A model generated the notes under the pieces. It did not search any database. It was not told the origin of the DNA and worked only from the letters and a program-made list of their open reading frames with translations. Shown here piece after piece: positions 1 through 64,000 of a DNA stretch of 64,000 bases. The stretch is from Sinimarinibacterium sp. NLF-5-8 (GTDB lineage Bacteria > Pseudomonadota > Gammaproteobacteria > Nevskiales > Nevskiaceae). The position numbers and the translations under genes were made by a program. Numbering within the stretch: the stretch's first letter is position 1; every line of letters starts with the position of its first letter. The DNA lies in assembly GCF_010092425.1 (NCBI RefSeq), contig NZ_CP048030.1, positions 186,001-250,000 of the forward strand. Reading direction: 5' to 3'.

Positions 1-2870
1 TCGAGCGGCAATGGCTCGATGCCGCGAGCCCGGTCGATTTTCTCCGCGACCTTGAAGGCGGCCTCAAGCTCCCCGATGCCGTATTGCCGCATCAACTGAT
101 AGCGCTCGGCCTTCTCCTCGGGCTCAGTCATCGCCATGGCCAGGTAGAGACTCGGCGGCACGGCGCGGAACAGGACTTCCATCGACTTCGACAGGATCAC
201 GCCTTCGCTGAATTTGCCGGACTCCTTGCGCGCCGACAGCATCAGCGCCTTCTGCGCCGGATTGAGTTCGCGGAAGCGCGCGACCTTCTCCACTTCGTCG
301 GGCGGCATCGACAGGCAGATCCACCACTCGATCATCGACAGCATCGGTTCAGCGGCCTTGGGCAGATCGTCCAGGTTCTGCGTTGCCAGCCAGAACCAGG
401 CGCCGAGCTTGCGCCACATCTTGGTGATCTTGACGACGTAAGGGGCGAGCAATGGATTGCGGGTGATGATGTGACCCTCGTCGGTGACGTTGACGATGGG
501 GCGCCCCAGGAATTGATCCCGCTCGGCGATGTTGTTGACAGTGTTGATGAGCGAGATGTAGGCGATGGAAAGCTGCGCGTTGTAGCCCTCGCGTGCGAAG
601 GTCGCCAGATCGACGATGGTGATGTCGGCCTCCGGCCATGGCGTGCCGGGTCGGTTGAACATTTCGCCATCCAGTCCCTGGCAAAACATATCCATCGCGT
701 CCGCCATTTCCAGCAGGCGAGCGCGCCGGGCTTCGGGCAGCGCGGAATCGCTGGCGCGCTCGCGCAGGGCGTCGCGCACGTCCTCGGTCAGCACCGTGCG
801 CTTCTCCGGCGCACAGCGATGCGCCGCGTCGAGAATGCACTGGCGGATCAGGCTGCGATCGGCGCGGGTCATGCGCGCTTCTTCCTTGTCCTCGCCGCCG
901 GTAATCATCAGGCGGGCGGTGATCTCCAACTCGCCGAGCACGTCGCGCTGTTCATCGCTTTCGCTCGATGCGTCTTCGGGTTCCTGTTCCTCGTCCAGGG
1001 CATCGGCGTCCAGCGTCCGCACCTGGCTGGGCGTATCGACCAGACGCCACGCATCGGCGAAAGGCGCGAGGCTCACCCCGGCGCCGGGCGCGAGCTTCAC
1101 CCGATGCACCGTCAGGCCAAGGCGCTGGGCGAATTCGCCAAACAGACCGAAGCTGTTCCCCGCCTCGACGATGAACAGCCGGGGCCGGTAGATCGCGACG
1201 AGCTGGTTGAGGATGTTGTTGAGCGTGGCCGATTTGCCCGAGCCGGTCGGGCCGAACAGAAACAGGTGGGCATTCATCTGCCGGTCGCGCCGGTTGAGCG
1301 GGTCGAAGGCGACGGTGCCGCCACCGCGATTGAAGAAGGTGATGCCGGGGTTCCCGGTGCCCTGATTGCGCCCCCACACGGGCGCGAGATTCGCCGCGTG
1401 CTGCGCGAACATGAGCTGGGTGTACCACTGGCGTCGATCCCTGGCCGGGTCATAGAAGCAGGGAAGCCAGCGCAGGTAACTGTTGAGCGGCGCGACCTCA
1501 TCCTCCTCGCGCACGGGCAGGAGGCCGGCGTTGAGCATGACATTGGCGAGTTGCAGGCCGCGCGCATCGAGTTCGGCCATGTCGCGCCCGCGCAGGTAGA
1601 AGGCCAGCGCGCCACGGTAGAGCTTGTGCGAACTGCCGATCAGCGAACGTGCCTGCTGCACGTCCTGCCGGGCCTGCTCGGACGCCAGCGTTTCGCCGAC
1701 CGCTTTCTTGCCCAGGTAGTTCAGATGCGCTTCCAGTGCGTCCTGCGGCGTGGCGACGAGGGTGAGACACATCACAGTGTCCTCGGGCATCTGGTCGAAC
1801 AGCGCGTTGCAGGCATCGCCGCCTTTGCGCGTTTCCCCGGTCAGATGTCCGGTTGCCGGCGGCGTGCGCAGCCGGTCGAGCACCATGACCCGATGCGGCA
1901 TGTTGTCGAAGAACCAGATGCCGTTCGCCACGTCGGAGCGTGGCTGGCCGAAGAACAGCCGTTGCGAGAAGTCCGTGCCGCTGGCGAGTTCGACGTCGCC
2001 TTCGTTCGTTTCTTCGGGGTAGGCGGCCAACTGGTAGAAGCGCTCACGATCGGCAGCCGTCGCGCCCAGCAAGCTCGGATTCGGGTTGAACCAGCGCAGC
2101 AACCAGGCGTGGATGTCCGCCGCGCCCAGGCGCCGCGCCTTGACGCCGGCATTGGCGAGACCGCCGACCAGCCGGTCGCACACTGTTGCCAGGGCCTGTT
2201 CGGGCGATTGGCCACGACGGTGTGAAGCGCCCGGCGCGCGACGATAGACCACCATGCGCACGCGCCGCGTCTGGCCGCGCCACGGCAGGCGGGTCACGGT
2301 GGTGTCGTCGAACAGGCCGCCCGGCTTGGTGATGGCCCGCAGGTGATGCGCGAAGAACCGCAGGTAGAAGTCGCTGAACGCGCTGCCCTGTGCGCGCGGT
2401 TGGATGTAGTCCCGCAAGACGTTCAAATAGTTCGTCCAGTCGGCTTCGTCCTGGGCGTAGAGCTGCACCACCCACGGCTGTTCGTCGAGTTCGTCGAAGC
2501 TGTCCTGCAGGGCATTCTCCAGCGCGTCTCGGGCCTGCCACAGCCAATCGCTTTCGCGTCCTTCGGTGCCGATCGGTGTCAACTCGAAGAACGCCGCCAC
2601 CGATTCACCGTCCTCCAGCAACAGGCTCTTGGCGTCGGCCAGATATTCCACCCACGGCAACAGGTCCACGAAGGACGGCGCCACGTCGTAGAGGGCCTGT
2701 TCGTCCGCCTGAGTGGCGGGCCGGTGTTTCGGATCGAGGCGGGTGCCGGGCTCGGGAATGCCATGCGCTTTCAGGTCGGCCACATGGCGTTCCCAGGCGT
2801 CGGCCTGCTGTGCCTCGGATTCCTCGGATGCCGGCACAGGTTTGCGCGGCCACGGCAGCGACCACGCCAT
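1..2870 (-). CDS. VirB4/TraC-like conjugative transfer ATPase (TIGR03744/PFL_4706-like), partial
   Basis: This is the large cytoplasmic ATPase that powers the type IV secretion (mating-pair) apparatus. The minus-strand frame stays open for 956 codons from an ATG at 2870 to the window start, so only the last residues are missing. A Walker A motif GPTGSGKS lies at residues 540-547, and a Walker B-like stretch with VTDEGHI lies around residue 790. The start codon follows the stop of the upstream lipoprotein gene with no gap, so translation is probably coupled. The family is about 950-1000 residues in ICEs of this class. The long plus-strand ORF opposite it is a high-GC shadow. Identity rests on the P-loop, the size and the gene order; the exact TIGRFAM number is from memory. 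Confidence 0.9.
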   Translation of the reverse strand, partial: MAWSLPWPRKPVPASEESEAQQADAWERHVADLKAHGIPEPGTRLDPKHRPATQADEQALYDVAPSFVDLLPWVEYLADAKSLLLEDGESVAAFFELTPIGTEGRESDWLWQARDALENALQDSFDELDEQPWVVQLYAQDEADWTNYLNVLRDYIQPRAQGSAFSDFYLRFFAHHLRAITKPGGLFDDTTVTRLPWRGQTRRVRMVVYRRAPGASHRRGQSPEQALATVCDRLVGGLANAGVKARRLGAADIHAWLLRWFNPNPSLLGATAADRERFYQLAAYPEETNEGDVELASGTDFSQRLFFGQPRSDVANGIWFFDNMPHRVMVLDRLRTPPATGHLTGETRKGGDACNALFDQMPEDTVMCLTLVATPQDALEAHLNYLGKKAVGETLASEQARQDVQQARSLIGSSHKLYRGALAFYLRGRDMAELDARGLQLANVMLNAGLLPVREEDEVAPLNSYLRWLPCFYDPARDRRQWYTQLMFAQHAANLAPVWGRNQGTGNPGITFFNRGGGTVAFDPLNRRDRQMNAHLFLFGPTGSGKSATLNNILNQLVAIYRPRLFIVEAGNSFGLFGEFAQRLGLTVHRVKLAPGAGVSLAPFADAWRLVDTPSQVRTLDADALDEEQEPEDASSESDEQRDVLGELEITARLMITGGEDKEEARMTRADRSLIRQCILDAAHRCAPEKRTVLTEDVRDALRERASDSALPEARRARLLEMADAMDMFCQGLDGEMFNRPGTPWPEADITIVDLATFAREGYNAQLSIAYISLINTVNNIAERDQFLGRPIVNVTDEGHIITRNPLLAPYVVKITKMWRKLGAWFWLATQNLDDLPKAAEPMLSMIEWWICLSMPPDEVEKVARFRELNPAQKALMLSARKESGKFSEGVILSKSMEVLFRAVPPSLYLAMAMTEPEEKAERYQLMRQYGIGELEAAFKVAEKIDRARGIEPLPL

Positions 2871-3305
2871 TCAATAGTCCTCCACGCGCTCGCCCGGCAG
2901 GGCGTACTGCACGCGCTGATAGAGCGGGAACACCGTGCTGTAGCCGGGCACCGGCACCGGATCGGAGCCTGCGAGGTGGGGAAACACATACATGACGAGA
3001 TCGGGGTTCGGCAGGCGGTGGAACTGCCGGTAAATCTCGTTCTGTGCCGTGCGGGTATAGCGGGCCTGCACGCCGGGCGCGGCCTGCACGTCCGTGTCGG
3101 TGAGCGGCCGCCGCAGGGTTTGCCGGGCGTCCAGCAGCTCGCGCGATGCGCGGCCGCCGCCCGCTGGTCCGCCCGTTTCCTGATTCCAGATGTCGAGCAT
3201 GGTCTGGTCGCCGTGGGTCAGCAGCTTCTCCTTGCTGGTCGCGCAGCCGGCCAGTGTGATGACCATGAGCACGACGGCGAGCCGTTCAATCCAGATCCGG
3301 GACAT
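2871..3305 (-). CDS. ICE conjugative transfer lipoprotein (TIGR03751-like)
   Basis: A 144-residue protein with an N-terminal hydrophobic signal ending in the lipobox LAGC at residues 18-21, so it should be a lipidated envelope protein. The rest is hydrophilic, with no motif I can assign beyond its position. It overlaps the start region of nothing else, but its first codons lie inside the end of the upstream TIGR03752-like gene (20-base overlap), and it abuts the VirB4-type gene. In PFGI-1/ICEclc-type elements this slot is held by the small transfer lipoprotein. It probably belongs to the outer-membrane or periplasmic part of the mating apparatus; this role is inferred from context. Confidence 0.85.
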   Translation of the reverse strand: MSRIWIERLAVVLMVITLAGCATSKEKLLTHGDQTMLDIWNQETGGPAGGGRASRELLDARQTLRRPLTDTDVQAAPGVQARYTRTAQNEIYRQFHRLPNPDLVMYVFPHLAGSDPVPVPGYSTVFPLYQRVQYALPGERVEDY

Positions 3306-4704
3306 AGGAACCTCCGAGACGGTGATCGACCCGGCGCCCCTTGGCGTCGTAGTCGATGGTGAGTGGCTGCTCGATATGCACGGCGACCTTGGCGCCCGGC
3401 TCGACGTAGACGGCGGCGAAGGCCTGGCCGTAGAGCTTGTTCACCCACTGCGACATCTCCTGCACCCCGCCAGCCAGGATGCGGCCCATCGCCTCGTTGG
3501 CGGTGATCCCGACCGTCCCGATCGAGCCGTCGCTGCCGACGTAGGACACCCGGCCGCTGTCCGAGTCGATCAGCGAGGCTGCGCCCGCGCCGGCGGCCGT
3601 GATCAGGGCCTGGGTGCCGAGATACTGCTGGGCGTTGCTGCGCCGTTCACCGCTGACACAAGGGATGCCGTGGGGATCGCTGATCCAGCCGAGGCCTCCT
3701 TGGGTACCGGTGTCGCTCCGGTTGCTGTTGTTGCGACCGGACTCTTCCGGCAGCGTGCGGATGGTGCCGTCCTCGAACACAAAGGTGATGGAGCGGATTT
3801 GCCCGCGCACGCAGGAAAGCGTCCAGTCCCCCGAGGCCGTGCCGCTGACCACGGCGCCGGCCACATCCGGGATGTCGATGCCGTTGGCCGTGAGGTTGTC
3901 GGGGCCGATGACGACCTTGAACGGATAGGGATCGTTCACCGTGCCGTCGATGGGCACGCGCCCGATAAGGGCCGTCATCGCGATCGATCCCATCAGGGTC
4001 GAGTTCGACGGCACGGTGTAGACCGCCTCAAGCGACGACGTGCCGACGGCGCCGCCGGTGGCGCGGCCGAGGGTTTCGGATGCGGCGTCCAGGGTTTCCC
4101 CGGCCGGGCTGAAATCGTTGGGGAAGCTGAAGCCGCCGCGACTGCCGCTTCGGCCTTCGGCGGGCCTGGCGTCGTCCGGCTCGATCCAGCGCACGCCGTC
4201 ACGGCCGAAGTGCTGGCCGTCGCCGTCCTCCAGCCCGAGACCGATCGGCAGGTCGGTGTGGCCGGCCCTGCCCCCCAGGCCTTCAAACTGGCGTTGCAAG
4301 TCCTGCAACAACCCCTGGGCCTGTTGCCGTTCGCTGACCGCCTGTTCGCGATCCTGACGCAGTTGGGCGCGTTCGGTGTCCAGGACATTCTGGATACGTT
4401 GCTCGATCGACCGCTCGCGCTGACGCAGGCGGTCGTTCTCCGCCCGCTGGTTGCGGTTGTCGGACAGCGCGGTATGCAATTCGGTGCGCAACTGCCGCAC
4501 CTGGGCCACCAGCGTGGCGACCGTATCGTGCGGCGTGTCGCCTTCGATGCCGAGCGCCCGCATCTCGTCCGCCGTCAGTTGACCGCCGGCATCGCCGGGG
4601 AGCGGCGATGCGCCACGGTCGCCGGAAAACAGCTTGATGCCGATGAACACCAGCAACAGCGCCATCGGCAGCATCAACCACTTGAGCAAGCCGTTACTGC
4701 GCAT
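3286..4704 (-). CDS. ICE transfer protein, TIGR03752-like (TraB/VirB10-type)
   Basis: A 472-residue protein with one N-terminal membrane segment (residues about 9-26), then an acidic stretch and a long predicted coiled coil rich in Q, R and E (about residues 60-140). A glycine- and serine-rich C-terminal half follows. This architecture (inner-membrane anchor, coiled coil, periplasmic domain) matches the TraB/VirB10-like core component of G-type ICE secretion systems, which links the inner and outer membranes. It overlaps the TIGR03749-like gene by 11 bases and the lipoprotein gene by 20, typical of a tightly packed operon. Function is assigned by family and synteny. Confidence 0.87.
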   Translation of the reverse strand: MRSNGLLKWLMLPMALLLVFIGIKLFSGDRGASPLPGDAGGQLTADEMRALGIEGDTPHDTVATLVAQVRQLRTELHTALSDNRNQRAENDRLRQRERSIEQRIQNVLDTERAQLRQDREQAVSERQQAQGLLQDLQRQFEGLGGRAGHTDLPIGLGLEDGDGQHFGRDGVRWIEPDDARPAEGRSGSRGGFSFPNDFSPAGETLDAASETLGRATGGAVGTSSLEAVYTVPSNSTLMGSIAMTALIGRVPIDGTVNDPYPFKVVIGPDNLTANGIDIPDVAGAVVSGTASGDWTLSCVRGQIRSITFVFEDGTIRTLPEESGRNNSNRSDTGTQGGLGWISDPHGIPCVSGERRSNAQQYLGTQALITAAGAGAASLIDSDSGRVSYVGSDGSIGTVGITANEAMGRILAGGVQEMSQWVNKLYGQAFAAVYVEPGAKVAVHIEQPLTIDYDAKGRRVDHRLGGSYVPDLD

Positions 4705-5581
4705 CGCCGGCTCCTTCCGCGCTGCCGGCCGCTGCGGAGGCCGGCAAGTTGTGCGCAGCGTCGATGGGACTGATGGCCGGCAGCAGCGATTGCGCCAGGC
4801 CGCGGCCGCGCGTCACCAGGTACACCACGCTGGTGTCGCGCGAATCGCCCGCCGGCCCCAGGTCGGGGTGCTGGAACGTCGCGGTGACGAAATCGCCCTG
4901 CAAGGCGCGCGGGTCCAGGTCGATCCACCGGGCGGACGTGTTGGTCAGCCGGATCGCCGTCACCCACTGATCTTCCAGCCGCCATGCGGCCAGCGCCCTG
5001 GCGCGCACCGGCAGCGTCGGCAGCAATGTGTCGAGCGTCAGGTCGCGGCGCAGGTTCACGCGCACCACGCCGTTCACCGGCTCCACCGTGCGCAGCGGCG
5101 CGTACAGGCTCTGCGCGGCGTAGCGCGTCAGCACCACGGGAACCGGCGTCTCCCGCGCGGGGAGCCGCGCCGTGTCGGCGGCTGGTGGCTTGCCGGTGTC
5201 GCCGTAGCGCTTGGCGTGCGATTCGCCTTCGACGATGCGCACGGGTTCCAGCGGCGCCTCGCCAGGTTCGGCGGCAATGTCGAGCAGGATCAGGATGCCC
5301 GTGTCGGCATCCTGCAATTGCAGGCGGGTCGGCTCAATCGGTTCGCTGGCAAGCAGGTAGAGGGCGCCACCGGCGCTTTGCACGCGCAGGCGGTCGCCCA
5401 GCGAGGCGGGCACGCCGACACGCACATTGCGGTCGATGAAGATCACACGCTCGTGGCCGACCACGAGAGGCACGGCCAGCGGCAACCGCTCCCAGCGCAG
5501 AATTTCCAGCGCCAGAGCGCTCGGGATCAGGGCCAGGGTCAAGGTGGCGGTTGCCAGGATGTTAAGAACAAGACGTTTCAT
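4694..5581 (-). CDS. ICE transfer protein, TIGR03749-like (TraK/VirB9-type)
   Basis: A 295-residue exported protein. I chose the ATG at 5581, where the protein opens with a clear signal peptide (MKRLVLNILATATL... ending near ALA at residues 23-25); a longer open frame upstream only reads through the neighbouring gene. The mature protein is rich in beta-type sequence with no catalytic motif. By position between the TIGR03746-like and TIGR03752-like genes it is the periplasmic/outer-membrane-associated TraK-like component. The C-terminus overlaps the start of the next gene by 11 bases. Confidence 0.85.
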   Translation of the reverse strand: MKRLVLNILATATLTLALIPSALALEILRWERLPLAVPLVVGHERVIFIDRNVRVGVPASLGDRLRVQSAGGALYLLASEPIEPTRLQLQDADTGILILLDIAAEPGEAPLEPVRIVEGESHAKRYGDTGKPPAADTARLPARETPVPVVLTRYAAQSLYAPLRTVEPVNGVVRVNLRRDLTLDTLLPTLPVRARALAAWRLEDQWVTAIRLTNTSARWIDLDPRALQGDFVTATFQHPDLGPAGDSRDTSVVYLVTRGRGLAQSLLPAISPIDAAHNLPASAAAGSAEGAGDAQ

Positions 5582-5592
5582 CGCGGGACTCC

Positions 5593-6261
5593 CTACGGAC
5601 CTCCGGGACCATCGACGGCGGAGGCGGCTGCCCCCTGCGGCGCGATGCGTTGCGGGGTGCTGCTGTAACAGTCCAGCGCCAGGCCGAAGGGATTGCGCTC
5701 CGGGTCGATGTCCAGACGCACCACCTTCAGTGGGTAGCGCACCAGCGCGCGCTTGACCTGTTCGGCGCCGTGATACTCGTCGGCCGTCACGTCCAGTGTG
5801 ACGATCCAGTCGCGGTCGGACACCACGCGGACGCGCGCCGTCGGGTCGTCGCCGAAGCCGCGACCCGGAATCTCGTAGATGCCCCGCACGCGCTGACGCA
5901 GTTCGCCCGTGCTGCGGCGCTGCTCGTAGTCGCGCCGCAGGAATATCTGACAGCCGGGTGTCAGGTAGGCCGACAGCGCGTGGATGTTGCGCGCGTAGTC
6001 GTCCTCGCCGTTCGTCGGCCAGCGGTTGAGCTGCTGGAAGACATAGAAGGTGAAGGCGTAGACCGACTCCGGCGGCACTTCCCACCACTTGCGCACGCTG
6101 CCCGAACGCAGGTCCGGTGGCACGTGGATGGTCAGATCGCGAGGCGCACTCCACCAGCCGAAGCCCAGCACCAGGGCGACGACGAACAGCGCGCCGGCTC
6201 CCAGGCGCAAGGTCTTGATGTGCGCCTGCAGGTGCGTGATCTCGTTCTTGAAGCGGCTCAT
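5593..6261 (-). CDS. ICE transfer protein, TIGR03746-like (TraE/VirB8-type)
   Basis: A 222-residue protein starting at ATG 6261 (MSRFKNEITHLQ). It has one membrane segment near residues 22-40, followed by a periplasmic domain with the VirB8/TraE-like run of short beta segments. Size and topology fit the inner-membrane scaffold of the mating apparatus. The start overlaps the stop of the upstream TIGR03750-like gene by four bases (ATGA), so the two are translationally coupled. The open frame extends upstream, but that part is only a shadow of the neighbouring gene. Confidence 0.86.
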   Translation of the reverse strand: MSRFKNEITHLQAHIKTLRLGAGALFVVALVLGFGWWSAPRDLTIHVPPDLRSGSVRKWWEVPPESVYAFTFYVFQQLNRWPTNGEDDYARNIHALSAYLTPGCQIFLRRDYEQRRSTGELRQRVRGIYEIPGRGFGDDPTARVRVVSDRDWIVTLDVTADEYHGAEQVKRALVRYPLKVVRLDIDPERNPFGLALDCYSSTPQRIAPQGAAASAVDGPGGP

Positions 6262-6656
6262 GGCGCACTCCTGCGCGCCGTCCAGTAGCCCGACCGCGTG
6301 ACCAGCGACCTGCCGCCCGTATAGGGCGCGAGGGCGGGATGGCGCAGCGCGATCCACCACTGAAGGTGCCGGTACAGCCAGGTGTCGGGACGCCCCCGCT
6401 TGTGGCGTCGCAACGCGCCGCCGCCAACGAACACGCCCATGCCGATGGCCGCCACGATCAGGGTCGGCACCATCGCGAGCGTGGATGCCAGCCACGCCAG
6501 CGGAATGCCCAGCATCAGGCCGACCGTGGCGGAGAGCCCTACGCAGACCCACAGTTCGTCGGCCGTCAGCCCGCGCACCACCACGGGCTGACGGTTCAGG
6601 CGATGCGGCAGGAAAGTCACCGTGCCGTCGTGCAGGCTGTCCTGGCTCCCCGACAT
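6258..6656 (-). CDS. ICE transfer membrane protein, TIGR03750-like (TraL-type)
   Basis: A 132-residue protein with two adjacent hydrophobic segments (about residues 36-56 and 60-80), followed by a basic stretch RRHKRGRP. This is the usual shape of the small TraL/VirB3-like inner-membrane protein in this operon. It sits between the TIGR03745-like and TIGR03746-like genes, as in PFGI-1-type ICEs, and shares an ATGA overlap with the downstream gene. No catalytic residues are expected. Confidence 0.85.
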   Translation of the reverse strand: MSGSQDSLHDGTVTFLPHRLNRQPVVVRGLTADELWVCVGLSATVGLMLGIPLAWLASTLAMVPTLIVAAIGMGVFVGGGALRRHKRGRPDTWLYRHLQWWIALRHPALAPYTGGRSLVTRSGYWTARRSAP

Positions 6657-6669
6657 TGCTCCGGTCTCC

Positions 6670-7038
6670 CTACAGGACGCCGGTGGCTTCAGTGAGCAGC
6701 CAGATGCCCACGACCAGCAGGATCGCGCCGATCGCGACCGTCAAACCGAACTGGCCCCAGGTCTTGCGCCCGGTGTGAATCTCCGAATAGGTGCTGTAGG
6801 CGTGGTAGCAGACGCCGACGAACATCGAGGCGACCACGAGCAGCGCGACCAGCATCACGATGTCGTAACCGTAATTGCGCAGCGTCTCCATGATGCCGCT
6901 GCCGGTGCCCCGCGACGGGTCTTCGATGGTCGGCAGGCCCTGGGCCTGCACGATCGGCGACAGGCTCGCGGAGATCACGGCGACGGCGGGCAGGCCGGCC
7001 AGGCGGGCGAAGCGAGTGGAGATGAAACGGAAAGTCAT
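6670..7038 (-). CDS. ICE transfer membrane protein, TIGR03745-like (pilin/TraA-type slot)
   Basis: A 122-residue protein with an N-terminal signal sequence (cleavage likely after VQA, residues 30-32) and two hydrophobic helices (about 57-77 and 96-116) separated by a short basic loop. This layout is typical of the small conjugative pilin-like or VirB2-like proteins in the same operon slot. It lies 13 bases upstream of the TIGR03750-like gene. Assigning it as the pilin subunit is inference; family membership by synteny is firmer. Confidence 0.83.
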   Translation of the reverse strand: MTFRFISTRFARLAGLPAVAVISASLSPIVQAQGLPTIEDPSRGTGSGIMETLRNYGYDIVMLVALLVVASMFVGVCYHAYSTYSEIHTGRKTWGQFGLTVAIGAILLVVGIWLLTEATGVL

Positions 7039-7056
7039 GGCGGAATCCTCTTTGCG

Positions 7057-7290
7057 TCAAGAGAGAAGGAAAAACGTCAGCACGACGTACATCGCGACGA
7101 ATCGCACCGCGACGCCGAGGAACTGGCGCTGGGAGATGCTGTTTTCGGCCCAGCCGACATAGGCGGTGCGCAGTGCCCAGACGCCCCACAGCAACAGCAC
7201 GACGAACACGCCGCCGACCAGGACGACGGAAACATCCGAAGGGCCGAAGCCGCTGTTGGCCTGAAAGGCGGCGACCTGATCGCTCGTCAT
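7057..7290 (-). CDS. ICE transfer membrane protein, TIGR03758/DUF3262-like
   Basis: A 77-residue protein with two membrane segments (about residues 20-40 and 59-76) and a short soluble N-terminus. The start overlaps the stop of the RAQPRD-family gene by four bases (ATGA at 7287-7290), so the pair is coupled. Its place between the RAQPRD and TIGR03745-like genes matches the small membrane protein conserved in ICE transfer operons. Molecular role unknown. Confidence 0.83.
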   Translation of the reverse strand: MTSDQVAAFQANSGFGPSDVSVVLVGGVFVVLLLWGVWALRTAYVGWAENSISQRQFLGVAVRFVAMYVVLTFFLLS

Positions 7291-7637
7291 GGCGCGTCCT
7301 CCGCGTCTTGGCGGTAATCGCCGATCAGCGTTGTGGGGTCGCGCGGTTGTGCGCGCTGCGGGGTCAGGTAGTCGCGGATGCCGCTGCGGACACGCTCGAT
7401 GTCCTCGCGCAGCCGCGCGTAGTCGAAGTGGTAGCGGGAGGCGTCCTGCTTCGGCAGGCGCTCGCTGTGCTCGGCCAGCCGGTCGAGCATGTCGAGCTGA
7501 CGCATGAGGACGGCCAGTCGCTCTGGTTCCGTAGCATCACCGGCGAACACCGAGGCTTGGAACGCCAATAGAGGGATAGCCAATAGCGCGGCGATCGGAA
7601 GACGCCGGGCAAGTTCGTGGCTGTTGGTATGTCCCAT
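7287..7637 (-). CDS. RAQPRD-family integrating conjugative element protein
   Basis: A 116-residue protein carrying the name-giving motif: RAQPRD is visible near the C-terminus. I chose ATG 7637 because a purine-rich GGGGAAAGG ribosome site lies just upstream; an in-frame ATG 45 bases earlier lacks one. An N-terminal hydrophobic segment (about residues 13-32) looks like a signal sequence ending near FAG. The remainder is a helical periplasmic domain. It is the first gene of the downstream transfer block (RAQPRD to VirB4), which is separated from the upstream block (TraD, TIGR03747) by the Gabija-like insertion. Confidence 0.88.
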   Translation of the reverse strand: MGHTNSHELARRLPIAALLAIPLLAFQASVFAGDATEPERLAVLMRQLDMLDRLAEHSERLPKQDASRYHFDYARLREDIERVRSGIRDYLTPQRAQPRDPTTLIGDYRQDAEDAP

Positions 7638-7747
7638 CGTGCCTTTCCCCATGGACGCGGATGGCACGATGCTGCGGCACACGGACTAGCCGCGCCGCAG
7701 TAAATAGGAACAACGCTGCTACCGGATTGATCTAGCCCGAGCTGAGT

Positions 7748-9496
7748 CTACGAAAAAGCGACAGCACGGATGCTCTCTGGCAAGAACCACCTTTCAAGTG
7801 TTGCGATGGCATCTGGCGAAAGCTGCTGTGTGAACAGCAGGGCAAGGCGGCGTTTCGGTCTTGAGCAGGCAACATAGAACAAGTTTCGATTTCGCTCGAA
7901 GGCCGCCTGCTTCCCGGGTGGGATGGCTGCGCTTCCTGCCAGTTCGAGCATCTCTCCAAAGTTGTACTGGTTCCACCCGCGACCGATGACAACAAGAACA
8001 TTCTCGAACTCCGCGCCCTTTACTCCGTGTTTGGTTTCAAAGGGAGAGTGACCATCCAGATAGCTCCGTAGCGTTTTGATTTCTGCGTATCTGACCGCGC
8101 GTAGCTTCTCTATCTCCGCCAGTGCGGCCGGCATCTCTTCGCCGCTTGCTCGATCGAACTCGCGTAGTTCCCGCTCACGCTTCTCGATGGCTTCCGGGAG
8201 TCTTGGCTTCCGCCGGTTGAGCAGGTGGTCGATGACTTCTCCGACCGTGCCATTTTCGCGAATCGCCAGTAGCTGGCTCATCGCATCGTGCCAGGCTGCC
8301 TTATCGGCCTGACTCCGCAATAGCGGCGTGTTACCGCCCAGCGCATCGAACATGGCGCCGAACCTATTCGCGGAGAAGGCATCGCACGCAGGCTCCAACT
8401 GGTCTACGAAGAAGGCAATATACGGATGTTCCTTCTTGGCAAAGGAATCGTTGTAACGAAAGACTGATGGCAAGCTGGCATAGCCCTGCTCACTGGCAAG
8501 AAGCCTATGCGTCAGCATGAGTACCTTTGTACTTTCCGGGGAAAAATCCCATCCCTCTTGTGTCAACGAGGCCTTCACTCCCTCAAGTGTGTCGTGGCCG
8601 ACTTCCGAAGGTAAATCTCCTCCCCAATGGGCACCGGTTTGTCGTCCTCCAGTCCAGGCATTTGTATGAAATACGCTGACCTGTCCAATAGCGTCAGGGT
8701 CTTCGACAAATTGTTGTAGCTCCGGGCGCATCCGGTTGAGGCAGTCAACAATGGCTTTGACTGATCGGAAGTTGGCTTCCTTGCCAATCTCTTTGACTTG
8801 CGGATGCTCAAGTCTTCCGCATCCATTGCCATATATCTTCTGCCAATGGTCGCCGAAGAAGCCGAATAGGGGTGAAGGCGGATTCCCCAAAAACAGCCGC
8901 TGAATCGCCTCGACCCAATCCTTATCGGTATCTTGATATTCATCCACAAGAATGATTGGAAACCGATCTGTCACTATATGCCTAAATTTGGCATGCTCCA
9001 TCAATGAAACAGTGAGGGGCAACACATCATCGTGATGGAGAGACACGCGATCTTCACGAATGGAGCGGTGCCCAAAGTTGTACTCGATTACACGGTTACC
9101 CAGGCCGCCTCCAGCTTCCGCAATTCTCTCTTGCCATGCCGGCATCGCCTCAACCAAACCACGGAGTTGTTTCTGGAAGCCACTGATCAATGACCAACAG
9201 AAGGCATGATTGGTGTCGCAGTACACCATTGGGCTTCTGTCAGTACGGGCGGCAATTTCATCGCGGGCCACATTGGTAAATGTAATGCACGCAATCTGCT
9301 TGTTTTTCCTTGGAAATGTGCTTTTGTGGCGCTCGATCAAATAGTGGAGCGCTTTGATGAGGGAGTAGGTCTTCCCAGCGCCTGCTCCAGCTTCTAGCCG
9401 GAAGTGCTCTCCGGCATCCAGGCTGCGAAACATGGCATCAAGAGCGCGCTGGCTGGCAACCTCGGCCGGTGACTGCGGATCAGGCATCAGCGGCAT
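7748..9496 (-). CDS. gajB: GajB-like UvrD-family helicase (Gabija defence)
   Basis: A 582-residue superfamily 1A helicase. Visible motifs: Walker A GAGAGKT at residues 37-43, motif Ia ITFTNVARDEI, Walker B VDEYQDTD near residue 205, motif III FFGDHWQKIYG, motif IV NFRS, motif V with TKHGVKGAEFENV and motif VI FYVACSRPKRR near residue 545. It overlaps the upstream OLD-family nuclease gene by 17 bases. An OLD/TOPRIM nuclease directly followed by a UvrD-like helicase is the defining layout of Gabija anti-phage systems. In Gabija, GajB activates GajA cleavage after phage-driven nucleotide depletion; whether that holds here is inferred. The protein is somewhat longer than the first described GajB (about 500 residues). 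Base composition is visibly less GC-rich than the transfer genes on each side. Confidence 0.88.
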   Translation of the reverse strand: MPLMPDPQSPAEVASQRALDAMFRSLDAGEHFRLEAGAGAGKTYSLIKALHYLIERHKSTFPRKNKQIACITFTNVARDEIAARTDRSPMVYCDTNHAFCWSLISGFQKQLRGLVEAMPAWQERIAEAGGGLGNRVIEYNFGHRSIREDRVSLHHDDVLPLTVSLMEHAKFRHIVTDRFPIILVDEYQDTDKDWVEAIQRLFLGNPPSPLFGFFGDHWQKIYGNGCGRLEHPQVKEIGKEANFRSVKAIVDCLNRMRPELQQFVEDPDAIGQVSVFHTNAWTGGRQTGAHWGGDLPSEVGHDTLEGVKASLTQEGWDFSPESTKVLMLTHRLLASEQGYASLPSVFRYNDSFAKKEHPYIAFFVDQLEPACDAFSANRFGAMFDALGGNTPLLRSQADKAAWHDAMSQLLAIRENGTVGEVIDHLLNRRKPRLPEAIEKRERELREFDRASGEEMPAALAEIEKLRAVRYAEIKTLRSYLDGHSPFETKHGVKGAEFENVLVVIGRGWNQYNFGEMLELAGSAAIPPGKQAAFERNRNLFYVACSRPKRRLALLFTQQLSPDAIATLERWFLPESIRAVAFS

Positions 9497-11549
9497 CCTC
9501 CTCGTTGGCGATCATCGCCTCGGCCGCCAGGGCAAGCGCCGGGTCAGGGATGGCTGGCTCGATGCCAGCCGCTAGCCAGCGTATTCCATCGAGAATGTAC
9601 TTGGGGGTCGTCCAGGCTTTTTCTTCTATTGCGTACTTCAGCGCAAACTCGGACTTCTTGATCTTACTGGCTTGGCTTCTGGCTCCCGCTTCAAGCTCTT
9701 CCCGTGTGGCTCCATTCAAGCCGAATAATGCTCGGTTCGCGAGAATGAAAGCATCTTCAAAGGTGCGACCGCATGGCCCGTTCTCTTCCTCCGCGCACTG
9801 ATAGGCGATGCAGTTGCCATGCTTTGCCTTTTCGGATTCATCCTTGGTCAAGAGGCCATTGAGGGTGAATGGATTATCATCGGAGAACCAGGCTTTCAGG
9901 CAGGCGTTGCTGGAGTAGGTTCCCTTGTGGACCTCGCACGCGCTTCCGCCCGGTTTTTCTACCGAATCTAGATCGGTAAGGATTAGGGTTGGCAATTCAA
10001 GAAAGCGCAGGAGCCCGAAGAAAAGATGAGCATATGCTCCGCCGACTTCCATAGTGGTTACGTACTGGCTTGATAGCTTTGGCCGATCTGGCTCTGCGGT
10101 TTCCAGTTTTTCGATGATCGCGGGGAGCAAGAGCCGCTCGCTCAAACCTTCTACTAGGATCGCTTTGTCGGAAAAAAACAGGTCGCAGCGGGTCAACGTC
10201 ATATACTGATGCAGAAACTTCTTGTCCGGTTCGGAAACGCCGTCCAGCCCCTCGCGTAGATCCTTGACCCTCGTTTGCCGAACGCCAGCGGCTGCGCCTT
10301 GTACTTCGCCACTGAGGAAATAGCGGATACTTTCAAATCCGGCCTCGTTGGCTATATGCGATGAGTGCGTGGAAACGACGAACTGGACCGGCCAAGCCGT
10401 CTTACTTTCCGTGCCTTCAACCAGCAGTTGAGCAGTCTTCGCGAGCTGACGTATGAAAACCTCCTGCATCTGAGGGTGCAAATGAGCCTCGGGTTCCTCA
10501 ATGAAGACCAGGTGCACCCCTGGAGAATTTGGTTCGGCCAGAAACGATTTATAGAATCCCGCAAGCTGCAAAAGGATGAAAATGAGGTTTCTGGCTCCAA
10601 GCCCGTTGTAGGACTCCGGCAGAGTCACACCGCTGTAGCCGGCATAGCGCACCTTGGTGAAATTGGAGAGCAGCTTGCGAACATCAAGCAATGTCTCGGT
10701 ATGCAGTTCCTGATTTCCCAATCCTGGGTATCCAAAGTTCTTCAATGCCGGTATCAGATTGTTCAGTTGGCCGCCGAAGCTGCTGTCTATCTGAGATTGA
10801 ATGTCCTGAACGGCCTCTTTCAGCGCTTGGGCAATCTGTTTGTCAGCCTCATCTGCCGAAGATGAAGAAGCTGTGGCAAAGAGGAGTTCAACAGTCTTGG
10901 CGAGTACATCGGACTCGCGGGATGTTATGTCGTCCAGGCCTCTTTGAGCGTTGATGAAGCCGGTTTTGATCAGAGCCTTCAGTGCACTCGGCTGCAACTG
11001 ACGATTGTTCTCCGCATCATTCGGATCTTCCGCCCATACCCTGACGGCAAAGCTGGTTGGAATACGTTCTCGAAGCGAGCGAAAGAAAGCTATCCTCGTT
11101 TCATCGGTCAGGGGGGTATCCGGCTGACCCGAGAAAAATTGGGCGAGCTGTCCATCCTTCAACTCGTAGCGGACTACAGCGAGTACCTCATTACAGTCGG
11201 GGTCGAGGTCGATAACGAATGGACTGAGAGGCCCCAACTGTGGCTGAGCAGGGTCATATTCAAACGTCAAACGCAACTCGATGAACGGAATCAGAGCCCT
11301 GACTACATCGTCATCTTGGCCATTATTATGAGCTTCCAGTGCCGTGCAGAACCTGTCGTAGCAGGCACTGGAGAAATCTTCGAGTTGAAATGCTGCGCTG
11401 CCTTCGGCTAGTAGTCGCCGTATGATCTCGGACAGTGAAGTTTTGCCACTGTTGTTTCGCCCCACGACAACAGTAGTCAAATCCTCCAGAGCAAGCTGCA
11501 CGTCTGCGAGTAACCGGAAGTTCTTGATCTTTGCATGACGCAGCTTCAT
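9480..11549 (-). CDS. gajA: GajA-like OLD-family ATPase/TOPRIM nuclease (Gabija defence)
   Basis: A 689-residue overcoming-lysogenization-defect type protein. Residues 30-38 hold a Walker A motif, GRNNSGKTS; an ABC-type signature-like stretch lies near 315; Walker B with FIEEPEAHLHP is near residue 350; and an H-loop, VVSTHSSH, is near 390. A TOPRIM domain follows, with the invariant Glu in LVEGLSE (about residue 465) and the acidic pair in TDLDS (about 525). The start at 11549 has a GGGGAA ribosome site six bases upstream. With the overlapping UvrD-like gene this gives a complete Gabija layout. GajA is known as a sequence-preferring DNA nickase/endonuclease inhibited by NTPs; here that is by homology. 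About 100 residues longer than the first described GajA. Confidence 0.88.
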   Translation of the reverse strand: MKLRHAKIKNFRLLADVQLALEDLTTVVVGRNNSGKTSLSEIIRRLLAEGSAAFQLEDFSSACYDRFCTALEAHNNGQDDDVVRALIPFIELRLTFEYDPAQPQLGPLSPFVIDLDPDCNEVLAVVRYELKDGQLAQFFSGQPDTPLTDETRIAFFRSLRERIPTSFAVRVWAEDPNDAENNRQLQPSALKALIKTGFINAQRGLDDITSRESDVLAKTVELLFATASSSSADEADKQIAQALKEAVQDIQSQIDSSFGGQLNNLIPALKNFGYPGLGNQELHTETLLDVRKLLSNFTKVRYAGYSGVTLPESYNGLGARNLIFILLQLAGFYKSFLAEPNSPGVHLVFIEEPEAHLHPQMQEVFIRQLAKTAQLLVEGTESKTAWPVQFVVSTHSSHIANEAGFESIRYFLSGEVQGAAAGVRQTRVKDLREGLDGVSEPDKKFLHQYMTLTRCDLFFSDKAILVEGLSERLLLPAIIEKLETAEPDRPKLSSQYVTTMEVGGAYAHLFFGLLRFLELPTLILTDLDSVEKPGGSACEVHKGTYSSNACLKAWFSDDNPFTLNGLLTKDESEKAKHGNCIAYQCAEEENGPCGRTFEDAFILANRALFGLNGATREELEAGARSQASKIKKSEFALKYAIEEKAWTTPKYILDGIRWLAAGIEPAIPDPALALAAEAMIANEEDAADA

Positions 11550-11654
11550 CTGTATTCCCCTAGGCTATTGGCGTGTCGGGTTACGTCAGGCTTCTCTGGC
11601 TCTAGCTGGCAACCCTTTGTTTTAACCCCCAAGTTTAGTAGCTAGTGTACGTAA

Positions 11655-12404
11655 CTACAGGTATTTCTTGAAGCTTCCGGCCGCGATGTCCACGACCACG
11701 CCCAGCAGCACGGCACTCGGCAAGAGAATCAGGATCGGGCTCACGCTGATCGGCAACGCGAGGTAGACCGCCCACGGCAGTACCACCAGGGGCATCAAGG
11801 CCGCCTTGGCGCGGTGATAGACGAAGCCGGATTCGCGCCCCGCGCCGAAGCGGCGGATGTCACGGCGCACCAGGCCGTCCACGAGGCCCGTGAAAGCCGC
11901 CATGAGGAACAGCGGCAGCATCAGGCACAGCACCAGCAGGCGCACGAGGAACACCAGCACCGTGTACGCCGCCGCGATCAGATAGCTTTCCAGGTGGACA
12001 TAGACCTGGCTCAGGTAGTACCGGAAATCCCTGGTCTGACCGTGGCTGCCGGCGCTGGCCTGCGCGGAGGCGTTCTGCACCCACTCCAGCAGCCCGGTCT
12101 TGAGGAAGACCCATTCATACGCCCACTCGACAACCCGATGGGCGGTGCGCCCCGGTTCCTGCACCACCACGCTGCGCGTGAAGTAGGTCGATAGCTGGTC
12201 CAGCTCGTAGGCCACCATGTCCTGCGCGTGGCGCCATCCCTGTTCCGGCCAGAACAGGTGCATGCCGATCCATTCGATCAGGATGCACAGCAACAGCGAC
12301 CCGCACAGCACGCCGAAGAAGCGAAACGGCAAGGTGACAAGGCTGGCGAGAAAACCTCTCTGGCGTACCTGTTGGCGTTGCGCCGCGACGGCCGGATCGC
12401 TCAT
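11655..12404 (-). CDS. ICE membrane protein, TIGR03747-like (PFL_4697 family)
   Basis: A 249-residue integral membrane protein starting at ATG 12404. Four or more hydrophobic segments are visible (about residues 20-45, 130-165, 195-215 and 220-240), separated by a long periplasmic or cytoplasmic loop. Its start overlaps the TraD stop codon (ATGA at 12401-12404). In ICEs of this class the gene always follows the coupling protein and may assist it. It is the last gene of the upstream transfer block before the Gabija-like insertion. Confidence 0.86.
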   Translation of the reverse strand: MSDPAVAAQRQQVRQRGFLASLVTLPFRFFGVLCGSLLLCILIEWIGMHLFWPEQGWRHAQDMVAYELDQLSTYFTRSVVVQEPGRTAHRVVEWAYEWVFLKTGLLEWVQNASAQASAGSHGQTRDFRYYLSQVYVHLESYLIAAAYTVLVFLVRLLVLCLMLPLFLMAAFTGLVDGLVRRDIRRFGAGRESGFVYHRAKAALMPLVVLPWAVYLALPISVSPILILLPSAVLLGVVVDIAAGSFKKYL

Positions 12405-14566
12405 GCCCTTCCATCCTCGGCAGTATCGGCGAAGGCCATTTGCTTGAAGTCGTCGAGCAGGTCTGCCGGCAGCGCCTCGTGCTGCAACGCCGGCAGGCCC
12501 TGGCTTTCCCACCAGTCGCCGGCATCGACGTAGTGCTGGCGCATGTAGTCGGCCAGCTCCTGCAAGTCCTTGGGCATGGCCTCGTCGGCGTCGGGCGCGG
12601 GCAGCGGCATGCGGATCTTCCACAGGTTGCCGCCTTCGAGCAGCGCGAAGGCCTGCCCCTTCGGCAGATTGACCACGTGCGCCGGTTCGATCAGTGGGAC
12701 GCTGGTGGTGGTGATGCGATCCTGCGTGTTGGACGTGAACGCGGTGTGCCCCTGGGGATCGGAGGTATCCGTGGCGCCGCTGACGATTGAGGTGGTGTAC
12801 ACCTCGACCTTGGGCAACTGCTGGGTCAGCAACTCGGCGGTGATCGTCTCCCGCACGCGCAACATGAACAGGTTGTTGAAGTTGCCGATGACCTGACCGG
12901 CCTTGGCGCGGTTGCCGATGCGCGCCTCGATGTCGCTGAGTGTTTGCGTGTACGCCGTGACCTGCATACCGGCGCCGCCGCCCTTGTTCACCATGGGGAT
13001 GAATTCATCGCCCATCAATTCGTTGAACTCGTCGGCATGCACATTGATCGGCACCTTGGCGCCGGTCGAGGCGCCGGGCAGGCCGTCGTCGATGCCGAAC
13101 TTGTAGATGTGCCCGGCGACCGATACCAGGTCGGAGAACATCGAGTTGCCCACGGCCGCCGCGACCTCAGCGTCCGAGAGTGCATCCAGGCCCACGTACA
13201 CCACCGCGCGTTTGCGGATGATCTGCAACCAATCGAAGATCGGTCGCGGATCATCGAGATCGGCATAGTTCGGCGCCAGGAGTTGCGCGATCTTGCCCGT
13301 GGTGAGCTTTTCCAGCAGCGGCAGCAGCGAGGCGACGATCTTGTCGAAGTAGGTGCGGTCGTAGCGCACCGCCGAACGCAGGCCGTCGAGCACCGGGTCG
13401 TAGATGCGCACCTGCGACAGATACTGCTCGATCGCCACCACGCGCTTTTCCCGCCCGATCATGTGACGGGGAATGTTCTTGTCGTTCAGCCTGCCTTCGA
13501 GCTGGACGATGACCTCCCAGGCCTTCGGTTCGGCCTTGGCGAAAAAGTGCTGCGCGTATTCGATGAACAACGCATCGATGTTGACGACGTGGCGCTGGAT
13601 CAGCAGGTAGTCCGGGCGTCGTCCCAATTCCACCAGGGCACGCGCGATGATGTTCACGAAACGCCAGGCGAACTCGCGAAACGCTGCGCTGTTGCCTTCG
13701 CCGGAGAGCTGGCCGGCGATGCGCGTGGCGACCTCCGAAATTCGTCCGAAGCGGCCCACCGCGTTGTAGCGCGCGGAGATGTCCGGCCAGCCGAGATGAA
13801 AGCAATAGAACTCCCCTGCGCGTCCTGCGCGCTGGGCCTCCACGTACATTCTTTTCAACAGGTCCGCGTCGCCCTTGGGGTCAAAGACGATCACGACCTC
13901 GTGTTCGCCATTGACCCTGCGGCGGATGTCCTGGGTGATGAACAACTCCGCGAGTCTCGTCTTGCCGACACGGGTGGTGCCGAGCACCAGCGTGTGGCCG
14001 ACACGCTCGCCCAGCGGCAGCGACACATCGACCTCGTGCGGTTCAATGCCGTGTAACCGTGGCAGGCCGCCGACCGGCGGCAGCGGCCGCGCCGGGTTCA
14101 ACGGGTTGTCCCACGCAGTCACGCGGGCCAGCAGAGGCAGCGGGCGAGGCGCGAACTCCAAACGCTCCTCCAGCCGGCGCACGGATCGGTAGAGCGGTGT
14201 CAGCTCGACGTAGCGGCGAAACTCCGGCCGGTATGTCTGCATCAGCCTGTGGGTGTGGCGCTGATCCCAGCGAAAACCCCGGCCCACGAACAGGCGATGC
14301 TGGCTCACCGGCACGTCGCGACTGGCCATCACGTAGCGCGGCATGCGGCGGATGTTGCGGCGATAGCGCAGGATCGCCCAGGCTTCGTAGAAGCGGATGG
14401 TGCCGAAGGTCAGAAAGGCCAGCGCACCGGCCAGGCCCACCAGCGGGCTCAGTGCCAGCGACCAGGGCGCGGCGAGGCAGAGAACGGCGGCGCCGAGGCA
14501 GACCGCGACGGTGTAAAGCTCGACCGCCGGACGCAGCAGGACTTCCACCGAATGCGGCTGGGCCAT
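12401..14566 (-). CDS. traD: TraD-family type IV coupling protein (SXT/TOL subfamily)
   Basis: A 721-residue coupling protein that delivers the relaxase-DNA complex to the secretion channel. ATG 14566 lies one base after the stop of the PFL_4695-like gene, and I prefer it over an in-frame ATG 54 bases upstream. Two N-terminal membrane segments (about residues 17-33 and 38-55) anchor the protein. Walker A GTTRVGKT is at 196-203 and the motif VIVFDPKGDADLL follows at about 220-232. A later Walker B-like segment carries VHADEFNELMGDEF. Size, topology and motifs fit the family. Confidence 0.93.
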   Translation of the reverse strand: MAQPHSVEVLLRPAVELYTVAVCLGAAVLCLAAPWSLALSPLVGLAGALAFLTFGTIRFYEAWAILRYRRNIRRMPRYVMASRDVPVSQHRLFVGRGFRWDQRHTHRLMQTYRPEFRRYVELTPLYRSVRRLEERLEFAPRPLPLLARVTAWDNPLNPARPLPPVGGLPRLHGIEPHEVDVSLPLGERVGHTLVLGTTRVGKTRLAELFITQDIRRRVNGEHEVVIVFDPKGDADLLKRMYVEAQRAGRAGEFYCFHLGWPDISARYNAVGRFGRISEVATRIAGQLSGEGNSAAFREFAWRFVNIIARALVELGRRPDYLLIQRHVVNIDALFIEYAQHFFAKAEPKAWEVIVQLEGRLNDKNIPRHMIGREKRVVAIEQYLSQVRIYDPVLDGLRSAVRYDRTYFDKIVASLLPLLEKLTTGKIAQLLAPNYADLDDPRPIFDWLQIIRKRAVVYVGLDALSDAEVAAAVGNSMFSDLVSVAGHIYKFGIDDGLPGASTGAKVPINVHADEFNELMGDEFIPMVNKGGGAGMQVTAYTQTLSDIEARIGNRAKAGQVIGNFNNLFMLRVRETITAELLTQQLPKVEVYTTSIVSGATDTSDPQGHTAFTSNTQDRITTTSVPLIEPAHVVNLPKGQAFALLEGGNLWKIRMPLPAPDADEAMPKDLQELADYMRQHYVDAGDWWESQGLPALQHEALPADLLDDFKQMAFADTAEDGRA

Positions 14567-14567
14567 G

Positions 14568-15104
14568 TCACTGCTCGATCCCCGTGGCGGTGATGAGCAC
14601 GGGGTAGTGGCGGATGCCAAGCCGTCGGGCCAGGTCGTCGGCGGAGATCGGGGACAGGATCAGTTCCGGCGTCAGGCGTCGCAGGGCATCCAGCGCGACC
14701 TGGGACTCGACGTTGACCACGAGGCCGACCGCGCCGAGTTCGTGCAAGACTTCCACGCGCTGACGCAGCCAGGCGCGTGAGCGTTCGTCATCACCGACGA
14801 GGAACAGCGGGCGCAACCCCTGCGCCTCGATCACCCGACGCTCCACCGTGCCCGGCGTCAACAGCGTCGAGCGCACTGGCAGCATGTCGGCCTCGCCGTG
14901 ACGTTCCCCCGGCAGCGGCGGCACCTCGATATGCGGTGGCGGTAGTGCCTGGCGAGGGTTTCGGGGCTGGAGGTTCAGCGCCTGGTAGTAGGGCAAGGCG
15001 GACGCGCCGCCCCGATCCTCGACGACAACAAGGGTCTGGTCGGCGGCATGGGCGGTGAGGGCCAGCAGACCCAGCAGCGGCAGTACGCACAGGCGGATGT
15101 TCAT
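14568..15104 (-). CDS. ICE exported protein, PFL_4695/TIGR03765-like
   Basis: A 178-residue protein with a clean signal peptide (MNIRLCVLPLLGLLALTAHA, cleavage near residue 20). The mature part has alternating helices and strands but no catalytic motif that I can name. It lies between the lytic transglycosylase gene and traD, one base from the TraD start, which matches the conserved PFL_4695 slot of these elements. Its function in conjugation is unknown. Confidence 0.84.
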   Translation of the reverse strand: MNIRLCVLPLLGLLALTAHAADQTLVVVEDRGGASALPYYQALNLQPRNPRQALPPPHIEVPPLPGERHGEADMLPVRSTLLTPGTVERRVIEAQGLRPLFLVGDDERSRAWLRQRVEVLHELGAVGLVVNVESQVALDALRRLTPELILSPISADDLARRLGIRHYPVLITATGIEQ

Positions 15105-15685
15105 GGTCGATGACTCCTCGATGCGATGGACGGAACCGGGCTGCCCTGCACACGCGCCAGATGTTTTTGAACGCTGCGGCGGTAGCGGGCTGCCGGTGCG
15201 CCACCGGCGGGGCGGTGATAGCGGCCGATGGCGAGCAGCCAGTCATCGCCGGGCCTGTGGTGTTCGCGCAGGATCGCGGCGGCGACCGCGAGATTCCGGT
15301 ACGGGTCCAGCAGTTCGCAGGGGTGATCGAAACGGTGCGCCTGGTAGCCGAGGTTGATCTGCCCCAGACCAACGTCGATGCGCGTCGCCGGCACCTCCCG
15401 CAGCGCGCGCCGCAGGTTTGCGCAGGCGGCCTCGCGGGTCTGGAACCGCCGTGCCTGGCCGGCGACATTCAAGGTCCAGGGCCACGGAGTTCGCTGCCCG
15501 CGCAGCGCGATGCCGCTTTCCTGCAAGGCCACGGCGTACAACACCGCCGAGGGAATGCCGGCGTCGTGCGCGGCCAGTTGATAGGCCGGCGGCGGAATCT
15601 CCCGCGCCAGGACGGGCGCGGTCCAGACAGCGAGGCAGAGCAGGCACAGGACGCCTGCCCGGCAAAGGCTCACTGACGCAGCCAT
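15101..15685 (-). CDS. ICE lytic transglycosylase (SLT domain)
   Basis: A 194-residue exported muramidase that probably opens peptidoglycan for assembly of the mating channel. ATG 15685 gives a signal peptide ending near LAREIPPP (residues 24-30). The SLT fold is visible: the catalytic Glu in AVALQESGI (about residue 50), the GLGQINLGY motif (about 105-113) and LLAIGRYHRP near 150. The start lies inside the end of the upstream TIGR03759-like gene (16-base overlap), and the stop overlaps the PFL_4695-like start by four bases. Confidence 0.9.
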   Translation of the reverse strand: MAASVSLCRAGVLCLLCLAVWTAPVLAREIPPPAYQLAAHDAGIPSAVLYAVALQESGIALRGQRTPWPWTLNVAGQARRFQTREAACANLRRALREVPATRIDVGLGQINLGYQAHRFDHPCELLDPYRNLAVAAAILREHHRPGDDWLLAIGRYHRPAGGAPAARYRRSVQKHLARVQGSPVPSIASRSHRP

Positions 15686-16401
15686 TGCCCGTTGACCTCG
15701 CGCACGACGGCCGGCAGCTCGCCCGGCACACCGATCGATAGCCACCGGCCGGCGTCGTGATTCAGGGTGATGGTCCGTGCGCGCACCTTGGCCGGCTCGA
15801 TGCCCGCCTTGGCCGCCCATTGCCGGATGCGCGCATCGTCCTGGCGGCTGCCGACCATGTAGAGATCAAAGGCCGTGCCTGCTGTCTGCAATTGCCGCAC
15901 GCGCTGTTCGCAGGGCGGGCAGTCGTCCTTGACGAAGACCGCCAGCCGGCCCAGGGCGCCGGACGTGGCGGGAGTGGCACCGGCATCGGTCAGGACGACG
16001 GGCTGAAGCGTGGGATGGAGCCGCTTCCAGGCATCGTCATAGGCGTGCTGGTACGCCAGCAGCTTCTCGACGCGGCGGGCCTCGGCCTGCACCTGAAGCT
16101 CTGCGTAGCGGCGGCGTTCCTCGTCCGTGCGCGCTTCGATGCCCAGGGCCGTGAAGGGGTCGAGGCCGGGCGAGTACACGCCCAGCGGCCCCTGCATCAA
16201 CTGGCGGTAGCGTGCCCACTCCTCGTTTTGCAGCCCCCAATCCCGTGCCAGGCGTTCGTCGAGATCGGCGTCGATGGCGGTCCGGTCGCGGCTCTGGACG
16301 ATGCGAGAGTCGGCGGCGGGCGCGTTCTGCGCGACGGCGATCGCCGAAGCCATCGACGCCACGGCGAAGGCGAGAACGAAACGAACGAACCACGGCTTCA
16401 C
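15670..16401 (-). CDS. ICE exported protein, TIGR03759/PFL_4693-like, with CxxC
   Basis: A 243-residue protein with a signal peptide (cleavage near AVAQ, residues 22-25), a helical middle part and a C-terminal domain containing VKDDCPPCEQRV, a CxxC motif in a thioredoxin-like setting at about residues 155-166. A periplasmic disulphide role in assembling transfer proteins is plausible. Position upstream of the transglycosylase gene matches the TIGR03759 slot. The redox role is inferred from the motif. Confidence 0.84.
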   Translation of the reverse strand: MKPWFVRFVLAFAVASMASAIAVAQNAPAADSRIVQSRDRTAIDADLDERLARDWGLQNEEWARYRQLMQGPLGVYSPGLDPFTALGIEARTDEERRRYAELQVQAEARRVEKLLAYQHAYDDAWKRLHPTLQPVVLTDAGATPATSGALGRLAVFVKDDCPPCEQRVRQLQTAGTAFDLYMVGSRQDDARIRQWAAKAGIEPAKVRARTITLNHDAGRWLSIGVPGELPAVVREVNGQWLRQ

Positions 16402-16410
16402 GAAGACCTC

Positions 16411-17070
16411 CTACGGCACGCTCAAACGCCGCGCCTGCCCGTTGAACAGAAAGGTCGCGGTCCGCCCTTCGAGGGATTCGAGCCGCCAACCGCTCTCGGT
16501 CTCGCCGAGACGCAGCACGCGGACCGCCGCGAGCGAGCGGGAATCGGTGGGTGCGATGGACAGGAAGCGCTCGCCCGCACGCAGTTCGATGTCCAGCAGC
16601 CGGAATGGCGGTTCGACGGTCGCGGGCCGTGCGGCCTCGGCCGGAGGCGGGCGACGTGCCGGCGCGGCAGCGGGTGGCGGTGGCTGGCGGACTTCCTTCA
16701 AGCGCGCTTCGAGCTGATCGAGGCGGCTTTCCAGGTGTGCGATGTCGGTCGTGGCAGGCGGTTCGGCGTCCGTCTGTTCGAGCCGGGCGAGCCGTTCCTC
16801 CAGCGCCTGGCGAACCGCGTCGAGGCTGGCCTGGGTCAGCGGTTCTGGCTGGTGCCCGGTGCTGTCCGTCAGCAGTTCCAGTTCGGTGAGGCGGCTATCG
16901 AGCAGCGCGACCTCAATGGCCGGCGCGCTGGTGCGCACATCCCCGGCCAGACGGGACAGGGCCACGTGATTGACGACGACGGCCGCGCTGACCAGCAGCA
17001 GCCAGGTTGCTGCGGCGACTTGCAGGAGACGGGTACGGGATGCCGGATGGAAGTCAGGAGGCAGGGTCAT
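16411..17070 (-). CDS. ICE membrane-anchored protein of unknown function
   Basis: A 219-residue protein starting at ATG 17070, inside an ATGA overlap with the PilL-like gene. One N-terminal membrane segment (about residues 17-38) is followed by a predicted coiled coil (about 75-125), a proline/alanine linker (about 128-150) and a compact C-terminal domain. I cannot assign a named family. The layout (anchor, coiled coil, Pro-rich linker, globular domain) suggests a periplasmic spanning component. Conserved position next to pilL argues for a role in the transfer apparatus. Confidence 0.75.
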   Translation of the reverse strand: MTLPPDFHPASRTRLLQVAAATWLLLVSAAVVVNHVALSRLAGDVRTSAPAIEVALLDSRLTELELLTDSTGHQPEPLTQASLDAVRQALEERLARLEQTDAEPPATTDIAHLESRLDQLEARLKEVRQPPPPAAAPARRPPPAEAARPATVEPPFRLLDIELRAGERFLSIAPTDSRSLAAVRVLRLGETESGWRLESLEGRTATFLFNGQARRLSVP

Positions 17071-17573
17071 GGCAGAGGCTCCTGTTCCTGGGTGAAGCAC
17101 ACCCGCCGCCCCACATCATCGACGTGAAGCTCCCAGGCCGGCCCCGCCAACGTCAGCAGGGCGTCGCGCAGAAACAGCGGCCCAAGCCGCAGGTGCGCTG
17201 CCGGCAACGGAAGGTCATGGAACACTGCGGCGTCGGAACCGGCTTCGCAAAGGGTGTAGCCGGAGCGCAGCAGCACGTAGCGCAGGGCCTCGCCGACCGT
17301 CGCGGGCAGGGTTGCGGGCATCGATACGTCGATGACTTGCAGCAGCAGGTCTTGCTGGGCGGCCTCCGGGACCAGTTCCACCAGCGTGTAGCGGCCATAG
17401 CGGACGATGGGAATCCAGCCGTCCGGCACGGGTTGCGCGCGTGCTTCAGGCTCCGGCTCGATGACGGGTGGCGCGACGGATGACGTGGCGCATCCGGCGG
17501 TCAGAGCGGCGGCGATCAGGCCGGCGGCAAGCGCGGCGTGTCCGACCGGGTGTTGGCGGTGAATGGATAGCAT
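17067..17573 (-). CDS. PilL-like conjugation lipoprotein (TIGR03748-like)
   Basis: A 168-residue protein with a signal sequence ending in the lipobox LTAGC (residues 25-29), so it should be a lipoprotein. The rest resembles the short PilL N-terminal domain protein that opens the transfer region in PFGI-1-type ICEs. The full pil cluster for a type IV thin pilus is absent here, so the gene stands alone at the head of the transfer operon. It is followed by an ATGA-coupled gene. Confidence 0.8.
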   Translation of the reverse strand: MLSIHRQHPVGHAALAAGLIAAALTAGCATSSVAPPVIEPEPEARAQPVPDGWIPIVRYGRYTLVELVPEAAQQDLLLQVIDVSMPATLPATVGEALRYVLLRSGYTLCEAGSDAAVFHDLPLPAAHLRLGPLFLRDALLTLAGPAWELHVDDVGRRVCFTQEQEPLP

Positions 17574-17707
17574 GCGGCGGCTCCCAGGGGCTTCGTGATG
17601 CCACCTTCGCAGGGGAAGGCCGTCGCATCAGCGAACAAAGGGAACTGCGGGCCGCCCGATTTTTCGACTGCCAGGTATCGCGGGGCCGATTACGCACCGG
17701 CCCGACA

Positions 17708-17738
17708 GAAAAGAAAACGGCCCCCGAAGGGGCCGCCA
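17708..17738 (-). terminator. Rho-independent terminator after the helicase gene
   Basis: A GC-rich hairpin at 17718-17735 (CGGCCCC, 4-base loop, GGGGCCG) is followed on the minus strand by TTTTCTTTTC at 17717-17708. It lies just after the stop codon of the SNF2-type helicase gene and ends that transcript before the transfer operon. Confidence 0.85.
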
Positions 17739-17753
17739 AAAATCGAGCGATGC

Positions 17754-20021
17754 TCAATGTACCAACTGCCGTGCCAGTGCCACTTCCACCGAGTCGCCGT
17801 CCTGATTGAGAACGTCCAACCCTGATTCCGGCACGTCTCCCGACGTGCTCTGCGACACCGTGATCTTCTTGGCCATCAGCCCCAGGCAAGTCATCTGCGA
17901 GGTGGCCGCGTAGCCGAGGTAGATCACCCGGACCGGCTGCTTCTGCCCGATACGCCAGGAACGGCGCGCGGCCTGCTGCAGCGAGTACACGTTGTAGCCC
18001 GACTGCATGAACACGATGGTCGGAAACTCCAACAGGTCCAGGCCGGTTTTCACCAGTTCGGGGTTGGTGATGAGCACGTCGATGCCGCGATCCAACTGCT
18101 CGGCGATCCAGTCTTCCCGGCGGGAGGCATCCACGCTCGCGCGCAGTACCGCCACCTTGAAGCCTTCCTGCTCCAGCAGCACCTTCAAGCGCGATGTGGT
18201 GTCGCGCGTGCCGGTATAGACGCTGTAGACCAGCACCTTGCGTCCCGCCGCTTTTTCCTCGCGGCAGATATCGATCAGCTCCCGCTCCTTCGGCATGACC
18301 TCCAGATCGGTGAACAGCGACGGCGTGAACGCCAGCAGGTTGCGGGTGCGCGGATGCTTGACCGTCTCGGACCGAAAGCACGTGTCCGGCCAGGCCAGCA
18401 GCACGTTGAGGACCACACCCAGCAGCGTCGTGTCGCGGCGCGCCAGCGCCTGCTTCAGCTCGGCGGTCAGTTGCCCCGCCAGGCGTCCATAGGCCTGCGC
18501 CTGCTCCGCGTCCATCGCCACTTCGCGGAACTCCTCGTCGTAGGGCGGCAGCACGTTGCCACCGATGTCCTTCAACTTGAGGAAGACCGTGAACGGCAAT
18601 ACGCAGCGCAGCACGCCCTTGGGACCGAAGCCGGGGGCCTTCACGGTTCGCACCGTGATCTTGCTGCCCTTGGCGGTCTTGTGGGCCGAGCCGTTGCTCT
18701 CGGAGTAGATGTCCTTGAGCACGCCGTGATCGCGCATGAACGCCATCGCGGCCGGCGTCAGACTGCCTTGCTTGCTCGGCCGGTAGCCGTCTTCGATCAT
18801 TCGCCCAGGCAGGGCGCGGAACAGCAGGTAGAACAGGTCGTCGCCGTAGCCGCCCATCAAGGTGCCGGTCAGCAGCAGCGTCTTGCGTGACTTGGAGGCC
18901 AAGACCCCCATCGCCTGCCCCTGGGCGGAACCCGCGTTCTTGTACTCGTGCGCCTCGTCAGCGATGAGCAGGTCGAACGTGCCTTGCGGCAGGTAGCGTT
19001 TGACGTATTCCGAAGGCTGATAACCCCCTTCACCGAAGCCGAACTCCATCGAGGCCATCGCACGTTCCATGCGCTGGGCCTGCCGGTCGGAAAACACCAG
19101 CTCGCCGTTGTCGTCCATGAGATTGATGAACTCGTACAGGTTGTCGCCCAGCATCGAAGCCAGGAACGACTCGCCGAACTTCTTCATCAGCTTCTGCGCC
19201 GTGACTTCGCCGATCGTGGGAATACGCTTGAGCGCCTTGAGCACGGCGTGGGACTGGTCGTTGACCGACAGGCGCCGGGGACGGATCAGCGTCCACAGCG
19301 TCGAGGCGCAGTGTCCGCACTTGCGGCGGGTTTCCTCCGCTTCGAGTTCCACCGGGTTGATCGGCTCGCCGTCCAGATCGGTGATGACCTGGCCGCAATG
19401 CGGGCATGCCCCCACGTCGCCGTGACGGGTACGCCAACGCACGAACACCGGCTTCCAGTGAAAGCCCATGCGCATGCGCACACGGCCGAGGACGAAGAAC
19501 TCCTGCCCCTGGGGCGGTACGCCCAACTGCTCGCGCAGTTTCAGCAGCTTGACCAGTGTGTCCGGGCCGTTGAGCACCCAGACCTTGGCGCCGGCCACCG
19601 TCTCCTGAATTTCGCGCCGCCACTTGTAGACCAGGTGGGGTGGCGAGAGCACCAGGGTGCGGCGGTAGCCTTCGGCGTTGAGCACGGCGGCCGTGGCGAT
19701 GCCGACGGTCGTCTTGCCGCAGCCCATCTCGCCATTGACGATCGCGGCACGTTCGCCACGATCGACCAGCAGCTCGGTGACGGCATGGACGACCTCGGCC
19801 TGGGCGGGAAACAACTTCCGCTTCAGGCCGGCCAGGATGCCCTGGCGATGCGCCCGTGCCTGCCCGGCGTAGACAGGCGGGTTGGCGCGGTTGAGAGAAT
19901 CGAGCAGCTCGTCGCCGAACTCGGTGACGAAATCCTGCAAGCTGATCGTGAGTGGGGAATTAGCCGCTTCCAGCAGGTCGCCCTGCGCGGCATCGGGAAT
20001 GGTTTCGAGATCGAGGGACAT
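17754..20021 (-). CDS. SNF2/DEAD-type ICE helicase
   Basis: A 755-residue superfamily 2 helicase starting at ATG 20021, which has GGAG seven bases upstream; the frame also allows a 9-residue-longer start without such a site. Walker A GEMGCGKT is at residues 97-104 and the DEAH-type box ADEAHEYKNAG is near 365. A four-cysteine zinc finger (CPHCGQ ... CGHCAST) sits between them near 215-250. The C-terminal helicase half ends with the arginine-finger motif QQAARRSWRIGQ near 695. Such helicases are common on ICEs and large plasmids; the exact job in ICE maintenance or anti-restriction is not known. The leader carries the shared GGGG/CCCC/GGGG element. Confidence 0.85.
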   Translation of the reverse strand: MSLDLETIPDAAQGDLLEAANSPLTISLQDFVTEFGDELLDSLNRANPPVYAGQARAHRQGILAGLKRKLFPAQAEVVHAVTELLVDRGERAAIVNGEMGCGKTTVGIATAAVLNAEGYRRTLVLSPPHLVYKWRREIQETVAGAKVWVLNGPDTLVKLLKLREQLGVPPQGQEFFVLGRVRMRMGFHWKPVFVRWRTRHGDVGACPHCGQVITDLDGEPINPVELEAEETRRKCGHCASTLWTLIRPRRLSVNDQSHAVLKALKRIPTIGEVTAQKLMKKFGESFLASMLGDNLYEFINLMDDNGELVFSDRQAQRMERAMASMEFGFGEGGYQPSEYVKRYLPQGTFDLLIADEAHEYKNAGSAQGQAMGVLASKSRKTLLLTGTLMGGYGDDLFYLLFRALPGRMIEDGYRPSKQGSLTPAAMAFMRDHGVLKDIYSESNGSAHKTAKGSKITVRTVKAPGFGPKGVLRCVLPFTVFLKLKDIGGNVLPPYDEEFREVAMDAEQAQAYGRLAGQLTAELKQALARRDTTLLGVVLNVLLAWPDTCFRSETVKHPRTRNLLAFTPSLFTDLEVMPKERELIDICREEKAAGRKVLVYSVYTGTRDTTSRLKVLLEQEGFKVAVLRASVDASRREDWIAEQLDRGIDVLITNPELVKTGLDLLEFPTIVFMQSGYNVYSLQQAARRSWRIGQKQPVRVIYLGYAATSQMTCLGLMAKKITVSQSTSGDVPESGLDVLNQDGDSVEVALARQLVH

Positions 20022-20090
20022 GGTGATGCTCCAAGAAAAATGGGGCATGCACCTCCCCCTTGGGGCAGTGACATGCCCCAGGGTTGGGAA
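20022..20090 (-). promoter_or_regulatory. Switch-like leader unit 1 (helicase gene)
   Basis: On the minus strand a GGGGCA block, a TGCCCC block and a GGGG block follow one another. The C-block can pair with the G-block on either side, giving two mutually exclusive hairpins. It precedes the ribosome site of the helicase gene. Confidence 0.6.
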
Positions 20091-20125
20091 GAAACGCGAC
20101 GCTCACACGTCGCGGAGAAAGCGGA

Positions 20126-20422
20126 TCAATATTCTTCAGGCAACAGCAACGTGGTCACGCTGCGATCCCATTCGGTGATGATCCAGAGTTTCAGGTCGGG
20201 CGTGACCTGGTAGGACGAGAACAGACGGGCCTCGCCGGACTTCAACGCGGCATCGTTCTGCTGCCGGTCCTCGTCGCAGAGGTCACCCCAGTCGCCATCG
20301 AGATGGCGCCGGAGATAGGGCACGGGATTGAATGCCCCGCGTTGAACCAGGTCGTTCACGCTCGCGGTCATGACCAGTTGGCCGGCCCGGAAGCGTGATT
20401 GAGAAAGAACTGCGAGTGCCAT
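20126..20422 (-). CDS. Small conserved ICE/plasmid protein
   Basis: A 98-residue acidic protein with no signal, membrane segment or motif I recognise. The C-terminus carries ITEWDRSVTTLLLPEEY, a stretch I associate with short hypothetical proteins of conjugative plasmids and ICEs. A good ribosome site (GAGAGG) precedes ATG 20422, and the gene has its own GGGG/CCCC/GGGG leader, so it appears to be an independently regulated accessory gene. Function unknown. Confidence 0.75.
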   Translation of the reverse strand: MALAVLSQSRFRAGQLVMTASVNDLVQRGAFNPVPYLRRHLDGDWGDLCDEDRQQNDAALKSGEARLFSSYQVTPDLKLWIITEWDRSVTTLLLPEEY

Positions 20423-20505
20423 GGTGATTACCTCTCAAAGAAAAAGGGGCCACGGCACCCCATCGGGGCGACTGGACCCCCGGTGGGTGGATGAAAACGA
20501 CGGCG
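20423..20505 (-). promoter_or_regulatory. Switch-like leader unit 2
   Basis: The minus strand shows GGGGG, eight bases, CCCC, GAT, GGGG, then a C-rich tail and a U-rich stretch before the ribosome site. The middle C-block can pair upstream or downstream, as in the other units of this family. Confidence 0.65.
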
Positions 20506-20524
20506 AACCGTCGGGGAACAACGA

Positions 20525-21634
20525 TCAGCGAATGGTCAGTACCTGGCCCCATGTGGGGGAGCCAAGGGTCATGTCCCACGCCCTGATGACAGGCACGAAC
20601 CTGTCGGTGAGGATGCGCGTCTCAGCCACAGAGCCATCGTCACGCTCGGTGTATTCCGTCTGGTGAGACTTCTCCTTGTGGGTATCACCTTTGACGACGA
20701 GCGTGCGGCCGTTTTTCGATTGCACGACGCCTGAAACCGCGCCTGCGGCCAGAGCCAGGGCGAGATGCCAGTGCGACAGGGCGCGCGCCGGGGGCCGTGG
20801 CAATTGCTGCGCGGCGCCCAGGTGCGTGTCGATCGACGGCCACAGCCCTTGCAGGCGCTGTACCTCGTCGGCGAATTGCTCGGGTTCGAGCGTGACGCGA
20901 TAGAAGTGCTCCGGCTCGGATGGAGACGCCGGAACCGTGTAAGGCTGGAACGGCCATTCGCAGGGCAATTCCTCGGCTTCGATGTCGCCTTGCCCGACTT
21001 GCAGCAAAAGGCTGCGCGCCGTCTTGGCGTCCTCCGGCACCTGCTCGCGCTGACGCACGCGCCGGCCGAAGATCACTACCTGCTTGAACTGCACGTCCAC
21101 CGCACGGTAGATGCGCAGATCGGCGAAGTGGCGGGTCAGCCAGCCGACGAACTCGGCATCGAGCACATAGGCCGGGATGATGAGCACCAGCACGCCGTCG
21201 TACTGCAACAGCGGCAGGCTGCGTTGATAGAACAGCTTTTCCAGCCGTGCGCGGCCCTGACCCTGGTAGCCGACGTTGCCATCGACGCCCCGCGTCAGGT
21301 CGCCATAGGGCGGGTTGAGCCACAGCAGTCCGAAGGACTGGCGGGAAATCAGCGAGTCCATCAGGTCGCCATGCAGACAACGATCGACGAGTCTGCGCGC
21401 ATGGGTGGCGCGCTCCGCGTCGTACTCGACGGCAAATGCCTTCACCTGTTCGCGCCCGAGGGCATGAGCGGCTTCGGCGATCGCGACGCCTTCGCCGGCG
21501 CAGGGATCGAGGATGCACATGGGGCCAGAGGACGGCGCCAGTGCGGTCAGGGCTCTTTCCAACGTGGGTTCGTCTGTCGGGAAGTAGCCGTTCTTGATGA
21601 AGTTGCGCGCAATGCGCGGAAACATGAGAGCCAT
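20525..21634 (-). CDS. DUF6094-like N6-adenine methyltransferase-fold protein
   Basis: A 369-residue protein starting at ATG 21634 with GGAGA upstream. The N-terminal two thirds form a Rossmann-type methyltransferase: motif I ILDPCAGEG (about residues 42-50) and the catalytic-type motif LWLNPPYGD (about 110-118), typical of DNA adenine or RNA methyltransferases. The C-terminal part (from about 250) is unassigned. Such proteins travel on ICEs and plasmids and may modify the incoming DNA against restriction; that role is inferred. The NPPY residues appear intact, so the protein is probably active. Confidence 0.8.
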   Translation of the reverse strand: MALMFPRIARNFIKNGYFPTDEPTLERALTALAPSSGPMCILDPCAGEGVAIAEAAHALGREQVKAFAVEYDAERATHARRLVDRCLHGDLMDSLISRQSFGLLWLNPPYGDLTRGVDGNVGYQGQGRARLEKLFYQRSLPLLQYDGVLVLIIPAYVLDAEFVGWLTRHFADLRIYRAVDVQFKQVVIFGRRVRQREQVPEDAKTARSLLLQVGQGDIEAEELPCEWPFQPYTVPASPSEPEHFYRVTLEPEQFADEVQRLQGLWPSIDTHLGAAQQLPRPPARALSHWHLALALAAGAVSGVVQSKNGRTLVVKGDTHKEKSHQTEYTERDDGSVAETRILTDRFVPVIRAWDMTLGSPTWGQVLTIR

Positions 21635-21700
21635 GGGAATCTCCTGTGAAGAAGTGGGATGAAAGCGGGGCACGCGCGACGCACATGCCCGTGTGGTGAG
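21635..21700 (-). promoter_or_regulatory. Switch-like leader unit 3 (degenerate)
   Basis: A weaker member: CGGGCATG, a short spacer and a GTGCCCCG block precede the GGAGA ribosome site of the methyltransferase gene. The third G-block is not obvious, so the alternative hairpin is less clear here. Confidence 0.35.
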
Positions 21701-21702
21701 CG

Positions 21703-22350
21703 TCAGGCCACCCGCCGCAGCGGTTTGCCCGAGGCCAGCTCGACCTGCGAAACACCAAGGGTGCCGTTGCGGATCAGTTCGCCCAGCGCCGTAGTCAGCG
21801 CCGGAACGTCCAGGGCCAGCCGATGGCCTTCCAGTGGCCCGAGGGCGAACGGAAGGCGCGTCAGCATGTCCCGCGATTGCAACAGCTCCAGCACGGCATC
21901 GCGCCAGTGATCGAGCAGCGGCAGGGGGCAGGTCTCCCGCACCAGCGCCCATAGGCGTTCGGTGTGGTCGGTCACTGTCCTGGGCAGTAGCGCCAATGCG
22001 CTGGCGTTGGCCTTGTCGGGCTTCACGCAGCGCTTGTCGAACAGCCACAGATGAGACATGGAACCGAACAGCGTGCGCCGGAAGGTGCGCGTGGTGCGCT
22101 TCTCCAGGTTGTCGGGATTGCCGACGAAGACCGGAATCGACGCCTGATCGGTGACGAGATGGAACTGGTCCAGTCCCTGCTCGGACCGACCGAGGGTCAG
22201 ACGGGCAAGGAACTCCTGGACGGCGGTATCGCGCGCCCAGACGGACAGGAAGACGAGGTTGCCGTGCTCGTCGCCGATGCAGCCGTCGGCCATGAGGTCG
22301 GGGCATTCGTCGATGCGGTAGAGCACATTGGGTGATGTAGATGCAGGCAT
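21703..22350 (-). CDS. Hypothetical ICE accessory protein
   Basis: A 215-residue soluble protein starting at ATG 22350 with GGA upstream. No signal peptide, membrane segment or known catalytic motif is visible. It is predicted mostly helical after residue 100. It carries the family leader and, further upstream, structured element A. I do not recognise the family; conservation on related ICEs is likely but not shown here. Confidence 0.7.
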   Translation of the reverse strand: MPASTSPNVLYRIDECPDLMADGCIGDEHGNLVFLSVWARDTAVQEFLARLTLGRSEQGLDQFHLVTDQASIPVFVGNPDNLEKRTTRTFRRTLFGSMSHLWLFDKRCVKPDKANASALALLPRTVTDHTERLWALVRETCPLPLLDHWRDAVLELLQSRDMLTRLPFALGPLEGHRLALDVPALTTALGELIRNGTLGVSQVELASGKPLRRVA

Positions 22351-22420
22351 GGTGATGTCCTCGAAGAAAACAGAGGCAGCACCACCCGCGAGGGCAGTCA
22401 CTGCCCCAAGGGGATGGAAG
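22351..22420 (-). promoter_or_regulatory. Switch-like leader unit 4
   Basis: On the minus strand GGGGCAG, TGA and CTGCCC form a 6-bp hairpin, while CCC can instead pair with a following GGG across TCGC. The two hairpins exclude each other. It lies before the start of the 215-residue hypothetical gene. Confidence 0.6.
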
Positions 22421-22449
22421 GGAACGCCCGTGAGCGTCTTGGCAAAGAG

Positions 22450-22532
22450 AACAACCAGTGCGTCGCAACGCACCGTAGCCTTGAAGGTCTTGGCTACCTG
22501 GGCATGTTGTCGGCAACGCCGACGGACATGGG
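22450..22532. ncRNA. Structured element A (paralogue of B and C)
   Basis: Three helices are visible: GTGCGT/ACGCAC (22458-22473), GTAGCC/GGCTAC (22475-22497) and a CATG-flanked hairpin GTCGGC/GCCGAC (22503-22530). The same order and spacing recur at 25545-25618 and 31818-31891 with different but still pairing bases. It lies in the 5' region of a minus-strand gene, so minus is the likelier transcribed strand. Confidence 0.6.
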
Positions 22533-22623
22533 AAGTAGCCTGCTTCAACAGGCCGGTGAGCGGGAGCGAAAAACCGTCACGCGACACAACCCTGTTTGCG
22601 GGGAACTCCGAAGAGACTACCGC

Positions 22624-22667
22624 TGAAAGAAAAAAGCGGACCATGCCGACATGAGCATGATCCGCTT
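22624..22667 (-). terminator. Rho-independent terminator after the DUF2703 gene
   Basis: A 13-bp stem (22634-22646 with 22655-22667) is followed on the minus strand by TTTTTTCTTTC. Its single non-Watson-Crick position is a G-U pair only when read as minus-strand RNA, which supports this orientation. Confidence 0.88.
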
Positions 22668-22684
22668 GTATGGCACCCGCCCGC

Positions 22685-23155
22685 CTATCCGCATGAGCGG
22701 CATGATGCCTCTGACGAGCGCCCGTCTGGAAGCAGGTAATTCTTGACGTATTCGGGAATTTCCCGCAGTTCTCGGTCCTTGAGTGTGTCGACGTCCTTTG
22801 GAACGCCCCGCAGGAGCAAATCCAGCAACATGCCAACAGGTGGATCTGAGAATTCTTTGCCACCCCAATGCCATACGCGAGCGTCACTACCTGGAACATG
22901 GAGAGGAGAAACTTCTGCGTCAGCTAACCGGAGAGTGGGTGATGCGTAGAATCCGAGCTGATTCGCCTGCTCAATGGTACTGACCAGGATACGGTTGACT
23001 CTTACTTCATAGCCAGCTTCGGCAAGGATTGGTTGGGCAACCTTTAGAGTGGAATCCAACTTCTCCGTCACCGTGTCACATGCGGCGCAGGATTTCTTTC
23101 CGCTATTGGACATATCTACTTCCAGAAACAAAAGATCTAGCGTTTTAGTGTTCAT
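22685..23155 (-). CDS. DUF2703 domain protein of an arsenic-type cassette
   Basis: A 156-residue protein starting at ATG 23155, overlapping the upstream arsR stop by four bases (ATGA). Near the N-terminus it has LFLEVDMSNSGKKSC followed by CAACDTV, and it ends with CRSCG, so it carries several thiols that could bind metalloids. DUF2703 proteins are small and of unknown function, often next to ArsR-type regulators. The cassette has its own terminator and lies between unrelated ICE genes, which suggests a separate insertion. An arsenic or redox role is inferred. Confidence 0.75.
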   Translation of the reverse strand: MNTKTLDLLFLEVDMSNSGKKSCAACDTVTEKLDSTLKVAQPILAEAGYEVRVNRILVSTIEQANQLGFYASPTLRLADAEVSPLHVPGSDARVWHWGGKEFSDPPVGMLLDLLLRGVPKDVDTLKDRELREIPEYVKNYLLPDGRSSEASCRSCG

Positions 23156-23445
23156 GCTGTGTTTTCTCCTGGGGGTTGAAGTTCTGCGATAAGTAGCATC
23201 AGGCGATCTAAGACTTGCGGATCTACGCAGTAACACACTGCGGGACCGTCGATCTCGCCTTTGACTATCCCGGCATCCTTCAGAACGCGAAGGTGCTGCC
23301 AAACTGTCGTTTGCGCTAACGGCAGTTCATCTACTAGGTCGCCGCAAACACATGCTCGCTTACGCAGGATCTGGATGATTTGTACACGCACCGGATGCGC
23401 TAGTGCTTTGGCCAACAGCGCTAACTCCGCTGATTTCTTTGACAT
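23152..23445 (-). CDS. ArsR-family transcriptional repressor (first copy)
   Basis: A 97-residue winged-helix repressor starting at ATG 23445. The DNA-binding helix region reads LAQTTVWQHLRVLKDAG. A Cys-rich RACVCGDL stretch just before it matches the alpha-3 metalloid site of ArsR proteins, and a further CYC lies near residue 75, so it should sense As(III) or Sb(III). It is co-transcribed with the DUF2703 gene. It differs clearly from the second ArsR at 25773, so the two cassettes have separate origins. Confidence 0.85.
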   Translation of the reverse strand: MSKKSAELALLAKALAHPVRVQIIQILRKRACVCGDLVDELPLAQTTVWQHLRVLKDAGIVKGEIDGPAVCYCVDPQVLDRLMLLIAELQPPGENTA

Positions 23446-23587
23446 ACCATGCCCTCTATTCGTAATTCGTAGAATAGCGAAACGCTGGGACCGCGTCAAG
23501 ATGGAATGGACGCCTAACTATCCCCTTGAGGGTTGGGGCAATCGGCGTCGAGAGGCCAGGAGCTGGATGCGAGCGATTGCGTGGGAC

Positions 23588-23613
23588 AAAGAAAGGCCCT
23601 GCGGAACAGGGCC
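23588..23613 (-). terminator. Terminator after the small accessory gene at 23662
   Basis: The hairpin GGCCCTG / CAGGGCC (23595-23613) with a 5-base loop is followed on the minus strand by TTTCTTTG. It ends transcription after the 126-residue gene. Confidence 0.75.
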
Positions 23614-23661
23614 TGTGATCTTCGACGAGGCGTAGCAATGACGCTGGGAGGGAGGCCCGGA

Positions 23662-24042
23662 TCAGGCCGCCGACACTGGCATGCGCCGACGTGCGTGATG
23701 GGCAAGCACGCCTTCACGCCACTCGGGGGATTGCACCGGCGCCATGTCGAGATAGCGCAACGGGCACGAGTAGTAGTAGGGGTGCATGGATTCATCCAGG
23801 GGCTTGTGGCCCCATTCGCCGCCCGAGCCTTGTAGCAGGTCGCAGCGGATGACGTTGATGGAATCGCCGGCAGCGAGCTTCATGAATCCCGACTGCTTGG
23901 CGGTGATGCGCGCCACGGACCACAGCACGTTGCCGCGTAGGGCGTGGGCGATGACCTCCGAGCGAGCGTTCTCGCTCTCCTGCGGTTCGATCAGTTCGCG
24001 GATCAGTTGGTCGCGGGTTTGCCGCGAGAAATACCAGCCCAT
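23662..24042 (-). CDS. Small ICE accessory protein (DUF6927-like)
   Basis: A 126-residue soluble protein starting at ATG 24042 (MGWYFSRQTRDQLIREL), with AGGAG upstream. It has no membrane segment. I associate the N-terminal sequence with a family of single-domain proteins on large plasmids and ICEs (DUF6927, from memory), whose function is not known. It has its own switch-like leader and terminator, so it is an independent transcription unit or an attenuated one. Confidence 0.7.
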   Translation of the reverse strand: MGWYFSRQTRDQLIRELIEPQESENARSEVIAHALRGNVLWSVARITAKQSGFMKLAAGDSINVIRCDLLQGSGGEWGHKPLDESMHPYYYSCPLRYLDMAPVQSPEWREGVLAHHARRRMPVSAA

Positions 24043-24110
24043 GGGAGTTCTCCTGTAAAAAAAGCCGGAGCACTCCCCGACGGGGGAAATACCCCGGCGG
24101 GTGGTTGGAA
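24043..24110 (-). promoter_or_regulatory. Switch-like leader unit 5
   Basis: The minus strand reads CCACCC, CCGGGG, TATTT, CCCC, CGTC, GGGG and then a U-rich tract before AGGAGA. The CCCC block can pair with either GGGG block. This is one of the clearest members. Confidence 0.65.
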
Positions 24111-24133
24111 CGTCGCGGGAAGCGACGGAGGGA

Positions 24134-24742
24134 TCAGGCGGAGGCGATATGCCAGTCCTGGGACAGTGGCGCGAACTCGTAGCCCAAGGCACCGAGACGG
24201 TCCCGTTGCTGACGCAACAGGCGGCGATCGACGGTGGCATCGAGCTTGACGATCTCGCCCAGCGGCCAGAGAGCGCCGAACAGCGTGGCGTCGTCCTGTG
24301 TCACCGGCTTGGAAGCCGGCTTGGCGGGAACGTCGGCACCGAACGGCGTGGTATCGACCAGGGGGTCGCTGGACGTTGCCGCCTTCGCTTCGGCAGGTGC
24401 CGAAGTGGAAGGGACAGGCCGTTGCGCTTCCTCGTCGATCGGATCGACTTCCTGGGGACTCAGCCGGTTGGCTTCATCGCGGCTCAGGTGGTCGATGTTC
24501 GATAAGGTCATTCCGCCCAGGTGCGCGCGGATCTCGATGACCATGCGGCCGCTGGTGTTGTACGTCGAAGGACGAATCTCGGTGATGACGAAATCGCCCT
24601 CGTACTTGCCTTCGCGGTACTGGTCCAGCTCGGCGTTCTTGATGACGAACTCGCCGATGGAGGTGGCAAGGCGGCCGACGTTGAAGTCGCCGTTTCTGCC
24701 GTGGATGGTCTTGATGGCCAATTGGCCGGGAAGAGTGATCAT
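24134..24742 (-). CDS. DUF3275 family ICE protein
   Basis: A 202-residue protein. The N-terminal half (residues 1-90), beginning with MITLPGQLAIKTIHGRNGDF, is a compact beta-rich domain that matches my memory of DUF3275 proteins on PFGI-1-type ICEs. An acidic, low-complexity linker (about 100-160) and a short helical C-terminus follow. GGAGC lies upstream of ATG 24742. Function unknown; it lies next to the STY4534-like replication-associated gene. Confidence 0.8.
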   Translation of the reverse strand: MITLPGQLAIKTIHGRNGDFNVGRLATSIGEFVIKNAELDQYREGKYEGDFVITEIRPSTYNTSGRMVIEIRAHLGGMTLSNIDHLSRDEANRLSPQEVDPIDEEAQRPVPSTSAPAEAKAATSSDPLVDTTPFGADVPAKPASKPVTQDDATLFGALWPLGEIVKLDATVDRRLLRQQRDRLGALGYEFAPLSQDWHIASA

Positions 24743-24800
24743 GGGTCAGCTCCTTACGATGAGGTCACGAGACGCCGACCGGAAAGACCGGCGGTTCGTT
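24743..24800 (-). promoter_or_regulatory. Switch-like leader unit 6 (sequence-diverged)
   Basis: Here the blocks read CCGG, TCTTT, CCGG, TCGGC instead of GGGG/CCCC/GGGG, yet the middle block can still pair on either side. The base changes keep the alternative pairing. Confidence 0.5.
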
Positions 24801-24804
24801 GGAT

Positions 24805-24837
24805 GGAAAGGAAGCAAGGCCCCGGTGAGGGGGCCTT
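24805..24837 (-). terminator. Terminator after the STY4534-like gene
   Basis: The hairpin AAGGCCCC / GGGGCCTT (24816-24837, 6-base loop) is followed on the minus strand by GCTTCCTTTCC. The T-run is imperfect, so read-through is possible. Confidence 0.6.
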
Positions 24838-24843
24838 GTGGGT

Positions 24844-25371
24844 TCAGAACGACTCGGCCAACGCCGGTACTTCGGCTGCTTCGTCGTCGGAAACCGTCTC
24901 GGATGCGGGTGCATCCTGGACAGCGGGTTCGCTCGAAACGCTGGGCGCTTCGTCGCGAGCCGTTTCCTCGGAGGCCTTGGGTTCGGCCTTGTAGACGAGC
25001 TGGCCATCGACCTTGATCCAGCTCACGAAGAGCAGGCGGGCCTTCAGGCTGACGCCCTGTTCGCCGACACGCTTCCCCTTGCTGTAGGTGAAGATGTCGG
25101 TCCACAGATCGCCCAGGCGGAAGCCGATCAGCACTTTGCGTTCGGCCTCGACGGCGGGGACGCAACGGCGGATCAGGTGCTGCGCTTCGCTGCCGGATAC
25201 GCGCACGTCGAAACGGCGGTACTCCGGCTTGTCGCTGGGACCATTGAGCGCTGCGATGTCGCAGGCCAGGAAGGCATCGCCTTTCTTGGGCTTCACTTCG
25301 CGGATGCGATTGAGATACCCGAGGCCGGTGATGTGCAGGTCGAAGTAGGACTTTTCGGATGAAGTGGTCAT
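24844..25371 (-). CDS. STY4534/DUF3577-like ICE replication-associated protein
   Basis: A 175-residue protein starting at ATG 25371 with GGAG upstream. Residues 1-125 form a beta-rich domain that resembles a single-stranded-DNA-binding-like fold (FDLHITGLGYLNRIREV near the start). The last 50 residues are a disordered acidic tail, as in SSB-type proteins. In ICEs of this family the STY4534/DUF3577 protein is annotated as replication-related. It is preceded by the best example of the structured element (B) and by the family leader. The ars operon diverges from the same intergenic region. Confidence 0.78.
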   Translation of the reverse strand: MTTSSEKSYFDLHITGLGYLNRIREVKPKKGDAFLACDIAALNGPSDKPEYRRFDVRVSGSEAQHLIRRCVPAVEAERKVLIGFRLGDLWTDIFTYSKGKRVGEQGVSLKARLLFVSWIKVDGQLVYKAEPKASEETARDEAPSVSSEPAVQDAPASETVSDDEAAEVPALAESF

Positions 25372-25455
25372 GGTGAATCTCCAGGCTTGAGAGACAAGAA
25401 GGCGGAGACACACCCACCCCGGCGGGGAGGCATAACCCCCGCGCGGGTTGATGGA
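25372..25455 (-). promoter_or_regulatory. Switch-like leader unit 7
   Basis: The minus strand shows CGCGGGGG, TTATGCCT, CCCC, GCC, GGGG, then GTGTCTCCGCC and the GGAG ribosome site. The C-block can pair with either flanking G-block. Confidence 0.65.
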
Positions 25456-25458
25456 TCG

Positions 25459-25620
25459 AACGATCCAGGTACTGCTTGTGCATCCTTCGCCCTGGGAGGG
25501 GCGAACGTTCGCGCATGGGATGCTGGTGCGAACTGGATCGGTCACGCGGTCGGAACCGCGCCGTAGCCTCGAAGACCGTGGCTACCTGGGCATGTCGCTG
25601 ACGGATCAGCGGAACATGGC
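25459..25620. ncRNA. Structured element B (largest copy)
   Basis: It holds a nested pair of helices, GCATCC/GGATGC (25480-25523) around TTCGCC/GGCGAA (25486-25505); then CGCGGT/ACCGCG (25545-25560), GTAGCC/GGCTAC (25563-25585), and a CATG-flanked hairpin CGCTGA/TCAGCG (25591-25618). Elements A and C carry the same helices with compensatory changes. It lies in the 5' region of the STY4534-like gene. Confidence 0.65.
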
Positions 25621-25736
25621 CGCAAGCATGGAGGAGCCGTGCGGGGAGTGTCGCGCCGCAATGCGTTCTTGCCCGCTCCCCCTTTGTCGATCAAGGAACT
25701 GACGGCATAGCCGCCTTGGTGAGCCGGGATAGTTCC

Positions 25737-25766
25737 TTGCCAATAGTTCTACAGTCGTTGTATCAT
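25737..25766 (+). promoter_or_regulatory. Promoter of the ars operon
   Basis: TTGCCA (25737-25742) and TATCAT (25761-25766) are separated by 18 bases. The arsR ATG at 25773 falls where transcription should begin, so the first gene may be translated from a leaderless or near-leaderless message. The AT-rich spacer is a likely ArsR operator. Confidence 0.6.
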
Positions 25767-25772
25767 TGAAAC

Positions 25773-26099
25773 ATGAATGAAGATCAGGCAGTTAACGCTC
25801 TCAGTGCATTGGCCCACACCCAGAGGTTGCGCGTGTTCCGCGCCCTCGTGGTGACGGGGCCGGCCGGCCTGACGCCCAGCGTCCTGGCCGACCAGCTCGA
25901 AGTGGCCCGTAACACACTCTCCTTTCATCTGAAGGAGCTGGCCCACGCCGGGCTGGTCACGGTCGAGCAGCAGGGGCGCAACCTGATCTATCGCGCCGAT
26001 TTCGCGCAGATGAATGGCCTGCTCGGCTACATGACCGAGCACTGCTGCCAGGGCTCTGCCTGCGAAGTCTCCGATTCGGACTCTTGTGCGTCCTGTTGA
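25773..26099 (+). CDS. arsR: ArsR-family repressor of the ars operon
   Basis: A 108-residue winged-helix repressor. The DNA-recognition helix region reads VARNTLSFHLKELAHAG at about residues 43-59. Metalloid-binding thiols are not in that helix but near the C-terminus (HCCQGSAC at about 92-99 and CASC at the end), as in the ArsR subtype with C-terminal cysteine pairs. It heads a six-gene plus-strand operon and probably represses it from the promoter directly in front. No ribosome site is visible; the start may be leaderless. Confidence 0.9.
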   Translation: MNEDQAVNALSALAHTQRLRVFRALVVTGPAGLTPSVLADQLEVARNTLSFHLKELAHAGLVTVEQQGRNLIYRADFAQMNGLLGYMTEHCCQGSACEVSDSDSCASC

Positions 26100-26113
26100 A
26101 AGGAGCAGTATTC

Positions 26114-26596
26114 ATGAAGCGATTCCATGTCCACCTGAACGTCGATGACCTGAACCGCAGCATCGGCTTCTACTCGCAGCTCTTCGCCGCCCAACCGGCG
26201 CGTGTCGAGTCCGACTACGCGAAGTGGATGCTCGAAGACCCGCCGGTCAACTTCGCGATCTCCACGCGCGGCGACAAGCCGGGCATCGACCATCTCGGCA
26301 TTCAGACCGATTCCACCGAAGAACTCGCCGCCCTGAAGGCGCGTGCGCAGGCGGCCGATATCGCCCTGCTCGATGACGGCGAGACGACGTGCTGCTACGC
26401 GCGCAGCGAGAAGCATTGGGTCACCGATCCACAAGGCGTGGCTTGGGAGCATTTCCACTCCCTGGGGAACATCCCGGTGTTTCATGAGGGCGCGGAACCA
26501 GCGGCTGCTCCGGCTGCGGGTTCGTGTTGTGCGCCTGCCGGAGTAAGTGACCGGCCTGCCGGCATCGCCGTGAAGGCCAAGTCTTCCTGCTGCTGA
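26114..26596 (+). CDS. arsI: ArsI/CadI-type glyoxalase-fold protein (C-As lyase-like)
   Basis: A 160-residue vicinal-oxygen-chelate protein with AGGAG upstream of ATG 26114. Candidate Fe(II) ligands are visible: His5, His60 and Glu112. A vicinal pair Cys93-Cys94 in ETTCCYARSEKHW matches the trivalent-arsenical site of ArsI. ArsI enzymes break the C-As bond of methylarsenite and aromatic arsenicals. The C-terminus adds SCCAP and a final SSCC, further thiols that may hold metalloid. CadI-type cadmium-induced proteins share this fold, so the lyase activity is by homology. Confidence 0.85.
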   Translation: MKRFHVHLNVDDLNRSIGFYSQLFAAQPARVESDYAKWMLEDPPVNFAISTRGDKPGIDHLGIQTDSTEELAALKARAQAADIALLDDGETTCCYARSEKHWVTDPQGVAWEHFHSLGNIPVFHEGAEPAAAPAAGSCCAPAGVSDRPAGIAVKAKSSCC

Positions 26597-26611
26597 TTCG
26601 AGAAATTTCCT

Positions 26612-27109
26612 ATGACCACCGAAAGAATTTACAACGTCCTGTTCCTCTGCACAGGCAACTCGGCGCGCTCCATCATCGCCGAAGGACTCCTCAACCACCT
26701 CGGCAAAGGCAGATTCCGCGGCTATTCGGCCGGCAGCATGCCCAAGGGTGAGGTGCATCCGATCGCGCTGGCGACCCTGGAGAAGCTGGAACTGCCGACC
26801 ACGGGATATCGCAGCAAGAGCTGGGATGAGTTCACGCTGCCCGACGCGCCGCTGCTGGATTTCATCATCACGGTCTGCGACAACGCCGCTGGCGAGACCT
26901 GCCCGGTCTGGCCGGGGCAGCCCGTCACCGCCCATTGGGGTGTGCCAGACCCGGCCGCAGTGGAAGGCAGCGAGGTCGAGAAGCACCTGGCCTTCGCGGA
27001 CACCGCCCGTGTCTTCCGGCGCCGTATTGAACTGTTCCTGTCACTGCCTCTGCGAAGCCTGGACAGCATGTCCTTGCAGAACCAGGTACGCGACATCGGC
27101 AAGCAGTGA
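26612..27109 (+). CDS. arsC: Arsenate reductase, low-molecular-weight phosphatase type
   Basis: A 165-residue protein with the phosphatase P-loop FLCTGNSARSI at residues 11-21, which holds the catalytic Cys. The thioredoxin-coupled arsenate reductases of this type reduce As(V) to As(III); Cys78 or later thiols in VCDNAAGETC (about 88-97) would form the disulphide cascade. It lies 15 bases after arsI. A second, unrelated arsenate reductase (glutaredoxin type) is fused to ArsN2 further down, so the operon carries two reductases. Confidence 0.9.
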   Translation: MTTERIYNVLFLCTGNSARSIIAEGLLNHLGKGRFRGYSAGSMPKGEVHPIALATLEKLELPTTGYRSKSWDEFTLPDAPLLDFIITVCDNAAGETCPVWPGQPVTAHWGVPDPAAVEGSEVEKHLAFADTARVFRRRIELFLSLPLRSLDSMSLQNQVRDIGKQ

Positions 27110-27121
27110 GCGCGGTCGAAG

Positions 27122-28048
27122 ATGCCTTTGTCTCACTTCGCCCCCAAGGGCGCCCTTGCCCTGAAGGCGCTCCTTGCACGGGCAGCGCTGGTGCTGGCCG
27201 TTCTCTTCAGCCTTGGCGTTTTCCTGGTCGCCAGGGAAGCAGGACTCAACCTTGAGGTTGCGGTTCTTGCCGCAGCGGTCATGACGCTGCTGGCGGCGCT
27301 GGTGCTGGAACGGTACATGCCGTTTCGCCAGTCCTGGAACCGTTCCACGGGCGATACCGGCATCGATCTGACAAGTGCGGCAGCGCTGCTCGGCGTGGTC
27401 GAGCCGTTGCTCAAGTACGGGGCGCCGCTGGCCGTCGTCTACCTGTACGGCTTGCTGCCCGTGCTTGAAGCGGGACGGGAAGCCTGGACCGCAGTCCCCT
27501 TCGTCGTCCAGCTTGTCGCGGCCACGGCCATGATCGAGTTCGGCCGCTACTGGTCGCACCGGCTCCACCACACGCACGAGGCGCTGTGGTGGCTGCACGC
27601 CATGCACCACAGCAGCGAGCGTCTCTACACGCTGAACAACTTCCGCTTTCATCCGCTCAACTACGTCATCAACTTCGGCATCGGCGTTCTGCCGGTCATG
27701 CTGCTGGGGGTTCCGGCGGATGTCCTGCTGGGCTATCTGGCGATCTCCCAGCCGGTGCTGATGCTCCAGCACGCCAACGTCGATCTGCGCAGCGGCTGGG
27801 CCAACTACCTGTTCAGCACCAACGAACTGCACCGCTGGCATCACTCAACCGTCATGAGCGAGGCCAACAATAACTACGGCAACGCCTTCGTGCTGTGGGA
27901 CATGGTGTTCGGCACCTTCAAGTACGAACCACAGGCGAATGAGCCGCAACGCATCGGCCTGTTCAGCAGCAGTTCCGGCTACCCCGGCACGAGCAGCTAC
28001 CTGCACCAGTTGCGGTCGCTGTTCACACCTGCTTGCTGCAGAGCCTAA
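27122..28048 (+). CDS. Fatty acid hydroxylase/sterol desaturase family membrane protein
   Basis: A 308-residue protein starting at ATG 27122. Four or five membrane segments are visible (about residues 12-35, 40-60, 95-115 and 135-155, with more near 185-205). The di-iron histidine clusters characteristic of the family are clear: HRLHH (about 145), HAMHHSSE (about 158) and HRWHHS (about 240). The enzyme should hydroxylate or desaturate a lipid in the membrane. Its place inside an ars operon, between two arsenate reductase genes, is notable; its substrate and any link to arsenic, for instance arsenolipids, are unknown. Confidence 0.85.
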   Translation: MPLSHFAPKGALALKALLARAALVLAVLFSLGVFLVAREAGLNLEVAVLAAAVMTLLAALVLERYMPFRQSWNRSTGDTGIDLTSAAALLGVVEPLLKYGAPLAVVYLYGLLPVLEAGREAWTAVPFVVQLVAATAMIEFGRYWSHRLHHTHEALWWLHAMHHSSERLYTLNNFRFHPLNYVINFGIGVLPVMLLGVPADVLLGYLAISQPVLMLQHANVDLRSGWANYLFSTNELHRWHHSTVMSEANNNYGNAFVLWDMVFGTFKYEPQANEPQRIGLFSSSSGYPGTSSYLHQLRSLFTPACCRA

Positions 28049-28059
28049 CAGGAAGCCTC

Positions 28060-28884
28060 ATGCGCGAATTCACGATCTACCACAACCCTGACTGCGGCAC
28101 TTCGCGCAACGTACTGGCGATGCTTCGCAAGAGCGGCATAGAGCCCGTCGTCATCGAGTACCTGAAGACGCCGCCGGATCGCGCCATCCTGGTCTCCCTG
28201 ATCGCCAGTATGGGCATGCCCGCGCGCGGCCTGCTGCGCGTCAAGGGAACGCCCTACGGCGAGCTGGGCCTGGACGATCCGAAGTGGACCGACGATGAAC
28301 TCGTCGGCGCCATGGTCGAGCATCCGATCCTGATCAACCGGCCCATCGTGGTGGCACCGAAGGGCGTGCGGCTGTGCCGGCCTTCCGATCTGGTGCTGGA
28401 ACTGCTGCCCGATCCGCAACTGGCTTTCACCAAGGAAGAAGGCGTGTCCGCCTTGCTGTCGGAGCCAGCCGGTGAGGACGACGCCCCGCGAGAGGCCCTG
28501 GCGGCCGCCGGGCTGCCCGTCGATGACCTGGACGACCCGAACCTCGTGCTGCTGCGATTTCGGTTGCCGGCCGGCGACACCGTGGGCTATGGCGGCTTCG
28601 AGCGCCATGGTGACGCCGCGCTGCTGCGTTCGATCGTCGTGCTGCCGGCCTATCGCGGTTCCGGCATCGGCCGCAATCTCATGCTGCTGCTGATGCGCCG
28701 TGCATTCGACGCCGGTGCGCAGCAGGGCTATGCGCTGACGACGAGCGCGGACGACTGGCTGGAAAAGCTCGGCTTCAAGCGCCTCGACCGCGCCCAGGTG
28801 CCCGAGGAAATCCTGCGGACCCGCCAGGCCACACAGCTTTGCCCGAGCGATGCGCGCATCTGGAGCCGCTCCCTGCGGCCCTGA
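28060..28884 (+). CDS. Fusion of glutaredoxin-type ArsC and ArsN2 acetyltransferase
   Basis: A 274-residue two-domain protein starting at ATG 28060 (GGAAG upstream). Residues 1-125 are a glutaredoxin-type arsenate reductase with HNPDCGTSRNVL at 8-19, holding the catalytic Cys12, and the Arg-bearing NRPIVV near 90. Residues from about 150 are a GNAT domain: acetyl-CoA loop VVLPAYRGSGIGRNL near 205-219 and the ArsN2-like ending LGFKRLDRAQVP. ArsN2-type enzymes acetylate metalloid-containing compounds; ArsN1 acts on arsinothricin. Fusion puts the reductase and acetyltransferase in one chain. The frame runs without interruption across the junction. Confidence 0.88.
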   Translation: MREFTIYHNPDCGTSRNVLAMLRKSGIEPVVIEYLKTPPDRAILVSLIASMGMPARGLLRVKGTPYGELGLDDPKWTDDELVGAMVEHPILINRPIVVAPKGVRLCRPSDLVLELLPDPQLAFTKEEGVSALLSEPAGEDDAPREALAAAGLPVDDLDDPNLVLLRFRLPAGDTVGYGGFERHGDAALLRSIVVLPAYRGSGIGRNLMLLLMRRAFDAGAQQGYALTTSADDWLEKLGFKRLDRAQVPEEILRTRQATQLCPSDARIWSRSLRP

Positions 28885-28928
28885 ATTGACGCCGGCTTTG
28901 GCCGTACCGAATCCAAGGAGATTACCTG

Positions 28929-29996
28929 ATGACATTACCTCAACCGGCATCGCGCCTGTCCTTTCTGGACCGCTACCTCACGCTCTGGATATTCGCCGCC
29001 ATGGCGCTGGGCGTGGTGCTGGGCATGATCTTCAAGGGCCTGCCCGACGCGCTGAACGCGATGTCGGTCGGCACCACCAACATCCCGATCGCCATCGGCC
29101 TGATCCTGATGATGTACCCGCCGCTGGCGAAGGTGCGCTACGAGGAATTGCATCGGGTGTTCGCCGACAAGCGCGTGCTGCTGCTCTCCCTGGTGCAGAA
29201 CTGGCTGATCGGGCCGGTGCTGATGTTTGCGCTGGCGGTGATCTTCCTGCGCGACCATCCCGAGTACATGACGGGCCTGATCCTGATCGGCCTGGCCCGC
29301 TGCATCGCGATGGTGCTGGTCTGGAATCAGTTGGCGCGGGGCGACAACCAGTATGTCGCGGGCCTGGTCGCGTTCAATTCCATCTTCCAGATCCTGTTCT
29401 TCTCGACCTATGCCTGGTTCTTCCTGTCGGTGCTGCCACCGCTGTTCGGCTTGCAGGGTAGCGTCATCGACGTCAGCTTCTGGACCATCACCGAGGCCGT
29501 GCTGATCTACCTGGGCATTCCATTCCTGGCCGGCTTCCTGACCCGCCGCATCCTGATCGGCAGGAAGGGTGCCGAATGGTACGAGCGCGTCTTCCTGCCC
29601 AGGATTAGCCCGATCACGCTGGCGGCGCTGCTGTTCACCATCGTCGCCATGTTCAGTCTCAAGGGCGGCGACGTGGTGCGGTTGCCGATGGACGTGCTGC
29701 TGATCGCCGTGCCGCTGACGATTTATTTCATCGTCCAGTTCCTCGTCAGCTTCTTCATGGGGAAGCTGATCGAAATCGATTATCCGCGCACTACCGCGAT
29801 CGCCTTCACGGCGGCCGGCAACAACTTCGAGCTGGCGATCGCGGTCGCCATCGCGGCGTTCGGGTTGGCGTCGCCCGTCGCGTTCACGACCATCATCGGC
29901 CCACTGGTGGAAGTGCCGGTGCTGATCATGCTGGTTCATGTGGCCCTGCGACTGGGCGAGAAGTGGTTCCCCGCAACCGCTCCCGTGCGGCCATGA
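28929..29996 (+). CDS. acr3: ACR3-family arsenite efflux permease
   Basis: A 355-residue membrane protein with about ten hydrophobic helices. The ACR3 signature is visible around residues 118-132, with the essential Cys in [12 protein letters not shown]. It exports As(III) formed by the two reductases encoded upstream. It is the last gene of the operon, 44 bases after the ArsC-ArsN2 fusion. AAGGAG lies 10 bases before ATG 28929. Some annotations call it arsB; it is not related to the true ArsB family. Confidence 0.92.
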
Positions 29997-30150
29997 CCGA
30001 CCTTGCCGCGTACCACCGCCGTTGGGACGGTGCTCACCCCACTGGTTGGCGGCAACGAACATCGTTCTGCTGGCTTTGCTCTGGATGACGCATCGGCGAC
30101 CGTAGTGGCGGAGCAGCCGCTGGTTTCGTGGCGTGCCTGCGGGCCGCACA

Positions 30151-30175
30151 AGGAAAGAGCCCCTCGAAGGGGCTC
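30151..30175 (-). terminator. Terminator after the gene at 30189
   Basis: The perfect hairpin GAGCCCC / GGGGCTC (30157-30175) is followed on the minus strand by TTTCCTTG. It separates this minus-strand unit from the converging ars operon. Confidence 0.78.
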
Positions 30176-30188
30176 AAGATGGAGGAAT

Positions 30189-30914
30189 TCAGTCTTCGTA
30201 GACAGGCAGGCCGTCCAGTATCGCGGCGTTCGGATCGAAGACCAGTATGCGCACGTCTGCCATGGCGGCCAGGTGCAGCACGTTCAGCAGCGGCGTGGGG
30301 ACGCACGCATCCATCTGATCGCTGTGCAGTGCCTGGGCATTGCGGCCATCGACGATTTCGAGATTGGCGTCAGTCCAGGGCGTAGCGATCAACTTCACGC
30401 CCACGGCATCGCTGTCGGGAATCCTGAAGGCTTCAAACAACAGGCCGGTGAGCGTGGATGTGTCCGCGAGGTCTTCGAGGTACTGCATCGTTTCCTCGGG
30501 AAGGTGCCCGGAACTGATCTCCCAGCATCGGCTGTAGTGGCCGGTGTCGAAGGTCAGACGCCGCACCACGTCGCGGGCGGCTTCCTCGGAATAGGTATCG
30601 CCGACATGCACTGGCGTCCCGGAGTCGTCCGCCATGACGGCATAGATCACCGTGCGCGCGATGCCATGGTTCCGGCATTGAGCGTCCAGTTCATCCGGCA
30701 CGGCTTGGCCTTGAGTGATCAAGGTGAAGTCGTCGCAGAAGACGCATTCATGCCGCTGGATCTGGTCGTCCCGCAGATGGGACTGCGAGGCATGCAGCGG
30801 AAGATAGGTCAGCGGGCAGTCGTCATCGTAGGCAATGGCGATCATTCGCTGAATGGAAAGGCCGTTGTAGCCACGGACGAAGGGATTGGAAACAGGATTG
30901 GCATTGGGGTTCAT
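30189..30914 (-). CDS. Hypothetical ICE accessory protein (DUF5983-like)
   Basis: A 241-residue soluble acidic protein starting at ATG 30914 with GGAGA upstream. Residues 55-80 contain HECVFCDDFTL, a CxxC pair, and the C-terminal part has LAAMADVRILVFDPNA. I tentatively relate it to DUF5983-type proteins of ICEs and plasmids, but this is from memory. Function unknown. It has the switch-like leader and its own terminator. Confidence 0.65.
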   Translation of the reverse strand: MNPNANPVSNPFVRGYNGLSIQRMIAIAYDDDCPLTYLPLHASQSHLRDDQIQRHECVFCDDFTLITQGQAVPDELDAQCRNHGIARTVIYAVMADDSGTPVHVGDTYSEEAARDVVRRLTFDTGHYSRCWEISSGHLPEETMQYLEDLADTSTLTGLLFEAFRIPDSDAVGVKLIATPWTDANLEIVDGRNAQALHSDQMDACVPTPLLNVLHLAAMADVRILVFDPNAAILDGLPVYED

Positions 30915-30990
30915 GATGGTTCTCCAGTAGAGGAAAGGCGGAGCCGATCCCCTGCCGGGGATCGACCCCAGAGGGATGAAAGAAACGGTG
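30915..30990 (-). promoter_or_regulatory. Switch-like leader unit 8
   Basis: The strongest unit: on the minus strand GGGG, TCGAT, CCCC can form one hairpin, while GATCCCC, GGCA, GGGGATC forms a perfect 7-bp alternative. Both use the same C-block and cannot coexist. Confidence 0.7.
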
Positions 30991-31020
30991 CCCGTCACGA
31001 ATGACGGGCCGCCGGTGCTG

Positions 31021-31413
31021 TTACCAGCCGGTGTAGTTGAGGATCAGCGTGGCGATGATCTTGCGTCGCTCCAGGTCCAGGCCGCCCAGGTCGGCCAGAC
31101 CGTGGACGCCAACGCGCTTGAGCAGCGCACCGCCGTCCTTGGAGTTGTAGAAGCTCACCATCGCGGCGAGAAAGACCCTTTCGCCGGAACTCATGGTGCC
31201 GATGGTCTTCCTGATGACGGCGACGTTCGGGCACAAGTCCCACTTGTCCACGGCCAGGTTCAGACATTCCTGCGTGCCGTTGCCGAACAGGCCGGGGCCG
31301 ACCAGTTCGACGCCGCGCTTCCAGGCGTGGAAAAAGGCTTGGGGTGCTTTCGAGAAATGCAGATCGTTGCGTGCGATCTCGTCAAAGATCGCCTGCTCGT
31401 TCATCGGATTCAT
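31021..31413 (-). CDS. Hypothetical ICE accessory protein
   Basis: A 130-residue soluble protein starting at ATG 31413 (an in-frame ATG four codons later is also possible), with AGGAG upstream. No signal, membrane segment or known motif; mostly helical by composition. It lies between two other small accessory genes on the same strand and is the only one of them with no clear switch-like leader, so it is probably co-transcribed with the 77-residue gene upstream. I do not recognise it. Confidence 0.65.
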   Translation of the reverse strand: MNPMNEQAIFDEIARNDLHFSKAPQAFFHAWKRGVELVGPGLFGNGTQECLNLAVDKWDLCPNVAVIRKTIGTMSSGERVFLAAMVSFYNSKDGGALLKRVGVHGLADLGGLDLERRKIIATLILNYTGW

Positions 31414-31446
31414 GACGAGGTTCTCCTGATGACAGATGGATGGGGA

Positions 31447-31680
31447 TCACGGGTACGGGCGCTGCGTCCATGCGCTGGTTTCCAGGGCATGGCGAGCGGC
31501 CTCGTGGCTCGGGAAATACTCGACGGACTCGCGGGAGACGGGGCCGTCGTCGTCGAAGGTGCCGATGTAGTGCCCGGCGGCACTGCGCAGCACCTGCAAG
31601 GGCAGGCTTTTGCCCACATACGCCAGCGCCAGCAGACCCGAAGGGCCTGTGGGCTTGAGTGCGACAGGATCGAAGGACAT
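31447..31680 (-). CDS. Small hypothetical ICE accessory protein
   Basis: A 77-residue protein starting at ATG 31680, with AGGAGAG upstream. It contains a short beta-rich core and YFPSHEAARHALETSAW near the C-terminus. No family is recognised. The leader carries the alternative-hairpin element, and structured element C lies just upstream, giving the same arrangement as in front of the genes at 22350 and 25371. Confidence 0.6.
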   Translation of the reverse strand: MSFDPVALKPTGPSGLLALAYVGKSLPLQVLRSAAGHYIGTFDDDGPVSRESVEYFPSHEAARHALETSAWTQRPYP

Positions 31681-31745
31681 GGTGCTCTCCTATGAAGGGA
31701 TGGGAAGCGCCACATCCCGACGGGATGAAGCGGATTCCCGTGGGG
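31681..31745 (-). promoter_or_regulatory. Switch-like leader unit 9 (compensatory variant)
   Basis: On the minus strand GGGA, ten bases, TCCC, then ATCCC, GTC, GGGAT. Relative to the GGGG/CCCC units, both sides of the stem have changed together, which supports real base pairing. Confidence 0.65.
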
Positions 31746-31893
31746 TGGAGCGAAGCATCGTCGCCAGGACATGGCGATGGTCCGCAGGAGCGATGCGAAG
31801 CGGACTGGATCGGTCAACGCGAAAGAACCGCGCCGCAGCTTTGAAGACCGAAGCTGCCTCGGCATGGTGCTGACGGAGGTCAGCGCGCATGGG
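31745..31893. ncRNA. Structured element C
   Basis: Nested GCATCG/CGATGC (31755-31796) around TCGCC/GGCGA (31761-31777), then GCAGCT/AGCTGC (31835-31857) and CATG-flanked GCTGAC/GTCAGC (31863-31891). Compared with B, both arms of most helices differ in step. The unpaired run ACTGGATCGGTC is kept between B and C. Confidence 0.65.
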
Positions 31894-32480
31894 GTGTAGG
31901 TTCGGAGGCTTGGCGTGCATTGGCGAGCCGAAATCCGCTCGCGGTGATCGCCCGATTGCTTGCCGAGCGTGGTGCGTCGGCGCAGCGAACGCTGGCGTGA
32001 GAGGAAAAGCAGCCGAAGGCGGGAGCCTTCGGCGGGGAGGAATCACCACCCGTGGGCTGTTGCAGGGCGTGGCCGTCGTCAAAGCCTGCCGCTGGTCCAG
32101 CAATCTCACCCGACCCGTTTCGTGGCTGGGGCCGGAAACCTCTGGCACACATCCGCGCACAAAGGGAACCCGTTGTTTCGCCGGCGGGCACCGGCACCGA
32201 GTACCGTGGACCCGAGGGGTCTCCTGACGATTCGCGCAGCGCCGGCGGGCCGGCAAGTCGTCAGGAGACCCCTCGCGATCAACGGAAGGAACACTGATCA
32301 ATCGAATGGCGGCGAGCGCCATTCGTGGAGAAACGACCTTCTCGTCCCGTGGCCTGTATCGGCCAGGCGGAACGCGCACACCGTTGCAGAAGGAGACGCG
32401 CGCTGGGGAGTCCCACGGGGCGCGGGACGGTTTGCCTCGCCGTCAGTGAAATCCCGGCGCGGCAGATGTGTTCATTGGCA
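31894..32480. other. Gene-free interval rich in hairpins
   Basis: No convincing gene lies here. It holds a perfect 8-bp tetraloop hairpin (32013-32032) that on the minus strand is followed by CTGCTTTTCC, an 18-bp inverted repeat (32213-32275) with a smaller GCCGG/CCGGC hairpin inside its loop, and a 9-bp hairpin CGAATGGCG/CGCCATTCG (32303-32325). It lies between the topB stop and structured element C, so it could hold the topB terminator, a promoter for the 31.7-kb genes, or a single-strand initiation or origin site. Confidence 0.55.
32213..32275. repeat. Perfect 18-bp inverted repeat (cruciform-prone)
   Basis: Left arm 32213-32230 (CGAGGGGTCTCCTGACGA) and right arm 32258-32275 are exact reverse complements. 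The loop holds a second hairpin, GCCGG/CCGGC, at 32241-32254. There is no T-run, so it is not a plain terminator. Confidence 0.85.
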
Positions 32481-34496
32481 TCAGGACGCCTTGGGCGCAG
32501 CGCGCCGCTGGCGCGACGCCCTGCGCCTGCCCGTCGAGGATTCGGCCGGCAGTGTGCCCTTGCAGTCGGGATAGCGACTGCACGACCAGAAGGCACCGTT
32601 CTTGCCGTTGCGCTGGCGCGTCGCCGCGCCGCACACCGGGCAGGCCAGTCCTTCGGGCAGCTTGATCGACAGGACGGTGCCGCGATACTGCTGAACCAAC
32701 TGTGCGACCCAGGCCGATTGCTTGTCGATGAAAGTGTCCAGCGTCATCTGGCCGGCCTCGATCATGTCCAGTGCCTGTTCCCAGATCGCCGTCGTGCCAG
32801 GATCGGTGATCGCCGCCGGCACCGCGTCGATGAGTGTGAAGGCCGCATCCGACGCGCGGATGGCGCGACCTTTCTTCACCAGATAGCCGCGAGCCAACAG
32901 GCCGTTGATGATGCCGGCGCGCGTGGCCTCGGTGCCGATGCCCGTCGTCTCCTTCAGCTTCTGCTTCAGCCGTGGATCGGTGACCAGCTTGGCGACACCC
33001 TTCATCGCTCTGATCAACTCGCCTTGGGTGTAAGGCTTGGGTGGTAGCGTCTTCAGTGCCTTCAGTTCGACCTGCTGGACACCGCAGCGCGCTCCGGTGT
33101 CCAGCGGCGGCAGGATCTGGCTGCGCTGGGCCGGCTCGTCGTCCGCCGCATCCTGCCCCTTGCCGGGGAGCGCCAGGTGCCAGCCAGGCACGATCACCCG
33201 CTTGCCGACGGCCTGTAACGATTGCCCTGCACAGTCGAGCATCACCAGTGTGCGGTCGAATTCGTGATGCGGCAGGAACTGCGCCAGGTAGTGCGCCCGG
33301 ATCAGCGCGTATACCGCCAGCTCCTTCTCCGACATGGCCGAGAGGTTCGCAGGCTCCAGCGTGGGAATGATGCCGTGGTGCGCCGTTATCTTGCTGTCGT
33401 TCCAGACGCGCGAGCGCTGTGTCCTGTCGAGCCGGTCGATCAACGGGCGCAGGCCGGGATCGGTGGCGAGCAGCGCGTCGAGCACAGTCGGCACTTCGGC
33501 CAGCATGCTCTCGGGCAAGTAGCCGGAGTCACTGCGCGGATAAGTCGTCGCCTTGTGCGTTTCGTACAAGGACTGCGCGATGTCCAGCGTCTCCTGTACG
33601 TCCAGCCCGAGTTGCCGCGAACACACTTCCTGCAAGGTGCCGAGGTCGAACGGCAGCGGCGCGGCTTCGCGCACACGCTCGGTTTCCACCGACAGCACCT
33701 TCGATTCACGACCTGCACGGATGCGGTCGGCTGCCTGCTGCGCCAGTGGCTGCTGCAGGCAGCGACCGGCTGCATCCGTGGTGCCGTCGGGCGGCATCCA
33801 GCTTGCCGCGAAGGACTGACCCGCGTGGGACAGCGTGACGTCGATGGTCCAATACGGTACGGAGACGAAGCGTGCGATCTCGCGGTCGCGGTCCACCACC
33901 AGTTTCAGTGTCGGTGTCTGTACGCGACCGACCGACAGCACGCCCTGATACCCGGACCGCCGACCCAGCACCGTGAACAGACGGCTCAGGTTCATGCCGA
34001 TCAGCCAATCCGCGCGCGAACGGGCCAGTGCGGAAAAATACAGTGGCAGCGTTTCGCCACCCGGCTTGAGTTGAGTCAGCGCCTTGCGGATCGACGCATC
34101 GTTGAGCGCCGACAGCCACAGCCTCTGGATCGGGCCACGGTAGCCGCACAGATCGATGATCTCGCGCGCGATCATTTCGCCTTCGCGGTCGGCGTCGGTG
34201 GCGATCACCAGCTCGCCGGCCTGGGTGACGAACTGCTTCACGATCTTGAACTGCGCGGCGGTCTTGGCCTTGACCTCGATGCGCCAGCGCTCTGGAAGAA
34301 TAGGCAACTGCTCGATGGACCACTGCTTGTACTGCTCGCCGTAGGTTTCCGGCGGTGCCGCCTCGACAAGATGGCCGATGCACCAGGTCACCGTGATACC
34401 CGAACCGCTGTAGCAGCCGTTGCCGCGCTGCCGGGCGCCCAACACCCTGGCGATGTCCTTGCCTTGCGAAGGCTTTTCGCACAGAAACACGCGCAT
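32481..34496 (-). CDS. topB: DNA topoisomerase III of the ICE
   Basis: A 671-residue type IA topoisomerase. The TOPRIM domain starts at residue 1 (MRVFLCEKPSQGKDI) and has ATDADREGE near 98-106. The catalytic Tyr lies in TTYPRSDSG near residue 318. A C-terminal zinc ribbon, CPVCG ... CSRYPDC, is at about 620-650. ICE-borne TopB decatenates or relaxes replication intermediates of the circular form and is often encoded near ssb, as here. The usual gene order topB-ssb is broken by the two-gene insertion at 34.6-36.5 kb. Confidence 0.94.
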   Translation of the reverse strand: MRVFLCEKPSQGKDIARVLGARQRGNGCYSGSGITVTWCIGHLVEAAPPETYGEQYKQWSIEQLPILPERWRIEVKAKTAAQFKIVKQFVTQAGELVIATDADREGEMIAREIIDLCGYRGPIQRLWLSALNDASIRKALTQLKPGGETLPLYFSALARSRADWLIGMNLSRLFTVLGRRSGYQGVLSVGRVQTPTLKLVVDRDREIARFVSVPYWTIDVTLSHAGQSFAASWMPPDGTTDAAGRCLQQPLAQQAADRIRAGRESKVLSVETERVREAAPLPFDLGTLQEVCSRQLGLDVQETLDIAQSLYETHKATTYPRSDSGYLPESMLAEVPTVLDALLATDPGLRPLIDRLDRTQRSRVWNDSKITAHHGIIPTLEPANLSAMSEKELAVYALIRAHYLAQFLPHHEFDRTLVMLDCAGQSLQAVGKRVIVPGWHLALPGKGQDAADDEPAQRSQILPPLDTGARCGVQQVELKALKTLPPKPYTQGELIRAMKGVAKLVTDPRLKQKLKETTGIGTEATRAGIINGLLARGYLVKKGRAIRASDAAFTLIDAVPAAITDPGTTAIWEQALDMIEAGQMTLDTFIDKQSAWVAQLVQQYRGTVLSIKLPEGLACPVCGAATRQRNGKNGAFWSCSRYPDCKGTLPAESSTGRRRASRQRRAAPKAS

Positions 34497-34632
34497 GAAG
34501 CCTCCTGAGTGTGCGTGACGGTCATCGAATGATCGTCAGCATCCCAGAGGGCAATGAATGCGGCAGCTAACAACGCGACAGCGGCAGACACCAACTTGTG
34601 CGGGTTCAGATGCGGTGTTTGGCTTTGCAGGT

Positions 34633-35658
34633 CTATGGGACAGGGCGCAGACCCTGCTGATCAGCGTGAATCCAGCAACTGGGACTCTCGCTGTCGAAAA
34701 ACTCCACCTCAACGTGCCACCCCAAGGTATCGCGGATCGTCTGGAAGACCCTGTTGCAATAGGCCTGATCCCCTCGGAACACCGACACCGCCACACGATT
34801 GATCCCTGTTCCACTCATCCGTTGCAAGAGATGGAGATCTTGTTCGGAGAATCCCCAGCCGTAAACAACGAGAGTGTTCCGCGGTGACTTCAGAACTTCT
34901 CTGTAGACCGTGGAGAGGTAGTAGCTGTTCTGGATGGACGTGACTTTCTGCTGCCACGTTCCTTCGCTCACGAACAACGGAACAACGCTTTCACTCTGCC
35001 AGAGCTGAAGTATCGCTTCGAGAAGACCAGCGTCCCTGTTGTGTATCTTCAGTTCTTGCTCGACCAAATTCCTGCACAGCACAAGACTGCCATGGGCATG
35101 GAACACCAGCGTGATCGAGCGCTCCCTGCCGATCGGCTGCCTGAACCGCTGCCAGTCGTCGGAGAAGACGCCGCCTCCTATGAAGCAATCCTTGAACGCA
35201 TGCTGATCCTCGATCTCCAGGCCATAGGTCATGACCCAGTACACCACCAAGTCATAGTTGAGTGAGATGACAGTGCTGAAGCGTTTCAGGAATTGATAGA
35301 TGCTCGGCAGGTGCGCGCTGACCTGATCGTATTCCGGGTGAATGTTGCGGACTGTCTGAATGAGGCAGTCTCTGAGACTCACGTAGGCGGCATGGGTTCG
35401 GTGGTCCGGGATTTGCAACGACCGATTGACGTTCGACGCCTGCCATACGATCCGAAGAACCAACTCGAAATCGTTGGTCTGAAAGAACTGGAACAGTCGT
35501 TGGGCGTCGTCGGGAAGGAAGCGCTGTTCAACGGCATGCCTGAGCAGTGATCCGTAGGAGAAGCTCGGGTTGACGGCAATGCTGGCGCCGTTGCCGAGCA
35601 GGATCGTGCATCCGTAGCTTCTGGAGATTTCTTCCCAAGGTCTGATTTCAAACGGCAT
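34633..35658 (-). CDS. SIR2-like fold protein (DUF4917-like), possible defence effector
   Basis: A 341-residue protein with motifs that resemble the SIR2/NADase fold: GNGASIAV at 22-29 (nucleotide-loop-like GxGxS), ISLNYDLVVYW near 130-140, FHAHGSLVL near 186-194 and YGWGFSEQDLHLL near 272-284. I match it to DUF4917, a SIR2-related family, from memory. SIR2-like proteins deplete NAD in several anti-phage systems; whether this one does is inferred. It lies 33 bases after an Abi-like gene and has a GGGAAA ribosome site. The pair is visibly less GC-rich than topB and ssb on each side. Confidence 0.68.
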   Translation of the reverse strand: MPFEIRPWEEISRSYGCTILLGNGASIAVNPSFSYGSLLRHAVEQRFLPDDAQRLFQFFQTNDFELVLRIVWQASNVNRSLQIPDHRTHAAYVSLRDCLIQTVRNIHPEYDQVSAHLPSIYQFLKRFSTVISLNYDLVVYWVMTYGLEIEDQHAFKDCFIGGGVFSDDWQRFRQPIGRERSITLVFHAHGSLVLCRNLVEQELKIHNRDAGLLEAILQLWQSESVVPLFVSEGTWQQKVTSIQNSYYLSTVYREVLKSPRNTLVVYGWGFSEQDLHLLQRMSGTGINRVAVSVFRGDQAYCNRVFQTIRDTLGWHVEVEFFDSESPSCWIHADQQGLRPVP

Positions 35659-35691
35659 CTCGTTTTCCCTTGCGCATCGAAGTCAGTGAGT

Positions 35692-36474
35692 TCAAGGCCG
35701 GTGGCTTCGCGCGAGATGGTTCTTGAGCAGGAACCAGCACATATTGAGCGCGAAGGAGCGACCAAGCCGCGTCATCTGGTCTTCCGGGATGCCAACCGGG
35801 CGATGGGCGCCAGGGCTCAGAAAACCGAACACGCCAGCCAGCCCCTTTTCCTCCTCGACCGTGATCTCGCCGCTGCTGCGCAGGAACGAAAGTACGTCGC
35901 CCCATTTTGACGGGTTGTAGGTGGTGGGACTCTGCTGCAGCGAAGCGACATGGGCGGCCACGTCAACGGCCAGGGTTTCCAGCGCCACTCGGGCGTTGAC
36001 GAGCGATGCGTTGTAGTCGGGCGGCGTCGCCCGGAATGCCTCGGCCGAGTCGTTGATCTTGACGATGATGTCCTGCGCGCGGGGGGCGCCGGAGTTCTGC
36101 AATGCCGTAACCAGGTCATCTTCCAAGGGCGCGGCATCGGCAATCGACGGATCGGTCTGGACCAGTTTCTTTTCCTGGATGATGTAGCCGTCCAGCAGCA
36201 GGCACTGCGCCAGGTCGTGCATGCGCTCGTCAAACCGATACTTCGGATTGACTCTGGCCCGAAGATCGCCTGTGGTTGCAACCACCTCGGACAGCGCCAG
36301 CATGAGCGTGCGGTCATCAAGTCCGCGCAGTGTGTTTAGTAGGTCGTACAGCAGTTGCCCCCTCGATAGCGACAGCTGCTGAACGCCGTACTTGCCCAAT
36401 ATCACGGCACACACGGCGGGCTCCTGCAGTTCAAGGAATTGAGCAAGTGAATAACGAGTCCTGACTCCGATCAT
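35692..36474 (-). CDS. Abortive-infection-like protein (Abi C-terminal domain type)
   Basis: A 260-residue protein. The last 90 residues (VNARVALETLAVDVAAHV ... GVFGFLSPGAHRP) resemble the abortive-infection C-terminal domain (PF14355-type) with its conserved SPGAHRP-like turn. The N-terminal 150 residues are a helical domain that I cannot name. It is the first gene of a two-gene cassette with the SIR2-like gene, in the gap between ssb and topB. A sensor role with the SIR2-like protein as effector is a reasonable guess but untested. Start ATG 36474 has only a weak ribosome site. Confidence 0.62.
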   Translation of the reverse strand: MIGVRTRYSLAQFLELQEPAVCAVILGKYGVQQLSLSRGQLLYDLLNTLRGLDDRTLMLALSEVVATTGDLRARVNPKYRFDERMHDLAQCLLLDGYIIQEKKLVQTDPSIADAAPLEDDLVTALQNSGAPRAQDIIVKINDSAEAFRATPPDYNASLVNARVALETLAVDVAAHVASLQQSPTTYNPSKWGDVLSFLRSSGEITVEEEKGLAGVFGFLSPGAHRPVGIPEDQMTRLGRSFALNMCWFLLKNHLARSHRP

Positions 36475-36631
36475 GCTGCTTATCTCGTTCTAGGAAGATG
36501 GCTTAGGGGCAAGCCATTTCACAGATTGGAAAAACAACAAGTTATAGATCGAAGTAGTGCTCAAGTCCATGACTGGCGCACGGTGAGCGGCTGACGGCTG
36601 GTCCAGCCGCTCACACGATCCTGCGCAGCGG

Positions 36632-37030
36632 CTACTCGTCGTGGGGTTGCTCCATGGCCTGTCCCTTGACACCCAGCGTTACATCCTCGACGCGATACGG
36701 CAGGATGCCAACCCGGCGCGCTTCGATCTTGAAGGTCACGCGCTCGTTCTCGTCGGCGTCTTCCCACTCGTCGCGCACAGTGCGGCCTTCGACCAGCACC
36801 CGCATGCCCTTCTGGTACAGCGTGCTCCAGTGTTCGGCGTCGCGGTGCCACAGTTCCACCGGCGCCCAGAACCCTCCACGGTCCTCGAAAGTGCCATCCT
36901 TCATCGGCACCGGGTTGTCGAAGTAGACGTTCAGGCGCAGCAGCCGGCGCGGCTCGTCGTTGCCGTTGGCAAACTCGCGATAGTCTGGCGCAGAGCCGAT
37001 GTTGCCCTCGCCGAAGAAATGCGTGCTCAT
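36632..37030 (-). CDS. ssb: ICE single-stranded DNA-binding protein
   Basis: A 132-residue OB-fold protein. ATG 37030 overlaps the DUF3158 stop (ATGA), and the sequence reads MSTHFFGEGNIGSAPDYREF, typical of ICE-encoded SSBs. Aromatic residues suited to ssDNA stacking are spread through residues 35-75. The short C-terminus ends QPHDE, not the usual DDDIPF tip of chromosomal SSB. It probably coats the transferred strand and assists ICE replication with TopB. Confidence 0.88.
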   Translation of the reverse strand: MSTHFFGEGNIGSAPDYREFANGNDEPRRLLRLNVYFDNPVPMKDGTFEDRGGFWAPVELWHRDAEHWSTLYQKGMRVLVEGRTVRDEWEDADENERVTFKIEARRVGILPYRVEDVTLGVKGQAMEQPHDE

Positions 37031-37578
37031 GGTGACTCCTTGGAAGTGGTGGGGTTGATCGAGGCGGCGTGCCCCTGGATACGCCGCAGGTAAGCCGCTT
37101 CGGCCTGGGCCATCTTTCCGGCGCAGTCCAGAGTTTGGCGGGCGATGCTGTGCGTGAGGCTGATCTGCATGTTCAGTGCGATGCGCTGTAGCTCCATCGC
37201 GTAGAGGTCGTCGATCAGTGACGCCGGCGTCGCGGGATCGGCCAGCAGCGCCTCCCACAAGGCGACGCCCATGCTGGAACGGTCGAGATTGCGCCAGCGC
37301 AGAAAGGTCGTGCCTGAGCCAGTGGTCTGCTGGGCCAGTTGCACACCGAGCAGGCTGAAGGGATAGCCGCGTGCCTGGGGCAGCACCCGTCGCTGCGCCA
37401 GCACGATCAGGTCGTCGCGCAGCGCCGCACACTGGTTGGCCCAGGACTCCAAACGTCCCTTACCCTTAAAAGGTTGTAAAAGGCCCTTTAGGTAGGCTGC
37501 GTGTTCCAGTCGCTGGAAGTCCGCCTGTTCCAGCGGCGTGAAGCGTGTCGGTGTGTCGGTGAGAGTGGATTCCGTCAT
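37027..37578 (-). CDS. DUF3158 family ICE protein
   Basis: A 183-residue soluble protein, largely helical, with no enzymatic motif. It lies between the PFL_4669-like gene and ssb, with ATGA overlaps on both sides (37575-37578 and 37027-37030), which is the conserved DUF3158 slot of PFGI-1-type ICEs. Function unknown; tight coupling with ssb suggests a role in ICE DNA replication or processing. Confidence 0.82.
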   Translation of the reverse strand: MTESTLTDTPTRFTPLEQADFQRLEHAAYLKGLLQPFKGKGRLESWANQCAALRDDLIVLAQRRVLPQARGYPFSLLGVQLAQQTTGSGTTFLRWRNLDRSSMGVALWEALLADPATPASLIDDLYAMELQRIALNMQISLTHSIARQTLDCAGKMAQAEAAYLRRIQGHAASINPTTSKESP

Positions 37579-38360
37579 GCTGGCTCATCCTCATCGGATG
37601 TGGCGTCGTCGTTCGCGCCGTCTCCCGTGGCCGCGTCGGCTGGCGCAGCGCTTGGGGTATCCGTCCTTTCCTGCCTGCCATCCTGCGATGACCGGCGGTT
37701 GATCGGCGGCGCGAAGCGCGAGCGGCGCGTGCCTTCGAGCACGTCGGTCGGCAGCTCGCCGAACTTCTCCAGTGCCGCACGCGCCGCTGCGTTCTTCGCC
37801 GCGAAGTCGTCGCGCGTGGTGCCGGAATAGCGGTACTGCTGGGCCAGGGAGAACAGGCTGCGCAGCACATGCGCCCCGTCGTTGAGCCAGCGTTCCAGGG
37901 TGCTGCGATCGATCAACGCCGTGTGATGCGCCAGGATCAGGCGCCGGGCCAGGTCGTCGTAGTCGGCCAGCAGGTAGACTGCCATGAACCCCAACTGCGA
38001 ATTGACAAACAGGGGCAGCTTGACCGGCTGCACGTTGAGGTTCTCGCCCAGGCTGAGAGCGGGCGGTACGTCGGCCAGGGCCTGGTCAACCTGTTCGCGC
38101 AGCGTTTGCAGGCGCGTCTTGGTGTCGGCGATCTTTTCCTCAATGCGCAGCATCCACCAGTCCGAGTAGGGATCGTCCTGCTCGGCGCCACGCTTGAGCT
38201 TGTTCATGATGGAAATGAAGCCGTTCAGGCCGATAATGCCGGGCCGGCCTTCGGCGGGCGCGCGACCGTGCCAGATGCGTGAGGCGTGATGCGTGTGCAG
38301 CGTCAGCGCCATCGCGCTGCGCAGCGACCCGAGATTCAGTTGCAGGGGTTCGTTGGCCAT
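37575..38360 (-). CDS. PFL_4669/TIGR03761-like ICE protein
   Basis: A 261-residue protein. I chose ATG 38360 (MANEPLQLNLGSLRSAM) over a start 69 bases upstream because the family begins with this short conserved leader. The core is helical (residues 50-200), and the C-terminal 50 residues are low-complexity and acidic. It is coupled to DUF3158 and ssb. Function unknown, but it belongs to the conserved ICE replication block. Confidence 0.84.
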   Translation of the reverse strand: MANEPLQLNLGSLRSAMALTLHTHHASRIWHGRAPAEGRPGIIGLNGFISIMNKLKRGAEQDDPYSDWWMLRIEEKIADTKTRLQTLREQVDQALADVPPALSLGENLNVQPVKLPLFVNSQLGFMAVYLLADYDDLARRLILAHHTALIDRSTLERWLNDGAHVLRSLFSLAQQYRYSGTTRDDFAAKNAAARAALEKFGELPTDVLEGTRRSRFAPPINRRSSQDGRQERTDTPSAAPADAATGDGANDDATSDEDEPA

Positions 38361-38695
38361 AGGGACGACTCGCTGTTGAATGGACGAGTCGCCAGCATCT
38401 ACAAGCACCGGAAGGCTGTCAGTGAACAAAGGGTATCGGGATGGCGCCGCATTGAGAGGATCGAATCACCAGATGCCGATCGTGTGATAGCGGGTCTGGA
38501 TGTGCGCGGAGCTGCCTGTCTGCGATAATTTCAATGGGCGGAGCACAAGACCATGATGGCGCTTATTGGACCTATACCACTGGTATAAATGGTCGCTCGA
38601 ACAAAACGATAAGCGATACGCCGCGTTTGACGGCCTATCAAACGTGTCTCGAAGTCTTCGATCAGGTCGGCGACTTCGCGACCGAAGGAGGGGCA
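38361..38695. promoter_or_regulatory. Divergent intergenic region with a perfect palindrome
   Basis: This gap separates the minus-strand PFL_4669-like gene from the plus-strand DUF5677-like gene. It contains TATACCA-C-TGGTATA at 38573-38587, a perfect dyad of the type bound by GntR-family regulators. No gene is seen. Confidence 0.45.
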
Positions 38696-39436
38696 ATGAG
38701 CGATTCTTTCGACACGCATGGCTACCTGTCTGAGGAGTCCGAACAGTTCCGGGTCGAGCAGTGGGAAAGGACACCGAACGAGTTCACACAGGTCAGGCAG
38801 GCGGTGGCAACAGCCCTGAAGCAGTTGAAATCCATCGCTCCGGGGCATGCGGAACCTGGGGTACTTGCGGCGCTTGGCTTCTGGTTGCGGTGCTTGGAGG
38901 CCTGCCAAGGCGTGGTCTTGCTGGCCGAACGCGGGATGGCGTCTTCCGCACTGGCTTTGCTGAGAACCGCCTACGAATGCCTGTTCTATGCTTGTGCGCT
39001 TTGGCGAAAACCTGAACTGGCAGACAGACTGGAAGCCGCACATCACTGCGAGCGGACTAAGCAGGCCCGCGCGATGCTTGACGCGGGGCGCGATCGAATC
39101 GATCCGGAAAGGCTTGCGGAGCTTGAGGCGATAACCGCCGAAATCTACCCTCACGCTTTGTTCTCCGCTTGGGACGCGGCATCTGTGGCTGATCTGCGGT
39201 TCGAGTACGAGTCGGCGTACAGGGGGCTTGGGCTGATTGGCGCCCATGCGACGCTGCGTAGCCTGGACGCCTACTACACGGAGCAGGCAGACGGGTCGTT
39301 CGATTTGACTGCCAAGCCGGAGCCTGAGCGGGTGGCGTGGATTCTCGGTCTCGTCACCACCTGCATCCGGTGCGGCATGCACCGACTGCGTGAGGTAGAT
39401 TTTAGCCAGGCGGGGATCAGTGACCGCCCGTCTTAA
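38696..39436 (+). CDS. DUF5677-like protein, cargo gene on the opposite strand
   Basis: A 246-residue protein starting at ATG 38696, which has an excellent AGGAGG site five bases upstream; a longer frame from 38534 lacks one. It is mostly helical, with ALALLRTAYECLFYACAL near 90-107, typical of DUF5677 proteins (assignment from memory). It is the only plus-strand gene in the 30-44 kb ICE block and ends tail-to-tail with the STY4528-type gene: the two stop codons overlap or abut at 39433-39436. Probably a later cargo insertion. Function unknown; some relatives lie near defence genes. Confidence 0.68.
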   Translation: MSDSFDTHGYLSEESEQFRVEQWERTPNEFTQVRQAVATALKQLKSIAPGHAEPGVLAALGFWLRCLEACQGVVLLAERGMASSALALLRTAYECLFYACALWRKPELADRLEAAHHCERTKQARAMLDAGRDRIDPERLAELEAITAEIYPHALFSAWDAASVADLRFEYESAYRGLGLIGAHATLRSLDAYYTEQADGSFDLTAKPEPERVAWILGLVTTCIRCGMHRLREVDFSQAGISDRPS

Positions 39437-40638
39437 AGATTCTTCAACAGATCGTGCAGGCGAGTCAGATGCTGCTGCGCGGCTTCGTGATCGATCGCTG
39501 GCGGAGACCAGTCGCGCTCGGGCGCGCGCAGCGATTCCAGAGACGACGGTGAAATAGCGGCCGGTGCATGCTCCGGCTGACCGGCCCAGGCATGGAACTC
39601 GCCCTTGATCGCTTTCTGGATGACCCCGAAGAGATAACCGGCGGGATTGCGGATGCCGCCGGCCTGGCAGCGGGCCGCCCATTCGTCGAGCACCGCCTGT
39701 TGCAGCGTGTCGTCCACCCGCTGAAGTGCGACCAGTGCGCCGGACTGCTGTTCCTCCTTCAAGGCGAGAAAGCGATGAGGCAGACGAAGGTTTTCTCGCG
39801 CGCGCGGTACTGTACGTATTTTATTATTTTTAATACTTTCTTTACGTACTGTACGGTCCTGCTTCGGATTCCGAAGAATGCCGTCTGACGGGGCTTTGCG
39901 ACCTGCTTCGGATTCCGAAGACTGCTGTTCTCCGTGCCGAAGAAGGGCTTCCGGGCCTTCTTCGGTTTCGTGAATCGTCTCGTCCTGTGGATAACTTTCG
40001 AGAGCGTTCCACCCCTGGCTTGCCAGGCGGTGTGCCAGCACCTGGAGGCGCGTGGGCAGGGCGCGGCCGTTGAGCAGTGGGTCTTCGGCGACTTCCTGGA
40101 GTGTATGGACGCCGACGTGCTGCACCGCCTTGCTCGCATGCGTCAGCGCTTGGCTTACCAGGTCCAGGTAGTCGGGATCGAGCTGCATGGCCTCGAAGGG
40201 CGTCAGCGGCTCATCGTGCAGCACGTACAGGTTGCCCTGGATGCGCCCGGTGCGCGGATCGCGCCGACGCCGCACCAGACTGAGCCAGCGCGTCAGGCGC
40301 AGCAGCGTGAGCGCGCGCGCCACCGTCTCGTGGGAGGCCTTCGGCGCGCACGGCGTCGAGGCAAGGTAGGGGCGGAGTTGTTCGTAGGTGGGAAAGGCGG
40401 TGATGCCGTCGTCGTCGAGCAGCAGCCGGAACACCTGCCAGGCGTTGCGTTCCAGTGGCGTGAGGCGATGATCGAAGAACAGCGCGCGCGGTACGCTCTC
40501 ATGGCGGTTGCCGCTGAACAGGAATCCATCGCTGGCCGTCGGCCCGGCCTGTCGGGGCGGCAAGCGTTGAGCGGCCTCATCCAGCAGGGCGGAGAGCGAG
40601 ACCGGACCGCCTCCCCGATGAGGCTTGTCGATCTCCAT
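39433..40638 (-). CDS. STY4528-family pathogenicity-island replication protein
   Basis: A 401-residue protein. An N-terminal helical domain (about 1-110) is followed by a winged-helix-like region with YEQLRPYLASTP (about 95-106), where helix-turn-helix replication initiators bind DNA. The C-terminal part (about 290-400) is helical and resembles DnaT/primosome-type sequence. It lies between the PFL_4669 and DUF2857 slots, matching the replication protein of STY4528-type islands. Its 3' end meets the inverted DUF5677-like gene. Confidence 0.82.
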   Translation of the reverse strand: MEIDKPHRGGGPVSLSALLDEAAQRLPPRQAGPTASDGFLFSGNRHESVPRALFFDHRLTPLERNAWQVFRLLLDDDGITAFPTYEQLRPYLASTPCAPKASHETVARALTLLRLTRWLSLVRRRRDPRTGRIQGNLYVLHDEPLTPFEAMQLDPDYLDLVSQALTHASKAVQHVGVHTLQEVAEDPLLNGRALPTRLQVLAHRLASQGWNALESYPQDETIHETEEGPEALLRHGEQQSSESEAGRKAPSDGILRNPKQDRTVRKESIKNNKIRTVPRARENLRLPHRFLALKEEQQSGALVALQRVDDTLQQAVLDEWAARCQAGGIRNPAGYLFGVIQKAIKGEFHAWAGQPEHAPAAISPSSLESLRAPERDWSPPAIDHEAAQQHLTRLHDLLKNL

Positions 40639-40641
40639 GGC

Positions 40642-41202
40642 CTACACCAATCCTTGGTCGATCCAGCCGCGAATCGTCGCCCAGATGACGGAGGCCGGCA
40701 GGGCGAGTTCTTCGGCAAGATCGAGGGTGAGATGGAGCATCGCCATGTCGTCGTCCAGCGCGATGCCGCGTTGCTCGACGGCGGGCTTCCAGCGCCCCCA
40801 CAAGCCGGTGTCCTGTTCCTCGCTCAATACCGGATGGCGGCCCTTGCGTTTGGGCAGGCCGAGAACGTCCCGGCGCAATGCCACTTCCTGATGGGTCAGG
40901 CCGTAGAACTTGCTGACCATCGCTGTGCTCGCGCCCAGGCGGAGCATGCGATCGACGGTGGCAATCTCCTTCTCGACGTCTTCCACCTGGTGCAACAGGC
41001 GTTGCAGCACCTCGCGGTTCACCTTGACCGAGCACCAGGACACCGTGGCGTTGACCAGCATGCTGACCAGCTCCGGGTGTTTGAGTGCGTCCAGCTCCCG
41101 GTCGCCGAAACCCATGGCCTTGCAGCGGCGCAACTGGCCGTTGCGCAGATCGTGCAGCGCCTGGGCGATCACGGCTTGGTTGAGTGGATGTGGTGCCGAC
41201 AT
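40642..41202 (-). CDS. DUF2857 family ICE protein
   Basis: A 186-residue protein, helical throughout, with a probable helix-turn-helix near residues 90-115 (GASTAMVSKFYGLTHQEVALRRDVLGLP). This fits the DUF2857 family, found only in ICEs and islands of this class, always beside parB. It is probably a DNA-binding accessory protein. It lies three bases upstream of the STY4528-type gene. Confidence 0.83.
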   Translation of the reverse strand: MSAPHPLNQAVIAQALHDLRNGQLRRCKAMGFGDRELDALKHPELVSMLVNATVSWCSVKVNREVLQRLLHQVEDVEKEIATVDRMLRLGASTAMVSKFYGLTHQEVALRRDVLGLPKRKGRHPVLSEEQDTGLWGRWKPAVEQRGIALDDDMAMLHLTLDLAEELALPASVIWATIRGWIDQGLV

Positions 41203-41218
41203 CGCGTCTCCCCCGGCC

Positions 41219-42928
41219 TTACGGTTCGGTGGCGGCGTGCGCGCCCGATGCCGTGCCGGATTCCAGCTCCAGCAGCCGGCGCGCGAGCCGCAGCAGGCGA
41301 AAGAGTTTGACCAGGCCGCTGTCGCTCAGGCGCGAGGCCTGCGCTTTGTCGCCATTCTTCCGGCCCTGCAGCAGCGGCCCCAGGGCATCGGTCAGGCGCA
41401 GGTTGTCGAGTGCGGTGGGTGCTGCGGCCGCCGGCCGGTATCCCGCACTGAGGGCGTGCAGCAGGGTGAGCGTCGCGCGGGCGATGAGCGGCATCGCCTG
41501 CGGGTCCGTCGATAGGGCGCCTATGTCGCAAAGGAAGCCGATGCCGTCGTCGATGGTCTCGATGCGCTCGGCCTGTCCGGCTTCCTCGGCGATCTCGCGC
41601 GCGAACTGCGCGATATGCACGCGCAGCCGATCCGGCGCGTCCAGGCCCGGTTCGATGTACCAGACATCGGAAATCGGGTAGAGACCGCCGGCCTGCACCG
41701 GGATTGCCTGCAAGACGTTCGCCTCGAAGTCCGGCAGCGCCTCGCCGGTCTTGTCGGCCACCAGGCGCTGGATTGCCTGCAAGCGTTCGGTGGTCGGCGC
41801 CGGCGACACGATATGGCCGCGCAGGCGTTCGTCGTGATCGTCGTCCGAAGGCTGCGAACTGCCGGGTGTTTCCGAGGATGGGGGCCATCCCGGCGGTTCC
41901 GGCATCTGTGGTGGCTTCGGCGATGTGGCCGGGGGCTGCGCAATAGGAAATGGCGGCACCGGGTCGGGCGAAGGCGTCACCAGCGCGCCCGTGGCATTAC
42001 CGGACTGCGGTGCGGGGGGCGCCGGATCGCTGGTCAGCGCCCGCTGCCGGTTCTCGGTCTCGCCGATCTCCAGCGTCAGGCTGTCGTAGTCGGCCTCCAG
42101 CAACTCGGCCATCTGCCCGATGAGTTCATCCTGCACCCGCTTGATCGAGAAGCCGTCGGCGTCGCCGTCGAACAGGGCGAGCACGTCGTTGAACAGCGAC
42201 GGGAAATCGACGGCCAGCCGTTTGTTCGCGCCGCGCGCGTCCCATATCCGAGCGCTCGCCCTGCGCAGGGCCGTCAGCCGTTCCACCTGGGGCCGACCGA
42301 GACCGCCGTAGAGCACGGCCGGGATCGCCGGCAGCAGGTAGCGCACGGCGTCTTGCATGCGGCTGATGTGTGGCTGGGCTACCGGGTAGCCGTCGGCACT
42401 GAGGCGACGCGCCAGCTCGCTCTGTGTCAGCGTCTGGCCGGATTCCTGTTCATAGAGTTCGCGGGCCTTCTCCACGCCCAGGGCGCGCTCGATGAATGAC
42501 AGGCCGCCGTGCAGTTCATTCTCGGCCAGGTGGCCGGTCAGCGCGATGATTTCACCGCGCTCGGGCCAGGGCCGGAACAGGCAGGGGATGCGGAAGAAGC
42601 GCTCGTCCTTCGTTTCGCTCCACAACTCGCGCAGGATGGCGAGTCGCGTGTTGCCGCCATTGCGAATGATGTAGTGCGTCCCGCCGGGCCTGCGGGTGAT
42701 GGCCGGCGGCGCGTCGAGGCCACGCTCCTGGATCGATGCCTTGATGTCGTTGTAACGCGGATTGCGCGTGACGCGCGGATTGAGGTCATACGGCTGGAGC
42801 TGGTCCAGCGTCACCGTCATGGGGGTATCGGCGATGGGATCGCTCAGTGCATCGGCGACCGGGCCGCTGTGCTCGAAGCGCTCGGCCAGCAACTTGGACG
42901 CCATGTCCTGGGGGGTCAGTTCAGCCAT
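41219..42928 (-). CDS. parB: ParB-family partition protein of the ICE (PFL_4666-like)
   Basis: A 569-residue ParB-type protein, longer than chromosomal ParB. The ParB/Spo0J N-terminal domain includes VTLDQLQPYDLNPR (residues 39-52) and the nucleotide-binding-type region with IRNGGNTRLAILREL (about 86-100; the canonical GxRR patch appears here as GNTR). A helix-turn-helix follows near 165-195 (LTQSELARRLSADGYPVAQ). A long proline-rich linker (about 300-370) and a helical C-terminus are extra. It works with ParA to stabilise the excised ICE. Confidence 0.87.
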   Translation of the reverse strand: MAELTPQDMASKLLAERFEHSGPVADALSDPIADTPMTVTLDQLQPYDLNPRVTRNPRYNDIKASIQERGLDAPPAITRRPGGTHYIIRNGGNTRLAILRELWSETKDERFFRIPCLFRPWPERGEIIALTGHLAENELHGGLSFIERALGVEKARELYEQESGQTLTQSELARRLSADGYPVAQPHISRMQDAVRYLLPAIPAVLYGGLGRPQVERLTALRRASARIWDARGANKRLAVDFPSLFNDVLALFDGDADGFSIKRVQDELIGQMAELLEADYDSLTLEIGETENRQRALTSDPAPPAPQSGNATGALVTPSPDPVPPFPIAQPPATSPKPPQMPEPPGWPPSSETPGSSQPSDDDHDERLRGHIVSPAPTTERLQAIQRLVADKTGEALPDFEANVLQAIPVQAGGLYPISDVWYIEPGLDAPDRLRVHIAQFAREIAEEAGQAERIETIDDGIGFLCDIGALSTDPQAMPLIARATLTLLHALSAGYRPAAAAPTALDNLRLTDALGPLLQGRKNGDKAQASRLSDSGLVKLFRLLRLARRLLELESGTASGAHAATEP

Positions 42929-43178
42929 CGGCGTCGGCCTCCCTTGTCGTCGCTTTCAGGTTGGTGGCGCGGTCGGTGCGGCGCAGTCGAGCGCGCGCGT
43001 TGAGGCCGGCGCGGCGATCGCCGGGCGTCGAGCCGGTGTAAATCGGAGGCAGGCCTGGCTTGGTGAACTTCAGGTGTCCGCCCGCTGTGCGAGCGACCTC
43101 CCAGCCTTCCTTCAATGCGAAGTCGATGAGCGGTTTCAGTCGCTTGTTGCCACGCTGGAGGGAGCGCGCGATGGTCAT
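42921..43178 (-). CDS. HicA-like small protein between parA and parB
   Basis: An 85-residue basic protein. The region GWEVARTAGGHLKFTKPG (about 27-44) followed by STPGDRRAGLNARARLRR (about 52-69) is the pattern of HicA toxins, with the catalytic His in GGH. No HicB antitoxin gene is adjacent; instead the gene is tightly coupled to parA (ATGA) and overlaps parB by eight bases. It may therefore have a partition-linked, RNA-binding role, or be an orphan toxin. Similar small ORFs are known in this ICE slot. Confidence 0.7.
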   Translation of the reverse strand: MTIARSLQRGNKRLKPLIDFALKEGWEVARTAGGHLKFTKPGLPPIYTGSTPGDRRAGLNARARLRRTDRATNLKATTREADADG

Positions 43179-44026
43179 GTGCTGCTCCTCCGGTGCGCTC
43201 CCGCTTTCAGTCGAGTGAACGAGGGTTCCCAGCTCGGCAACAGTTCGCAGGCGAGTGCGCGCATCGTGTCGAAAGCGGCCGGCGTCGTCCGCCCCGTAGG
43301 GCGTCGGTGTTCTACGCGATGCACCGGCAAGGCCTGGGTCGATGCGCGCGGATAGGCTTCGATGGCGGGGATGCTGGTATCGAGTACGACGATGCCGGGC
43401 TCGGATCGGAACAGGTCGCGCAGTGCCTGCTGTATGAGCCGCGCGTTGCTGGAAACCGGATGCACGCGGTTGATGAGCAGTCGCAGCGGCGGCGGCTCGA
43501 TGCCGAGGCGCCGGTATGGCGCGATGTCTCGCATCAGTTGCAAGGTACCGCGCCGGAACTCGCGAGCGGCGAGGATCTCCGGCGTGACCGGCGACACCGC
43601 CAGATCGGAGGCAAGCACGGCCATCTCCAGCAGGACACTGCGCGCGCCCTGCGTGTCGATCAGCAGCAGGTCGTAGTGTTCGTGGAATGCGGGCAACAGA
43701 TTGCGCAGCCGGAGCCGCCCGTCCGGCGCGTGCAGCAACAGGGTGTTCAACTGCCCTTTGTCGTCGTTGGAGAGCACCAGGTCCAGGCCAGCGATCGCGG
43801 TACGCGACACCAGCCGGCCGATGTCCTGCTCGTTGAAAGCCAGCAACTCGTAGATGCCGGCGGGGGCGCGCGTTTGCAACTCGAAATAGCTCGACAAAGT
43901 GGGTTGCACGTCCAGGTCCAGCAGCAGCACGCGCAGCCCTGCATCGGCCGCGAAGCCGCCCAGGTTGGCCGCCGTAGTCGTCTTGCCCACGCCGCCCTTG
44001 GTCGAAATGATGGATACCACCTGCAT
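43175..44026 (-). CDS. parA: ParA/Soj-family partition ATPase of the ICE
   Basis: A 283-residue deviant Walker ATPase: STKGGVGKTTTAAN at residues 8-21 and the Walker A' partner LLLDLDVQPTLSSYF at about 36-50. AGGAG lies nine bases before ATG 44026. It is coupled to the HicA-like gene and parB, forming the partition operon that keeps the excised ICE in both daughters. The alpA gene lies directly upstream. Confidence 0.92.
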   Translation of the reverse strand: MQVVSIISTKGGVGKTTTAANLGGFAADAGLRVLLLDLDVQPTLSSYFELQTRAPAGIYELLAFNEQDIGRLVSRTAIAGLDLVLSNDDKGQLNTLLLHAPDGRLRLRNLLPAFHEHYDLLLIDTQGARSVLLEMAVLASDLAVSPVTPEILAAREFRRGTLQLMRDIAPYRRLGIEPPPLRLLINRVHPVSSNARLIQQALRDLFRSEPGIVVLDTSIPAIEAYPRASTQALPVHRVEHRRPTGRTTPAAFDTMRALACELLPSWEPSFTRLKAGAHRRSST

Positions 44027-44070
44027 GGGCTTCTCCTCACGGAATGGGATGAACCGGAAAAGGAGAAGCG

Positions 44071-44289
44071 TCAGGCGCGTTCTTTGAGGCGATCAGCGAT
44101 CCACTGGTCGATCTCGGTCGAGTCCCAGCCCACTGCGCGCACGCCCAAGCGCAGTGCCTTCGGGAACCTGCCTTCTTTCATCAGGCTGTAGATGTGTGCG
44201 CGCTTGAAGCCGGTCTTGGCTTCGACTTCGGCGCGGCGCAGGATGCGACGTTCAACCGGCGTCGCCGGGGCGGTGGTCTGCGAAGACAT
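44071..44289 (-). CDS. alpA: AlpA-family excisionase-like regulator
   Basis: A 72-residue helix-turn-helix protein starting at ATG 44289, with GGAG upstream. The core reads ILRRAEVEAKTGFKRAHIYSLMKEGRFPKALRLG, the AlpA/MerR-type winged-helix fold with the GRFP turn. AlpA proteins activate excision or, in ICEs, regulate the element end. The gene marks the right end of the conserved ICE backbone. Two palindromes 21 bases apart (44366-44399) lie upstream of it. Confidence 0.88.
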   Translation of the reverse strand: MSSQTTAPATPVERRILRRAEVEAKTGFKRAHIYSLMKEGRFPKALRLGVRAVGWDSTEIDQWIADRLKERA

Positions 44290-44365
44290 GGTGGGCACTC
44301 CTTGACGCTCATCGGCGCTGTTCGGAAAGTGCCTCGTATTCAATAGCGCATCGGAACGGATTGCA

Positions 44366-44399
44366 CTGCAATTGCAGACGGTTCGACTGCAATTACAGT
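44366..44399. promoter_or_regulatory. Tandem operator palindromes upstream of alpA
   Basis: CTGCAATTGCAG (44366-44377) and ACTGCAATTACAGT (44386-44399) have centres about 21 bases apart, two helical turns on the same DNA face. They overlap the 3' end of a gene remnant and lie upstream of alpA in the minus direction. Confidence 0.55.
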
Positions 44400-44540
44400 C
44401 GGCGATCGCTGGCGTCCAGATGCCGCCTTGCCGCAGAGAATTTTGCCCATAGAGTGCGCTCGCTGATTCTTGGGTGACCCTCGCAATGCACGAGCAGCAC
44501 GTTGATGACGGGTTCCGTTGTCTCGAATGACGAGTGTGGT
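44397..44540 (-). pseudogene. Remnant of a paralogue of the gene at 48365
   Basis: Read on the minus strand, this stretch encodes the same C-terminus as the 255-residue gene at 48365-49132: HSSFETTEPVI, then ISERTLWAKFSAARRHLD and a stop. The upstream part of the gene is missing. DNA identity with 48371-48441 is near-perfect, but further out the two copies diverge, so they are paralogues, not a recent duplication. Confidence 0.72.
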
Positions 44541-44616
44541 CTGTCTCTCGCGACCTCCCTGGCAACCGACGCCTTCCGTGGCGAGTTGTGGTTGCTTTAT
44601 AGCCAGGGGTTGAATC

Positions 44617-45231
44617 TCAGTCGAATACGCCCTCGACGTAGCCAACCGGAATAAGGCCCGGTAAGGTCGTGAAGCGTGTGACACGCACGCCGGCAGCTTC
44701 TAGGGCCTCGCACAGCGAGCGGGTGGAGAAGCGATGCTTGATGGGAAAGCCCGTAAGCGAAAGTAATCTCGACAGGACGGCAGCCAATCTGGTTTCGTCG
44801 TGACAGAACGTTGGCACAACGAGTTTTCCATCCGGTCGTAGCACCCGTCTCAGCGCCGCAAGCGTTGCGGCAAGGTCAGGCATGAGGTGCAGCACGTTCG
44901 CAGCGACAACACAGTCGAATGAGGCACGATCAAAGCGCAGTGCTTTGATGTCGGCTTGCTCGCAACGGACGTTCTGGAACCCTGCCTCCTGTACTCGTTT
45001 CGCCAGTATGGCCACCATTGCGGTGGCGTAATCCGTCGCAACGACCTCGCGTGCCGCACCTGCGATAGCAGTGGTGAACAAGCCGGTGCCGGCGGCAACC
45101 TCAAGAACCCGGTTCTCGCCGCGGACGGCATCCGCCGCAAGGAGAGCGGCGCTTTTCATAGGACGCGCCAACGGGGCGGTGATTCGATCGTAGATGCGCG
45201 CTTTGCTTTCCCAATAGTGTTGATCTGACAT
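44617..45231 (-). CDS. Class I SAM-dependent methyltransferase of the cad operon
   Basis: A 204-residue protein. ATG 45231 has AGGAGA upstream, inside the short gap after cadA. Rossmann motif I is VLEVAAGTGLFT (about 42-53), with a D at the end of strand 2 (VVATDYATAMV) and VAANVLHLMPD in motif IV. It is a small-molecule methyltransferase; the substrate is unknown. It follows cadA by 19 bases and is probably co-transcribed with it from the CadR-controlled promoter. Methylation of a metal(loid) or thiol is possible but speculative. Confidence 0.8.
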   Translation of the reverse strand: MSDQHYWESKARIYDRITAPLARPMKSAALLAADAVRGENRVLEVAAGTGLFTTAIAGAAREVVATDYATAMVAILAKRVQEAGFQNVRCEQADIKALRFDRASFDCVVAANVLHLMPDLAATLAALRRVLRPDGKLVVPTFCHDETRLAAVLSRLLSLTGFPIKHRFSTRSLCEALEAAGVRVTRFTTLPGLIPVGYVEGVFD

Positions 45232-45250
45232 TCTTTTATCTCCTGGCGAA

Positions 45251-47653
45251 TCAGTGGCGCAGCAAACGCAATCCGTTGAGCACCACAATCAGGCTTGCGC
45301 CCATGTCGGCGAACACTGCCATCCACATCGTGGCGTGTCCCGAGAAAGTGAGCGCAAGAAAGACCGCTTTGATGCCGAGAGCCAGCACGATGTTCTGCGT
45401 CAGCACGTGCGCGGTTGCACGTGACAGGCGAATGAACGTCGGAATCTTGCGCAGGTCGTCGTCCATCAGCGCTACGTCAGCCGTTTCGATGGCCGTGTCG
45501 GTACCGGCGGCACCCATCGCGAAGCCGATGTCAGCGCGAGCCAAGGCGGGCGCATCGTTGATGCCGTCGCCCACCATGCCGACCTTCCCGGTCCGCGCCA
45601 GTTGTTCGATCTCGCGCAGTTTGTCGTCTGGCAATAGGTTGCCCTGCGCGCGGTCGATACCGGCTTGCCTGGCAATGGCCTGTGCCGTATGTGGGTTGTC
45701 GCCGGTCAGCATCATGGTTTTGATGCCCAGGGCATGCAGATCCCCGATGGCGCTCGTGCTGCTGTCCTTGATGGTGTCCGCTACCGCGATAAGAGCTTGC
45801 GCGCCACTTATACATACCAGCATCACCACGGTTTTGCCTTCGATTTCCATCGCGGAGATGCGCTGTTCCAGTTCTGGCGTGCAGTGCCCCAGCTCTTCAA
45901 GCATCCGATGGTTGCCGAGGTGATAGGTCTCACCGTCGATGCGGCCACTTACCCCCCTGCCGGGCAACGCGGTGAAATCGGCAACTTCGAGCAAGGCAAC
46001 CCCATCGGCCTTGGCGGCTTGCGCCACAGCCTTGGATACGGGATGGTCTGAGCGGGCCGCCAGACTCGCGGCAATGCTGCGGCTGCCGGCAGGCTGCGTA
46101 CTGCGCCATGCCACGAAATCGGATTGCGCGGGCTTGCCATGCGTGATCGTGCCGGTCTTGTCCAGCGCCAGCCAGCGCAGCTTGCGGCCCTCTTCCAGAT
46201 AGACGCCACCCTTGATGAGAATGCCGCGGCGTGCGGCTGCGGCCAGGCCGCTGACGATGGTGACAGGCGTGGAAATCACAAGAGCGCACGGACAGGCAAC
46301 GACCAGCAGAACCAGCGCGCGGTAAATCCAGTCCAGCCACGCGGCGCCCATGAACAATGGTGGCACCAATGCGACGACGATGGCTACGACGAATACGATG
46401 GGTGTGTACCAGCGGGCAAACTGATCCACAAAGCGCTGGGTCGGCGCACGGCTGCCTTGGGCGGCCTCTACGGCATGGATGATGCGGGCTAGCGTAGAGT
46501 TGGTGGCCACGGCTGTGACGCGGTACTCGAACGAACCGGATTCGTTGATCGTGCCGGCGAACACCGGATCGCCAAGCGTCTTTTCAACCGGGAGGCTTTC
46601 GCCGGTGATCGGCGCCTGATTGACCGTGGAATGTCCTACCAGTATTTCGCCATCAAGGGCGATCCGTTCTCCCGGTTTGACTCGAACACGGGCGCCAATG
46701 GCGACCTGCTTGGCGTCCACATCGCGCCATGTGTCGTCGGGTTGTCGCACGGTGGCCTTTTCCGGGGCCAGGTCGAGTAGCCCTCGTATGGCGTTACGGG
46801 CGCGATCCAGCGATCTGGCTTCGATCACCTCGGCCAGCGTGAAAAGCGCCATCACCATCGCCGCTTCCGGCCAGTGACCGATCAGCATTGCGCCCGTGAC
46901 GGCAATCGACATCAGGGCGTTCATGTTGAGATTGAGGTTCTTGAGCGCAATCCAGCCCTTCTTGTAGGTGGAGAGACCTCCCGTGAAAATGGCGACGAGC
47001 GCCAGAGCGACGACTGACCAGTGGTTGCCGTCATGAAGCCAGTAGACGACCTCCGCTGCCGATGCCGCCACTAGGGAGACGACAAGCGGCCACCACTTGG
47101 TAGGTGTTGTCGCCGGGGCAGTCGATGTGGCGGTGTCCGCTGCCTCAAGCACCAGTGCCTCGAATCCAAGCGCGTGCAGTGCGGCGAGCACGTCCGGCAG
47201 TGCGTGGTCGGCATGACGCACGGACAGGGTGCGTTGCACCAGATTGAAGTCGAGATCGGAGACGCCGGCCACGGTTGCCAGCTTGTTACGGATCAGCGTT
47301 TCTTCGGTCGGGCAATCCATCTTGGCAATGGATAATCTGGTGGTCTGCCCGGCCACGGCTGCATCCATGCGTACAGCTTGCATGCCGATCGTCATCAGGG
47401 CTTGCTCAACCGGCAGCAGCGAAGGCAGTTCATGTCGCACAGCCAAGGTGCGCTGCATCAGATTGAAGTCGAGTCCGATCACACCCGATAGGCCGCTTAG
47501 TTTGCTTCGGATCAATGCCTCTTCAGTCGGGCAATCCATGTTCTCGATGCGGTAGACAGCCTCGGCCGACTCGGCGATAGGTCGGGCTTGCGTTGCGGCT
47601 GGAAGGATCGGTGTGGCCGCACAGTCACACCCTTTTGGGCTGGGTTCGCTCAT
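45251..47653 (-). CDS. cadA: Cadmium/zinc/lead-exporting P1B-type ATPase
   Basis: An 800-residue ATPase that exports divalent soft metals. Two N-terminal HMA-like domains each carry MDCPTEE (about residues 38-45 and 112-119) in place of the classic GMTCxxC. Membrane motif ACPCALV is near 470, phosphorylation motif DKTGT near 505, then TGDN near 655 and GDGINDAPALA near 700. A Cys-rich start, GCDCAA, may add a metal site. It is transcribed divergently from cadR across an elongated-spacer MerR-type promoter. Confidence 0.93.
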   Translation of the reverse strand: MSEPSPKGCDCAATPILPAATQARPIAESAEAVYRIENMDCPTEEALIRSKLSGLSGVIGLDFNLMQRTLAVRHELPSLLPVEQALMTIGMQAVRMDAAVAGQTTRLSIAKMDCPTEETLIRNKLATVAGVSDLDFNLVQRTLSVRHADHALPDVLAALHALGFEALVLEAADTATSTAPATTPTKWWPLVVSLVAASAAEVVYWLHDGNHWSVVALALVAIFTGGLSTYKKGWIALKNLNLNMNALMSIAVTGAMLIGHWPEAAMVMALFTLAEVIEARSLDRARNAIRGLLDLAPEKATVRQPDDTWRDVDAKQVAIGARVRVKPGERIALDGEILVGHSTVNQAPITGESLPVEKTLGDPVFAGTINESGSFEYRVTAVATNSTLARIIHAVEAAQGSRAPTQRFVDQFARWYTPIVFVVAIVVALVPPLFMGAAWLDWIYRALVLLVVACPCALVISTPVTIVSGLAAAARRGILIKGGVYLEEGRKLRWLALDKTGTITHGKPAQSDFVAWRSTQPAGSRSIAASLAARSDHPVSKAVAQAAKADGVALLEVADFTALPGRGVSGRIDGETYHLGNHRMLEELGHCTPELEQRISAMEIEGKTVVMLVCISGAQALIAVADTIKDSSTSAIGDLHALGIKTMMLTGDNPHTAQAIARQAGIDRAQGNLLPDDKLREIEQLARTGKVGMVGDGINDAPALARADIGFAMGAAGTDTAIETADVALMDDDLRKIPTFIRLSRATAHVLTQNIVLALGIKAVFLALTFSGHATMWMAVFADMGASLIVVLNGLRLLRH

Positions 47654-47689
47654 GGATAAGTTCCGTCAAATGGGTCATCTATGTTGCTC

Positions 47690-47720
47690 ATTAGAATCCC
47701 TATAGTTACTATAGAGTCAA
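47690..47720 (-). promoter_or_regulatory. CadR/PbrR-type promoter of cadA
   Basis: On the minus strand TTGACT (47720-47715) and TCTAAT (47695-47690) are separated by 19 bases, the over-long spacer typical of MerR-family activation. The spacer contains CTATAG-TTA-CTATAG (47700-47714), a dyad operator for CadR. Confidence 0.88.
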
Positions 47721-47742
47721 GCGATAGATGGGTAGATGAGTT

Positions 47743-48255
47743 ATGGAAATCAAGATTGGAGAGCTTGCGAAGCGGACAGGATGCGAGGTCGTGACCATCC
47801 GCTACTACGAGAAGGAAGGGTTGTTGCCAGAGCCCGCACGCAGCGACGGCAACTTCCGGTTGTACGGCGCCGCACATGTCGAGCGCTTGCGTTTCATCCG
47901 CCACTGCCGTTCTCTCGACATGTCGCTGAGCGAGATCCGGACGCTATTGGGCCTGCGAGATAGCCCGACTCGGGATTGTGGCGAGGTCAATGCGCTGCTG
48001 GACGCTCATATCCAGCAGGTGGAAGTCCGCATGGAGGCGCTGTTGCAGTTGAAACGGCACTTGCTCGCACTGCGCGAGACGTGCTCGGGTGCTCGGCCGG
48101 TGGAAGCGTGCGGCATCTTGCAGGGGTTGTCAGATGGCGATTGCCACGACGCCGACCTTCGGAATCCCAATCCGCAGGCCGAACTGTTGGTTGCTGCAGG
48201 GGATGTGCTAAACGACGTGCGCCCGACGCGCACAGGTGGTCGACACGCCAGTTAA
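47743..48255 (+). CDS. cadR: CadR/PbrR-like MerR-family activator
   Basis: A 170-residue MerR regulator. The N-terminal winged helix reads IGELAKRTGCEVVTIRYYEKEGLL. Metal-binding thiols match Cd/Pb sensors: DCGEVNALL (about residue 78), ETCSGARPVEACGIL (about 113-127) and a later DCHD. It should untwist the 19-base-spacer promoter of cadA when Cd or Pb binds. Start ATG 47743 lies 22 bases after the -35 element of the divergent promoter. Confidence 0.93.
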   Translation: MEIKIGELAKRTGCEVVTIRYYEKEGLLPEPARSDGNFRLYGAAHVERLRFIRHCRSLDMSLSEIRTLLGLRDSPTRDCGEVNALLDAHIQQVEVRMEALLQLKRHLLALRETCSGARPVEACGILQGLSDGDCHDADLRNPNPQAELLVAAGDVLNDVRPTRTGGRHAS

Positions 48256-48364
48256 CCCCAGAAGGGGGCCAAGAGTAGAGCCTCGCAGGCACAGGCTCTG
48301 TGATACCACAGCATTTCGCGTTTGTTCCTTGACGAGCTGCCATCCGAGGGCGGTTCGACTGCAA

Positions 48365-49132
48365 CTACCGTCGACGATCGCTGGCGTCCAGATGCCGCTT
48401 TGCCGCAGAGAATTTTGCCCATAGAGTGCGCTCGCTGATTCCGGGCCGGCCTTCGTAGTGGGCAAGCAATGCGCTGATGACGGAATCCATGGTCTCGAAC
48501 GACGAGTAGGGGCTGCCGCCCGGTGACTTGCCGAGCAGCAAAGTCAGTAGCCCGCCAACGATATTGAGATAAGTTGTTTCGCTCCGGGGCGTGACCTCGC
48601 GACCTGCCGAGTCCCAGCTCTCGGCCTGCCGGCACAGCAGCTCATGTTGCTCATGCAGCGTGCTGAAGGATTGTTCGCGGTCCGCGAGGCGAATCCTGAG
48701 CGCTTCCTGTTCGGCAAGCAGCGCCTGGACGGTTTCGATGCTGACCGCCGGGTGGAGCCGGCGCTCTATCGCGTCGAAAAGAAAGGCAGGTCTCTGGTCG
48801 GGATAGAAGCGCGACATCCATGTCTTGAGATCGACGTGCCGAATGGTGAGATCTGGATCATCGATCAGCGAGGGATCGTCGCAGGTAATGCCGGCTTTGC
48901 CATACGGGAGGTCACCATTCCTGATCGCGTCGAATATGCGTTCGGTGTTGAGGCGAAGCATCGGCCATCTCGGAAAGTCGCCTGGATCAGGTATTGGCCT
49001 GGCGCCCAATGTGTCGAGAATGCGGGGTTCAAAGCGGGTCAGCCTGCTCCAGCGGATGGCGGCCTCGATAGGACGATAAAACACCTTGGAATGGTGAAGG
49101 GCGCCTGTCTTGCGCGTTTCTGTGCCAGCCAT
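48365..49132 (-). CDS. Hypothetical protein with coiled coil, intact paralogue
   Basis: A 255-residue protein. The N-terminal half has no recognised motif; residues about 135-175 are heptad-rich (LLAEQEALRIRLADREQSF), a likely coiled coil. The C-terminal 35 residues (SERTLWAKFSAAKRHLD) are duplicated in the remnant at 44397-44540. The gene lies tail-on to cadR. Function unknown; the C-terminal motif and its repetition suggest an ICE end gene that recombination has used. Confidence 0.7.
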   Translation of the reverse strand: MAGTETRKTGALHHSKVFYRPIEAAIRWSRLTRFEPRILDTLGARPIPDPGDFPRWPMLRLNTERIFDAIRNGDLPYGKAGITCDDPSLIDDPDLTIRHVDLKTWMSRFYPDQRPAFLFDAIERRLHPAVSIETVQALLAEQEALRIRLADREQSFSTLHEQHELLCRQAESWDSAGREVTPRSETTYLNIVGGLLTLLLGKSPGGSPYSSFETMDSVISALLAHYEGRPGISERTLWAKFSAAKRHLDASDRRR

Positions 49133-50028
49133 CCGTCTCCTCCGACAGTGCTTCCAGGTTTCACTTGGACGGATGTCGTCATGCCGCTATCGCTGCCTGG
49201 GCGCGATCCGGCAAGGGTAGGACTGGCGAGGTGGCTATCAGCTATGAGGATATGTCAGGACACTGTATCCTCGACTTCTTCGATTCGTGCCGTTGCAGAC
49301 AGTCCTGGTCTCACCGTAGCCAAGTGCTTCCGCCCCTGTTGGTATTGGTTAGGTTCGCGGACTTTGGAGTGTTCTTACTTGTAACGATATCGTAAAGATC
49401 AAACGGGTCTTGATGAGATGTCATTGTGCCGCTCATGGGATTCAGACTTGGAAGGTCTCACGGCTGACCTGCTCATTAATGACTTCGGTCCTCGGTGGGG
49501 ATTACTGCTTGGCGTGCATTCCATACTGACCTGCTTGCATTAACCTACATTGCCTGTGCCATCATGCTGATTGCAGTCTGATAGCGAAGAGCGTGATGCA
49601 CGCATACCCAGCCGGTCTTGATCGATACCTAAAAAGCATTGAATTCTTAACTGCGATAATATTCTTGCGTGGCACCGATCACATCGTCAGGTGGGGAACC
49701 TGCTTCGCGCCTGTGCCAGCCACATGAGCGTGCTCGAATGTGCTGTAGCTCAGTACCCTACTATTTCGGTATCAACGGGCAACCATTCAGTCTCACTCGT
49801 TTCGGTTAATAACAATTGGCGAATTAATGACGCAGAAATGCAATCCATTGAGCGTCACAATCAGACTTGCGCCCATTTCCGTGAACGCCGCCATTCGCGT
49901 GCCCCGAGAAAGGACGCGGGAATTTTTCGGTGCATCATCGACAGTCCATCCATTTAACGGCCAATTAAGTAGTAAGTCCTCCAAGGTCGACGCATAGCTT
50001 CACTTCTTTTCCGGATATCGACCCGCAG
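49133..50028. other. Gene-poor interval with a cadA remnant
   Basis: No intact gene is supported. Composition is AT-richer and frames are short. The only recognisable sequence is a remnant of a heavy-metal ATPase 3' end at about 49815-49905. This looks like decayed junction DNA between accessory modules. Confidence 0.6.
49815..49905 (-). pseudogene. Decayed 3' end of a cadA-like ATPase gene
   Basis: The minus strand encodes MAAFTEMGASLIVTLNG, matching the end of the intact CadA (AVFADMGASLIVVLNG). Only about 30 codons remain and the sequence on both sides is unrelated, so a second CadA-type gene was once present here. Confidence 0.75.
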
Positions 50029-50913
50029 CTATGTGACAACTTTGCCCGCCCGGCGAATGAAGCTGCTCAATTGCTCGGACGGTTCGCTGTCGGGCCTCAA
50101 CAAATAGGTGGTGAGCATGAAGGAGCGCCCGGCCAGGGGACGAGCGACGACATCCGTGGTCTTGCAGGCTGCTATATGGGCGGCGCTGGAAAAGCCGACG
50201 CCATAGCCTGCTGCTACCAGTGCCAGCATCAAATCGTGCGTGGCCACGTGCTCGGCCACGGTGGGCTGGGCATCCACCGAGCGCAGTAGGCGTTCCAGTT
50301 GTTGGTTGCAACCTTCGCAGACTTCGGGATGGCAAAGCACCAACGGGTAGTTCAATACCTCGTCCAGTGGGACATGCTTGTGTGCCAGCAGGGGATGCCT
50401 CGCGGGCACGGCCACCACCAGCGGATCACGCCAGACCGGCTCGGCGATCAGCCCTTCCTGGATTTCATTGGCAAGCGTGAAGCCGACGTCGTACAGATCA
50501 TGGCGCAGGCCCTTGAGTTGCTGCGAGAGCGGCATTTCCGATAGTCGGATTTCGACTTCCGGTTCTTCTTCTCTGCACAGGGCGAGCAGCGAGCTGAGGC
50601 GGATTCGGGCGATACCGTCGGAGAGGGCGATGCGTAACGCTCCTCGGTAGCCGTTGGCAGCGGCCTTGGCATTCGCTTTGGCGTGCTCCACGGAGAGCAA
50701 GACACGACGGGCATCTTCCAAAAAGACCTGGCCGGCCCAAGTCAGGCGCATACCACGTGATGTACGTTCGAACAGAATTGCGCCCAACTTGGATTCTAGC
50801 TGCTTGATCGTGCGTGAAAGGGGGGATTGCTCAACGTGCAAGCGTGCGGCGGCTCGGCTGAAATGCAACTCTTCGGCCACGGCAATAAAGCATCTGAGAT
50901 GGCGTAGCTCCAT
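50029..50913 (-). CDS. LysR-family transcriptional regulator
   Basis: A 294-residue regulator starting at ATG 50913, with GGAG upstream; a longer frame lacks a ribosome site. The HTH reads MELRHLRCFIAVAEELHFSR, then AARLHVEQSPLSRTIKQLE. The effector domain holds a cysteine cluster, CHPEVCEGC (about residues 197-205), which could sense metal or redox state. No gene diverges directly from it, so its target is not clear; the nearest are copper genes further right. Confidence 0.86.
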   Translation of the reverse strand: MELRHLRCFIAVAEELHFSRAAARLHVEQSPLSRTIKQLESKLGAILFERTSRGMRLTWAGQVFLEDARRVLLSVEHAKANAKAAANGYRGALRIALSDGIARIRLSSLLALCREEEPEVEIRLSEMPLSQQLKGLRHDLYDVGFTLANEIQEGLIAEPVWRDPLVVAVPARHPLLAHKHVPLDEVLNYPLVLCHPEVCEGCNQQLERLLRSVDAQPTVAEHVATHDLMLALVAAGYGVGFSSAAHIAACKTTDVVARPLAGRSFMLTTYLLRPDSEPSEQLSSFIRRAGKVVT

Positions 50914-51710
50914 GGAGTGTCTCCTATAATTATTGTGCATGACTCGTACAGCTCGCATCGCCGATGTATTTCTCCTTACAGGCAATCGGCCCGAATTCAT
51001 TGAGTATAGCTGCTACTGCCGAACGTTTATGCTACATGGTTATAAGGGCTGGCGGCTCTGCTGCACTCCGTGCGATCTCTTTCCATACCCATGCGTCTGT
51101 GCCTTTTGTTCCGCAAGGCAAACGCATACAAAAGAAGGAAGCAGGCTAGACAATGGGAACAACTGATTTAACCGCGGAGCGACTCTATCAGGGTGCTCTT
51201 GCGTCCATCCCGACAGATCGGTACCTTTTGGGGAATACTGTCGTGGTATGCGGTTAGCGTTTTCCAGTTTGATGCCGGGGCCGCCGCAGCAGTGCTGGCG
51301 CATCGTGTCTTACTCGGGCGCGCCTGCAGCGATCATCTGGCCACTGAACCGCTCAGGATCTTCCACGGTAGGCGAATGGTTCAGGATGGAGTTTTTCATG
51401 GTGGTGGTAAATGTGCAGTGTCCAAAAGCCGTATGGTCTTCAGTTGCTGTAACGTCGTACCTGCCATCGCAAGCGATCAGAAGTAAATCAAAAGGCCAGC
51501 CAGACAAGCCATAAGCCCTTTACTAGAGGATCGGCGACACTAAGATTGCTAAAGGTTATTCCTTTACCCGATAAGATTTGTGTGAAGAGTTCATAATTAA
51601 AGCGCGGGCCTTCCCGGTCGAGCGCGGTCATCGGAACTGAGGCAGAGCCAAGCTAATACGATAATGATTAACTGCGCACAGCCGATGACCGTGCATCCGC
51701 TTGATCTAAA
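50914..51710. other. Gene-free interval between LysR and the Cys-rich protein
   Basis: Several short frames exist on both strands, but none has a ribosome site or a recognisable product. A perfect FNR/ANR-type box, TTGATCTAAATCAA, lies at 51701-51714 at the edge of the interval. I see nothing else that I can support. Confidence 0.55.
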
Positions 51711-51714
51711 TCAA
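51701..51714. promoter_or_regulatory. FNR/ANR-type box
   Basis: TTGATCTAAATCAA matches the TTGAT-N4-ATCAA consensus of FNR/ANR in full. It overlaps the stop codon of the Cys-rich protein gene and faces a gene-free interval, so its target is unclear. Confidence 0.5.
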
Positions 51715-52049
51715 GCCGTGGCCATTTTTCTGCATTCTTCAGCGCAGCGGTGGCACCCTCTTGCACACGCTTGGCAGTGGCTAGCTTCATGCTTCGCACA
51801 CTCGTCACCGCACGCTTGACAGATATCTGCGCAAAGCGAGCAGATTGCTGCTGCGTATTCACTGTTGCGAGCCATGAAGGCTGCCGCCATGCGGCAGATA
51901 TCGGCACAGTCAACGTCAAGCGCGATGCAGCGCGCCATCATCTTAACGTCGTCTTCGTTGAGGCAAGATGTTGCACAATGATCACAAGCCGCCGCACATT
52001 GATAGCAGGCCTCAATACAGGTAGCGTACTTTTCATGTGTCATGGTCAA
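51711..52049 (-). CDS. Four-helix-bundle copper-storage-like protein (Csp/DUF326)
   Basis: A 112-residue protein with 19 cysteines, mostly spaced CxxC or CxxxC along predicted helices (TCIEACYQCAAACDHC; CSLCADICQACGDEC; CARGCHRCAEEC). This is the hallmark of Csp-type copper storage proteins, which bind many Cu(I) ions inside a four-helix bundle. There is no signal peptide, so the protein should be cytosolic (Csp3-like). It fits the copper-resistance genes to its right. Confidence 0.88.
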   Translation of the reverse strand: MTMTHEKYATCIEACYQCAAACDHCATSCLNEDDVKMMARCIALDVDCADICRMAAAFMARNSEYAAAICSLCADICQACGDECAKHEASHCQACARGCHRCAEECRKMATA

Positions 52050-52612
52050 TTCCTCGTTGGTTGATGATAGAATTTAATTAGACCATCAGATTGACCCCCG
52101 TGTTCCAGGCTCGACTAATGCACCTGTAGAAGCTGCAATGCCAAATCCTTTGAATCATGCTGGGTAACACTAGCGGTTTTTGCCACACCGTCGACCGCGA
52201 ACGATTGGCCGATTCGGCTTAACATCAACTTGGTCACCACAGGCGTGCCGGTCGCAGCCGTTATGCTTAACCCATTTTGTGGCTTGTTACTTCACCGTTT
52301 ATTGCCTATTGCCTATTGCCTATTGCCTATTGCCTATTGCCTATTGCCGCTGCAGCCCTGAGCCTCAGTTCCATATCGGTATTACCAACGCGCTACGCTT
52401 GCGACGCGCTTGCGTTTAACCAAACACGCGATATTTTTCATTCAACAATTTAGCCGCAGAGCGTTCCCACTGTGAATGAGCCGGATGGGCGGCTATCTCA
52501 AAAGAGCAGAAGCGCCAGGCAAGACTCCGCTTAAATGTTGTTAAGCATTTATTGCGAGCCAGGTATGAATCAGCTAAGCGCTTCGGCGCTACGCTGCAGG
52601 TTTGTTCCGTAA
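52050..52612. other. Gene-free interval with a heptamer tandem repeat
   Basis: No gene is supported. It holds seven exact tandem copies of TATTGCC at 52300-52348 and AT-rich flanks. Confidence 0.65.
52300..52348. repeat. Seven tandem copies of TATTGCC
   Basis: Seven perfect 7-base units in a row, 49 bases in total. There are no spacers, so this is a simple tandem repeat of the slippage type and not a CRISPR. Confidence 0.95.
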
Positions 52613-52996
52613 TTATTCCTGCGGTTTGATAGCGGTGATGACATAGTTTCCATTCGCTCGCACGAATTCAAATTCCACCTGGTCGTTAACCTCAATCTCT
52701 TGGGTCAATGAAAAGTTGTCGAGGTTGAATTTCATGGTCATGGTCGGCCACTGGAGAGCAGGAATCGGTTCATGGGTTACCGTAATTGTCTGTGCCTCAG
52801 TATCGATGGCTTTTACCATCCCTTTACCGCTGAGCTGCTGGCCCGCTGTCTGTTCGTTATTCATCACCTCCTTTCCTTTCATATTATCCATCCCGTGCGT
52901 GCTGTTCCCCATCTCTTTGTCGTGGTTCTCATTCGCCACGGCTGCGTTGGTCGATACCGCCAGCGCTATCGCTGCCATCATCGGAAGAATACGCAT
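52613..52996 (-). CDS. CusF-like periplasmic copper-binding protein
   Basis: A 127-residue exported protein with a signal peptide (cleavage near AVANE, residues 19-23). A Met/His-rich linker (GNSTHGMDNMKGKEVM) precedes the OB-fold CusF domain, with the metal site region HEPIPALQWPTMTMKF (about 75-90) holding His, Trp and two Met. It should hand Cu(I) or Ag(I) to an RND pump; the adjacent CusA gene is truncated, so it may now act alone. Confidence 0.88.
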   Translation of the reverse strand: MRILPMMAAIALAVSTNAAVANENHDKEMGNSTHGMDNMKGKEVMNNEQTAGQQLSGKGMVKAIDTEAQTITVTHEPIPALQWPTMTMKFNLDNFSLTQEIEVNDQVEFEFVRANGNYVITAIKPQE

Positions 52997-53089
52997 CGTC
53001 TTTGCTCCTAAGGTTGATAATCTAAAGGCGGTGCAGGTAGAACCTAAACTGCGCTAGGCCCTACCTGTGGTTGCAGGTGGCGTAAAACG

Positions 53090-53531
53090 CTAGCCATCCG
53101 CGGTATTCAGTTCTCTAATAACCACTCGGCGCTTCCACACCAGGAAAGCGGCTGGGATGACCACCAGTGTCAGCAAGGTCGCGCTGACCATGCCCCCGAC
53201 CATCGGTGCAGCAATCCGCCGCATAATCTCGGAGCCAGTACCGGTGCCCCACATGATGGGGAGCAAACCGGCAATGATGGCGGTGACCGTCATGATCTTC
53301 GGCCGCACGCGCAACAGCGCGCCTTCGATCACTGCGTCGCTCAGCTCCTTCACGGTGACCGGCCGGCCTTCCGTCGCCGCGACTTCTCGACGCGCCTTTA
53401 ACGCCTGATCGAGATAGACCAACATCACCACGCCGGTTTCGGCAGCGACCCCCGCCAGGGCGATAAAGCCAACGCCGACCGCCACCGACAGGTTGTAGTC
53501 GAGCAGGTACAACAGCCACAGACCGCCGATC
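53090..53531 (-). pseudogene. Truncated CusA-type RND pump, C-terminal remnant
   Basis: About 147 codons encode the last membrane part of a CusA-type heavy-metal efflux pump: GGLWLLYLL, GVGFIALAGVAAETGVVML and GGMVSATLLTLVVIP are clear. The frame continues into the IS at 53532 and stops being CusA-like there. The other side of the IS carries copD, not the rest of cusA, so roughly 900 codons are missing. Confidence 0.88.
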
Positions 53532-53583
53532 TGTAACGACCCACTGAAAACCTGCACAGGCGATACTTTGAAAGGAGTAGAGC

Positions 53584-53898
53584 ATGAGCAAGGTGATGGA
53601 CGAAGAGATCAAGCGATGGACGGCGAAGCGAAAAGGCGCGCTGGTGCTGGAAATCATCCAGGGCAAGACGACGGTGGCGGAGGCGTCAAGACAGTTCGAC
53701 CTGTCGCCGTCGGAACTGGAAGACTGGGTCGATCAGGGCAAGGCCGGGATGGAAAACGCGCTGCGAGCCAAGCCTGAGGATGTGCGTGAGCAGTACGAAC
53801 GCAAGCTCAAGGAACTGCAGGAAGCGTACGGCGAAGCGATGCTGGAGCTGCGTGCGCGAAAAAAATGGCAGTCCCTGCTGGGCGAGGACGAGACATGA
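53584..53898 (+). CDS. IS3-family transposase OrfA
   Basis: A 104-residue helix-turn-helix protein of the DUF1153 type: TTVAEASRQFDLSPSELEDWVDQG carries the DNA-binding HTH, followed by a leucine-zipper-like tail. It ends in an ATGA overlap with orfB, so translation is coupled in place of the usual programmed frameshift. GGAG lies before ATG 53584. Confidence 0.85.
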   Translation: MSKVMDEEIKRWTAKRKGALVLEIIQGKTTVAEASRQFDLSPSELEDWVDQGKAGMENALRAKPEDVREQYERKLKELQEAYGEAMLELRARKKWQSLLGEDET

Positions 53899-54716
53899 TC
53901 GAAGCGATCCGCCAGGGACTCAAAGCAGACGGCTTCGACGTATCGATCAACAAGCTGTGCATATGGTTCGGGATTCCGCGCCGGACGGTCTACTACCGAT
54001 CGCAGAAATCCCCGCCGAAGGTCCAGCCGCGATTTGCCGAGCCGATCAAGGCCCTGATCGAAGAAGAACCGTCGTTTGGCTACCGGACCGTGGCCGGCCT
54101 GCTGGGCTTCAACAAGAACACCGTGCAGCGCGTGTTCCAGATCAAAGGCTGGCAGGTGAAGAAGCGACCCATTGGGCATCGGCCGAGGATCGAAGCGTTG
54201 CCATCGCGAGCGGACGCCCCGAACCAGCGCTGGTCGACGGACCTGTGCCGGGTTTGGGCGGGCCGTGACGGCTGGTGCAGTCTGGCGCTGGTGATCGATT
54301 GACATACGCGGGAACTGCTGGGCTGGCATCTGTCCCGCAGCGGCAAAGCGACGACTGCCGGCTCGGCGCTCGAGCAGGCGCTGATTGCCCGATTCGGCAC
54401 GCTGGGCCGCGTTCCGAAATCCTTTCTGCTGCGCTCGGACAACGGGCTGGTTTTCACCAGCAGAAAGTACACGGCATTGGCCAGAAGCTATGGTCTGCAG
54501 CAGGAATTCATCACGCCGCATTGCCCACAGCAGAACGGCATGGTCGAACGCGTGATCCGATCGCTGAAGGAGCAGTGCGTCCATCGGCATCGCTTCGAGA
54601 CGCTGCAGCACGCCAGCCGGGTGATCAGTGACTGGATCCAGTTTTACAACCACCGGCGACCGCACCAAGCACTGAAGATGAAAACACCCGCTGAGGCATT
54701 CGCTTTAGCGGCATGA
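53895..54716 (+). pseudogene. IS3-family transposase OrfB with in-frame stop
   Basis: The frame encodes an rve integrase-core transposase: RWSTDLCRVWAG holds the first catalytic Asp, RSDNGLVFTS the second, and MVERVIRSLKEQC the Glu, followed by QFYNHRRPHQAL. A TGA at 54300-54302 replaces a codon right after SLALVID, between the first and second Asp. The product is cut in two, so this copy is probably inactive unless the stop is read through. Confidence 0.85.
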
Positions 54717-54782
54717 CCTGTGCAGGTTTCGATGGGTCATTACATGCTGAACAGCCGCACGAAGGTTCTGGTCCATCTGTTG

Positions 54783-55727
54783 TCATCCATGAGGGCTGAG
54801 GGTGCCGAGTACCGCTACGCTTACCAGAATCAGGAGCGCGATCGTTGCCTCAATGGTCACACTCAGTCGCAGGTGCTGTGCAGAGTGCGAAGGGACGCCG
54901 GTATGGATGTCACGTTCGAGCCGGGGCACCAACCACCAGCGATGCAAGGCGGCGAGGCCCAGCATCGCAGCGAACAGCGCCAGCTTGAGCAGCATCAGGT
55001 TGCCGTGCCGGCTGTGGAACAGCGGTGCGATGGACCAGCCGACCAGATCCCCGTAGTGAAAGATGCCGGTCACCACCAGGACGCCGACGAAGACCGTGCC
55101 CGGCCGCGAAAAGGTGTGCAGTGCCCGCCACAGCATGTGCAAGCCCTCACCCGCGGCGGGCTTGCCGTGACGAACGAACAAAATCAGCAAGGCGAAGATG
55201 GCCCCGATCCAGCCGCCGGCAGCGAGCAGGTGCGCCATACCAGCCACCAGCCGCACCGTACCACTCACACCCTCGCCACTGGCAGCATGTCCATTCCACG
55301 CCAGGCTGACCAGCGCCACGCCGGCCAGTAGGGTCACTCGCCGAATGGGGAATGGGCGCTCGGCGCGCTGCGACTGCCAGCCGAGTACAGCAAGCAGCAG
55401 AACCAGCAGGAATGCTCGCGTCAGCCCGGCGCGCCCAGCGGGGGTGTCGAACAGATACCAGGCCAAGTCGTCCCGCGCCAGATCGGAAACCGCGACCCCC
55501 ATGATGCCAGCCGTGCTGCGCACAATCTCAATGCCCGCCAGCGCCAAGCCGAGCACCCCACAGATCAGGAGCCCCTGGGTCAAGGCCCATCTGGGCAGGG
55601 GTGGGTGCTTATCGCCGCTGGTCGTTGAGGCGGCCGGACCGTACCACGCGAATAGCGGCAATCCGAACAGCAGCATCAAGTCCAGGTACTGCATGAACCG
55701 AAGCGTGTAGTCGGGAAGACTAGACAT
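54783..55727 (-). CDS. copD: CopD-family copper resistance membrane protein
   Basis: A 314-residue inner-membrane protein with about eight hydrophobic helices. The conserved CopD core is visible: NGHAASG (about 145-151) and VAGMAHLLAAGGWIGAIFAL (about 159-178), with the His residues that ligate copper. It follows copC (15-base gap) on the same strand and probably takes copper from CopC into the cytoplasm or to cuproproteins. The IS lies just beyond its 3' end. Confidence 0.9.
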   Translation of the reverse strand: MSSLPDYTLRFMQYLDLMLLFGLPLFAWYGPAASTTSGDKHPPLPRWALTQGLLICGVLGLALAGIEIVRSTAGIMGVAVSDLARDDLAWYLFDTPAGRAGLTRAFLLVLLLAVLGWQSQRAERPFPIRRVTLLAGVALVSLAWNGHAASGEGVSGTVRLVAGMAHLLAAGGWIGAIFALLILFVRHGKPAAGEGLHMLWRALHTFSRPGTVFVGVLVVTGIFHYGDLVGWSIAPLFHSRHGNLMLLKLALFAAMLGLAALHRWWLVPRLERDIHTGVPSHSAQHLRLSVTIEATIALLILVSVAVLGTLSPHG

Positions 55728-55742
55728 GATGTTGGCGCCCGC

Positions 55743-56135
55743 TCATTTGATGGTGAAGCTGTATTCGCCAGTCATCGGATGGTTGTCATCACCGACGGCG
55801 CGCCATTGCACCTGGTAGACGCCTACTCCGAGGGGGTTATGCAACGTAGCGCGCAGCGTCTTGCCGTCGTTGATGAGTTCAACGTCGATGTGCTCGACTT
55901 TCTCCGCGGCCCCACCGTCCTTTATGACGCTCAGCTCCAAGCGCGAGGCGCGAAGTACAAGCTGTTCACTGAAGACGAGATCGATCTGCTGCGGTGTCGT
56001 GACAACAGCATCGGCCGTCGGTATGGATTTGACGAGGGAGATATGGGCCTGAGCGACCGATGTGATCAGTAAGCCGGTCGCAAGACAGGCACCAACAATC
56101 AGAGAGCGAAATTGAGTAGTACGGTTCATGTGCAT
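55743..56135 (-). CDS. copC: CopC-family periplasmic copper-binding protein
   Basis: A 130-residue exported protein. I chose ATG 56135 because AGAGG lies five bases upstream; a second ATG at 56129 is possible. A signal peptide ends near AQA (about residues 30-32), and the mature protein begins HISLVKSIP, with the N-terminal His that binds Cu(II). The conserved DDNHPMTGEYSF near the C-terminus is the CopC fingerprint. It works with CopD. Confidence 0.9.
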   Translation of the reverse strand: MHMNRTTQFRSLIVGACLATGLLITSVAQAHISLVKSIPTADAVVTTPQQIDLVFSEQLVLRASRLELSVIKDGGAAEKVEHIDVELINDGKTLRATLHNPLGVGVYQVQWRAVGDDNHPMTGEYSFTIK

Positions 56136-56152
56136 TACACCTCTTCTTATGT

Positions 56153-56425
56153 TCAAGAATTTTGGCTGCAGCAACTCCGGCCGCCGCCCGTTGATTGGCT
56201 AAACAGGGTCTCGCCGCCTGCCAGACGCGCGGGATACCCAGCCTGTTGCAACGTCGACAGCAGCGGATCGTTGCCGTGATCGAAGTTGCCTCGAACTCGA
56301 ACGCGGCCGGTGGCCAAATGCACTTCCACGGCATCGACTCCCGGCAGCTCTTTCAGCGCATCGGTGACTTTCGCGATACATGAGCCGCAGCTCATGCCCT
56401 GGACGTCGAGATCCATTGTGTTCAT
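56153..56425 (-). CDS. HMA-domain copper chaperone-like protein
   Basis: A 90-residue protein with one heavy-metal-associated domain: GMSCGSCIAKVTDAL at residues 10-24 holds the CxxC metal site. The C-terminus adds RSCCSQNS, a second thiol pair. AGGAGA lies upstream of ATG 56425. It probably shuttles Cu(I) in the cytosol. It lies between copC and the DUF411 gene. Confidence 0.88.
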   Translation of the reverse strand: MNTMDLDVQGMSCGSCIAKVTDALKELPGVDAVEVHLATGRVRVRGNFDHGNDPLLSTLQQAGYPARLAGGETLFSQSTGGGRSCCSQNS

Positions 56426-56480
56426 GACTGTGTTCTCCTCTTGATCCCGAAGCGGGACATTGGCCGTTTCATCGCATCGA

Positions 56481-56948
56481 TCAGCGATAGGCTTGATAGA
56501 CGCTGGTGCTGCCATCGACATGGATCAGCAGAACGTCGTAGGGGTCTTTGCGGTCGCCATAGAGCGGGCCGTCCATGCCAGGTGACCCGATCGGCATACC
56601 TGGTACGGCCAGGCCGATCGCCTCGGGCTTTTCTTTCAGGAGACGTTTGATATCGGCAGCGGGTACATGGCCTTCGATGGCATAGCCGCCGATTCTGGCG
56701 GTATGGCAGGAGCCAAACTGCTTGGCAATGCCGAGCCGTTCGCGTATGCCGGTGTTGCCGGTATTGGAAGTACGCACCTGGATGCCCACTTCTTCAAGAT
56801 GCTGGACCCATTCGTTGCAGCAGCCACAGCTGGGGTCTTTCCAGACTTCTGCGCTCAGCTCCGATGCGGTTGCCACATTAGTACCGAGCATGGACGACAG
56901 AAACAGGCCCGCCAACCAGACGCGGTATTTGATAGCGACATTCATCAT
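56481..56948 (-). CDS. DUF411 (CopG-like) periplasmic metal-binding protein
   Basis: A 155-residue exported protein with a signal peptide (cleavage near TASEL, residues 27-31). The DUF411 core is clear: KDPSCGCCNEWVQHLE (about 37-52) with its CxCC metal site, then SCHTARIGGYAIEGHVPA (about 79-97) and AVPGMPIGSPGM (about 114-125). Such proteins accompany copper operons and bind Cu(I). It is the first gene of the minus-strand copper operon. Confidence 0.88.
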   Translation of the reverse strand: MMNVAIKYRVWLAGLFLSSMLGTNVATASELSAEVWKDPSCGCCNEWVQHLEEVGIQVRTSNTGNTGIRERLGIAKQFGSCHTARIGGYAIEGHVPAADIKRLLKEKPEAIGLAVPGMPIGSPGMDGPLYGDRKDPYDVLLIHVDGSTSVYQAYR

Positions 56949-57339
56949 GCTCGGCTCCGTAACTCTTTAACTGTCGGTACAGGGGGATTCATGGCGCTCG
57001 GCTGTGGTTCAAAGCCCGAAATGCACCATGCGTCTTCATACCGATGTTAGAGAGCAGGCGCTGTCAGACAAATGACCGGCGCGTTACATTTGTGTCATTC
57101 ATTTGTCATCTCTATGCGGGTTCCGCACAGCAATCAGGCACCTGTTTTGCGGTCGCCTGCTCGGGCCGGGGAGCCGCTGAACTACCAGTGACATAACGCG
57201 ATAGGTTCAGATGGCGATGGACCAGCCAAACGAAAAGAGACACCCGGCTTAGAGCCCGCACAGAAGAAACCGATTGACGATCGGTTTTTCAAAAATCATA
57301 CTCTGAACTTCCTAAGTCAAGAAATTGAGGTTCAACCGT
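56949..57339. promoter_or_regulatory. Divergent control region of the copper and blaI units
   Basis: The copper operon runs left and the blaI-M56 unit runs right. TTTGTGTCAT and CATTTGTCAT repeats, with an inverted GACAAATGAC (57067-57110), are candidate operator sites for the copper side. The blaI palindrome lies at 57267-57287. Confidence 0.5.
57267..57287. promoter_or_regulatory. BlaI-type operator upstream of blaI
   Basis: AAACCGAT-TGACG-ATCGGTTT is a perfect dyad of 8-base arms. The same core, ACCGATTG...ATCGGT, recurs in the 35-base palindrome before czcC, so one repressor probably binds both. Confidence 0.78.
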
Positions 57340-57741
57340 TTGACCAACCCTAGTGTGCCGCCGCTCGGCGACCTGGAAATTGCCGTGCTCGAAGACATCT
57401 GGCGCTTCGGTTCATCCGACGCCAAGACTGTCCATGCACGAGTCAAACATTCGCGTTCGATTGCATTGAACACCGTGCAGTCCGCGTTGGAGCGCCTGTT
57501 TCGCAAGGGGATCCTGCAACGCGAGAAGATCAGTCATGCCTACGAATACTCGGCAGGTCTTTCTCGCCGGGAGTTGGTTCGCAAGCTGGTGGAATCCACG
57601 GTGCATCGTGTCGCCGGCACACAATCGGATGCGTTGTTGTCGGCTTTTCTCGATCTTGCCGTACAAGCGGATGGAGACCAGCTCAAACGATTGGAGGAAT
57701 TGATTGCGCGGCGTCGTGCTGAACTGGATGAGAGCCGCTGA
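57340..57741 (+). CDS. BlaI/MecI-family winged-helix repressor
   Basis: A 133-residue repressor. I prefer TTG 57340, which has TTGAGG nine bases upstream; another TTG at 57325 has no ribosome site. The winged helix reads LGDLEIAVLEDIWRFG, then NTVQSALERLFRKGILQREKI, the BlaI/MecI pattern. The C-terminal half should form the dimer and carry the protease-sensitive site. It overlaps the M56 gene by one base. It likely represses its own operon and czcCBA. Confidence 0.88.
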   Translation: MTNPSVPPLGDLEIAVLEDIWRFGSSDAKTVHARVKHSRSIALNTVQSALERLFRKGILQREKISHAYEYSAGLSRRELVRKLVESTVHRVAGTQSDALLSAFLDLAVQADGDQLKRLEELIARRRAELDESR

Positions 57742-58736
57742 TGATGAGCTATGGGTCGCTACTTCAATCTGCGCTGCTGGCCGGCTTTGTTCTGGCGATT
57801 ACCCTGTCTTTGTTGGTTGTGGCCTGTGAACGCCCGCTAAGTCGGCTGCTTTCGAGACAAGCGCCTCGGCAGCGAGTCCGAATACTTTGGTGGTTGCTGA
57901 CCGCGCCTATATTGGTGGGCATTGGCTATGCAGTAGTGGCTATAGCAATGCCCTCGGCCCTTCACGACTCGGCCCGGTTTGCCGCCGCCTGTTCTGCGCA
58001 CTCAGGCAACCTTCTACATTTGTGTGTCTGGCATCCGAACGAAAATGGGCAGAGCTCTTGGTTGTGGGGGGCGATTGCCCTGCTGGCGGGTTATGCAACG
58101 TGGTTGATAGCGCGGGCAGCAATCGGAGTCTGGCGGGTCCGGCAGACCCTGCTCACCATGCTGCGTTTGAGTCGTCGTTTTGGACACACAGACAGGCTTC
58201 GTGTGGTGGATGTCGATCAGCCCATGGCCTTCGCTTGCGGCATAGGGTCAGGCCATGTTTTGCTTTCCCAGTCGTTGCTCGACCAGCTCAGCCCAACTCA
58301 GCTACAAGTAGTTCTGGCCCATGAGCAGGCGCACCTTGAGCATCGCGATGCGTTCTGGCGTCTGATGGCGGGGATGTTGTCGGGCATCCAGTTGCCAGGC
58401 ACTCGTCGGCGCCTTCTGCGTGACTACGAGCTTGCCTTGGAGCAGCGCTGCGACTTCATTGCTGCGGCTTCAGTGGGCTGTCAAATAACGGTCGCTGAAA
58501 CCTTGGTCGCGGTGAAGAAAATTTACCGCCATCACGCTTTAGCAGGTATGCCGCTGTCGATGGCCTTTCTCTCCGATTTCGTGCCCGAACGTGTTCAGGC
58601 GCTGTTGTCTCCGGGCCGCCGATCCAATTCATATCTGGGTTTATTTTTGGGCTTTACCGTGGTGGCGTTTTGCAGCTTGTCCACAGGGTGGCTGCACTAC
58701 TTAACCGAGTCACTCATCACTATGTTGGCGAGGTAA
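57741..58736 (+). CDS. BlaR1-like M56 metallopeptidase without a penicillin-sensor domain
   Basis: A 331-residue membrane protease. Three or four N-terminal helices (about 10-30, 48-70 and 105-125) precede the zinc motif HEQAHLEH near residue 193; a further helix lies near 300-320. It stops after the protease and last membrane parts: the penicillin-binding sensor domain found in BlaR1 and MecR1 is absent. It should cleave the BlaI-type repressor in response to another signal, probably metal, given the efflux genes downstream. Confidence 0.87.
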   Translation: MMSYGSLLQSALLAGFVLAITLSLLVVACERPLSRLLSRQAPRQRVRILWWLLTAPILVGIGYAVVAIAMPSALHDSARFAAACSAHSGNLLHLCVWHPNENGQSSWLWGAIALLAGYATWLIARAAIGVWRVRQTLLTMLRLSRRFGHTDRLRVVDVDQPMAFACGIGSGHVLLSQSLLDQLSPTQLQVVLAHEQAHLEHRDAFWRLMAGMLSGIQLPGTRRRLLRDYELALEQRCDFIAAASVGCQITVAETLVAVKKIYRHHALAGMPLSMAFLSDFVPERVQALLSPGRRSNSYLGLFLGFTVVAFCSLSTGWLHYLTESLITMLAR

Positions 58737-58767
58737 ACACGGACTCGGGATTTTTGGTATTTTTTTT

Positions 58768-58802
58768 GACACAAAAACCGATTGCCAATCGGTTTTTGTG
58801 TC
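58768..58802. promoter_or_regulatory. 35-base palindrome between the M56 gene and czcC
   Basis: Perfect 16-base arms (58768-58783 and 58787-58802) surround GCC. The inner part, AACCGATTGCCAATCGGTT, matches the blaI operator. Its position after an upstream T-run suggests a dual role as operator for czcC and as a weak bidirectional hairpin. Confidence 0.82.
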
Positions 58803-58891
58803 GGCTGTTTGCTGATGTTTGGTGAGCGCGCAAGAGCGCTTTGCGAAACGGCTTGTTGATCTGTTGCTACTTAGTTACCCGGAGGTTTTTT

Positions 58892-60135
58892 GTGAATTTG
58901 CACTGGTTGAGGGTTTTGGTGTTCGTCGGAGTCTGCGGCATCCCCGCGGTACAGGCTGCCGAGCCCTTGCGTCTGGAGGAAGCGGTGACCCGCGCGTTGA
59001 CTTCTAATCCGTCCATCATTGCCGAAGGTGCTCAACTACAGGCCGTGCAGGCCCGCACCGAGCGTGAGGGTCTGCCGCCGCCTTACGTGATTGGCGGTGA
59101 GTTCGAGAACGCGGCCGGCACCGGCAGTCTGCGTGGCATTGATTCAGCCGAAACCACATTGCGCATCAGCCGGGTGATCGAACTCGGCGGCAAGCGTGCA
59201 GCCCGACAGACACTTGGCAGGGCCGAGGTAAGCCAGCAACAGCACCAGGCCGATACGGCGCGGATCGACTTGGCCAGCCGAACCACAGCCCGCTTCATCG
59301 AAGTACTTGCCAGACAACAGCGGCTGGACTACGCCGAGGAGCGTGTCCGGCAAGCCGAACGTACTCGCCGCGAGGTCGCCACTTGGGTATCGGCGGCCCG
59401 CAACCCCGAATCGGACCTCCAGGCTGCCGAGATTGCGCTCGCCGAGGTGGAGTTGGCGCGCGAGACAGCGCAGCACGAATTGGCCAGCGCCCGAATGACG
59501 TTGGCCGCGAGCTGGGGTGCGCTGACGCCCGACTTCGGCTCAGTCGTCGGCGACCTGCAAGCCCTGCCGCCGGTCGAGTCGTTCGAGACATTGGCCGCTC
59601 GTCTGTCGATGACGCCCGAACTCTGGGCCTCGCGACTACAGGCGAACACCATCTCTGCCCGCCGTCGGATAGCCGAAGCCAGAGCGAAACCGGATATCGA
59701 CTTGAGCCTGGGCGTACGCCGTATGGAAGCTTTTAACGATCAAGGCCTGGTGATGTCGATCTCGGTGCCGTTGGGCAGCCGCAAGCGCTCCGGATACTCG
59801 ATCGCACAAGCTGACGCCGAACTCATCGCGCTGGAAGCCCGCCGGGATGCTGAACGCTTCGAGCGGCATCAAGTCTTGTTCGATACCTATCAGGAACTTA
59901 TGCACGCACGTCACGAAGCCGAGGCGCTGCGTACACGCATGCTGCCCATGGCCGAGGACGCATTGGCGAACACTCGCCGCGGATTCGAGGCCGGACGCTT
60001 CTCCTTCATTTCGTTGGCACAGGCACAAAGGACGCTGTTCGACCTGAACCAGCGCACCGTTGAAGCTGCTGCCCGCTATCACCTATTGCTGGTAGAGGTG
60101 GAACGCCTCACCGTCACCGTTGAGGACATGACCCC

Positions 60136-60139
<4 letters not shown>
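58892..60139 (+). CDS. czcC: CzcC-like outer-membrane channel of an RND efflux system
   Basis: A 415-residue TolC-family protein. I chose GTG 58892 because GGAGG lies seven bases upstream and a signal peptide follows (LRVLVFVGVCGIPAVQA, cleavage before AEPL). Two repeated helical hairpins are visible, with ISRVIELGGKR (about 105-115) and its counterpart SISVPLGSRKRSG in the second half. It overlaps czcB by four bases (ATGA). It would export divalent metals through the outer membrane. Confidence 0.88.

Positions 60140-64000
<3,861 letters not shown>

Follow-up and report, generated by a model that had tools for sequence, protein, structure and literature searches.

Three radC RNAs upstream of ICE genes in Sinimarinibacterium sp. 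NLF-5-8, and their possible role as 5′ leaders

The window, a stretch of 64,000 nucleotides from Sinimarinibacterium sp. NLF-5-8 (contig NZ_CP048030.1, positions 186,001 to 250,000), contains three related structured elements, A, B and C, upstream of ICE genes on the minus strand, to which all features located below belong. The three elements are radC RNAs. They match RF01754 in cmscan over the full model (positions 1-149), with scores of 90.2 bits for A (22540-22394, E = 1.4e-15), 124.4 bits for B (25628-25480, E = 2.3e-23) and 105.9 bits for C (31901-31755, E = 3.7e-19); the gathering score is 40 bits, and the relationship is far above chance. A model built in this study (R1) finds A at 22540-22398 with 103.6 bits. 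A fourth copy, also above the gathering score, is located 729-875 bases to the left of the window (contig 185126-185272), upstream of a RadC gene. Searching the whole genome at E <= 0.001 revealed no radC RNA beyond these four, nor did our own model find an extra copy within the window or the 15 kb beyond its right end. At E <= 1, the only other RNA family with a match in the window was one unrelated sRNA model, below threshold. The original prediction, which had read the covarying base changes in A, B and C as the signature of a functional RNA, was right in this respect; its three copies are real members of a set of four, and their location was correct, with limits that had been trimmed (22450-22532 in the case of A). 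The Rfam search that it suggested has yielded a named family, which means that the RNA itself is not new. Two of the families it mentioned, STAXI and int-alpA, are unsupported because neither matches here at E <= 1.

Element A is separated by 43 nt from the start codon (22350) of a 215-aa ORF (21703..22350) that has no Pfam or NCBIfam match. The first gene below B, after 108 nt, encodes a DUF3577 / STY4534-family ICE replication protein (24844..25371, start codon at 25371; PF12101, E 5.8e-62; NF040584, E 2e-60), and C leads a 77-aa ORF (start codon 31680, at a distance of 74 nt) that is followed by a 130-aa ORF. The earlier placement of the elements 5′ of ICE genes on the minus strand is supported. 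All 80 DUF3577 loci that we examined hold 1-4 copies of the radC RNA, and all 208 matches in these loci at E <= 1e-6 are on the coding strand. In the loci inspected the genes below the RNA recur between ICEs, and within one element the leader is found on several operons. In two loci, L110 and L114, the longest ORF starting within 330 nt has 84 and 73 aa, respectively, and a free-standing sRNA is conceivable.

The complementary segments from which the elements had been recognised are all present in the sequence: the stem GTAGCC/GGCTAC of A and B, which is GCAGCT/AGCTGC in C; the CATG-flanked hairpins GTCGGC/GCCGAC, CGCTGA/TCAGCG and GCTGAC/GTCAGC; GTGCGT/ACGCAC in A and CGCGGT/ACCGCG in B; and GCATCC/GGATGC with TTCGCC/GGCGAA in B and GCATCG/CGATGC in C. 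GCATCC/GGATGC had been taken for a nested stem. It crosses GTTCGC/GCGAAC instead, and so forms a pseudoknot. Unlike the nested RF01754 model, the fold supported by relatives of these RNAs (380 matches, 286 of them distinct) includes an extra stem, P5, and two pseudoknots, PK1 and PK2. Variants of P5 and PK2 are found among the relatives. Elements B (25480..25628) and C (31755..31901) are of the PK2 subtype, and element A (22394..22540) has P1-P4, PK1 and a shifted P5, without PK2.

Covariation analysis of a first set of closely related copies (150 and 109 sequences) was of low power: only two pairs, both in P3, passed the all-pairs test, and no PK2 pair did. We therefore added more diverse Pseudomonas copies. 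In the two-set alignment, significant pairs were detected in P2 (1/5), P3 (2/6), P4 (4/6), P5 (3/6) and PK2 (2/7), but not in P1 (0/4), and the five pairs that passed the all-pairs test are all inside the structure. PK2 is broken at one pair (T-T) in 5 of 87 rows. The inner pairs of PK1 form in 105, 106, 104 and 106 of 106 rows, a count made by anchor-based extraction without a phylogeny-aware test; tree-based support for PK1 thus rests on the first, closely related set, where two of its pairs stood high in the all-pairs ranking of 4371 pairs (E 1.5 and 0.3). None of five PK1 pairs was significant in the two-set test, in which PK1 was misaligned in some rows. The 3′ helix of the Rfam model (GCG with the terminal UGC) can pair in 79, 87 and 71 of 87 rows, and none of its three pairs covaries; the P5 and PK2 pairings of the same bases do.

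An ICEclc-type promoter motif is located upstream of each element, at 22561..22598 for A (PWM score 21.3), 25650..25687 for B (21.9) and 31922..31959 for C (23.7). For comparison, the best score among 177772 shuffled positions was 11.2. The motif also occurs where no radC RNA follows: one site (17627..17664, score 18.3) precedes the PilL2 gene (TIGR03748) and another (38418..38455, score 16.6) a PFL_4669-family gene (TIGR03761). No promoter motif adjoins the fourth radC RNA copy. Among 72 representatives from Pseudomonas and a relative, 34 have the -35 box of a sigma-70 promoter, TTGAC, at a fixed distance from the RNA (-24 to -27). Judging from the position of the promoter, the radC RNA probably begins at or beside the transcript start, and the first few positions of the Rfam model appear to resemble the -10 region rather than RNA.

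Between the RNA and the start codon, the Shine-Dalgarno (SD) sequence is predicted to be paired. The SD of the gene below A (GAGG) is contained in a predicted hairpin at 22356..22378, and that of the DUF3577 gene in a predicted TCTCC/GGAGA hairpin at 25377..25409, both with a pairing probability of 1.00. In leader C (31681..31754) the SD (31691-31687) is partly paired, with a probability of 0.73, and the value for the fourth copy is 0.68. The predicted SD pairing is 0.83 in radC RNA leaders compared with 0.56 in 250 control genes, the longest complement covering the SD is 6.6 nt compared with 3.7 nt in the controls, and SD pairing in the leaders is accompanied by matched changes on both strands; 3 of 95 leaders lack any SD complement of at least 4 nt. 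We also looked for base pairing that joins the 5′ domain to the SD hairpin, but found none. A two-state switch is therefore hypothetical, and the SD hairpin may do no more than hold translation at a steady low level. In a riboswitch, whose 5′ domain would bind a specific ligand, the predicted SD pairing would be the candidate expression platform. Attenuation of transcription was rated low, as TTTTT is present in only 5 of 95 leaders, making a simple intrinsic attenuator unlikely.

The most likely role of the radC RNA, and in our judgement a reasonably probable one, is that of a 5′-terminal cis-regulatory leader acting on the translation of ICE operons. Each of A, B and C probably stands at the very 5′ end of its own ICE transcript, with transcription starting at, or a few bases from, the first stem. 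The first ~135 nt would fold into the P1/P2, P3, P4 and P5 hairpins. PK1, present in almost every copy, joins the loop of P3 to the segment 3′ of P4, and PK2, a feature of the larger subtype, joins the loop of P5 to the 3′ end. The final predicted hairpin ahead of the start codon would pair the SD of the first gene, so that translation would be poor by default. An ICE protein, a host factor or a small molecule is probably sensed or bound by the folded 5′ domain, which would thereby decide the translation or stability of the mRNA; because several operons of one element carry the same leader, they would all respond jointly to a single signal. We propose only tentatively that this amounts to a shared translational switch, in which a 5′ double-pseudoknot sensor on several operons frees the sequestered ribosome-binding site only in the transfer-competent state or when the ICE has newly arrived in a recipient. 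If true, this switch would add a post-transcriptional layer on top of the known transcriptional regulon.

The compact 5′ fold could also guard ICE mRNAs from decay or aid read-through of long operons, with no control of translation. The apparent location of the RNA at the very 5′ end would suit such a function, as would the scarcity of TTTTT in the leaders, and the accessible passages of Gaillard 2010 (PMC2892462) describe long ICEclc transcripts, estimated at 8.5 kb, and another, abundant one located upstream of ORF81655. This explanation leaves the strong SD pairing and its matched changes unaccounted for, however, and we consider it unlikely. Somewhat easier to envisage, if still doubtful, is a site in the leader that is bound by an ICE-coded repressor (autogenous control), without a small ligand. 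The recurrence of the downstream genes from ICE to ICE and the leader common to several operons per element are consistent with a repressor, but no candidate RNA-binding protein was identified.

A functional fold of single-stranded DNA, which the original prediction had offered beside RNA, fits the evidence less well. Counting on the coding strand, there are 93 G-U against 17 A-C pairs (118 against 47 if all pairs are counted), which speaks for RNA rather than for folding of the opposite DNA strand. The Frpo site of the F-plasmid is a single-stranded DNA promoter on the transferred strand, and a fold of this kind would be selected on the transferred template strand. A similar promoter or signal acting on the transferred strand during conjugation would suit the neighbouring genes, whose products work on DNA (an ICE replication protein, RadC, topoisomerase III and SSB). 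The coding strand keeps its wobble pairs, however, a pattern contrary to the one expected under selection for a template-strand fold, and the fold is preceded by a promoter that is readable as double-stranded DNA. We therefore regard a Frpo-like site as highly improbable. Single-stranded DNA is further disfavoured by the layout of promoter and ribosome-binding site, though a fold of the coding strand as single-stranded DNA is conceivable.

If the radC RNA lies at the 5′ end of transcripts from ICEclc-type elements, downstream of the promoter motif of the element and upstream of a ribosome-binding site that is predicted to be sequestered, its role becomes directly testable in an established laboratory system. 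The arrangement suggests a way for a mobile element to coordinate the translation of several operons. A known yet unexplained RNA family, apparently located at the start of mobile-element messages, may thus be part of a translation switch.

The open-access literature passages searched state no function for the radC RNA. The motif was described in Weinberg et al. 2010 (PMC2864571), where the table row gives Proteobacteria, and, like that motif, the copies reported here are upstream of same-strand genes and match the full model. The STAXI motif, as described in the same passages, contains pseudoknots and is found near SSB, topoisomerase and antirestriction genes; it resembles the radC RNA in its pseudoknots and in such neighbours, and differs in being unmatched in our window. 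The accessible part of Rivas 2020 (PMC7657543), which presents CaCoFold, names radC/RF01754 among the families with base pairs that are absent from database structures, and reports that the Rfam and ZWD versions differ. Our revision of the fold has partial prior art in that work, and PK1, PK2 or P5 may have been published there.

For the transfer-competence promoters of ICEclc, word searches of the available text found no mention of a structured leader in Gaillard 2010 (PMC2892462) or Sulser 2022 (PMC9286271), and Carraro 2020 (PMC7423338) contained none of the promoter and leader terms looked for. The passages of Sulser 2022 put a 27-bp motif at a distance of 152 bp from the start site mapped for inrR; this spacing does not fit the motif found here, and the two motifs may therefore differ. 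The hexamers given for the inrR promoter in the passages of Gaillard 2010 (-35 TTGACT, -10 TGTCGATCCT) recur almost exactly at the motif site of locus L025 (TTGACT, TGTCGATGCT). By eye, the distance from the end of the motif to GATGCT in L025 is 18 nt, and the distance to the -10-like hexamer in A, B and C is 18-19 nt.

A cmscan search against Rfam 15 returned three matches above the gathering score in the window, all to RF01754 (radC RNA), all on the minus strand and each spanning model positions 1-149: element B at 25628-25480 (124.4 bits), element C at 31901-31755 (105.9 bits) and element A at 22540-22394 (90.2 bits). At E <= 1, no other Rfam family matched the window save one unrelated sRNA model, which scored 22.2 bits where the gathering score is 80. 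The original prediction had described A, B and C as related structured elements without assigning them to a named family; all of the stems it quoted are found in the window sequence, and the family is radC RNA. Searching the same genome revealed a fourth copy left of the window (G000:C1:185126-185272), upstream of a RadC-family gene (PF04002, E 1.4e-43).

B precedes a DUF3577 / STY4534-family ICE replication gene followed by DUF3275, A precedes an unnamed 215-aa ORF followed by DUF6094, and C precedes ORFs of 77 and 130 aa. Genes for topoisomerase III, SSB, TraD, PilL2, TIGR03759 and PFL_4669 lie in the vicinity, and the gene family names suggest that the host element belongs to the ICEclc/PFGI-1 type of ICE. 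At 25773-29996, on the plus strand and thus on the strand opposite to B, and directly upstream of its promoter motif, which is intact, lies a block of ORFs that by eye resemble an ArsR-type regulator, an arsenate reductase and an ACR3-like arsenite transporter.

RF01754 is present in 6/61 relatives, in 3/11 genomes of the same genus, in at least 2/369 of the class and in at least 6/398 sampled across the phylum, each count including our genome. It occurs in at least 222/398 species-level genomes of the genus of G598, taken to be Pseudomonas, with at least seven matches in the richest; in the class, phylum and G598-genus surveys scoring stopped at 7 or 8 first-look candidates per genome, so that counts and copy numbers are lower bounds. 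Neighbouring copies are sometimes ~600-1500 nt apart (e.g. L107, L142, L196). All 80 fetched DUF3577 loci (the best 80 of 245 DUF3577 relatives) contain one to four copies, and all 208 matches at E <= 1e-6 are oriented with the genes; the sole opposite-strand match at E <= 0.01 is weak (25 bits, L069). A script placed a copy immediately upstream of DUF3577 in 77/80 loci, a figure that should not be extended to ICEs at large, since the loci were picked by similarity to the window's gene. In L033 and L062, missed by the script's sequence pattern, the copy ends ~100 nt before the DUF3577 match; L043 alone among the 80 has no copy just upstream. Elsewhere (L134, L139, L142, L143, L145, L146) the RNA heads a gene whose small protein product (MKTELALYQAL...) has a hydrophobic C-terminus, a gene type not noticed in the window. 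In L110 and L114 it follows a -35-like box and the longest ORFs starting within 330 nt have 84 and 73 aa; these two copies may head long leaders or stand as RNAs of their own.

The proposed fold comprises stems P1-P5 and two pseudoknots, PK1 (P3 loop with a segment 3' of P4) and PK2 (P5 loop with the 3' end). Our own radC RNA model (R1) was applied to loci L107-L227 (116 of 121, with five near-duplicates omitted) and to the earlier sets; it gave 380 matches, 286 of them distinct and full-length with flanks, reduced to 108 representatives, of which 98 were tabulated for P5 and PK2. P5 occurs as GTTCGC/GCGAAC, GTCCGC/GCGGAC, GATCGC/GCGATC, GTGCGA/TCGCAC, GGTCGC/GCGACC, GCTCGC/GCGAGC and others, and PK2 as GGCATC/GATGCC, GCATCC/GGATGC, GCTTCC/GGAAGC, GCATTC/GAATGC, GCACC/GGTGC and GACATC/GATGTC. 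PK2 was readable in 116/164 rows of the first set, the remainder being without this P5 or without the anchor; by reading, P5 sits in a different register in A-type and KfrB-type leaders, and no PK2 was seen in them. Extraction by sequence anchors (106/108 representatives) showed the inner PK1 pairs formed in 105, 106, 104 and 106 rows out of 106, with the outer pair in 68/106. Because certain letters are dictated by the anchors, these rates follow in part from the extraction itself, which does not hold for the matched changes: CGATC/GATCG, CGGTC/GACCG, GGATC/GATCC, TGATC/GATCA, GAACC/GGTTC, GAATC/GATTC and GAGTC/GACTC.

Covariation was tested with our own script in the style of R-scape, against 200 null alignments simulated along the same tree. 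The test set had 87 rows, 11/98 with fewer than five P5 pairs having been removed, so that the P5 pairing rate stems partly from selection. Five of 7626 column pairs reached E < 0.05, and each of them belongs to the proposed structure (two in P3, one in P4, two in P5); outside it the best pair scored E 0.36, and the structure supplied 18 of the top 30. Among the 39 proposed pairs, significance was reached in P2 (1/5), P3 (2/6), P4 (4/6), P5 (3/6) and PK2 (2/7), bearing out the compensatory changes of the original prediction. No pair was significant in P1 (0/4), in PK1 (0/5), which is misaligned in this alignment, or in Rfam's 3' helix (0/3), and one PK2 pair is T-T in 5/87 rows. In the first set, where PK1 is better aligned, two of its pairs had E 0.3 and 1.5 over 4371 pairs, arithmetically ~0.002 and ~0.009 if just the 26 proposed pairs are counted.

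Coding-strand pairs in the 87 representatives include 118 G-U and 47 A-C, or 93 and 17 once P1 and the two optional PK2 ends are set aside. Because an A-C pair reads as G-T on the opposite strand, this excess, given without a probability as the sequences are related, indicates selection on the coding strand.

For translation, 291 distinct cores yielded 233 distinct leaders in which a start codon follows a recognisable Shine-Dalgarno (SD) sequence, reduced to 95 representatives. Mean predicted SD pairing with the upstream leader was 0.83, whereas the controls, 250 other SD-bearing genes from these loci, averaged 0.56 (Mann-Whitney 2e-18, a value that relatedness inflates); it exceeded 0.9 in 42/95 leaders and 33/250 controls, and the longest complement covering the SD averaged 6.6 versus 3.7 nt. 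In the 70 of 95 leaders compared with shuffled versions, pairing was 0.845 versus 0.647 and the real leader was higher in 62. The hairpins show matched changes (TCTCC/GGAGA, CCTCC/GGAGG, CGTGCTCC/GGAGCACG, GTGTTTCTCC/GGAGAAACAC), and predicted pairing is 1.00 for A and B, 0.73 for C and 0.68 for the fourth copy.

Upstream of the RNA, 72 non-redundant regions from Pseudomonas and one sister-genus genome (G762) have TTGAC exactly 24-27 bases before model position 1 in 34 cases, and at any other position at most once. Where TTGAC[AT] is present (27/72), the best -10, picked as the sequence nearest TATAAT, lies 17 or 18 bases on in 24; it is mostly xATnnT at about model positions 0-5. By this spacing, RF01754 likely opens with the -10 box, and the RNA would begin about at P1.

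TTGAC[AT] is found at that position in 0/80 of the ICEclc-like set, which has a conserved 38-base motif (..AA...GG.........g.tgCcgaTT.ccgctcGcc). A weight matrix from 75 upstream regions, our genome excluded, scored 23.7 upstream of C, 21.9 upstream of B and 21.3 upstream of A, against a shuffled maximum of 11.2 in 177772 positions; these scores are not independent, as the training set still contains near-identical relatives of the three sites (the 38 bases before the L025 copy at 7926 equal those before C). RNA-less sites are independent; in the window they are 17664-17627 before the PilL2 gene (18.3), 38455-38418 before the PFL_4669 gene (16.6), weaker ones of 13.8, 13.5 and 11.5, and one of 14.3 in L105. 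The scan found no site adjoining the fourth copy. In the 80 loci, 300 sites exceed the shuffled maximum, 205 of them with a radC RNA at most 60 nt downstream, a partly circular figure as it includes training sequences. Given the sites before the PilL2 and PFL_4669 genes, the ICE promoter and the radC RNA look like separable modules. In L038, hairpins with T runs that resemble intrinsic terminators, seen by eye upstream of 8240 and 9758, seem to close the preceding operon right before the motif.

The proposed order, 5' to 3', would be promoter, 5'-terminal pseudoknotted RNA, spacer with more hairpins, SD-pairing hairpin and gene. This anatomy matches that of a translational cis-regulator, the coupling of the 5' domain to the SD hairpin being hypothetical. 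Weinberg 2010 (PMC2864571) rates radC Y for being an RNA, y (probably) for cis-regulation and ? (ambiguous) for being a riboswitch. Rivas 2020 (PMC7657543) already flags radC for base pairs that the database structures lack, so that our revision of the fold is at most partly new.

An RNA-less site in L025, with TTGACT and TGTCGATGCT, closely resembles the published ICEclc inrR promoter (-35 TTGACT, -10 TGTCGATCCT; Gaillard 2010, PMC2892462). Sulser 2022 (PMC9286271) describes a 27-bp motif common to eight of nine transfer-competence promoters; its stated 152 bp to the inrR start does not fit our 38-base motif. For ORF81655, Gaillard 2010 (PMC2892462) reports that, although the transcript was abundant, 5'-RACE gave no product and primer extension only a weak one ~250 bp upstream. 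A putative structured leader on ORF81655 would explain the poor mapping of its 5' end.
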